From Armatimonadota bacterium (GTDB lineage Bacteria > Armatimonadota > Zipacnadia > Zipacnadales > VGFC01), in contig VGFC01000029.1 of the NCBI GenBank assembly GCA_016869045.1, positions 1 through 33,615 on the forward strand: DNA of 33,615 bases, in the 5' to 3' direction. The position numbers and the translations under genes are program-made. The notes under the pieces are model-generated. The model worked only from the letters and a program-made list of their open reading frames with translations, was not told the DNA's origin and did no database searches. This document shows positions 1 through 33,615 of the stretch, in pieces (the first letter of the stretch is position 1; every line of letters starts with the position of its first letter).

Positions 1-44
1 TGCGGCGTTCGTACTTGCACGACCGCAGCATAGCAGCAAACCTA

Positions 45-60
45 GACTCTGTCTAGAGTC
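45..60. repeat. Small inverted repeat upstream of the first glycosyltransferase
   Basis: GACTCT and AGAGTC form a perfect 6-bp inverted repeat around a 4-base loop, ending just before a possible GTG start at 67. It could be an operator or the base of a hairpin from the preceding transcript. No run of T follows, so a terminator is unlikely. Confidence 0.3.
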
Positions 61-147
61 CAACCTGTGAACCCGCGTGAATCTACTGCGAATCAACTGA
101 GACTACCCGTAGTCTGCGGAAAACGGGTCCTTACGCCCGTAAGATCC

Positions 148-1350
148 ATGGCTCTGTGCACCCTACGCGTCACTGCCTACTTCGAGCCCGCCATCTGCTA
201 CGGCGGCCCTGCCGTTAGCGTGCCGGCGGCGTGCCGGGCATTGGTGGAGGCCGGGACGGCGGTGACGGTCTTCACCACCACGGCCAATGGGGATACCGAG
301 CTACCGGCCTCCGCCAGTACCCCGGTCGATCTGGACGGCGTCAAGGTCCACTACTTCCCTCGCCATCGTCCTAGGCGCTACTTCCGCAGCCCCGAACTGG
401 CGCGCGCACTGGATACAAGGACAGCGGGGTTCGACGTCTTGCACCTGCACGGCGTGTTTTGTGACACCAACCGCACCGCCGCGCGAGCGGCCCGCAAGCA
501 CGCCGTTCCCTATGTCATAACGATCCACGGGACGCTCGATCCTCTCGCCCTCCGGAGAAGCGCCCTCAGGAAATGCCTCTACATGAGCCTTGTGGAGCGG
601 CAGGTGCTGAACGGAGCAGCGCGGCTGATCGCTCTGACCGAGGCTGAACACTCCCAGATCGAGGCCCTCCACCTGCGGCCACCGATCACAGTAATCCCCA
701 ATGGGCTGGATGCCCGGCAGTTCGCGAGTCTCCCAGGGCGAGACGCTGTAGACGCCCATCACCCATGGTTGGCCGGGCACCCGTACATCCTGTACTTGGG
801 CCGCTTGCACCCCAAGAAAGGGCTCGACCTGCTGATAGACGCCTTGCCGGCCGTGCTACGGCAACATCCCGAGTGGCGCTTGGTCATCGCCGGGCCCGAT
901 GAAGACGGCTACCGCGCCCAGATCGAGGCCCAGATCCGGAGACTAGGGCTCCAGAAAGCGGCCGTGCCCATCGGGCCGGTGACTGGGCAGGGCAAACTGG
1001 GGCTCTTGCGAAACGCTGAACTGCTCTGCTTGCCCTCGCACACGGAGGGACTTCCGACGTCCGTGGTCGAGGCGATGTTCTGTGCACGTCCGGTGCTCAT
1101 CACCGAAGCCTGCTATATGCCTGAGGTCCGAGATCAGGGAGCAGGACTGGTGGTGCCGGACGAGCTTGAGCCTCTGACGCGAGGGTTGGTGCAGGTTACT
1201 GGGATGGACGCTCCGGCACGTCGGGCTATGGGGGAGCAGGGCCGTGCATTCGCTCTCAAGCGGTACGAGGCGGGAGAGGTCACCCGTCTGACCCAGCGAA
1301 TGTACGAGCAAGTGGTGCAGGAGGCTCCAAAGGCGCGGAGGTTCCGGTGA
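148..1350 (+). CDS. GT4-family glycosyltransferase
   Basis: Predicted cytoplasmic GT-B glycosyltransferase that adds a sugar from a nucleotide donor to a growing surface glycan. Seen: an N-terminal acceptor-side motif ending in YGGPAVSV, the linker ILYLGRLHPKKGLDLLIDAL that opens the donor domain of GT4 enzymes, and a donor-binding segment with SHTEGLPTSVVEAM, containing the E-x7-E pattern of the family. The length of about 400 residues is normal. I chose ATG 148 because family members begin just before the first beta strand (here LRVTAYFEP). A GTG at 67 would add 27 residues that do not look like the family, and neither start has a convincing ribosome-binding site. The next gene starts inside its stop codon, so they are co-transcribed. 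Donor and acceptor sugars cannot be read from sequence. Confidence 0.88.
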   Translation: MALCTLRVTAYFEPAICYGGPAVSVPAACRALVEAGTAVTVFTTTANGDTELPASASTPVDLDGVKVHYFPRHRPRRYFRSPELARALDTRTAGFDVLHLHGVFCDTNRTAARAARKHAVPYVITIHGTLDPLALRRSALRKCLYMSLVERQVLNGAARLIALTEAEHSQIEALHLRPPITVIPNGLDARQFASLPGRDAVDAHHPWLAGHPYILYLGRLHPKKGLDLLIDALPAVLRQHPEWRLVIAGPDEDGYRAQIEAQIRRLGLQKAAVPIGPVTGQGKLGLLRNAELLCLPSHTEGLPTSVVEAMFCARPVLITEACYMPEVRDQGAGLVVPDELEPLTRGLVQVTGMDAPARRAMGEQGRAFALKRYEAGEVTRLTQRMYEQVVQEAPKARRFR

Positions 1351-1904
1351 GTTCCCGCGTGGATATCAGCCGAAACACTGTGCCGGAGGGGTACTCCCGC
1401 GGCCGTAGCTGGCTGGTCGTGCTGTTGTGGTGGCTGGTGCAAGACACGCTCTTCCGTTGGTCGCCGCGTCCAGCCTATGGGTGGCGGCGATGGCTGCTGC
1501 GTCTGTTTGGCGCTAGGCTTGGACCCAACGTCCGGATCCGTCCGACTGTCCGGGTCGAGTTCCCTTGGCGCTTGAACATCGGGGAGTTCTCAACGATCGG
1601 TGACGAGGCGTGTCTATACTCGCTAGCAGAGATCGGGATCGGCGATCATTGCGTCATCTCGCAACGCGCCTTCCTATGCACGGGAAGCCATGACCCGGAC
1701 CACCCGCAGATGACGCTCATCGTTGCGCCCATCACCGTCGGCGACGGTGCTTGGCTTGCCGCGGATGTATTCGTTGCCCCTGGGGTAGAGATCGGAGCGG
1801 AGACGGTCGTCGGCGCGCGATCTGCGGTCTTCCATTCCTTGCCGCCCGGCATGGTCTGCTATGGCTCGCCCTGCAGACCCATGCGGCAGCGACGGTTGCC
1901 GTAG
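1347..1904 (+). CDS. WcaF-like left-handed beta-helix acetyltransferase
   Basis: Predicted O-acetyltransferase using acetyl-CoA to decorate a sugar of the exopolysaccharide, as WcaF does in colanic acid synthesis. Seen: a short N-terminal hydrophobic and basic segment (SWLVVLLWWLVQDTLF), then hexapeptide repeats of the left-handed beta-helix (IGIGDHCVISQRAFL, ITVGDGAWLAADVFVAPGVEIG) and the motif TGSHDPDHP, matching the catalytic-histidine loop of WcaF/NodL-type enzymes. At 185 residues it has the usual length. It begins with a GTG overlapping the upstream stop by 4 bases (GTGA), indicating translational coupling. Which sugar is acetylated is unknown. Confidence 0.87.
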   Translation: MSSRVDISRNTVPEGYSRGRSWLVVLLWWLVQDTLFRWSPRPAYGWRRWLLRLFGARLGPNVRIRPTVRVEFPWRLNIGEFSTIGDEACLYSLAEIGIGDHCVISQRAFLCTGSHDPDHPQMTLIVAPITVGDGAWLAADVFVAPGVEIGAETVVGARSAVFHSLPPGMVCYGSPCRPMRQRRLP

Positions 1905-1912
1905 CGATCCCC

Positions 1913-3019
1913 ATGCAACCTCCCGGAACTGAAACTGCCCTCTGCGAACTCACCGGCCGACGCCGTGCGTTGCTGACGGGACGCGGCGCTACGGCCATCT
2001 GCCTGGCGCTCCGCGCGGCCGGCCTCCGGGACCGGGAGGTAGTCCTACCAGCGAACATCTGCCCGGCTGCCGTCTGCCCAGTGATCTACAGCGGCAATAC
2101 CCCGGTCTTCTGCGACATCAACCTGACAGACTTCAACGTTGGCCTCGCAAGCCTGCGCGCGGCGCTCGCTGGGGGGGCGGCCGCGGCCATCATTCCTCAT
2201 GCGTATGGGCACGCGGCACCGATGGCGGAGATCAGTCGCCTCTGCCGGAAGGCCGGGGCACTCCTGATCGAGGACGCGGCCGCCGCGCTGGGGGCCGAAC
2301 CCGACGGCGCGCCGGCCGGAAGTTGGGGCGACTGCTCCATCCTGAGCTTTGGGTACGCCAAGATCGTAGATGCGGGAAAGGGCGGGGCTCTGCTGACCGA
2401 CGACCGCGAGTTGCACCACAATGCGCAGAGCCTCCTCGCCGAGCTTCCCGAGTGGAGCCCGCGGATTGAGCGCCGGGCCACAGACATGACACATGCCGTC
2501 CGGGGGTGGTGGAATGCCCGCCGGACGGAGCCCCGTCTTGACGACTTACTAGGACCCCTGTGGGACCTCTACGAGGACGTTCACCTATGGCGGTTGCCCC
2601 ACGAGCACGGACCGAACATCCTGCGCGGTCTGGCCGCCCTGAAGCAGGAGGTGACCCATCGCCAAGCGAACTTTGGCGTCTACCACGACCTACTGGCTGA
2701 TGACCCAGTGATCCGGGCGCAGCCGAGAGCGGGATCGGTCTGTTGGCGATACACCTGCTTGGTTGACCACTACATACGGGACGCGGTGGTAGACCACTTG
2801 CGTATGACGGGCATGGATGTGAGCACCCTCTACCCGGCCGCCCATCGGCAGTTCGAGTCACCGGTGCAGCACCGGTTACCGAACTGCGATCGCCTCGAAC
2901 GAGAGGTCATCAACCTGTGGGTGGCCCCGCCGTTGACCCAGGCGGACACTCAGGCCAACGCAAAGCGGTTCCGCGCCATCCTGCGTCGGGTTCTGGACTC
3001 ACGGAGCAGGGAGACATGA
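1913..3019 (+). CDS. DegT/DnrJ/EryC1/StrS-family PLP aminotransferase
   Basis: Fold-type I PLP enzyme of the sugar aminotransferase family, expected to convert a keto-sugar nucleotide to an amino sugar. Seen: the N-terminal segment LLTGRGATAICLALRAAGL that binds the PLP phosphate, VVLPANICPAAV after it, the acid-containing stretch ALLIEDAAAALGAE (its Asp contacts the pyridine nitrogen in the family), and SFGYAKIVDAGKGGALLTDD, whose YAK lysine aligns with the Schiff-base lysine. The open frame runs back to 1751 inside the acetyltransferase gene, but ATG 1913 lies 9 bases after that gene's stop and gives a normal 368-residue protein. A dehydratase of the kind that makes its substrate (11937-13814) lies in the same locus. 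Confidence 0.85.
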   Translation: MQPPGTETALCELTGRRRALLTGRGATAICLALRAAGLRDREVVLPANICPAAVCPVIYSGNTPVFCDINLTDFNVGLASLRAALAGGAAAAIIPHAYGHAAPMAEISRLCRKAGALLIEDAAAALGAEPDGAPAGSWGDCSILSFGYAKIVDAGKGGALLTDDRELHHNAQSLLAELPEWSPRIERRATDMTHAVRGWWNARRTEPRLDDLLGPLWDLYEDVHLWRLPHEHGPNILRGLAALKQEVTHRQANFGVYHDLLADDPVIRAQPRAGSVCWRYTCLVDHYIRDAVVDHLRMTGMDVSTLYPAAHRQFESPVQHRLPNCDRLEREVINLWVAPPLTQADTQANAKRFRAILRRVLDSRSRET

Positions 3020-4287
3020 GGGCCCTGATCGTCTGCTACGCTTACCCTCCCGAGCCAGCTCCCGGCGGGGTCATGGCGCAGGAGCTGGCCGAGGACTTGG
3101 CGGGACAGGGCCACGAGGTCACCGTGATCACCGGCTTCCCCAACCACCCGGAGGGGGTGCTGTACCCCGGCTGGCGGCGCCGCATGCTGGCGGTCCAGCG
3201 TCAAGGTGCGATGCGCGTAGCGCGAACATGGCATCTCGTCTCCCGCAGCCGGAGGACAGTGCCCCGGGCGCTCTTCTACCTGTCCTTCGCGGTCACGTCG
3301 CTGGTGAACGCCCTGCGGCTCGGGCCGTGCGATGTGGTCTACTGCGACTCGACGCCGATCTTCGGGGCAGTGTCGTGCTGGCTGATCGCGGTTCTGAAGC
3401 GCACGGCGCTCATCTACGCGATCTTCGACATGTACCCAGAGGCCATCGTCCAGGCGGGCCTGATGTCGCCCGGGCTCCTGGCGCGAGCATTGCAGTGGCT
3501 CGATTGCTTCGTCTGCCGACGGGCGGACCGGGTCGTGGTCATCGCCGAGGGGTTCCGGGAGCGACTCCTCGAACGGGGCCTGTCCGAGTCACGCATTGCG
3601 GTTCTACCGATGTGGGTTGACCGTGACGAGGTCCATCCCTTGCCACGCGTGAACCCTTGGCGGACCGAGAAGGGGATTCCGAACGAGGCCTTCGTGGTGC
3701 TCTACGCCGGGACCATTGGGCTGGTGAGTGGAGCCCAAATCCTAACGGAAGTGGCTGAGCAGTGCGCTGACGAACCGGCCATCCTGTTTCTGATGGTAGG
3801 GCAAGGCCTCGCCAAGGACGAGGCCCAGCGGCTGGCGCAGGAGAAGGCACTAGCGAACATGCGGTTCCTTGACTTCCAGCCCCGGGAGCGCCTGGCCGAG
3901 GTCCAGGCCTCCGCGGATGTCTCGGTGGTGACGCTGCTGCCCGGCAAGGGCCGCAACAGCGTACCCAGCAAAGTCCTCGCCTATATGGCGGCCGGCCGGC
4001 CAATCATCGCTAGCGTAGACGCCGATAGCGACACGGCGCGCTGGATCACCGAGGCAGCCTGCGGGATCGTGACGCCACCACAGGATGCTGGCGCACTTGC
4101 CGAGGCCGTGCAGTTCATACGCGACAACCCGGACTACGCACGGGACATGAGTGAGCGCGGGCGCGAGTTCTTCCTGGCCCGACACAGCCGGACAGCGGCC
4201 ACCAGCGCCTATCAGGCGCTGTTCGAGCGGGTCGTCGCGGAACAGCGGTCTCGCGGCTCGACCCAGACCACTGGAGGTCCTCCGTGA
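3016..4287 (+). CDS. WbuB-like GT4 glycosyltransferase
   Basis: Second GT-B glycosyltransferase of the locus. Its layout resembles WbuB-type enzymes, which transfer amino sugars in O-antigen and exopolysaccharide synthesis. Seen: an N-terminal domain opening with ALIVCYAYPPEPAPGGV, the stretch AIFDMYPEAIVQAGLMSPG followed by a RRADRVVVIAEGFRERL segment typical of the group, and a C-terminal donor domain with VLYAGTIGL and VPSKVLAYMAAGRPIIASVD. Length is 423 residues. ATG 3016 overlaps the TGA of the upstream gene (ATGA), so it is preferred over the frame's further extension to 2917. The pairing with an aminotransferase just upstream suggests, but does not prove, an amino-sugar donor. Confidence 0.88.
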   Translation: MRALIVCYAYPPEPAPGGVMAQELAEDLAGQGHEVTVITGFPNHPEGVLYPGWRRRMLAVQRQGAMRVARTWHLVSRSRRTVPRALFYLSFAVTSLVNALRLGPCDVVYCDSTPIFGAVSCWLIAVLKRTALIYAIFDMYPEAIVQAGLMSPGLLARALQWLDCFVCRRADRVVVIAEGFRERLLERGLSESRIAVLPMWVDRDEVHPLPRVNPWRTEKGIPNEAFVVLYAGTIGLVSGAQILTEVAEQCADEPAILFLMVGQGLAKDEAQRLAQEKALANMRFLDFQPRERLAEVQASADVSVVTLLPGKGRNSVPSKVLAYMAAGRPIIASVDADSDTARWITEAACGIVTPPQDAGALAEAVQFIRDNPDYARDMSERGREFFLARHSRTAATSAYQALFERVVAEQRSRGSTQTTGGPP

Positions 4288-5414
4288 ACTGGGCGCTGAT
4301 GGATGACCGGAATGCCAGCGACTACCTGCAGGCGCTGTCCGAAGCGCGGACGCCGATGGGACAACATGCCTACGGCTACGCGCAAGCGCTGGCGGAGTGC
4401 GCCCACGAGGAGCCCCTGCGGATCGTGGCTTACGAAGGCGAACGGCCCGTCGGCGCCCTGGCCGCAATGCTCTACACGAGCGGCCCCGTGCCCCTGGTCG
4501 AGTCGCTTCCGTTCGGGTACGGAGGCGCCTTCAGCTCGCTGGAGGGCGAGGCGCATCGGCAGTGCGTCGGGCTCTTGTGCGAGGCCCTTCTGACCGTCAG
4601 CGAGAATGCGGGAGCGTGTTTGGTGACGATCCAGACCCCTCCTTTCCCGGACGGCCCGGCGCTCTATCGCAAGGCCTTCAGCCCGGACTTCGAGCTGCGC
4701 AGCTTCTGTCAGTATGTGGACCTCGTTCGGGATTTCGCCGTCCCGTCCTCCGGCGCCGACGGGAAGTACGGCGCATACCGAGGCTGCCTGCGCCGCAACC
4801 ATCGGCGCAACGTCAAGCTTGCCGAAGAGGCGGGGTTGACCGCCGGGTGCGAGTCGGGACGGCGAGCTGTGGAGCAGTACTGCGCGCTCCAGGCCCGACG
4901 GATGACGGAGTTGGGTGCCCGACCGCGACCCGAACCGTTCGTGGCGGGTCTTGACCACCACCTCGGGCCGGAGGCCGCGGGCTGGTTCTTCTTTGTGTGG
5001 GACGGCGCCGAGGCGATCTCCGGCACCCCTCTGATTGGGGTGCGCGACGTCCTGGACGTTATCCTGATCTGTATGGATTCCAGAGCCAGTCATATGCAGC
5101 CAAACGCCCTGCTGTGCTATCGTGCGATGGAGTGGGCGGCCGATCGTGGTTTTCGGTGGTTCAACTTCCAATCGAGCCTCCGCCGCGGCGACTCGCTCTA
5201 CCACTGGAAGACGGGCTGGGGGGCTCAGGAGGCTCCCGTCTCGATCCTCACGCGGGTCGTGGGCGACATCGAGCCGATCCTTCGATTGTCCCTGGAGGAG
5301 CTGCGCGAGGCTTACACCTACCACTATGTCCTGCCGTATCCCGTGCTCGAGGCGGCCCATGCGGGTCGTCCCATCGATTCACCCGGTCTGCGAGTGTTGG
5401 AGAAGGGCGCATGA
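4284..5414 (+). CDS. FemAB/GNAT-like acyltransferase (Acetyltransf_6 type)
   Basis: Member of the FemAB/BioF2-like acyltransferase group within the GNAT fold. Related proteins in exopolysaccharide loci probably acylate a glycan or its amino sugar, using acyl-CoA or an aminoacyl-tRNA. Seen: two tandem GNAT-like halves, a first-half [16 protein letters not shown] strand pair, the basic stretch [18 protein letters not shown] that recurs in this family, and a second half with [20 protein letters not shown] and [14 protein letters not shown]. The length of 376 residues is normal. The GTG at 4284 overlaps the upstream stop by 4 bases. Substrate is not predictable. Confidence 0.8.
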
Positions 5415-6079
5415 CGACCTCCGCTGAGAGGCTCCCACGACGACCGGCTCTGGCTGCCAAGGTCGCTGTCGAATGGGGGCTCGCCCTGATCGCGTCCCTG
5501 TGCCTCGTGCCATTGGGGCTCCTGCTCGCCTTGCTCGTCAAACTCACCTCTCGCGGGCCCGTCCTCTACATCGCCCCTCGGGTCGGCCGCGGCGGGCGGT
5601 GTTTCCGCATGCTGAAGTTCCGCTCCATGTATGTCGGCGCTCCGGCCATCGTCACCGAGGACAATATGGTGGTTGTGGAGGAGAATGACCCTCGCCTTAC
5701 GCCGGTCGGCAAGGTCCTGAGGATGGGTTTTGATGAGTTGCCCCAGCTCATCAACGTGCTGAAGGGCGAGATGGCCCTGATCGGCCCGCGTCCCGACGTG
5801 GACTGGATGCTGCCGGAGTACACCGACGATACCCGCCCACGCCTCGATATGCGGCCGGGGATTACCGGCCTGGCTCAGGTTCTGCGCGGAAGGGACCTGA
5901 CTGGCCCGGAGAACTACCAGCTGGATGTCTGGTACGTGCGGAACTGGTCGCCATGGGTGGACCTCAAGATCGCTCTCTACACACTGCCATACGTCGCAGG
6001 AGCAAAGAACATCGGGCGGGCGTGGCTGAGGGCCATACTACGACCCGGCGGGGAGCCCCGTCCGGGCGAAGGAGCATAG
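5411..6079 (+). CDS. Initiating sugar-phosphate (phosphoglycosyl) transferase
   Basis: Bacterial sugar transferase of the PglC/WcaJ catalytic-core type, which moves a sugar-1-phosphate from a nucleotide sugar to undecaprenyl phosphate and so starts glycan assembly at the inner membrane. Seen: one N-terminal hydrophobic membrane segment ([20 protein letters not shown]), then [25 protein letters not shown], the [21 protein letters not shown] core with the catalytic Asp-Glu pair, and the [10 protein letters not shown] signature. At 222 residues it is the short, single-core form without the extra WcaJ membrane domain. ATG 5411 overlaps the upstream stop (ATGA). It is the strongest sign that these genes form a complete polysaccharide pathway. 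Confidence 0.93.
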
Positions 6080-6084
6080 GCCCG

Positions 6085-7065
6085 ATGGTCTCGAACGGAC
6101 AGCCATTGAAGCTGAGATCCGTTGAGCTCGAGACAGTTCCCTGCCCGCTTTGTGGGTCCTCAGACGTCAAGCCGTTTCTTACGGTTCCTGGCTATGTGAT
6201 TGGAACACAGGAGGTCTTCGTCCTAAGCCGGTGCGACGCGTGCGGGTTCGTGCATGCGAACCCGAGGATCCCCTCGGACAGGATCGCCGAGTTCTACCCT
6301 GACGATTACCACGCCGTTAGTGAATCATGCGTGAGCCAAGGCACCCCGGCGGGAGTCCGCCGCGAATGGGCCCGAATACGTGCCGCAGCGGGTTGTCGCG
6401 AACCGGGCCGACTCCTGGATTTCGGCAGCGGCATCGGAATGCTCATGCGCGCCGCGTCCGACTCCTCTTGGGATGCCGTGGGCGTTGAGATAGTCCCAGC
6501 CTTCCGTGCAACCTCAAGACGGGTTGCCCCCGACAGCCCAGTGTTCGAGAGCCTGAGGCAGCTTCGAGAGGCCCTCCCCACCTTGTCGTTCAACCTGGCC
6601 ACCGCTGTGTCTGTGATTGAGCACCTACCAGACCCGGTGGTAGTACTGACGGAACTGCGCTCTCTCTTGACGCGAGCGGGCCGCGTCGTAGTCGTGGTGC
6701 CGACACTCGATTGTTGGGAGTTCGAGCGGTTTCGCGAGCAGTTCTTCTACCTAGCCCTCCCGCACCACTACTCGCACTTCACCCCCGACACACTGCAGCA
6801 GGCTTTGGACCGCGCCGGGTTTGAGTGTCAGCGCATCAAGCGCTTGCCGGTTTGTGCTCTCTTGGAGGAGATCGGGCTCCAGCGAGGGCAGCCCGTCTAT
6901 CGGGCCATGCTCGCGAACCCTCAACTCGGTCGAGGGGCATACCGTCTCTATCACCACAGCCTGCCGCTGCGAACTGCCGCCATCGGTCTCAGGTTTGCGA
7001 AGCACCTGCTCCGGCTGGTGGCGCGGACCCCCGAGATAATGGCGATCGCTCGGCCCCGGCTGTGA
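6085..7065 (+). CDS. Class I SAM-dependent methyltransferase with N-terminal zinc ribbon
   Basis: Predicted small-molecule or sugar methyltransferase. Seen: an N-terminal zinc-binding motif CPLCGSSD...CDACGF (two CxxC pairs, residues about 18-56), then a Rossmann domain whose glycine-rich SAM loop is LLDFGSGIGML, an acidic end of strand 2 (AVGVEIV), and the post-motif segment ATAVSVIEHLPDPVVVLTEL typical of Methyltransf_23 enzymes. Length is 326 residues. ATG 6085 is 5 bases after the upstream stop, so it closes the run of seven tightly packed genes. The zinc ribbon plus methyltransferase layout is common among sugar and natural-product C-methyltransferases, but the substrate is unknown. Confidence 0.87.
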   Translation: MVSNGQPLKLRSVELETVPCPLCGSSDVKPFLTVPGYVIGTQEVFVLSRCDACGFVHANPRIPSDRIAEFYPDDYHAVSESCVSQGTPAGVRREWARIRAAAGCREPGRLLDFGSGIGMLMRAASDSSWDAVGVEIVPAFRATSRRVAPDSPVFESLRQLREALPTLSFNLATAVSVIEHLPDPVVVLTELRSLLTRAGRVVVVVPTLDCWEFERFREQFFYLALPHHYSHFTPDTLQQALDRAGFECQRIKRLPVCALLEEIGLQRGQPVYRAMLANPQLGRGAYRLYHHSLPLRTAAIGLRFAKHLLRLVARTPEIMAIARPRL

Positions 7066-7162
7066 ACTCCCCCGGCCAACCGATCCCGTTCCCCGGATGA
7101 TCGAGCAGGCGTGCCTTGGCGTGGGGGTGGAGTCGGCCCGAGGGCCACCGGGGCATTCGGCG

Positions 7163-8803
7163 TCACCGCACCGCATTGCGGTAGACGGTTGAGACCCCGA
7201 ACAGCCAGGCCGCGATCTGGCTCCAGTCGATCTTCTTGGCTGTCGGGACCATCACCACGTCGCGGTCTTGCAGCGGCCCGGCCAGCAACTCATTGCCCCC
7301 CTGCAGTCCCGCCCGCAGGTTGACCTCCGTGACCTCGACCGCGTCCGCTTGGCGCCTGAGCAGGGCGATCTTGCGCAGCCCAGCATCCTTGCTCGCGAAT
7401 CCCCCCGCTAGGCCAATGGCATCCACCACCGTATCGCCTTCGGCGAAGGTGTAGTTGCCTGGGTTCCTGACTGCCCCGAGCACCGTAACTCGCGCTTGGC
7501 GCAGAGGCACTATCACCACCGAGCCGTTATCGATCGTCGGGTCGGCCAGTCCGCCGGCGGGTGGCGCGCTCTGCCCGACCAACTGGGTCGCATCCGCGGT
7601 CCGCTGTGTTCCATCCCGACCGCACACCAATACGCCGCGCAGGTCCGCCTTCTCGGTCGGACCGCCGGCGGTGGCCAGCACCGACGACAGAGGCAGTGGG
7701 ACGGTGTCCGGGGTAAGGACGCCCGGATTCTGCACCTCGCCTAGAACGGTGATCTCGCGGCGCTCCTGCGCTACGACGATGGTGCGGTACCCGTAGATGA
7801 GCGCGTCACTCTCCGAGCCGGGGGCGCTCAAGGCGGCCTTCAGGTCCAGAGGCTTGGCCTCGCCCCGTTCATCCACTCCGGTGGCATTCGTGGCAGCCAG
7901 TGGCGCTAGGCCACCTGCCAGGGCCAGCAGTTGCGTCAGGCGCATGTCGCGTCCGGCCGGGTAGAGCCCGGGAGACTTCACCTCGCCGATGACGGCCACC
8001 GCCTGTCTCGGTCCCACGACGAGCGTGTGATACTCGGCAACGGGCAGGTTGATCTGGCTCTGAGGGTTGCTGAGGACCTGCTGCAGGTCTACCACGGTTG
8101 TGCGGCTCTGGTCGTTCACGAGCACGGCGTGTTGCGCGTCGCCCTCAGGCGTGACTCCGCCGGCCAGTGCCAGCGCGTCCGTCAGCCGGGCGTCGGGCGG
8201 CAAGGTCACCGGCCCGGGCCGCACGACCTCGCCGACAACCATCAGTGGCCGGCGCTTCACCACATTCAGGATGTCTCCCGGACGGAGCGCCTCCGCCTCG
8301 GACTCACCTCTGCGCAACTCACGCGGTTCGGCCCCGGGCCGGTGGAGGGTCAGACTGGCCGCCGCCTCCGTGTAGCCTCCGGCCTGCGCGATGGCCTGCG
8401 CCAGGGTCAGGGACGGACCCAGTACGGGCACCGGACCGGCCTTGCCGACCTCCCCCAACACGTAGACGTCTTGAGTGCGGTACTCCTGCACATTGACGGT
8501 AACATCGACCTTGCGGTAGAGCGTCTCCAACGCAGTGCGGATGGCCGCTGCGACCTCCTGCCGCGTCTTGCCGGCGGCCTCCACTTGGCCGACAGCAGGG
8601 AATGCAAACACCCCGTCCGGGCCCACCGTCACGCTGGGCGGGGGCACATAGTCCGGCATGCCCACGTTGACGGCAATGGCTAGCACATCGCCCGGCTGGA
8701 TGCGGTACTGCTCTGTGGCCGGCTGCGCGAGCAAACCGGAAGTCGCCGTGATCAGCAGCCCGATGGACGCCAGGCTGCGCTGCGCATAGGATCGTAGGAC
8801 CAT
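7163..8803 (-). CDS. Polysaccharide export protein with five SLBB repeats
   Basis: Periplasmic or outer-membrane export protein of the Wza/polysaccharide-export family, expected to help form the channel for the glycan. Seen: an N-terminal signal peptide (LASIGLLITATSGLLA, cleavage near AQ), a polysaccharide-export domain starting YRIQPGDVLAIAV, then five SLBB repeats, each carrying a G-E/A-V-x-x-P/A-G strand and an AGG turn (starts VYVLGEVGKAG, VMVVGEVVRPG, VAVIGEVKSPG, ITVLGEVQNPG, VTVLGAVRNPG). Wza has fewer SLBB domains, so this is an extended form of 546 residues. No lipobox is seen. ATG 8803 has GGAGGAG just upstream; a TTG at 8815 would sit on that ribosome-binding site and is rejected. 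Transcribed away from the YjbH-like gene. Confidence 0.92.
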   Translation of the reverse strand: MVLRSYAQRSLASIGLLITATSGLLAQPATEQYRIQPGDVLAIAVNVGMPDYVPPPSVTVGPDGVFAFPAVGQVEAAGKTRQEVAAAIRTALETLYRKVDVTVNVQEYRTQDVYVLGEVGKAGPVPVLGPSLTLAQAIAQAGGYTEAAASLTLHRPGAEPRELRRGESEAEALRPGDILNVVKRRPLMVVGEVVRPGPVTLPPDARLTDALALAGGVTPEGDAQHAVLVNDQSRTTVVDLQQVLSNPQSQINLPVAEYHTLVVGPRQAVAVIGEVKSPGLYPAGRDMRLTQLLALAGGLAPLAATNATGVDERGEAKPLDLKAALSAPGSESDALIYGYRTIVVAQERREITVLGEVQNPGVLTPDTVPLPLSSVLATAGGPTEKADLRGVLVCGRDGTQRTADATQLVGQSAPPAGGLADPTIDNGSVVIVPLRQARVTVLGAVRNPGNYTFAEGDTVVDAIGLAGGFASKDAGLRKIALLRRQADAVEVTEVNLRAGLQGGNELLAGPLQDRDVVMVPTAKKIDWSQIAAWLFGVSTVYRNAVR

Positions 8804-8830
8804 CGTCTCCTCCAATCGACACCGGCTGTA

Positions 8831-8855
8831 GGGGCAGACCTTGGGGCTCTGCCCC
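8831..8855. repeat. Hairpin in the divergent SLBB/YjbH intergenic region
   Basis: GGGGCAGA and TCTGCCCC form a perfect 8-bp stem around a 9-base loop between two divergently transcribed export genes. This is a plausible shared operator or leader hairpin. There is no T-run on either side to support termination. Confidence 0.4.
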
Positions 8856-8954
8856 CTCCTTCGTCGGCGGTGTTCCGCTACTACTCCCCGGCCTCCTTCC
8901 CGACGTTGTCTTGTGGGCAGCAGGTGTCCCTGCCTGGCGAGGCGAAACCTGACC

Positions 8955-11897
8955 GTGAACCCTTCAGCCCGGGCGGTGATCTCACAGTTGCCCCTTGCGC
9001 TCTGTCTCCTTATCTACAACGTCAGCGCCCACGCGGACGTACCCGTGCGGAGCCCGCTTGAGGTCCGTGCGCACGTGCAGTCGGTGCAGGGGAACACGGT
9101 CGTCCTGACGGCTGATTCGCTAGGACGGCCTCTGGCGCCCGACATGCTCCTCACTCTCCTGGCCGGAGACCGCGCGGCAGCCCTGGTGCGCATCGACGCC
9201 GTCCGTGGCGGCCAGGCTACGGGCACTGTGACCGAGAGCCAGTCCGACACGCCCGTACCCCCCGGGCTAGCCGGAGTGGCGCCGTGCCCCATCCCGGTGA
9301 CCGCCCTCGATGGTAGCGCCGCCCATCTGGCGCTCCCGCTTGACCACGGCCTGACCCAGGGCACCCTCCTGCGCGTGTTCCGCGACGGCACTGACATCGG
9401 GGCCGCGGCCCTGAGCATTGCCGAGGACCAGCCGCCGAGTGCGGTCCTGATCGAGGGAGGAGCCAAGACGCTTCGGCCCGGGGATGTCTGCTACGCCGTG
9501 CCCGAGTCGGTCACGTTGCCTATTGCGCAAGAGGCGGCGCCGCCTACCTCACCGCGAGAGCCGTCATCGGCTCGACCCACCCATGAGGGCATACTGGTAT
9601 CGGCGGTCGACGGTGGGGACGTGTACTTGTGGGCCCCCGAGCCGGACGCGCTTGCCGCCTCAATGGAGCGCTTGAGCATCATCCGAGGCGGGGAGTGCAT
9701 TGCCGTTGTGCGTCTAAGCGCGGACGGCCCTCTAGGCGGCAAGGCGGAGTCAATCAAGCCGGGAACCTCCATCGCCGCAGGGGACCAGGCGCGACCGTGG
9801 GCCGAGACAGACGCACCCCAGGCGCCAGCGGTCGCCGAGGCTGGGCCACAGCCCCCTCAGGTCGCTCAGGCACCTCCAGACGTCACACCTGACACCGACG
9901 CGGTACCCCGGCAGCCAGCGGCCTCGCCTGAGGCCCCTTCGCAGGGCCCCGCGCGGACCTCTCTGCCGACGGATCGGCCCAAGTCGCCGTGGACTTCGCC
10001 TCCCTTGGGATTGTCGTTGTCCGGGCCCACGGGGCTTCTCAGGATCCCGAATGCTGAGGTCCAGCCGTCTGGGGTGGTGCGGCTCGGGCGTGTATTCGTC
10101 TCCCCGGATCTTGACCGCAGCTTCCCGGGGAGTCGCAGTCGGTCGCAGTTCACCATCGGCGCCCTCCCGCGCGTGGAGCTAGGCCTGGCGCATTACGCTC
10201 GCTTCCTGGAGGACTTGACGTACCACGGCAAAATCCAACTCCTCCCTGAGCGTGACCACTGGCCGGCTCTTGCCGTCGGTACGATGGACGTGCGGGCAGC
10301 CTATGGCCTGCAGCCGACGCGCTTCCTGACGTTGAGCAAGCGCCTTGTCGATGGACGTCTACGCCTAACGCTCGGCTATGGGCATGGGGGACTGGGGGGG
10401 GCCTTCGGTGGCGTGGAGGCGGCGGTCACGCGTCAACTCACGTTGCTGGCCGAGTACGACACCGAGGAGCTGAACTTCGGCCTCCGCGCGGCACCGACCC
10501 CACGGATCCACATCGACCTTGCGGATGTCAGCGGCACACTTGGGGGCCAGGTCACCTATGCCTTCGTCATCGACGAGGAGGACGCACCGCCTCGGCCGGT
10601 GATCCTGTCCCGCCCGTCAACGCCTCTCAGCCCACAAGCCCTTGCGGACCGACTGCAGGAGGCCGTCTGTGCGCTGGGGATGGAGAACGTACGCGCGGAG
10701 GTGGGAGAGGGGCCCTCTGGGCAGACGGCTGTCGTGTTCTATGAGAACCGACAGTACCTGCATGACGAGACAGAAGCCTTGGGGCAAGTGCTAGCCGCCG
10801 CGGCGCGGGAGCTCCCTCCCGGCGTTGCGCGGCTGGCGGCTATCGCCACGAAGTCGCAAGTGCCCGTCTTGCGAGTCGTTACTCAGCCGGACGGCTACGT
10901 CCGGTTCCTCTCGGGGGAGTTGGCGCCGGAACGCTACGCCGGTATGCTGCAGGTGGATCACTCCAGTGAGTCCCCGATCGCCCGGTCGCACATCGTAGGG
11001 CGCAGCGAACTCGGCAACCCGACCCGCTTCACCGCTGATCTCGCGGTAACCCCGCTCGTGCGGACCCTCATCGGCACCGAGCGCCCGACCCCCGACGACC
11101 CTGGCGCCACCCAGAGCTTGGCTGTCCGATTCTCGCTCCGTCCCGACCTGTCGATCAACCTCGGCCGCGGGCTTGATCTGCGCTACTCACACGGCGTCCA
11201 CGTCGCCGGTGCCTTGGGTATGGGGATCGACCCGTACTACGCGAGTGACGCGGCGCACGCCACCTACGTTTTCGAGCCCGTTGACGGCGGCCTCGCTCGC
11301 TTGGCGGCTGGCGACTTCTTGGGGGGCCGGCGCGGCGCTCTGGCCGAGGGGGTCGTCGAGTTGGGCGGAGACCGCCTGCTCCTCCGAGGACTTGCGGGAC
11401 GGCTTACTGATCTCCGGTTCTTCGATACGCGCTCATACCACTGGGTCTACGTCGGCGATGTTCGGTACCGCATACCTTCCATCCACCTCGTCGCCTCCGC
11501 GACTGCCGGCCGCTATGTTGGGGATGACACTGGCTTCACCCTCGGCCTACGCAAGTACTTCGAGGACACCGAACTCGAGATGCAGTTCCGCCATAGCGAC
11601 TACGGCGACGTTCTGCTTCTCGCAGGCACCGTGCCCATCGGCCCGAGGTCCTGGCCCAAGCCGGATCGGGTGCGACTGCGACTAGGGGATCGTGTACGGT
11701 TCGGGCAGCGCGCCCTGCTTCCGGAGGGCGGGGAGGCGGGTTCAGTAACCGCGGCGTCCATGGTGGCCAACCAGTTGGAGGAGTTCGACCTGACCGACGC
11801 TCTCCTGAACCGGGATCGGCTCAACGCTGCCTACCTAAGGGTACATCTGGACACCCTCGTCCGCGCAGCGCAGCACGTCGTCTCCGCTGAGAGGTAG
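8955..11897 (+). CDS. YjbH-like outer-membrane exopolysaccharide protein
   Basis: Large secreted protein whose C-terminal 600 residues resemble the YjbH family, outer-membrane beta-barrels linked to exopolysaccharide production. Seen: a signal peptide (residues about 8-27, ISQLPLALCLLIYNVSAHA), a beta-rich N-terminal part with no recognised family, a Pro/Ala-rich linker (residues about 300-350), then the YjbH-like start GPTGLLRIPNAEV, amphipathic strands such as GALPRVELGLAHYARF, and the C-terminal stretch TRSYHWVYVGDVRYRIP...GRYVGDDTGFTLGLRKYF. GTG 8955 is chosen because it precedes a signal peptide with a basic start; GTG 8976 is an alternative and neither has a strong ribosome-binding site. 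Coding could extend in frame to 8841, but that part looks like noise. The location opposite the SLBB exporter supports a role in glycan secretion. Confidence 0.8.
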   Translation: MNPSARAVISQLPLALCLLIYNVSAHADVPVRSPLEVRAHVQSVQGNTVVLTADSLGRPLAPDMLLTLLAGDRAAALVRIDAVRGGQATGTVTESQSDTPVPPGLAGVAPCPIPVTALDGSAAHLALPLDHGLTQGTLLRVFRDGTDIGAAALSIAEDQPPSAVLIEGGAKTLRPGDVCYAVPESVTLPIAQEAAPPTSPREPSSARPTHEGILVSAVDGGDVYLWAPEPDALAASMERLSIIRGGECIAVVRLSADGPLGGKAESIKPGTSIAAGDQARPWAETDAPQAPAVAEAGPQPPQVAQAPPDVTPDTDAVPRQPAASPEAPSQGPARTSLPTDRPKSPWTSPPLGLSLSGPTGLLRIPNAEVQPSGVVRLGRVFVSPDLDRSFPGSRSRSQFTIGALPRVELGLAHYARFLEDLTYHGKIQLLPERDHWPALAVGTMDVRAAYGLQPTRFLTLSKRLVDGRLRLTLGYGHGGLGGAFGGVEAAVTRQLTLLAEYDTEELNFGLRAAPTPRIHIDLADVSGTLGGQVTYAFVIDEEDAPPRPVILSRPSTPLSPQALADRLQEAVCALGMENVRAEVGEGPSGQTAVVFYENRQYLHDETEALGQVLAAAARELPPGVARLAAIATKSQVPVLRVVTQPDGYVRFLSGELAPERYAGMLQVDHSSESPIARSHIVGRSELGNPTRFTADLAVTPLVRTLIGTERPTPDDPGATQSLAVRFSLRPDLSINLGRGLDLRYSHGVHVAGALGMGIDPYYASDAAHATYVFEPVDGGLARLAAGDFLGGRRGALAEGVVELGGDRLLLRGLAGRLTDLRFFDTRSYHWVYVGDVRYRIPSIHLVASATAGRYVGDDTGFTLGLRKYFEDTELEMQFRHSDYGDVLLLAGTVPIGPRSWPKPDRVRLRLGDRVRFGQRALLPEGGEAGSVTAASMVANQLEEFDLTDALLNRDRLNAAYLRVHLDTLVRAAQHVVSAER

Positions 11898-11936
11898 AGA
11901 GCCTTGCTGTCGCTGATGTGGGAGATGGCGTTGCCG

Positions 11937-13814
11937 CTACGGGGTAGCAGGCAGTTCCCGTCGCAGTTCAAGGCTGCCTGTTGAGGGCAACTCGCCCTCG
12001 GTGACCTCGCCCAGGACCCGGCAGACCCCTCGCTCGTCCTCCGCTTCCACGCACGCGCGCAGCTGGGCGATCTGCCGAACGAGCGTTGGCCAGATGTCTC
12101 CGTCGCCGTCGGGCTTGACCCTGTCGATGTACTCACAGGCGGTCGGGAGCAACTGCTCGCCTGGGCTCGTGAGTGTCTCGTGCAGGCGTTCGCCGGGGCG
12201 GAGTTCGGTGAGGCGGATGGCGTCGGGAGCGTCGGGATCGCCGCCCTGGAGGGTGATGTACTCGCGCGCGAGGTCGAGAATCCGCACCGGCTCGCCCATG
12301 CGCAGTACGAACTTGCCGCCATGCTCGCCCAGCGCGCCCGCCTGCAGAACCAGGAAGCACGCTTCGGGGATGCTCATGAAGTACCGCGTCGCCTCGGGGT
12401 GAGTCACGGTCAACGGTTCGTGGTTCGCCCACTGGCGGCGGAAGATCTCGAGCACGCTGGCTTCGCTGCCCAGGACGTTGCCGAAGCGGACGCACATGAA
12501 GGCTGTGCCATTGCGGGGGCGGCGGGCGAGCACCAGCTCGCCCATGCGCTTCGTGGCGCCCATGATGTTCGTCGGTGAGGCGGCCTTGTCGGTCGAGATG
12601 AAGATGAACCTCTCGACCCCATACTGCTCCGCCAGGTCCGCGAGGGACGCGGTCCCGAGAACGTTGTTGCGCGCCGCCTCGACCGGGACATACTCCATCA
12701 GATACACGTGCTTGTGGGCAGCGGCGTGGATGACGATCTCCGGACGGAACTTGGCGAGGAGTTGCTCGACGCTGCTTTCGATCGTCACGTTGGCCACGAC
12801 CGGGACGACGTCGATGTGAGGGTGCTGGCTCCTCAGGTAGGAGTAGATCCAGTGGATTCGGTTCTCCCCGCGGCCCAGGAGTACCACGCGACTCGGATGG
12901 TAACGGCAAACCTGTCGCGACAGCTCACTCCCGATGGAGCCTCCGGCGCCCGTGATGAGTACCGTCTTGCCTTCCAGGTAGTTCCCCTGCAGACCGATGC
13001 TTTGGAGCATGACCTCGCGGCCCAGGAGGTCTTCCACCTGGATGGGGCGGGCTCTTCGGCTCTCCGGCGCCTCCATGGACTCCAGGAGGGAGGGGAGGAT
13101 CCTCATCCGGACGCCGGCGTCCCGGCATATGCCGTAGATCCGGCGGACCTCTACGCGATCCAGGGAGGGAATCGCGACGATGACCTCCTCCACCCCGTGC
13201 TCGGCCGCCAGAGCGGAGATGCTCCCGCCGCTCCCGATGACCTTCTTGCCCCTCACGAAGGCTCCGAGTTTGGACGGATCATCGTCCACGAGTCCCACGA
13301 CGTGGTAGTCGCCGTTGCCCTCGCTCCGCAAGTGAGCCATGAGGGCGTGACCGGTGCGGCCCGCCCCATAGATGAGCACACGCTTCGTCCCATTGGACGA
13401 GCCCGCAGGGGGCGTGCCCAGCAGGGGGCGGACGAAGCGCCAAGCGAACCGGACGCCCCCTACGGACAGAAGCGTTGCCAGCCACGCGGTGAGCCAGACA
13501 GGGACCGGCACGATGGGAGAGATCAGCCTGTCGAGTGCCAAGGCGGCAATCATCGAGAGGGTGACGCTGCCGCCGATGGCAACGGCCGTGTCGGCCGACG
13601 CGTACTCCCAGACTCGGCTGTAGAGGCCGAACAAGACGTTCGTGCCGACCAAACAGAGCGCGGCCAGAATGGCATCCAGCTTGAGGGCTTGCCACTGAGC
13701 AGACGGGACCTGTCCGCCGTAGAAGGCGACGGTGGACAGCGCCAGTGCCCCGGCCACCAGAAAACAGTCGGCGAGCGCCAGGCCGACTCGGTAGGGACTG
13801 ATGGTATGCCGCAC
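11937..13814 (-). CDS. CapD/WbpM/PglF-type nucleotide-sugar 4,6-dehydratase
   Basis: Inner-membrane enzyme expected to convert UDP-GlcNAc or a related nucleotide sugar to a 4-keto-6-deoxy (or 5-epimerised) sugar, the substrate of an aminotransferase such as that at 1913-3019. Seen: four N-terminal membrane helices, a first nucleotide-binding fold (VLIYGAGRTGHALMAHL), then an extended SDR domain with VLITGAGGSIGSELSRQV and FIFISTDKAASPTNIMGATK, where Met replaces the usual catalytic Tyr, as in the PglF/WbpM branch. GTG 13814 gives 625 residues starting right before helix 1. The frame also permits a TTG at 13877, but that adds a Cys-rich, non-family segment and falls in a promoter element for the opposite gene. 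Convergent with the YjbH-like gene. Confidence 0.9.
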   Translation of the reverse strand: MRHTISPYRVGLALADCFLVAGALALSTVAFYGGQVPSAQWQALKLDAILAALCLVGTNVLFGLYSRVWEYASADTAVAIGGSVTLSMIAALALDRLISPIVPVPVWLTAWLATLLSVGGVRFAWRFVRPLLGTPPAGSSNGTKRVLIYGAGRTGHALMAHLRSEGNGDYHVVGLVDDDPSKLGAFVRGKKVIGSGGSISALAAEHGVEEVIVAIPSLDRVEVRRIYGICRDAGVRMRILPSLLESMEAPESRRARPIQVEDLLGREVMLQSIGLQGNYLEGKTVLITGAGGSIGSELSRQVCRYHPSRVVLLGRGENRIHWIYSYLRSQHPHIDVVPVVANVTIESSVEQLLAKFRPEIVIHAAAHKHVYLMEYVPVEAARNNVLGTASLADLAEQYGVERFIFISTDKAASPTNIMGATKRMGELVLARRPRNGTAFMCVRFGNVLGSEASVLEIFRRQWANHEPLTVTHPEATRYFMSIPEACFLVLQAGALGEHGGKFVLRMGEPVRILDLAREYITLQGGDPDAPDAIRLTELRPGERLHETLTSPGEQLLPTACEYIDRVKPDGDGDIWPTLVRQIAQLRACVEAEDERGVCRVLGEVTEGELPSTGSLELRRELPATP

Positions 13815-13870
13815 AGCGCAGCACCCCCCGACGTCTGCTGCACAGCATCGTGCGGACGGCCGGTTAGCAG

Positions 13871-13900
13871 TTGACAAGCCCTTGGGGAAGGGCTAATAGT
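13871..13900 (+). promoter_or_regulatory. Sigma70-type promoter of the SLH-porin gene with a palindrome in its spacer
   Basis: A perfect -35 box TTGACA (13871-13876) is followed 18 bases later by AATAGT (13895-13900) as a fair -10 box. The spacer contains the perfect inverted repeat GCCCTT/AAGGGC around GGGG (13878-13893), which could be an operator. The predicted start near 13907 leaves a leader of about 220 bases before the porin ATG at 14126. Confidence 0.6.
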
Positions 13901-13906
13901 ATTGCA

Positions 13907-14125
13907 CAGGTCGGCAGCGGTCACCTCCTTGGCCAGCGGAGAAATGTGACGCAAGGCACAGATGGGGTCTGCACGCAGAAAAAAGGGGGCCATGGGGCAG
14001 GAGGACGCCGTCGGTCTGTCGAACTGAGTCGGGACGGTATTGACTGGGCGCTTCGGGGGAAGTCGCTGCTTTGTTCGTCTCGGGCATCTGTTGCCCGCGC
14101 CGCAGCCATTCTCGGAGGGCCCAAC
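13907..14125 (+). promoter_or_regulatory. Long 5' leader of the porin mRNA containing an anti-Shine-Dalgarno sequence
   Basis: This stretch has no gene that I can support. Near its start is TCACCTCCTT (13921-13930), identical to the usual 3' end of 16S rRNA and able to pair with GGAGGG at 14114-14119, the ribosome-binding site of the porin gene. That would be a simple on/off translation control. Read on the minus strand the same bases are an ideal ribosome-binding site, but no good minus-strand gene starts there except a possible peptide of under 20 residues. Confidence 0.35.
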
Positions 14126-15787
14126 ATGAACCCCTCGAAGGCGTGCATCGCCGCTCTGCTGTTGAGTCTTCCGTGTCTCTCCCTGGCCGCCCCGGGTGAC
14201 ACTGTTCCCTTCGATCACTGGGCCTACGACGCCGTGCAGAAGCTGGTCGATGCCGGCGTCATAAAGGGATACCCTCCCGACTTCGCCTTCCGGGGCGAGC
14301 GCGCCCTGACCCGGTATGAGTTTGCCATGGCCATTGCACGGCTGATGGAGCAATCCGGCCGCGGGGGCGCGACGGGCCCTCCGGGCCCCAAGGGCGATCC
14401 CGGCGTTCAGGGCACGGTCGGCCCCAAGGGTCCAGCCGGTGACCGCGGCGCTGCCGGCCCTCCGGGGGAGAAGGGCGCGCCCGGCGCCCCAGGTCCGACC
14501 GGCCCGCCCGGGCCCAAGCCGACCGATGACGAAGTGCGCGCTGCCTGCGCCAAGCTGTTCGACGAGTTCAAAGCGGAACTCAGGGATGTCCGGACTCAGG
14601 CGGAGGACCTCGGTGCCGACCTCGAGGGCCTGGACGAGCGGATCGCCGATGTCGAGGCAGGGCTGAACCGGCCGCAGGTGACGGGGTGGATAGACTACCG
14701 TATCGGCCTGGTGGGCGACCTCTGGAAGAACGCCGAGTTCGACGCCCTGACGGCCAAGATTGGCATCGAGGGGCAGATCAACGACCAACTCCGTGGTCGC
14801 ATCGCCCTGAAGATGATCGATGACGCCACCCGCGTCGCCGATGCCCGACTGACGCCGCTCGTCCGCGATCCGCTAGGCATGTCGGACGCGATCTGGCTCG
14901 ACGAGGCCCTGTTCCAGTTCAGTACGGATTGCCTGACGCCTGCCGACTGGACGGTCGGGCGGCAGTTCGTTTCCTACGCGCAAGGCCTCACCGTGGACAA
15001 CGACCGCCTCAGCCAACAGGGCGTGCGTTGGACGCTGGACAACATCCGCGGTTCGGACCTGTCTCTCGACGCCTTCATCGGGTATGCGTACTACGATGAG
15101 GGGACCTTCTTCCTCATCAACCATGACCAGTACACGGCCTATCGACTGAGCTATGAGCGGCCCCGGTGGGGGATTGCCGGCACTCACTTGCTCGACGGCG
15201 CTGGTGACGAGCAGGCCTGGGGCGCCGACCTGCGGGCCACCATCTGGGGACGCGATCTCGCCTTCGAGTACGCCCAGATGTACCGGAACGCCTACCGTCG
15301 GACATTGGATGGGGTCCAGGCGTGGATGGGCTCAATCGACCTGTTGGATACGCCGAGCCTGAAGCTGACGGGGATTATCAGTCGGGCAGACGCGAACTAC
15401 GATCTTACATTCAGCTCGCTATTTCCGTACTACGAGACGCTGCAGTATGACCTGACCACGTATCCCGGCGCGGTTCCCTGGGAGCGTTGGATGCGCAACG
15501 CCCCGGTCTTCCGCGGGGCGCGTGCCATCGCGGCGATCGCCTCGGGGAAGATCGGCTCAACCCCGTTGGAGTTGCGGTACATCAACCTCGACCCCACGCT
15601 CGACCGCGCGCCGAGGTACTGGCCGGATTATGCGGTCGGCAACTACAACCATCTGCTGGCGCTCAGCGCGACCCGGCCGGTCGTCAATGGTCTGGATGCC
15701 ACCTTCTCGTGGGGACATCAGTTCTCCGACGTGGCGGGCCTCGACGATCTCGACCTCCTGCAGGCGGCAATGGTGGCCTCGTTCTGA
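14126..15787 (+). CDS. Outer-membrane porin with SLH domain and collagen-like repeat
   Basis: Outer-membrane beta-barrel anchored to the cell wall through an S-layer-homology domain, comparable to OmpM/SlpA-type proteins of diderm Terrabacteria. Seen: signal peptide (residues 1-21), one SLH domain (about 25-75: [20 protein letters not shown] ... [13 protein letters not shown]), then 17 uninterrupted Gly-X-Y triplets (81-131, 14366-14518), a predicted coiled coil (about 135-185, [18 protein letters not shown]), and a C-terminal barrel of about 360 residues ending in Phe, the usual barrel-insertion signal. ATG 14126 follows GGAGGG with good spacing; the frame extends upstream without signs of coding. 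The collagen-like stretch sits where OmpM-type proteins usually have only a coiled-coil stalk. A paralogue lies at the right end of the window. Confidence 0.9.
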
Positions 15788-15872
15788 GAAGGACGATTGG
15801 CCGGGGGTCGCGAACAAGCGCATACGGGCTAGGACTGAGGGACTAGACGTCACGGTGAAGGGAGCTCATACG

Positions 15873-16298
15873 ATGACTTCCCGACGCTTAGTGTGGGCCT
15901 GTGTGATTGGCGCGTTCTGCTGCACAGTTCTGATAGGCTGCGGGGGAGAAGCGGTTATTAGGATCACGATGGTCGGCGTATACCGCGGCCACATGGCTGG
16001 GGATGGAGCGGGCCCGTTGCGCTTCTACATCGGGCCACAGGGCCAACTAGTGGGCAACCTGCGTGTCTCGCCCATCTGCAAGGGTCCCGTCCAGATTACC
16101 GGTACGGTCACCCGAGATGGCAACGTGACGTTCCAGGGCACCGGCTGCGGCATTACGTTCCAGGCTACCGGCAGGATCGAGCCGATTGCACCGGGAAGTA
16201 ACAGGTACGTGGGCTCAGGAACATGGACCGGAAGTGACGGTTCGCACGGTACGTGGACTGCGGCTTGGATTGCGCGAACCGGCTCGATTAGCGTATAG
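15873..16298 (+). CDS. Small lipoprotein, function unknown
   Basis: 141-residue predicted lipoprotein. Seen: a basic start (TSRRL), hydrophobic core, and lipobox VLIGC with Cys23 as the lipidated residue; an Asp is absent at +2, so outer-membrane sorting is possible. The mature part is beta-rich with repeated G-T-W-T-G and Q-I-T-G-T-V-T strands, a pattern common in small surface proteins of unknown function. Two Cys residues near the middle (VSPICKG and GTGCGI) could form a disulfide. ATG 15873 has GGGAG eight bases upstream. It follows the porin gene by 85 bases and may share its transcript. Confidence 0.7.
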   Translation: MTSRRLVWACVIGAFCCTVLIGCGGEAVIRITMVGVYRGHMAGDGAGPLRFYIGPQGQLVGNLRVSPICKGPVQITGTVTRDGNVTFQGTGCGITFQATGRIEPIAPGSNRYVGSGTWTGSDGSHGTWTAAWIARTGSISV

Positions 16299-16495
16299 CC
16301 CTGGGCTCGCCGCCCACCCCAAGTACTCCTCTCCCAGCGCGGTCGTGAGCAGTATGCCACCGGCGTTCTCACGCGTCCACATTGCGGCTTCGGCCGGCCC
16401 GGGCGCGTGCGTCCGGCTCGGTCAACGGCAGGAGTCCGGCCGCCAAGAGCCAATATGAGGGTGTGAGACCTATCACCGAACCGGAGGTGGTCCTC

Positions 16496-16765
16496 GTGTC
16501 CACGGTCTACTGGCTGCTGGTTGCGGCTGCTGCAGTGTCGATCGTGTTGGGCGTCGTTGAGCACTTCGGTGGCATGTTCTTGCAGCCTCTGGGCATCACA
16601 CAAGCGTTCTCGGCGCTCGCGGACAACTGCCTCCTGCTTGCCATCGCGCTGGCAGTTGGGGAGCTGTTCCGCGCGGGAGCAGGTAAGGCGCCAGCCGAAG
16701 ACGCGCCGCGCATCGTTGTGGATCTCAATGGTGACCCCCACGGACGGCCGGCAGAACTCGACTAG
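16496..16765 (+). CDS. Small two-helix membrane protein, possibly with a replaced C-terminus
   Basis: 89-residue hypothetical protein. Seen: two hydrophobic segments (about residues 5-22, YWLLVAAAAVSIVLGVV, and 43-58, LADNCLLLAIALAVGELF), then a short charged tail. GTG 16496 has GGAGG at a good distance. The last about 20 residues (from 16700) lie exactly antisense to the conserved part of the GHMP-kinase remnant, so the original tail was probably lost when the two sequences were joined. No family is recognised. It could be a leftover gene or a small functional membrane protein. Confidence 0.5.
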   Translation: MSTVYWLLVAAAAVSIVLGVVEHFGGMFLQPLGITQAFSALADNCLLLAIALAVGELFRAGAGKAPAEDAPRIVVDLNGDPHGRPAELD

Positions 16766-17014
16766 GCGTACGATCAGATCCATGGGCCCGCCGAGGGCCA
16801 GTTCGTCAACGGACCGGGCCTCCTGCGCCAGCCCGCTGTCGAGCGACACGAGACGGAAGTGACCGTCGCCATTCGTAGTGAGCCGGACCTTGCTCCGGAC
16901 CGTGATCGCGGCGTTGACCGTGATCCCGCCCTCCTCGAAGAGGTACAGCGGGTAGGTGTTCAGTGTCCCACCGGCAAGGTCGATCCTGGAGGGTTCGATG
17001 GACTCGATGACCAT
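16699..17014 (-). pseudogene. GHMP-kinase 5' remnant
   Basis: The first about 105 codons of a GHMP-family sugar kinase. Seen: ATG 17014 with GGGAGG seven bases upstream, then PSRIDLAGGTLNTYPLYLFE and GGITVNAAITVRSKVRL, the family's N-terminal substrate-binding strands, followed by VDELALGGPMDLIVRLVEFC. The match stops just before the point where the ATP-binding loop (P-x-x-S-G-L-G-S/A-S) should follow, so no kinase can be made. The reading frame stays open by chance to 16025, antisense to unrelated genes. Members of this group act on sugars or sugar phosphates, for example in heptose activation. Family identification is by recognition of motifs. Confidence 0.72.
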
Positions 17015-17594
17015 GCATCGCCTCCCGATGGTTCCGCCACGATGCTTCTCGTGCGTTCGCCAGCGAAGCCCAGTGGGGCTTCCGGCAAAGCCGGGGAACG
17101 CCTCCACCTGCCCTGAACAGAGCACCCTATCCGGGGCAGCAGGATGTGCGAGTGCGGGTCGCACGAGGTCGGCAGGGAGGATGACACACAGCGAGTCGTA
17201 GGCACGGTCGGCGGGCCCCGAGCACCAGAACCACGCGGGCCAGCCGTAACGGCAGAGATGGCCCCGGGTGCAGCCGAAGCCAGCCTGTGGGTCCGTCACG
17301 AACTGGCCCGCGCTGGCCTAGGTCCAACAGCCCCGACCCGCGCCGGGGTCGGCTGAATCGGGGGCTGCCTCTCAGCAGTCGTTGGACCCGCCAATCCAAT
17401 AGACGCCGTCTCGCGGCGAAGGTTCCCTGTCGTCCGTGGCCCGAGGAGCGAGTCATGCCACGGCCCGGTGCCTCAGTTCGGAGCCACTACCAACTCCGCT
17501 CCCTGACGGCGGCTCAGAGAGCACGGACCAGGACATTACTGCCTGCATATGCTGTGTATTCCATCCCCTTAGTCCCCTTCAGGCCTACGGGTTC
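17015..17594. other. Gene-poor stretch between the GHMP and Cas8e remnants
   Basis: No gene is supported on either strand. Short frames exist but lack ribosome-binding sites and family motifs. The only clear structure is the 68-base palindromic element at 17321-17388. It is the space where the rest of a Cas operon would normally lie, but nothing recognisable of cse2, cas7, cas5, cas6, cas1 or cas2 is left. Confidence 0.5.
17321..17388. repeat. 68-base multi-stem palindromic element
   Basis: GGTCCAAC (17321-17328) and GTTGGACC (17381-17388) close an 8-bp stem. Inside, AGCCCC (17329-17334) can pair with GGGGCT (17361-17366), which itself encloses GACCC/GGGTC, and CAGC-type bases form a further small hairpin. 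On the minus strand it folds as a closing stem with two branches, like a structured RNA or a REP/MITE-type element. There is only one copy in the window, so its class cannot be decided. Confidence 0.5.
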
Positions 17595-17807
17595 CTAGTC
17601 CGTCAGGCTTGGCTTGCACCGCCGTACCGCGAGCAGGAAGCGCAGGAGGGCCACCCCGTCGAGGGGGTTCGGGGGGGCGATCTGGCGGATAGGCGCTGCC
17701 TTCGTCAGGGGGTCCCAGATGCCCACCCGGCCCGGCTCGCCGCAGGCCCACAGGATCTGAATCCACCCCTCCACGAGCAGGTTGCAGTGTGCGGTCTTCT
17801 GCCCCAT
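17595..17807 (-). pseudogene. Cas8e (Cse1/CasA) 5' remnant of a type I-E CRISPR-Cas operon
   Basis: 70-codon frame resembling the N-terminus of Cas8e, the large Cascade subunit that recognises the PAM. Seen: NLLVEGWIQIL, equivalent to the family opening NLL-x-E/D-x-W-I-P; a DPLTKAAPIRQIAPPNPLDG stretch that in family members follows the first strands (L-x-x-A-x-x-I-R-x-I-x-x-x-x-P-L); and ALLRFLLAVRRCK, where relatives carry A-L-x-R-x-L-L-A. The full protein is about 500 residues, so over 85% is missing. ATG 17807 has GAGGTG at good spacing. It lies just downstream of the Cas3-like remnant, the gene order of type I-E operons. The product could also be expressed as a small protein. Confidence 0.65.
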
Positions 17808-17866
17808 GGCTTCTTCACCTCGGCATGTCCGGGCTGCGCCAGACGTCTCGTGACCGTGGGCTTCCG

Positions 17867-18037
17867 TCAGGAGGGCGAGGACCGCGCCAAGTGCGCTCTC
17901 AGCCCGTCCGCCAGAGCGTTGTCCCACATGGCCTGCGGGGCATGAACGACATCGAGCAGGTGACACGCGAGGGGGTGAATGCGCCCATCCCCTTCACGCC
18001 GCTCCGCCCACAGACGGGCGGCTGCCTGTGACAGCAT
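17867..18037 (-). pseudogene. Cas3 HD-domain 5' remnant
   Basis: 56-codon frame matching the start of Cas3-type HD nucleases. Seen: AARLWAERREGDGRIHPLAC and HLLDVVHAPQAMWDNAL, equivalent to the L-W-x-K-x...H-P-L-x-x-H-x-L-D-V/T-x-x-x-A-x-x-x-W opening of type I-E Cas3, including the first conserved His of the HD site. It stops before the HD pair itself, so nuclease and helicase functions are absent (full Cas3 is about 900 residues). ATG 18037 follows GGGAGGTGA with ideal spacing. The frame is too short for standard gene lists and was found by translating the minus strand. The Cas8e remnant starts 60 bases downstream. Identification rests on motif recognition. Confidence 0.62.
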
Positions 18038-18375
18038 GGCGCTCACCTCCCAGCCTGCCGCAGGCGCGGAGGCCTCCAGTCACGACCGCTCGGGCGACGC
18101 CGGTCGAAAGCCGTTGCGTACTGTGGCCTTGGTTCCGACGCGCCAGCGAAGGGAGTCCGCACGGGTGGCGACCGGTCCTTCCAGTCCCGGCACGTCGCGC
18201 AGGAGACCGTGCGCTCCCACGGGAAGAGAGCGCTACGGTTCGTGCAGGTCGTCCACAGGCATCGATGCGCCCGCGCCAGCGGATGGCGTCGCCGAGGCCC
18301 CCTCCCCGGCTCTGGGGCACGCGCCTCGATACGTGTGAGCAGAGAGCGGCGACCGCCTGTGGAGGAGGTGACGCA
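18038..18375. other. Intergenic stretch upstream of the Cas3-like remnant
   Basis: About 340 bases separating the divergent Cas3-like remnant and the Cys-rich gene at 18376. Open frames exist in several phases, but none has a start with ribosome-binding site or a recognisable motif. No CRISPR repeats and no regulator gene are visible. Confidence 0.4.
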
Positions 18376-19140
18376 GTGACGCCCAAGCGCGCGAGGAAGT
18401 GGGTGCCGAGAGTCGAGACCGACACCGTCCGCGAGTGCGAAGCCCTTTGCGAGGTCCTCAACTGGACCGAGGAGGAGGCTGCACAAGCCGAAGCCGAGGT
18501 AGCCCGGTGCTTCGAGGAGCGCAGGGCACTGCGCGAGAGATACGGATGGGGCCTCACCCCCTTCGAGGAGGCCCTCGGCTATGTCCCTGAGGCCTTTGCC
18601 GGCGCCATCCCGTTGCTGCGGCGCATGGCACGGCACATCCTGGATCGCGCTGGTGTGCCCCTTGCCGCGGGGCCATGGCCACTCGACGCGCCGGGCGTCC
18701 GGTACATACGGATGCTGGACGAGTCCGAACGACCGGGACGCCAACCCGCCGCTGCCACGAGGTTCCTCCCAGTCAGCGCCGTCGGGATAGACGAGCGTGA
18801 GGCTCGGATGCTGAACCATCTTGCCCGCATAGGACCCAAGTGGTTCGAGGTGCGGTTCGTGCCCCCCCGGCAAGGGTACGAGGCCATCGTGATGGTGTCC
18901 TGGAAGGGCCTGCCGTATGATGGAACCTCCAGGATCGTCTGGGCGACCCGCGCCCTCCTAGCTGTCCTCTTGGGCGAGGTACAGCTCGCGCGCTGCACAG
19001 TGAAATGGCAGAGAGGTCCCCGCAAGGGTCAGCGGTGCGGGCGCGTGTATGTGGTCCAAGGCCCCGCCGGACGTACTCGAGACTTCTGCGGCTCGGCCGC
19101 CTGCAAGGAGCGGCGCAAACGCAACCCCCTGGATGACTAA
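18376..19140 (+). CDS. Unknown protein with C-terminal CGNR-like zinc-finger pattern
   Basis: 254-residue protein of no recognised family. Seen: an N-terminal helical, charged region (RECEALCEVLNWTEEEAAQA), a middle region with no motif, and a C-terminal basic Cys cluster (ARCTVKW...QRCGRVYVVQ...TRDFCGSAACKERRKRN). The spacing, two separated Cys and then C-G-S-x-x-C followed by basic residues, resembles CGNR-type zinc fingers of bacterial regulators, which bind nucleic acid. GTG 18376 has GGAGGAGGTGA six bases upstream, an excellent site. The frame extends further back to 18028, but that part is Arg/Pro-rich noise. It sits in the integrative island and is divergent from the Cas3-like remnant. 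A DNA-binding role is an inference. Confidence 0.65.
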   Translation: MTPKRARKWVPRVETDTVRECEALCEVLNWTEEEAAQAEAEVARCFEERRALRERYGWGLTPFEEALGYVPEAFAGAIPLLRRMARHILDRAGVPLAAGPWPLDAPGVRYIRMLDESERPGRQPAAATRFLPVSAVGIDEREARMLNHLARIGPKWFEVRFVPPRQGYEAIVMVSWKGLPYDGTSRIVWATRALLAVLLGEVQLARCTVKWQRGPRKGQRCGRVYVVQGPAGRTRDFCGSAACKERRKRNPLDD

Positions 19141-19191
19141 CTGCCCAAACATACCCGCGAATAGAGGGTACGCAACGGGGGTCTCAGCAGG

Positions 19192-19219
19192 TTGACCCCC
19201 TCGCTTCAGCGGCTATACT
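19192..19219 (+). promoter_or_regulatory. Promoter of the excisionase-like gene (probably leaderless)
   Basis: TTGACC (19192-19197) and TATACT (19214-19219) are separated by 16 bases, a strong sigma70-type pair. The expected start, about 7 bases after the -10 box, falls on the A of ATG 19226, so the mRNA may have no leader. Confidence 0.7.
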
Positions 19220-19225
19220 GACCAC

Positions 19226-19471
19226 ATGACACCACGGGGCGCAGAGAGCACCATGAGCAACGCGGGTCCGAAGGCCATGTTGACCACGACAGAGGCGGCG
19301 ACGAGGTTGGGCGTCTCCCGGCAGACCGTGCTTCGTTGGGTGCGCGGTCACACGCTGCCCGCGGTACGGGTGGGGCGTCAGTGGAGGGTCGAGGGGCGCG
19401 CGCTGGCGACGTGGATCGACGCACGGCGGAACGCCTGTCAGGTTCCTCAGACGAACGGACAGCCATCCTGA
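19226..19471 (+). CDS. Excisionase-like helix-turn-helix DNA-binding protein
   Basis: 81-residue MerR/excisionase-type (HTH_17) DNA-binding protein, likely the directionality factor or regulator of the neighbouring recombinases. Seen: the family pattern LTTTEAATRLGVSRQTVLRWVRGHTLPAVRVGRQWRV, comprising the helix-turn-helix (TEAATRLGVSRQTVLRWV) and wing (PAVRVGRQWRV), then a helix ending DLATWI-like (RALATWIDARR). ATG 19226 is placed on the predicted transcription start; ATG 19253 is an alternative start giving 72 residues. It is 72 bases upstream of the first integrase on the same strand, a common arrangement in integrative elements. Confidence 0.85.
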   Translation: MTPRGAESTMSNAGPKAMLTTTEAATRLGVSRQTVLRWVRGHTLPAVRVGRQWRVEGRALATWIDARRNACQVPQTNGQPS

Positions 19472-19478
19472 GAAAGGT

Positions 19479-19502
19479 GTGACCCGGCTGGCACCGGGTC
19501 AC
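19479..19502. repeat. 9-bp perfect hairpin between the HTH gene and integrase 1
   Basis: GTGACCCGG and CCGGGTCAC form a perfect 9-bp stem around CTGGCA, starting 8 bases after the stop of the HTH gene. No T-run follows, so rather than a strong terminator it may be an operator, an excisionase site or a partial attenuator limiting integrase expression. Confidence 0.5.
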
Positions 19503-19543
19503 TGAGACAAACACAGAGCACGACCCATTGGGAGGCCGTAGCT

Positions 19544-20725
19544 ATGAGTGAGACTACACCATCGCTCGTTCCGAATCAAGACCCCGGCGCAAAAAGGCCG
19601 GCCCCCACCGAGGGGCTCGAACCTCGCAACGTCGGTCCCAACGCTGAGCCCGGAGCCCATCGCGGCCCGACAGGCTTCGTCCCCGACGACGCGATAGGTT
19701 CGCCGACGTGGGCCGAGGCATGGGAGGAGTTCCGCGAGGAGAAGCTCCTCCAGCCCTGCAAGCCCCAGACCATCGACCAATACGGCTTTGCGCTGAGACC
19801 CCTCCGCCGCTGGGTACTGCAGACGCTCAGGCACGACCGCCTCGAACTCCTCACGGAGGCGGACGCCAGGGCGTACCTCGCCCACGTCAAGGAGTACGGC
19901 GCCGACGGCAAGCGGTCTATCGGGCAGGGGCGGCTCTTTGCGATATACCGACACCTCAACGTCTTCTTCAGGTGGTTGGCGGAGAGGGGGTACGCGACCC
20001 ACAACCCCTTCGCCAACATCAGGATCGACAAGCCCCGCGATGACGACCCGCTCTTCCCCGAACTGACCCCCGACCAGATTGCGCGGTTGCTGTCGGTGAT
20101 CGACACCACGACCTTCGCGGGGCATCGCGACCGGCTGCTTCTGCTGTACCTCTACACGACCGCGGCGCGGATCACAGAGGCGCTGTCGGTGCAAGTGAGG
20201 GAGGAGCTAGCGCGAGGCGAGGTGACATTCGTCGGCAAGGGCGAGAAGGAAAGGCAGGCCGGCCTGGCCGTCGAGTTCCGGCGCGAACTGCCGGCGTACC
20301 ATCGCGCGCGCAACGCGCACCTGGCGAGCATAGGCCGAAGCGATTCACGATGGTTGTTCCCGAACAAGGACGGCGACCGACTCGGCGCTCATACCGTGTG
20401 GGATCGCCTGAAGGTCTACAAGGCGCGGGCCGGGATCGAGGACGCCCGCTGCTCACCTCACGACTTCCGGCACTCCTACGCGCTGGCCCATCAGCGGGAG
20501 AAGGGCGACTCCCTCGAACTCATGCACATCCTCGGACACTCGACCCTCGCGATGACGAACCGTTACGCGAAGCAGGCGGCGCGGGACGTGAGGGGCGCGA
20601 TGCAGAAGTGGTCGCCGCTGGCCTCGATCCAGGTTCCGCCGTTGCAGCGGAGTGCCGAAGGCGGGGCCGCTTCTCGGAATCGAGGGCGAGCGCGGAGACC
20701 AGGCTCAGTTCACGTTGCTTCGTGA
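19544..20725 (+). CDS. Tyrosine recombinase/integrase 1
   Basis: Site-specific recombinase of the phage-integrase family. Seen: an N-terminal SAM-like core-binding domain (about residues 60-150, TWAEAWEEFREEKLL ... FFRWLAERGYATHNP), then a catalytic domain with Arg (YTTAARITEAL), Lys (FVGKGEKER), H-x-x-R (SPHDFRHSYA), the second His (HILGHSTLAMTNRYAK) and its Tyr. All catalytic residues are present, so it is probably active. ATG 19544 has GGGAGG at good spacing. The last about 69 codons overlap integrase 2, read from the other strand, and its tail (after about residue 355) has no family match, so the true end was probably altered. The first about 50 residues are low-complexity. Confidence 0.9.
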   Translation: MSETTPSLVPNQDPGAKRPAPTEGLEPRNVGPNAEPGAHRGPTGFVPDDAIGSPTWAEAWEEFREEKLLQPCKPQTIDQYGFALRPLRRWVLQTLRHDRLELLTEADARAYLAHVKEYGADGKRSIGQGRLFAIYRHLNVFFRWLAERGYATHNPFANIRIDKPRDDDPLFPELTPDQIARLLSVIDTTTFAGHRDRLLLLYLYTTAARITEALSVQVREELARGEVTFVGKGEKERQAGLAVEFRRELPAYHRARNAHLASIGRSDSRWLFPNKDGDRLGAHTVWDRLKVYKARAGIEDARCSPHDFRHSYALAHQREKGDSLELMHILGHSTLAMTNRYAKQAARDVRGAMQKWSPLASIQVPPLQRSAEGGAASRNRGRARRPGSVHVAS

Positions 20726-21623
20726 GGAAGTCCACATCGGCCAGTTCGCAGTAGTGGCGGCTCATCAGGAGACTCGAATGGCCCAGACAACGCTGCAGAT
20801 GAAACGGCGAGCCCCCGTTGCGGACAAAGAAGACCGCGAAGCTGTGTCTCATCGTGTGGGCGCTGACCCGCACATGGTTCAGGCCCGCGCGGCGACCGTA
20901 CCGCTTGAGCTGCTCGTGGAACGTCGCCGCGGTGGCCCGCTTGCCGAACCAGTTCAGCCACACCCAACCGTGATCCGGGAGGCCGGCGCTCTTCAGGGCC
21001 AGTGCGCGACGGGTGAGGTACGTCTGCAGGCGCGCGGCGCAGGTGGGCGAGAAGCCGACCAGCCTCTCTCTTGCACCCTTGCCCATCACTCGCAGCGTGA
21101 GGCCGGGGAGGTCCACGTCCCCCAGGCGCAGCCCGAGGGCCTCGGACAAGCGAAGGCCGGTGTCCAGCAGGAGCAGGATGAACGTGAGGTCGCGCAATCC
21201 GACGAACGTCGTGGTGTCGGGCTGACGGAGGAGGGCTTCGAGGTCCGCCAGGCCGAGTGTGGCGATGATCTTGCGCGGCTCGCGGAGCTTGCGGAGGCGA
21301 GCGGCGGGGCTGACGGCGACAAACCCCTCCCCTTGTGCCCAGTCGAAGAAGCAGCGGAGGATCATGCGGTACTGGTTGACGCGCGCGGCCTGTACCCGCG
21401 ACTGCCGGTCGGCGACGAAGGTGCGGACGTGGGCCTCGGTCACTTCGTCGATCCGGTCGCAGCCGACCGACCGGGCGTACTTGGCGAAGGGGCCGAGGGT
21501 GTACCGTTGCAGGACCAGGTAGGTCGCGCTCAGTCCACGGAGGCGCGACTCCAGCAGGAACGACTCCACGGCGTCTTCGAGCAGCGGCGCGGCGGCGACG
21601 GACAGACGCAGTACGGCGGGCAT
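20520..21623 (-). CDS. Tyrosine recombinase/integrase 2
   Basis: Second tyrosine recombinase, XerC/D-like in size. Seen: core-binding domain (about residues 15-100, LEDAVESFLLESRLRGLSATY), catalytic Arg (DTGLRLSEALGL), Lys (VMGKGARERLV), H-x-x-R (SAHTMRHSFA), His (RCLGHSSLLMSRHYCEL) and the Tyr. All active-site residues are intact. ATG 21623 has AGGGAG upstream; the frame's extension to 21647 is not needed. The C-terminal 60 residues (Ser/Arg/Pro-rich) are read from DNA antisense to integrase 1, so the native stop was probably lost. It is next to the tRNA-Leu fragment at about 21793, the presumed attachment site, and convergent with integrase 1. Confidence 0.9.
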   Translation of the reverse strand: MPAVLRLSVAAAPLLEDAVESFLLESRLRGLSATYLVLQRYTLGPFAKYARSVGCDRIDEVTEAHVRTFVADRQSRVQAARVNQYRMILRCFFDWAQGEGFVAVSPAARLRKLREPRKIIATLGLADLEALLRQPDTTTFVGLRDLTFILLLLDTGLRLSEALGLRLGDVDLPGLTLRVMGKGARERLVGFSPTCAARLQTYLTRRALALKSAGLPDHGWVWLNWFGKRATAATFHEQLKRYGRRAGLNHVRVSAHTMRHSFAVFFVRNGGSPFHLQRCLGHSSLLMSRHYCELADVDFLTKQRELSLVSALALDSEKRPRLRHSAATAEPGSRPAATTSASRPSRPAPPASRNGSSSRGSSVRGCA

Positions 21624-21744
21624 GGCAGACTCCCTTCGGGAGTCCATCGCGCGGGTGCAAAGCTAGTGACCCTCACGGGCAACCAGCCGTGCAATATAGT
21701 GAGTTACCTCGCGGGGGCGTCCAAGAAAGCCCGGAAAATGGGGC

Positions 21745-21773
21745 TTGACAGGACGACTCAGGGCGTGTATCTT
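21745..21773 (+). promoter_or_regulatory. Promoter upstream of the tRNA cluster
   Basis: TTGACA (21745-21750) and TATCTT (21768-21773) with a 17-base spacer. It reads into the tRNA-Leu fragment and then tRNA-Val, so it probably drove a tRNA operon whose first gene lost its 5' part. Confidence 0.65.
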
Positions 21774-21792
21774 GAGGGGCTAGTGAGCTTCT

Positions 21793-21827
21793 GCTTCGTG
21801 CGGGTTCGAGTCCCGCCCTCGGCACCA
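21793..21827 (+). pseudogene. 3' third of a tRNA-Leu gene (probable attachment-site remnant)
   Basis: A complete T-arm (GCGGG-TTCGAGT-CCCGC, 21800-21816), acceptor 3' strand CCTCGGC (21817-21823), discriminator A and encoded CCA (21825-21827) are present. No matching GCCGAGG 5' strand, D-arm or anticodon arm lies within the preceding 100 bases. The acceptor sequence and CGTG before the T-arm fit tRNA-Leu. It lies between integrase 2 and the intact tRNAs, as expected for the leftover of integration into a tRNA 3' end. It differs from the intact tRNA-Leu at 22406 (CCCCGGC), so it came from another Leu gene. Confidence 0.72.
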
Positions 21828-21865
21828 GCAGTCAGCAACGCGGGCCGGGCGTTGGACGCAAGGGT

Positions 21866-21941
21866 GGGCGGTTAGCTCAGTTGGGAGAGCGTCTGTCTCA
21901 CGCACAGAAGGTCAGAGGTTCAAGCCCTCTACCGCCCACCA
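21866..21941 (+). tRNA. tRNA-Val (CAC)
   Basis: Full cloverleaf: acceptor GGGCGGT/ACCGCCC, D-arm GCTC/GAGC, anticodon stem TCTGT/ACAGA with loop CTCACGC (anticodon CAC), T-arm AGAGG/CCTCT, and encoded CCA at the end. Confidence 0.95.
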
Positions 21942-21965
21942 GACTCAGTACACGATGGCCGGAGT

Positions 21966-22041
21966 GCGGGCGTAGCTCAGTTGGCAGAGCACCAGCTTCC
22001 CAAGCTGGGTGTCGCCGGTTCGAATCCGGTCGCCCGCTCCA
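21966..22041 (+). tRNA. tRNA-Gly (CCC)
   Basis: Acceptor GCGGGCG/CGCCCGC, D-arm GCTC/GAGC, anticodon stem CCAGC/GCTGG with loop TTCCCAA (anticodon CCC), T-arm GCCGG/CCGGT, encoded CCA. Lies 24 bases after tRNA-Val. Confidence 0.95.
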
Positions 22042-22086
22042 GGATGAGCAGACGGCGTCCCGACTCGGTACGGGACCCATGGACGA

Positions 22087-22162
22087 GCGGAAGTAGCTCA
22101 GTTGGTAGAGCGCCTCCTTGCCAAGGAGAAGGTCGCGGGTTCGAGTCCCGTCTTCCGCTCCA
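22087..22162 (+). tRNA. tRNA-Gly (GCC)
   Basis: Acceptor GCGGAAG/CTTCCGC, D-arm GCTC/GAGC, anticodon loop TTGCCAA (anticodon GCC) on a stem with a C-A mismatch at its base, T-arm GCGGG/CCCGT, encoded CCA. Confidence 0.95.
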
Positions 22163-22177
22163 GACTCTTCCCGAGTT

Positions 22178-22199
22178 GGGCCGGGCGCTTGCCCGGCCC
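22178..22199 (+). terminator. Terminator-like hairpin after tRNA-Gly (GCC)
   Basis: GGGCCGGGC and GCCCGGCCC form a perfect 9-bp stem around GCTT, 15 bases after the tRNA. Only a short TTT follows (about 22205), so termination may be partial. The -35 box of the next tRNA promoter overlaps the loop. Confidence 0.6.
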
Positions 22200-22217
22200 G
22201 CCGGTTTGTGGTATAAG
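22189..22217 (+). promoter_or_regulatory. Promoter of tRNA-Cys
   Basis: TTGCCC (22189-22194) and TATAAG (22212-22217) are spaced by 17 bases. The expected start near 22224 is only about 2 bases upstream of the tRNA 5' end at 22226. Confidence 0.6.
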
Positions 22218-22225
22218 CGACGTGA

Positions 22226-22301
22226 GGCGGCATAGCCAAGTGGCTAAGGCGGCGGTCTGCAAAACCGCTATCCGCCGGTTCGATTCCGGCTGCCGCCTCC
22301 A
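22226..22301 (+). tRNA. tRNA-Cys (GCA)
   Basis: Acceptor GGCGGCA/TGCCGCC, D-arm GCC/GGC, anticodon stem GCGGT/ACCGC with loop CTGCAAA (anticodon GCA), T-arm GCCGG/CCGGC, encoded CCA. Confidence 0.95.
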
Positions 22302-22324
22302 GCAATCTGACCGACCATTGAGGG

Positions 22325-22346
22325 GCGGGCCCGGTGGCTCGCCCGC
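22325..22346 (+). terminator. Possible terminator hairpin after tRNA-Cys
   Basis: GCGGGC (22325-22330) and GCCCGC (22341-22346) form a 6-bp stem with a 10-base loop, followed by a mixed T-rich stretch (TCTGGTTCTCT). A weak candidate. Confidence 0.35.
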
Positions 22347-22366
22347 TCTGGTTCTCTGGGCCCTCG

Positions 22367-22396
22367 TTGACGCGGGCGGGCGGGGTCGTCTATAGT
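22367..22396 (+). promoter_or_regulatory. Promoter of tRNA-Leu
   Basis: TTGACG (22367-22372) and TATAGT (22391-22396) are spaced by 18 bases, ending 9 bases before the tRNA 5' end. Confidence 0.65.
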
Positions 22397-22405
22397 GGCT
22401 GCCGG

Positions 22406-22493
22406 GCCGGGGTGGCGGAATGGTAGACGCCTGGGACTTAAAATCCCATGAGCCGAGTGGCTCGTGAGGGTTCGATTCCCTCCCCCGGCACCA
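22406..22493 (+). tRNA. tRNA-Leu (TAA)
   Basis: Class II tRNA with a long variable arm (GAGCCGAGTGGCTCG region). Acceptor GCCGGGG/CCCCGGC, anticodon stem TGGGA/TCCCA with loop CTTAAAA (anticodon TAA), T-arm GAGGG/CCCTC, encoded CCA. Confidence 0.95.
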
Positions 22494-22555
22494 GCCGCGA
22501 TGCCCGATGCCCCGGCGTTCGCCGCCCCGCAGAGCGCCCATGGCGCGCTGCCACG

Positions 22556-24514
22556 TCAGATGAAGATCTTGTAGTTGCGCTTGCCCAGGGCGGGGCCGAG
22601 GATCGCCCAGAGGGAGCCGCAGACGTAGTCGCCGAGGATCAGTCCGAGGAAGAAGCGCACGCCCTCCTTGTGCACCTTCATCCCCCAGTAGCGCGTCAGG
22701 ACGACCTTGAGGAGCCAGCTGACGAGGAACGCGAACCAGAAGTAGTCCATCGCGAAGCTGATCGCCAGCGCGTAACCCGCCGGATGGAAGGGCATGGTGG
22801 TGAAGCGGAAGCGCAAGGCCTTCAGCACGAACATGAACGCCGCGCCGATCGCCATGAAGAGGATCGCGCGGTAATCGGACCCCTCCGGCATCTCGATCCA
22901 CTGCCGCAGTCGGTTGTACGTCTCCCAGCCGACCCAGGACTTGAAGCCCTGAGCGCGCGCGCTCGCGCCTTCCCGGAACGTGACCGTGAGGTTGGCCCAG
23001 TACGCAATCAGAATGGCTGCTGCCGTCGCCAGCACCATCGTCCGCGCCAACCACTTGCGGTCGATGGCAGCGTATTCGGTCATCTTGAACGCCTCGAGTT
23101 GGTTCGGCATCGGGTGACAGCGGTAGCAGCGGTTGAACCAATACGTCGTCGAGAGCGCCGTGAGGTTGTGCACCCCCATCGACCGTGAGCCGGCGATCTG
23201 GACCATCAGGCGGTGCGGATTCACGAAGTAGATCTCGTGCGGGGCGCCAAACTCGGCCCGCACGCGCGTCATCGCCAGGCTCAGCAAGTAGAAGATCACG
23301 AGGAAGCCCGCGATCGTCGGCACGTTCATCCCCGCCTGGATCGCGATCGCGATCAGCCCCACGGACCCCGCGATGATGCCCGCGAAGGCGAAGCGGTAGC
23401 TGAACGGCTCGTCTGCGTCGATGACGGTGGGCGTGTTCGTAGCGACCTTGCGCCACACGTCGCCCAGGTGGCGCCGCGCCGCCCACAGACCGGAGATCGC
23501 CAGGGCGATCCAGGCGCCGCCCGCCTGCTCGTTGAGGTAGGGTAAGCCCTGCGCCTGCTTCCACCCGATCATCCCGCCGCCGATCAGCTCCAGCTTCGAG
23601 AACAGGTAGAAGAACCAGCACGAAAAGGAGAGGTCGGTGGGCAGGAAGAACGCGAGGCCGATCGCAAAGGGGTAGAGGCTGGTCGTGAAGCGGCCCATGT
23701 AGTCCCAGGGCGGGCCCTGCAGGTGCTGGCGCATGTCGTACTGCTTGATGTACTGGATGTAGGGCACCTGGGGGAACCACTCGTGCAGGCCGCCGAACAC
23801 GTCGATGGCGACTGCAACGCCGAAGCCGATCCACATCAGCCGGTTGCGGAAGAACTCGGCCGACTGCTGGCCGCGCGTCAGCTCCAGGGGTAGGAGGATC
23901 AGCGGGAACGCCAGCTTCTCGTGCTCGGTCCACGGGCGGCGGATCAGCACGTTCAGGCAGAGCAGAACGAAGATCATCACGAGCAGCCACAGACCCCACC
24001 AGGCGAGCGGCTTGAGGAAGGGCACGAGGTTCTGCGACTGCCACCAGACCGCGTCGCCCTCATAGAAGCCCCGCAAGGCCCGCTCGTCGGAGACCACCAG
24101 CCAGCTCGGGAGGTGCTGGTGGAACAACTCGGCCCACTTGTTCTCGGGTGTCGCGAAGCGGTGGGGATGGCCGAGCACCCCGAACAAGTTCTGCACGAAG
24201 TCGTGCCCGGCGAGCGTCTCGCCGATCACCAGCATGATGTAGATGACGAGTAGCTCGACCTGAGTGAAGGCGTGCCGCGGCGAGACACGGTTGAGGATCA
24301 GGTTGAGCACGGCCAGGCAGAAGAGGATGAAGACGGGCGTGATGAACAGGGGGAGGCACGAGCCGTCCAGCGAATACCAACGCACCTCCGCCACCGTCAC
24401 CCAGTACGCGTTCACGGGCATCAGAAGCAGGCCCAGGATGATCGCGCGCGGGGTGATGGAGGGGAGAAGGGCGGGCGGTGCTTCGGTAGAATGGGTGGAA
24501 ACGCCCTGTTGCAC
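22556..24514 (-). CDS. DUF6785-type multi-pass membrane protein
   Basis: 652-residue inner-membrane protein with about 14-16 hydrophobic segments, resembling the large DUF6784/DUF6785 proteins found mainly in Armatimonadota, Planctomycetota and Verrucomicrobiota; their function is unknown. Seen: NAYWVTVAEVRWYSLDGSCL after the first helix, the conserved GHDFVQNLFGVLGHPHRFAT, and SPRHAFTQVELLVIYIMLVI. The OPT-transporter-like pattern of long paired helices suggests transport of an unknown substrate, but that is inference. The start was chosen from a promoter on the minus strand (24550-24522) that puts the transcript start on GTG 24514; no ribosome-binding site precedes it, and the frame extends upstream without family match. 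Confidence 0.82.
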   Translation of the reverse strand: MQQGVSTHSTEAPPALLPSITPRAIILGLLLMPVNAYWVTVAEVRWYSLDGSCLPLFITPVFILFCLAVLNLILNRVSPRHAFTQVELLVIYIMLVIGETLAGHDFVQNLFGVLGHPHRFATPENKWAELFHQHLPSWLVVSDERALRGFYEGDAVWWQSQNLVPFLKPLAWWGLWLLVMIFVLLCLNVLIRRPWTEHEKLAFPLILLPLELTRGQQSAEFFRNRLMWIGFGVAVAIDVFGGLHEWFPQVPYIQYIKQYDMRQHLQGPPWDYMGRFTTSLYPFAIGLAFFLPTDLSFSCWFFYLFSKLELIGGGMIGWKQAQGLPYLNEQAGGAWIALAISGLWAARRHLGDVWRKVATNTPTVIDADEPFSYRFAFAGIIAGSVGLIAIAIQAGMNVPTIAGFLVIFYLLSLAMTRVRAEFGAPHEIYFVNPHRLMVQIAGSRSMGVHNLTALSTTYWFNRCYRCHPMPNQLEAFKMTEYAAIDRKWLARTMVLATAAAILIAYWANLTVTFREGASARAQGFKSWVGWETYNRLRQWIEMPEGSDYRAILFMAIGAAFMFVLKALRFRFTTMPFHPAGYALAISFAMDYFWFAFLVSWLLKVVLTRYWGMKVHKEGVRFFLGLILGDYVCGSLWAILGPALGKRNYKIFI

Positions 24515-24521
24515 GGCGGCG

Positions 24522-24550
24522 ATTCTACGGCGGGCGAGGAGCACTGTCAA
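24522..24550 (-). promoter_or_regulatory. Promoter of the DUF6785-type gene (leaderless)
   Basis: On the minus strand TTGACA (24550-24545) and TAGAAT (24527-24522) are separated by exactly 17 bases, close to consensus. The expected start lies at about 24515, on or next to GTG 24514. Confidence 0.72.
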
Positions 24551-24583
24551 GGGACGCTGTCTCCCGCTTGGAGGTGTTGGCTG

Positions 24584-25471
24584 ATGGGCATGGCCCTCGC
24601 GATTGCGCTCTCGACCGTCCTGTACGGATCGTCGGCAGGAGCTGAGACCAGGACGTTCAACCTGAACTACGCTGACGCCGTGGGCCTGCCGGATGTGCTC
24701 GACCAGCTCGTCTTGCAGGACGTGGATTGGGTCACACCTCTGCAGCTGCACTGGGCGCAGCTGAAGGGTGCTCTTGCCGTGGACCGCGAGCGAAACGCGC
24801 TCAAGGCCGAGGGCTTGCCGGAGGCGCTGGCCGCATTGGCGCAGGTACTGAAGGTCATGGACGTGCCGCGCCCGCAGGTCACACTGCGCTACCGGCGGCT
24901 CAAGGTGCCCGACCCGGCCGATCTGTTCGGCAAGCCTGCTGCGCCACCGATGGGCGAGGTTCCGTCAACCGTACACGGGGCGGCCGTCAACGCGCAAGTG
25001 ACCGTCGGTGATTGGGAGTCGCGCGTAGCCGCACTCGTAGCCGGTGGGAAGGCAGAGACACTCAACGAGGGCACTGTGTCCGTGATGGACAGCTACTGGG
25101 CGACCGTGTGGTTGGGCGATCCGGAGGCGCCGCAGCCCGAGTTCTGCTTCCAGGCGCGACCGACCGTGATGGAGACGGGAGCGCTGCGGCTCTCGTTGGC
25201 GTACGGCACCTGGCGGCGGACGGGGCGCGACCCCGAGCCGCCCGGGGTCGCCGAGGGACGCGGCACGCCGGGCGAGGTCTGCATCAGCTGCGGACCGGGG
25301 CTCGGTGTGGTGGTTCTCGTACCCGAGCTAGTCCTGACGACGCGCCTCGAGGCGGGGCAGTCGGTCCTGGTCGGAGGAGTGGCGTGGGCCCTCGAGGACG
25401 CGGGGACCCTTGCCGGGCCCGCCGATGAGTGGGTAGTTGTGAGCGCCGCCGTAGAGGACGCCGTGAAGTAG
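24584..25471 (+). CDS. Secretin-domain-like exported protein
   Basis: 295-residue exported protein with features of secretin N-domains. Seen: a signal peptide (MALAIALSTVLYGSSAGA), a secretin N1-like unit (TRTFNLNYADAVGLPDVLDQL ... LAALAQVLKVMDVPRPQVTL), then a segment like the start of secretin domains (VAALVAGGKAETLNEGTVSV) and beta strands ending in GGVAWA. Secretins of type II/III/IV systems are usually 400-700 residues and form a 12-15-mer pore; here the pore-forming section is short and partly diverged, so channel activity is uncertain. ATG 24584 has GGAGGTG seven bases upstream. It is divergent from the membrane gene, 69 bases apart. Function is unknown. Confidence 0.68.
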   Translation: MGMALAIALSTVLYGSSAGAETRTFNLNYADAVGLPDVLDQLVLQDVDWVTPLQLHWAQLKGALAVDRERNALKAEGLPEALAALAQVLKVMDVPRPQVTLRYRRLKVPDPADLFGKPAAPPMGEVPSTVHGAAVNAQVTVGDWESRVAALVAGGKAETLNEGTVSVMDSYWATVWLGDPEAPQPEFCFQARPTVMETGALRLSLAYGTWRRTGRDPEPPGVAEGRGTPGEVCISCGPGLGVVVLVPELVLTTRLEAGQSVLVGGVAWALEDAGTLAGPADEWVVVSAAVEDAVK

Positions 25472-25475
25472 GGGG

Positions 25476-25841
25476 CTACTTGGGCTGCCGATGGGTCGCG
25501 ATCCGCTTCGCGATCCGAGCCAGTTCGCCGTCGTCGGCCCACACGCCCCGGCACTTCCGGCAGCCGTCCAGCTCGATGCCGGGGAAGTGCTTGAACTCAA
25601 ACCGTGCGAGCCGGTCCAGGCAGACGGGGCAGCGCATGGAGGAATAGGGGGCGGGCGGTTGCCCGGCCTTGGGCGTGAAGGCCGCGTCGATTCGCTCGAG
25701 AGCTGCGGGATCACGGTGAGCGACCTCGTCGAGTTCCCCGCGGTCGAACCACGCGCCGCCGCACCCGTGGCACCCCTCGACGGTCACGCCGTCCACGACG
25801 ACCTGTTCGAGCACCTTTGTGCAGCGTGGGCAGATTCGCAT
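25476..25841 (-). CDS. Double zinc-ribbon (zf-TFIIB-like) protein
   Basis: 121-residue protein with two zinc ribbons. Seen: ribbon 1 CPRCTKVLEQ...CHGCGGAWFDRGEL and ribbon 2 CPVCLDRLARF...CRKCRGVWADDGEL, both with CxxC pairs and the W-[FA]-D-x-G-E-L tail of the zf-TFIIB family. These small proteins are widespread and mostly unassigned; nucleic-acid or protein binding is presumed. ATG 25841 has GAGGTGG just upstream; a GTG at 25850 overlaps that site and is rejected. Its stop lies 5 bases from the end of the convergent secretin-like gene. Confidence 0.85.
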   Translation of the reverse strand: MRICPRCTKVLEQVVVDGVTVEGCHGCGGAWFDRGELDEVAHRDPAALERIDAAFTPKAGQPPAPYSSMRCPVCLDRLARFEFKHFPGIELDGCRKCRGVWADDGELARIAKRIATHRQPK

Positions 25842-26075
25842 CGGGACCACCTCGCGGCGCAGGGTCTTCGGCTTCGGTCCTGCAAGGAGCCTGCCAACGA
25901 ACAGCCCACCTGACGCGGAGCGGCAAAGCTGCCGTCAGGGCCCGGCCCAGGCGGTTCGCCGCCGGGGGTTCCCAGACCTGTTGGCCCGACCCGGGCGCTC
26001 GGGCAAGGTGTTGGGTGGTGGGACCGCGAAGGATGCTCGTACCGTCCCGCAACCTTCGCCCCCTGCCCGGTGTCC

Positions 26076-26104
26076 TTGACTTGGTGGAGCGGCTTGGCTA
26101 TAGT
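26076..26104 (+). promoter_or_regulatory. Promoter of the proline-rich exported protein gene
   Basis: TTGACT (26076-26081) and TATAGT (26099-26104), spacer 17, about 60 bases upstream of the ATG at 26169. Confidence 0.68.
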
Positions 26105-26168
26105 CTCCGTCGGGGCCGGCCGGTTGGCCTGCGCCGGTTCCCGCACCACGGGGGGAGGACAAACGCAG

Positions 26169-27338
26169 ATGAGACCGATTCGGGGGCTGGCTCCGGCACT
26201 GATTGCGCTGATGCTCGGCGTGGCCCACGCACAAGACCCGGTTGTGATCGGCGGGATGACGGTGGCCCGCATCCGCGAGAAGGGCCGATTCGAGAGCGTG
26301 ACGGCCCGCGTCGCACAGATCGACAAGTGGATCGCCGACGTGATCTCGTACGAGGACACGCGGAACCCGAAGCTGTCGATGGCGCGCAAGGACGGGGTCC
26401 TGCACATCTACTGCAAGACGCGACCCGTCATCGACGTCTACCCGGCGGATGCCAAGGCGTCGAACACGGACGAGATCTCGCTGGCGAAGATGTGGCTGAA
26501 GAACATCCGGGAGGCGCTGCCTCGGTCCACGCCGGTCTCACGGCTGCCGGCTCGGCCGCCAAAGCCGGGCGAGGCACCGGCTCCGCCTGCGCCGCGCGCC
26601 CCGACCGGCGTGGTCACGCCCTCAGGCAGCGTGACTCCCGCCGGCGGAGAGCCGGTCACCGGGGTGTCGGGCCAGGCGCCCGGTGCGAGCACGCAGCCGA
26701 CCGGCGAGATCGTCCCGAAGCCGGAGCCGGCGCCCCTGCCGACGCCCGACAAGACGCCGCGCAGCTCCGCGCTGCTCATGGTGCTGGAGACCATGAACCT
26801 CGTGCGGACGCTGCCGGAGGCGGAGTACCTTGAGGGGCGCGACCGGCTGGCCTCGAACCTGCTCGAGAACCTCGAGCCCTTCATGGCCCAGGCGCGCGAG
26901 ACCGGAGAGGCCGCGGGCACACCGCAGCCGCCGCGGCCTACACTCATCGAGACTCCGGAGCCGCCGAAGCCCTCGACGCCCTCGACCCCGCCCAAGCCGG
27001 TGACGGCGGGAGGCGGCGTCCCGACCATCCCGCGCGTGCCGACGGTTCCCACCGTCCCGACGACCCCCTCCGGAGGGAGCGTGAAGCCTACACCCACCGT
27101 GCCGACCGCAGCCGGCTCGGACACGGCTCGCGTGCCGCAGAAGCAGCGGATCAAGCGGAAGTTCGCCGCCGCCGAGCAACCCTTCATGGCCCTCAAGAAC
27201 GCCGGCGATCCGAAGGCCGACGAGGTCTCGCAGTTGCTGAAGGACTCTCGGAGCGCGTACACCGACGGTGACTTCGACACCTCGGAGACGAAGATCGACC
27301 AGGCGCTGCGGCTCATGGGAGTGCCGATCCCCAACTGA
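26169..27338 (+). CDS. Proline-rich exported protein, function unknown
   Basis: 389-residue secreted protein. Seen: a signal peptide (LAPALIALMLGVAHA), an N-terminal folded unit of about 100 residues (VVIGGMTVARI ... RPVIDVYPADAKASNTDEIS) whose order of strands and helices resembles periplasmic N-domains fused to some mechanosensitive-channel proteins, then about 220 residues of Pro/Thr/Ala-rich linker interrupted by a helix (SSALLMVLETMNLVRTLPEA), and a C-terminal helical hairpin (KFAAAEQPFMALKNAGDPKAD...). No channel segment follows, so similarity is structural at best. ATG 26169 follows GGGGGAGG. Unique promoter and terminator make it a single-gene unit. Confidence 0.65.
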   Translation: MRPIRGLAPALIALMLGVAHAQDPVVIGGMTVARIREKGRFESVTARVAQIDKWIADVISYEDTRNPKLSMARKDGVLHIYCKTRPVIDVYPADAKASNTDEISLAKMWLKNIREALPRSTPVSRLPARPPKPGEAPAPPAPRAPTGVVTPSGSVTPAGGEPVTGVSGQAPGASTQPTGEIVPKPEPAPLPTPDKTPRSSALLMVLETMNLVRTLPEAEYLEGRDRLASNLLENLEPFMAQARETGEAAGTPQPPRPTLIETPEPPKPSTPSTPPKPVTAGGGVPTIPRVPTVPTVPTTPSGGSVKPTPTVPTAAGSDTARVPQKQRIKRKFAAAEQPFMALKNAGDPKADEVSQLLKDSRSAYTDGDFDTSETKIDQALRLMGVPIPN

Positions 27339-27379
27339 GCGCCGGACGGACTCCTCCGGCGACCTATGGTGAAGCGACC

Positions 27380-27410
27380 CCGGCCGAGCCCGTGCAGGCT
27401 CGGCCGGTTT
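27380..27410 (+). terminator. Rho-independent-like terminator
   Basis: CCGGCCGAGCC and GGCTCGGCCGG form a perfect 11-bp stem around CGTGCA, followed by TTT. It is 41 bases after the proline-rich gene and 13 bases before the HAD gene. Confidence 0.75.
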
Positions 27411-27423
27411 GGTGACGCCGACC

Positions 27424-28059
27424 ATGCCACTACGCGCCGTCCTGCTCGATCTCGACGAGACGCTCTACGAACCGGGTGATTCCCTCATCTGCACCGTAGA
27501 CCGGCGAATCACCGCCTTCATCGCCATCCACACCGGCATCCCCTGGGAACGGGCCGACCGCCTGCGCCGGGAGTTGTGGTGCGAGTTCGGCACGACCGCG
27601 CGCGGCCTGAACCGGCTGTTTGACGTGAACGAACGGGACCTGAACCGCTTCGCCGTCGATTCCGTGGAGCCGGAGCTCCACGTGACGCCGGACCCGGGAC
27701 TGGCGGAGAGCCTCCGCCGCATCCGCGTGCCGTGCTACTTGTTCACCAACGCCACCCGGCGCTATGCGGAACGCGTCCTGGTGACACTGGGCGTCCGCGA
27801 CCTGGTTCGGGGCATCTTCGACATCGAGTTCTCCCTCTTCAACCCCAAGCCGTCGCCCATCTTCTACCGGAGGGTCGTCGAGGCGCTGAGCCTGCCGCCC
27901 GCTGAGATCGCGCTCGTGGATGACAACCCGCGCAACTTCGCTCCGGCCATGGCCTTGGGGATGAGGTGCATCTGCGTCGGGCCGGGCCAGGCGCCCGCAG
28001 GCGTCACCCGTGTGCCGACCTTCGCCGACGTCCCCCAAGCGCTCGGGGCCTCGTGGTGA
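27424..28059 (+). CDS. HAD-family hydrolase (pyrimidine 5'-nucleotidase-like)
   Basis: 211-residue phosphatase of the haloacid dehalogenase superfamily, cytoplasmic. Seen: motif I LLDLDETLYE (nucleophile and acid Asp), motif II Thr in YLFTNATRRYAERVL, motif III Lys in SLFNPKPSPIFYRRV, motif IV VDDNPRN. The DLDETLY variant and the cap length (helices after VDRRITAFI) fit the pyrimidine 5'-nucleotidase subgroup, which removes phosphate from UMP/CMP or related compounds; actual substrate is uncertain. ATG 27424 gives a start just before the first strand; a GTG at 27409 lies on the terminator tail. Confidence 0.83.
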   Translation: MPLRAVLLDLDETLYEPGDSLICTVDRRITAFIAIHTGIPWERADRLRRELWCEFGTTARGLNRLFDVNERDLNRFAVDSVEPELHVTPDPGLAESLRRIRVPCYLFTNATRRYAERVLVTLGVRDLVRGIFDIEFSLFNPKPSPIFYRRVVEALSLPPAEIALVDDNPRNFAPAMALGMRCICVGPGQAPAGVTRVPTFADVPQALGASW

Positions 28060-28127
28060 GTTCGCGGCAGGAACTACTCATGGTCGCCGCCGAACAGTTG
28101 AGACAGCACCCATACCGAGGGATGGTG

Positions 28128-29411
28128 ATGCCGGTGCCGGTCCAGGTAACGTGCGTCCACTGCGGCAAGACGTACTCCCTTCCCGAGTCGCGTGCCGGGC
28201 AGACGGGGAAGTGCGCATGTGGGCACCTGATCAAGGTCCCGGCAACGGCCGCCCCTCCTCCTCCGCCGCCAAGCGCCTACCCGCCGCCCCCGCCTCCTCC
28301 ACCGGCGGCGGTCGCGCCCGTGATCGAGGATGAGGCGCCGGAGGCCGGTGAGGTCCGCTGCCCGTCGTGCGGCATGGCGACGCGCCACGGGCCCGTCTGC
28401 GAGTGGTGCAACGCGACCCTGGTGGCCCCGCCGCCTCCTCCTCCGCCCGCTCCGCCTCCGTCACCGATGTCGGAGGCTCGCGAAGGCATGGCTGACGGCG
28501 TCCTGATCCAGTACGTCGCGCCTGGGTCGTTCATCAAGAACGCGGCCGCGCTCGCGGTCGTGTACGTCGTCGCCACCAATGGGCTACGCTACGCGTTGGG
28601 TCTGCTCCGGGCGGGCGGCTTCCCTGCCGTCGGCGTACCCTTTGGGGCGGGGGCCTCAGTCCTGAATCTGGTCATCGGCATCGGTAGTGCAGTCCTGGGT
28701 GTCTGCCTGGCCGTGGTGGTGTTCAACTGGCTGGCTGGGCAGGGCGACGGCTTCCCCTTGCGCTTTAGGGCGCCAGCGCCGTGGACAAGCGGGACACGCG
28801 AGTTGAGGCGAATGAGCCCCGGCTCCGCGATGTGCACCGGGGCATTGGCGGGGGCGTTCCTCGGGCTCCTGCTCGGGCTCTGCGCACTCGTGCTCCTGGG
28901 AGGGCTGGCTGGCGCCTTGGGGGGCGGGACGGGCTGGCAGGTAGGCGCCCTCGCGGCGGGGATGCTCCTCGGCGTGCCTGTCGGCATGGGCGTCTGGACG
29001 GGCCTCGTCGCCCTCGGCCTCAGTGCCCTCTACAACGTCCTGGCCCCCGCCTGGGGGGGAATCCAGTTCCAGTCCGCGATTGCCTCGACCGCTGTCGCTG
29101 AGTACGGGGTCCGCCCCGCCGAGAGATCGGCGAGGGTCAGCGGCATCGGTGTGTGGCAGACGGGAGTGATCGGCGCGGCCGAGGCGCTTGTTGTCTCGGT
29201 GTTCGCCATCGTGCTAGTGCTCCTCCCGATGTCCCGCTTGACGCCGTCCCCCGGTCTGGGGCCGATGACGGCGGCCGGGTCCGTCGTGACGGTCGTGGTA
29301 ATGCTGGTCGTCTACCCCGTGCTGGGCTTCATCTCAGGGGTCGTGACAGCACTGGTCTACAACCTGGCGGGCCTGGTCGCAGGCGGGGTGGAGATTGAGG
29401 CTGTCGGGTGA
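28128..29411 (+). CDS. Zinc-ribbon, proline-rich membrane protein
   Basis: 427-residue membrane protein of no assigned family. Seen: an N-terminal zinc ribbon (CVHCGKTYSLPE ... CACGHLIKVP), a proline stretch, a second Cys pair set (CPSCGMATRHGPVCEWCNATL), another proline stretch, then five to six hydrophobic segments (FIKNAAALAVVYVV, AVLGVCLAVVVFNWL, FLGLLLGLCALVLLGGLAG, IGAAEALVVSVFAIVLVLL, VVTVVVMLVVYPVLGF). Zinc-ribbon plus membrane proteins often control envelope enzymes or chaperones in these phyla. ATG 28128 has GAGGG at a good distance; ATG 28122 is also possible. It follows the HAD gene by about 70 bases and ends 16 bases from a convergent gene. Confidence 0.72.
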   Translation: MPVPVQVTCVHCGKTYSLPESRAGQTGKCACGHLIKVPATAAPPPPPPSAYPPPPPPPPAAVAPVIEDEAPEAGEVRCPSCGMATRHGPVCEWCNATLVAPPPPPPPAPPPSPMSEAREGMADGVLIQYVAPGSFIKNAAALAVVYVVATNGLRYALGLLRAGGFPAVGVPFGAGASVLNLVIGIGSAVLGVCLAVVVFNWLAGQGDGFPLRFRAPAPWTSGTRELRRMSPGSAMCTGALAGAFLGLLLGLCALVLLGGLAGALGGGTGWQVGALAAGMLLGVPVGMGVWTGLVALGLSALYNVLAPAWGGIQFQSAIASTAVAEYGVRPAERSARVSGIGVWQTGVIGAAEALVVSVFAIVLVLLPMSRLTPSPGLGPMTAAGSVVTVVVMLVVYPVLGFISGVVTALVYNLAGLVAGGVEIEAVG

Positions 29412-29426
29412 GTCGGCGGCGCGGCG

Positions 29427-30422
29427 CTACTCGTCGCTCGCCTCATCGGTCTCATCCCGAGGGGGCCACGTGGGCCTGACGCGCTCCCGCCGGCGCGTCT
29501 CGTCGAAGAGCCGCTCCAGCAGCTCCTCTTCCTCCATCCGCCGCCGAATCTCACGCGAGCGGCGACGGACGCGGAGATAGGCGAACACGAAGACGACCAC
29601 CATCAGCAGGAAGCCGGTGGCCTCTGCCGTCCAGCTCAGGGGTGCGTGTCGCGTCTTCGCCTTGATAGCCTCGCGCCAGCCGGCCTCGACTTGCTCCTGG
29701 GTCAGGCCGTAGGCGCGCACGAAGCCGCGGCTGACCTCGCCCGTCGCGCGGAATTCGACGACGAACCGGCTCAGGCCGTGGGGCGGATCCAGGGAGACGA
29801 GGTACTCCACCAGCACAAAGCTCTCCGCGTAGGCTATGGCGCCCTCGTCGGGGTGCGTCGGGAAGTCGGCGAGTTGATCGATCGTGTGCAGCCGGCCCTG
29901 CTTGGCCGCACCCGCCAGGACCTCACGGTCGGCAGCGGTCCAGTCGTCTCCGTAGTACTTCGCGGCGCCCTCGTGAAGCCAGCGTGGCGCGCGGCTCTCG
30001 GCCTCGCCCAGGGCCTTCCCCAGCAGTAGGTGAACGGCTTCGTGCCGCGTCACGCGCCGCAAGCCCTTCACTGAGCCCTGTTTCAGCACGATTCGGTCTA
30101 CCTCCGGCTGCGCGACACCCACCACCCACGCGGGCTGCCGCTCACCGACGGTTCGGTCGAACTCCGTGTCCGTCGCGCACACGATGATCTCGGCCCGCTT
30201 GGCGAGCTTGACGCCGAAATCGTCCTGAACCCGGTCCACCAGGTCGTCGGCTTCCTCGAGCGCCGCCTCAGCGTGAACGCGATTGGGCTCGCGGAACCGC
30301 ACGACGAAGTGGCGCCCCACGAGAGACTCCAACTCCGGCTGCGCGGCCGCAGCGGTGGTCAGCGCCAGTAGGACGCCCACAGACGCCGGCCGGCAGAAGC
30401 GAGGGATGAGGAGCAGGCGCAT
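29427..30422 (-). CDS. Membrane-anchored peptidase MA-like zinc protease
   Basis: 331-residue exported protease of the peptidase MA (gluzincin-like) clan. Seen: signal peptide (ASVGVLLALTTAAAAQ), the zinc site RHEAVHLLL (HExxH), downstream APRWLHEGAAKYYG whose Glu fits the third ligand, then a helical part, and one C-terminal membrane helix (TGFLLMVVVFVFAYL) followed by an Arg/Glu-rich cytoplasmic tail (EIRRRMEEEELLERLF). It thus presents the enzyme to the periplasm. ATG 30422 overlaps the upstream stop (TGATG), so translation is coupled to the Cas4/RecB-like gene. Confidence 0.87.
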   Translation of the reverse strand: MRLLLIPRFCRPASVGVLLALTTAAAAQPELESLVGRHFVVRFREPNRVHAEAALEEADDLVDRVQDDFGVKLAKRAEIIVCATDTEFDRTVGERQPAWVVGVAQPEVDRIVLKQGSVKGLRRVTRHEAVHLLLGKALGEAESRAPRWLHEGAAKYYGDDWTAADREVLAGAAKQGRLHTIDQLADFPTHPDEGAIAYAESFVLVEYLVSLDPPHGLSRFVVEFRATGEVSRGFVRAYGLTQEQVEAGWREAIKAKTRHAPLSWTAEATGFLLMVVVFVFAYLRVRRRSREIRRRMEEEELLERLFDETRRRERVRPTWPPRDETDEASDE

Positions 30423-31162
30423 CACTTGGCCCACTTGGGGCAGACCGAGCGAACGTGGCACCAGCGGCAGTGGCGGCCCTTGAGCGCGGGCGGGTCGACC
30501 AGGCTGCGCGCCGAGGCGGCCAGTTGTGTCGCACGTTCCTCGATGGCGGTCAGTTCGTCGGGGCGCTTCGTCGCGTCGATGATTCGGCGCTTGCGCAACG
30601 CGTGGATCTCGACCTCCACCGGGCGGCCCTCGAGCTGCTCGGCGAGCAGCTGCAGCACCCCTGTCCGGAGGTCCTCACTCAGGGAACCGGGCGACGGAGG
30701 TTGGCGGGCGGTCGAATAGAGGACGTAGGCGACGCTTCCATCCGCGCGGGTCTCGCGGCGATCCGCGTTCGCGCGCCACGCCGGATCGCCCAGGCGCCCC
30801 TCGACCGTCAGATCCACGCGCACGTCGGTCGCCTCGTCGGCCACGTGGTCGGCGCCGTACTCGGCGAGCAGGCGGAGACCGGTGGCTCGGCATTCCTCCT
30901 CCTCCCGGCTATCCGCGCACGCCGCCCCGTTGAAGGACCGGGCGAACTCTTCGTGCAGGCGCTCGACCGGCCACTCCCGTAGCCCGCCGGCGCGATAGCA
31001 CTCGTCCAGGCAGTGCTTCACCGCGGCGTGCAGCGCCCGGGCGGCGTCCACCCGGCGTGTCATCCCGCCCTGCGGTCCCCCCAGGCGGTAGAGCCGGTAC
31101 TTCATCGGGCAGAGGACGAAGGCCTCGATGAGACTGGCTGTGAGCGGTTCGTTGTCGTTCAC
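30422..31162 (-). CDS. Cas4/RecB-like PD-(D/E)XK protein with Fe-S Cys set but degenerate active site
   Basis: 246-residue protein of the PD-(D/E)XK nuclease group with the four-Cys cluster of Cas4/AddB-type enzymes. Seen: N-terminal EAFVLCPMKYRLYRL (first Cys) and C-terminal HCRWCHVRSVCPKWAK (three Cys), the arrangement that binds a 4Fe-4S cluster. The core normally has a D...D/E-x-K motif (typically DYKTG); here that place reads VAYVLYSTARQPP, with no Asp-x-Lys, so it is probably not a nuclease. GTG 31162 overlaps the upstream stop by 4 bases. The protein is not in a CRISPR locus; the 16-18 kb Cas remnants are 12 kb away. It may be a DNA-binding or structural remnant. Confidence 0.75.
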   Translation of the reverse strand: MNDNEPLTASLIEAFVLCPMKYRLYRLGGPQGGMTRRVDAARALHAAVKHCLDECYRAGGLREWPVERLHEEFARSFNGAACADSREEEECRATGLRLLAEYGADHVADEATDVRVDLTVEGRLGDPAWRANADRRETRADGSVAYVLYSTARQPPSPGSLSEDLRTGVLQLLAEQLEGRPVEVEIHALRKRRIIDATKRPDELTAIEERATQLAASARSLVDPPALKGRHCRWCHVRSVCPKWAK

Positions 31163-31782
31163 GGCTTCTCCGGCTGGCAGCGGAAGCTCGCCGCAATGCG
31201 CTGGAACTCGTCGGCCGCCCGCGCGCCCAGGGCGGAAGACTCGGCCGACTCCTCCAGGACATAGGCCCGGTCGCCGGAGACGCGGAACAGGAAGTACGTC
31301 TCGCGTTCCCGGCCGACCGAGTAGCCCTGCCAGGCCTGCAGGCCCTTGTCCCACCTGTACTCCACCCGGGGCGCGCGCTCCTCGGCCAGCCACATGGCAT
31401 GGGCGGCGAGGAACGTCTTCGGCTCCATCCCGCCACGGATCGCATATGCACGCACTCGCAGCGCGACCGGTACACCCTCTGCGTCGCGCACCAGCTTCAG
31501 CGTGCTCGTCTCGTCCTCTTCGAGGCGCCAGCCCGCCTCCTTGTCAACCGCCAGCCGCCACCGGTCACCAACGTAGGAGATGGTCTCGCCGGCGTCCTCC
31601 GTCCTCACCGCGAGGTGCAGGACCGAGTCCTCCCGGCTGCCGGGGGACACTCGGCTCTCCGCGGCGGGGGGACGGCTCGGGTGGCGCAGCCCGAGGCAGC
31701 CGGCCGACAGGGCCAGCGCGGCGGTGGCCGCGGCAAGGCTAAGGCTCGATGCCAAGGGCCTGCATGGCTTCCCCAACCACAT
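31159..31782 (-). CDS. Lipoprotein of unknown function
   Basis: 207-residue predicted lipoprotein. Seen: a basic start (MWLGKPCR), hydrophobic core and lipobox ALSAGC, then Pro/Ser-rich linker and a folded domain with VLHLAVRTEDAGETISYVGD, GYSVGRERETYFLFRVSGDR and SALGARAADEFQRIAASFR. The stretches resemble general stress/host-interaction lipoproteins, but no family is recognised. ATG 31782 overlaps the 3' end of folC by 44 bases in another frame; TTG 31755 would reduce the overlap. Both give the same lipobox. The stop is shared with the next gene (GTGA). Confidence 0.68.
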   Translation of the reverse strand: MWLGKPCRPLASSLSLAAATAALALSAGCLGLRHPSRPPAAESRVSPGSREDSVLHLAVRTEDAGETISYVGDRWRLAVDKEAGWRLEEDETSTLKLVRDAEGVPVALRVRAYAIRGGMEPKTFLAAHAMWLAEERAPRVEYRWDKGLQAWQGYSVGRERETYFLFRVSGDRAYVLEESAESSALGARAADEFQRIAASFRCQPEKP

Positions 31783-33058
31783 GGAACGACCCCGTGATGC
31801 AGATGACATCCGTCGGCTCAGCCGCCTGCTGCGCCTGCGCGAGGGCTTCCGCGACCGTTCCCACGCAGATGACCTCCGCGGCACAGTCCTCAATCGCCTC
31901 GGCGATGGTGCGCGGGTCGGCGGCGCGTGGCGAGTGCGCGTCCGTACAGACCACCTTCCGAGCAAGCGGTGCGAGCGCCTGCACGAAGCCGGGCACATCC
32001 TTGTCTCTGGCGATCCCCACAACCAGCACCAGTCCGGCCCCCGCCGGCCGTGCGGTCAGTAGTTCGGCAAGCCCCTCGCGGAGGACCTGCGCCGAGACGC
32101 GGTTGTGCGCCACATCCAGGACGATCGTCGGCTCCCCCGCCAGCACCTGGAACCGGCCCGGCCAACGCACCTCGGCCAGGCCGTCGCGAACGGACTGCTC
32201 GGGCACGACCACCCCCGTGCTCCCCAGCATCTCGCCGAGCGCGATTGCCAGCGCCGCGTTCTCATGCTGATGGCGACCGGCCAGCGGGAGCCTGAGGCCT
32301 CGGTAGACGTGGCCCGCGGTCACGTCGAAGCTGCCGTCCGGGTGCTCAGTGATCGCCGGGCACGAGATGGTCGGTGCGCCCACGCAGGCTGCCTGCTCCC
32401 GGAGGATGGAGGCAACTTCCGGGGCCTGCGGCGCGAAGACACACGGGACGCCGGGCTTCAGGATGCCCGCCTTCTCGCGCGCGATGTCCTCCAGCCGGTC
32501 GCCCAGGATGTCCACGTGGTCGAAGTCGATCCGCGTGATCGCCGTGGCCACGGGCGTCAGCGCGTTGGTCGCGTCGAGCCGCCCCCCCAACCCCGTCTCG
32601 ATGATCGCCACCTCGACCTCGCGCGTCGCGAAGAGAACCAGCGTCGCGGCAAGGTGGGCCTCGTAGAAGGTGACCGGATCGGCGTCGGGCTCCGCGTTCA
32701 GCCGCTCGACGTGCGGACGGACGCGCTCCACTGACGCCGCGAACTCCTCGGGGCTGACCAGTTCGCCCGCCACGCGGGTGCGCTCGCGGATGTCCACGAG
32801 GTGCGGCTTCGTGAACAGCCCGACGCGGACGCCCGCCTGGCGCAGGACCGAGTCCAGGATCGCGGCCGTCGAGCCCTTGCCCTTCGTGCCGGCGATGTGG
32901 ACGATCTTCAGGGCCGCCTGCGGATCGCCGAGCGCCGCCAGCAGCCGCCGTACGGTGGCGAGCTGGAAGCGGTCGCGCCCGAAGTACGTCGCGCCCAGCT
33001 TCTCGAAGTCGATCAGCGAGTCCAGGTAGGCAACGGCCTGTTCGTAACTCAGGCGCAT
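31739..33058 (-). CDS. folC: Folylpolyglutamate synthase / dihydrofolate synthase
   Basis: Cytoplasmic Mur-ligase-family enzyme that adds glutamate to folates (and, in many bacteria, to dihydropteroate) with ATP. Seen: the P-loop HIAGTKGKGSTAAILDSVL, the folate-binding FTKPHLVDIRERTRV, IIETGLGGRLDATN, ITRIDFDHVDILGDRLEDIA with the Mg-binding residues, and C-terminal TIVLDVAHN and RKVVCTDAHSPRAA. At 439 residues it has the family length. ATG 33058 is preferred; GTG 33082 would add 8 residues. It heads the minus-strand set folC, lipoprotein, Cas4-like and peptidase, whose starts overlap. Confidence 0.93.
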   Translation of the reverse strand: MRLSYEQAVAYLDSLIDFEKLGATYFGRDRFQLATVRRLLAALGDPQAALKIVHIAGTKGKGSTAAILDSVLRQAGVRVGLFTKPHLVDIRERTRVAGELVSPEEFAASVERVRPHVERLNAEPDADPVTFYEAHLAATLVLFATREVEVAIIETGLGGRLDATNALTPVATAITRIDFDHVDILGDRLEDIAREKAGILKPGVPCVFAPQAPEVASILREQAACVGAPTISCPAITEHPDGSFDVTAGHVYRGLRLPLAGRHQHENAALAIALGEMLGSTGVVVPEQSVRDGLAEVRWPGRFQVLAGEPTIVLDVAHNRVSAQVLREGLAELLTARPAGAGLVLVVGIARDKDVPGFVQALAPLARKVVCTDAHSPRAADPRTIAEAIEDCAAEVICVGTVAEALAQAQQAAEPTDVICITGSFHVVGEAMQALGIEP

Positions 33059-33163
33059 CTCAGCCCGCCAACCTCCAGGCACACTCGGAAACGACGGCGG
33101 AGCGCCCGAAGACGCCCCGCTCTGCAGATTCGCCGGTTCGGCCCGAGTGTCCTCTCAACTGTA

Positions 33164-33615
33164 TCAGAAGGAGGCCACCGCAGCCGCCTGGAGCAGGTCG
33201 ATGTCGCTGAGCCCCGCACCGTTGGCGAACTCCCGACCCCAGGTGAACGTGAAGTCGAGCCCCTGCACCACCGGCCTGGTCGCGCTGAGCGCCAGCAGAT
33301 GGTTGTACTGGCCCACGGCGTAGTCCGGCCACCAGGCGGGCGGCGCCGCCAGGACGGGATCGAGGTTCACGTAGCGTACCTCGATGGGCGTGTCGCCGAT
33401 CTGAGTGGCCGCAATCGCGGAGAGCGCTCGGGCGCCCCGGAACACCGGAGCATTCCGCGTCCACCGCTCCCAGGGCACCGCGCCGTTCGGCAGGTTGTAC
33501 TGCAGCGTCTCGTAGTAGGGGAACAGCGACGAGAAGGTCAGATCGTATTCCGCATCCGCGCGACTGGCAACACCGGTCAACCGCAAGCTGGGCGTATCCA
33601 GCAGGTCGAAGCTGC
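33164..33615 (-). CDS. Second SLH-porin paralogue, 3' part (cut by window edge)
   Basis: C-terminal 150 residues of an outer-membrane porin closely related to the one at 14126-15787. The frame is open to the window edge; its 5' end is outside. Seen: [13 protein letters not shown], matching the paralogue's [11 protein letters not shown], then [60 protein letters not shown], and the end AAAVASF with terminal Phe. The most conserved part is the last barrel strands. Whether it also has SLH and collagen-like parts cannot be seen. Confidence 0.88.
   Translation of the reverse strand, partial: SFDLLDTPSLRLTGVASRADAEYDLTFSSLFPYYETLQYNLPNGAVPWERWTRNAPVFRGARALSAIAATQIGDTPIEVRYVNLDPVLAAPPAWWPDYAVGQYNHLLALSATRPVVQGLDFTFTWGREFANGAGLSDIDLLQAAAVASF

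Follow-up and report, generated by a model that had tools for sequence, protein, structure and literature searches.

Two short minus-strand frames in the window, a 33,615-nucleotide contig (C29) from an Armatimonadota genome, are likely the relic of an I-E2 CRISPR-Cas operon, in which cas3 was cut down first and the operon was lost later. We hold the order of these steps less firmly than the rest of the reading; cas3 was probably trimmed before the operon died. The assembly to which the window belongs comprises 7.87 Mb in 723 contigs and is 95.4% complete, with an estimated contamination of 4.35%.

Both frames are genuine pieces of Cas proteins, namely the start of the Cas3 HD domain and the start of Cas8e. 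A first-pass annotation made from the letters alone had recognized two consecutive minus-strand frames of 56 and 70 codons here, in the cas3-then-cas8e order, and had suggested comparing their translations with Cas3_HD and Cas8e profiles. The frames are present as described, their order is the usual one, and both comparisons yield matches above the curated Pfam cut-offs. The cas3 remnant (17867..18037, minus strand, 56 codons) aligns to positions 2-45 of the 207 in PF18019 (Cas3_HD) with an E-value of 1.4e-6 and 28.9 bits, against a cut-off of 23.1 bits, and stops short of the HD dyad. It also matches the Cas3 structures 6c66 and 4qqw (phmmer, E 1e-5), is called as Cas3e by PADLOC (E 2.7e-4), and takes the longer, canonical Cas3 form in an alignment of 22 Cas3 N-termini. 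The cas8e remnant (17595..17807, minus strand, 70 codons) aligns to positions 1-53 of the 450 in PF09481 (CRISPR_Cse1) with an E-value of 3.6e-10 and 40 bits, against a cut-off of 24.7 bits; it matches the Cse1 structures 8yb6 and 8zlu (E 2e-5), and PADLOC calls it as Cas8e (E 3.2e-9). Missing from the two stubs are the HD dyad of Cas3 and 88% of the Cas8e profile.

Shine-Dalgarno-like motifs lie at a normal distance from each start, as the first-pass annotation had noted: GGAGG (18046..18050, minus strand) is 8 nt upstream of the cas3 ATG, and GAGG (17818..17821, minus strand) is 10 nt upstream of the cas8e ATG. Across the window, 8.8% of all ATGs are preceded at 4-16 nt by a motif of this kind, and the two starts therefore look inherited. 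The openness of the frames carries little information; at the local G+C content, the chance probability of an open frame is 0.28 for 56 codons and 0.20 for 70 codons. The 59 nt between the cas3 remnant and the cas8e start (17808..17866, minus strand) hold no recognizable Cas3 sequence when their three frames are searched with a hidden Markov model of Cas3 N-termini. A frame-shifted continuation of cas3 towards the HD dyad, in the frame with ALGAVLALLTEAHGHETSG, was rejected, as it finds no profile support.

To place the Cas8e fragment, we compared it with the Cas8e proteins of related genomes, which were matched in 13 of 46 genomes of the class and 43 of 291 genomes of the phylum. Nearest to the stub by sequence is a group of seven of these genomes, distinguished by a Cas5 that carries an HNH nuclease domain at its C-terminus. 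In a maximum-likelihood tree, the stub and the seven Cas8e of the Cas5-HNH genomes are separated from 22 canonical Cas8e with a support of 100/100, in a comparison that rests on approximately 80 columns (the first ~80 residues). The residues IA..NP.D, LRFLLAV, and CK are common to the stub and the I-E2 Cas8e. By these sequence comparisons, the fragment belongs to the I-E2 (Cas5-HNH) clade, a rare, Cas3-independent kind, apart from ordinary I-E. The original assignment to a type I-E operon is thus made more specific. In I-E2 systems the HNH domain replaces Cas3 as the nuclease, and Cas3 is typically missing (PMC12669027; PMC10910872). Their discoverers described rare cas3 remnants or truncations near Cas5-HNH systems, and proposed a progressive disappearance of cas3 (PMC10910872). 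The HNH domain of the operon in the window cannot be seen, as its cas5 is gone, and the locus is filed only as a relic of I-E2 rather than as an I-E2 system because neither Cas5e nor Cas5-HNH is found in the assembly.

Full operons, which the first-pass annotation had proposed to look for, exist in related genomes. The closest row to the stub in the tree is an I-E2 locus of the same class (L028, genome G003), whose Cas8e falls in the same clade and is 55.7% identical to the fragment over 61 aa, with similarity reaching ...AV-RRCKP. This locus features whole cas8e, cas7, cas5-HNH, and cas6e genes and a 15-repeat array, without cas3, whereas the window retains two gene beginnings only. Canonical I-E operons of the same order and class (for example L018, L019, L022) share with the window the cas3-cas8e gene order and the form of the Cas3 N-terminus; however, their cas3 is whole, and the I-E2 residues are missing from their Cas8e, which falls elsewhere in the tree.

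Apart from the two stubs, the assembly gave no convincing trace of cas genes, in agreement with the first-pass annotation, which had seen no other cas gene or repeat array in the window. A Cas8e search of the assembly hits the cas8e stub and nothing else, and the cas3 stub ranks first for Cas3_HD, ahead of two marginal HD matches at other places (E 0.002 and 0.012). Cas1 was not found in the assembly by a search in which nine control genomes were positive, and nothing there matched a Cas5-HNH profile with which Cas5e is recovered from many genomes of the phylum. Searching with a Cas7 query or with a repeat pattern modeled on I-E2 arrays, both without a positive control of their own, likewise gave no match in the assembly. 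Within the window, translated searches with the frames of I-E2 operons revealed no further cas remnant, and no I-E repeat was found. Working Cascade genes and an array, by which type I-E is recognized, are thus not seen, and Cas8e is represented by the first 53 of 450 profile positions only. The sequence at ~17557-17583 (GTATTCCATCCCCTTAGTCCCC...), past the cas8e stub, was considered as a CRISPR repeat and rejected, being present as one copy in the assembly; it occurs in none of 45 other genomes of the class, and three unrelated single matches were obtained among other genome contigs. Close homologs of the stubs were found neither in plasmids (one weak match to a canonical casA) nor in phages, viral contigs, or other genome contigs.

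Two living I-E2 relatives carry an arrangement of cas3 front end and I-E2 cas8e like that of the window. Directly upstream of cas8e, G281 (L058) features a cas3 front end of 80 codons (Cas3_HD, E 6.9e-15), and G236 (L059) one of 94 codons (E 2.7e-11). Measured from the start of cas3 to the first cas8e codon that aligns, the spacing is 254 nt in the window, 284 nt in G281, and 275 nt in G236; where cas3 is whole (eight operons), it amounts to 2,669-2,887 nt. These two account for the retained front ends among the seven other I-E2 loci that were read upstream of cas8e, the remaining five showing no cas3 match at all. It is this comparable front end, at similar spacing, that suggests cas3 was probably cut first. 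The first-pass annotation had treated the loss of cas3 as part of the decay of the operon; most of cas3 is indeed gone, but its loss need not belong to the death of the operon, since I-E2 systems are typically without cas3 and two relatives keep its front end.

The three loci also differ. The mini-Cas3 of G281 and G236 are of a short form that includes the HD dyad (HDIGKADP), whereas the fragment in the window is of the longer form without the dyad. In G236 the remaining operon is present, and in G281 the Cas5-HNH gene lies on another contig, the cas8e contig ending there; the window has neither. In a Cas3 tree, the G236 mini-Cas3 groups with the whole Cas3 of that genome's own canonical operon (97/86), while the window fragment is placed unsurely. 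A single conserved mini-Cas3 family was not adopted, given that the window fragment and the two mini-Cas3 differ in Cas3 form. Since the form differs and the G236 fragment groups with its own whole Cas3, sequence comparison suggests that the three truncations may be independent.

Several related arrangements were observed alongside these loci. G236 carries both the I-E2 operon with mini-cas3 (L059, contig C36) and a canonical I-E operon (L065, contig C12), and its mini-Cas3 looks as if copied from its own whole Cas3. Outside the I-E2 clade, a 317-aa HD-bearing short Cas3 frame stands ahead of a whole cas3 in L064 (G060, contig C3, 10030-10983, minus strand), and the cas3-to-cas8e spacing is just 971 nt in L026 (G014, contig C206, 6137-7108, plus strand). 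A Cas8e front end of 72 codons (Pfam E 2.1e-9) was found in L053 (G074, contig C89, 7602-7820, plus strand); it immediately precedes, and overlaps, a whole cas3, which is itself followed by a whole cas8e.

We propose that the operon was reduced in two steps. In the first, the HNH nuclease of Cas5 would have taken over DNA cutting and rendered most of cas3 dispensable, and tolerated deletions would have joined the operon front and its first translation start to cas8e, ~250-285 nt apart. In the second, a later deletion or recombination event beside the tRNA genes would have removed the remaining cas8e and all downstream genes. Retention of the front end would reflect what lies upstream of cas3, namely the operon's first start codon and, presumably, its promoter: a deletion within cas3 that spares this front would preserve expression, whereas one that removes it would shut the operon off, and cas3 front ends may for this reason be left more often than other parts of the gene. 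We consider it unlikely that an operon still carrying a whole cas3 lost most of cas3 and cas8e, together with the remaining genes, in a single process, with the truncation of cas3 unrelated to the HNH variant. Deletions are common in dead operons, and the cas3 fragment has the form seen in intact canonical Cas3 proteins from its class; set against this are a Cas8e fragment from a clade whose members are typically without Cas3, and a cas3-to-cas8e spacing near that of the two I-E2 mini-cas3 loci. A distinctly improbable reading holds that the I-E2 cas3 front end works, either as a ~250-285-nt leader (comprising the operon start, a ribosome-binding site, and a short Cas3-HD peptide) that drives or couples cas8e translation, or through an action of the HD peptide, with the window carrying a dead copy.

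The surroundings of the stubs bear on the second step of the proposed two-step loss. The left flank (16974..17426) is shared with the same-genus genome G001 at 81% identity. This similarity stops at 17426, 168 nt from the cas8e remnant, and past that point G001 carries tyrosine recombinase genes that share only ~30% identity with the recombinases of the window. On the far side of the stubs, Pfam and NCBIfam searches identified a cysteine-rich frame that belongs to no known family (18361-19140, plus strand), a helix-turn-helix gene (19226-19471, plus strand), and two tyrosine recombinases (19544-20725, plus strand; 20520-21647, minus strand), followed by five tRNA genes (Val, Gly, Gly, Cys, Leu; 21866..22493, plus strand). 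The stubs thus appear to sit at the edge of a recombinase-rich variable site, where recombination can explain the loss of the operon. A comparison of the tRNA cluster with the rest of the window detected no att repeats of at least 14 nt, direct or inverted. That an error of assembly or binning wrongly joined the two pieces, out of an entire operon or a contig of foreign origin, is very improbable: the assembly is in 723 contigs with some estimated contamination, but no whole Cas8e, Cas5e, or Cas1 was found in it, the left flank follows the same-genus genome up to 17426, and two other genomes show this arrangement as well.

Other features were observed in this part of the window. A hairpin at 17322-17387 with the arms GTCCAAC/GTTGGAC is kept in G001 (L079) and present as a single copy in the window; it has no Rfam match, and its fold is only slightly better than that of shuffled sequences (z -2.0). 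Its outer arms fit the integron attC pattern RYYYAAC/GTTRRRY, but an attC reading was not adopted because, judged by eye, the inner arms do not pair as L boxes and the similarity to G001 extends 39 nt beyond the hairpin. Further left, 16708-17014 (minus strand) comprises the front end (~102 codons) of a GHMP-kinase-like gene, the third consecutive truncated gene beginning on the same strand; a whole 343-aa copy is found on contig C16 (L080, 2632-3663), with 85% DNA identity over 309 nt. An SLH-domain, collagen-like protein of outer-membrane type is encoded at 13871-15787 (plus strand), the end of which has a second copy, 73% identical, at 33164-33609 (minus strand) and more copies on other contigs.

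The fragments are very probably dead. There are signs of relaxed constraint: glutamine stands in the window where all of 29 relatives have proline, the window alone departs from conserved I-E2 columns at seven positions (compared to two for L028 alone), and the end branch of its Cas8e is the longest of the clade (1.17 vs 0.16-0.53). No Cas8e match was found in G001, the only other genome of the genus compared. The operon looks dead because the HD dyad and most of Cas8e are missing, the proline has changed, the branch is the longest, and the frames are of chance length. These data support decay by deletion, as the first-pass annotation had suggested, and the remnants most likely do nothing now. 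We give almost no credence to its other suggestion, that small proteins were retained and could act on Cascade or Cas3 of a related system, or to the wider reading in which these proteins or the transcript would have a regulatory or inhibitory effect on such targets. Ribosome-binding sites are preserved at both starts, and G074 has a comparable Cas8e stub ahead of a whole cas3, but the assembly showed neither a Cascade gene nor a whole Cas3, the stub is absent from the same-genus genome, an invariant residue is altered on a long branch, and the frame lengths lie within chance.

Taken alone, the locus is an ordinary pseudogene pair. As a likely relic of I-E2, it would be a fossil of the type I CRISPR lineage whose Cas3 gave way to an HNH nuclease. 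With G281 and G236 included, it brings to three the genomes, each from a different family, in which a cas3 front end lies ~250-285 nt before cas8e, and with these three loci the question of how cas3 was lost becomes testable.
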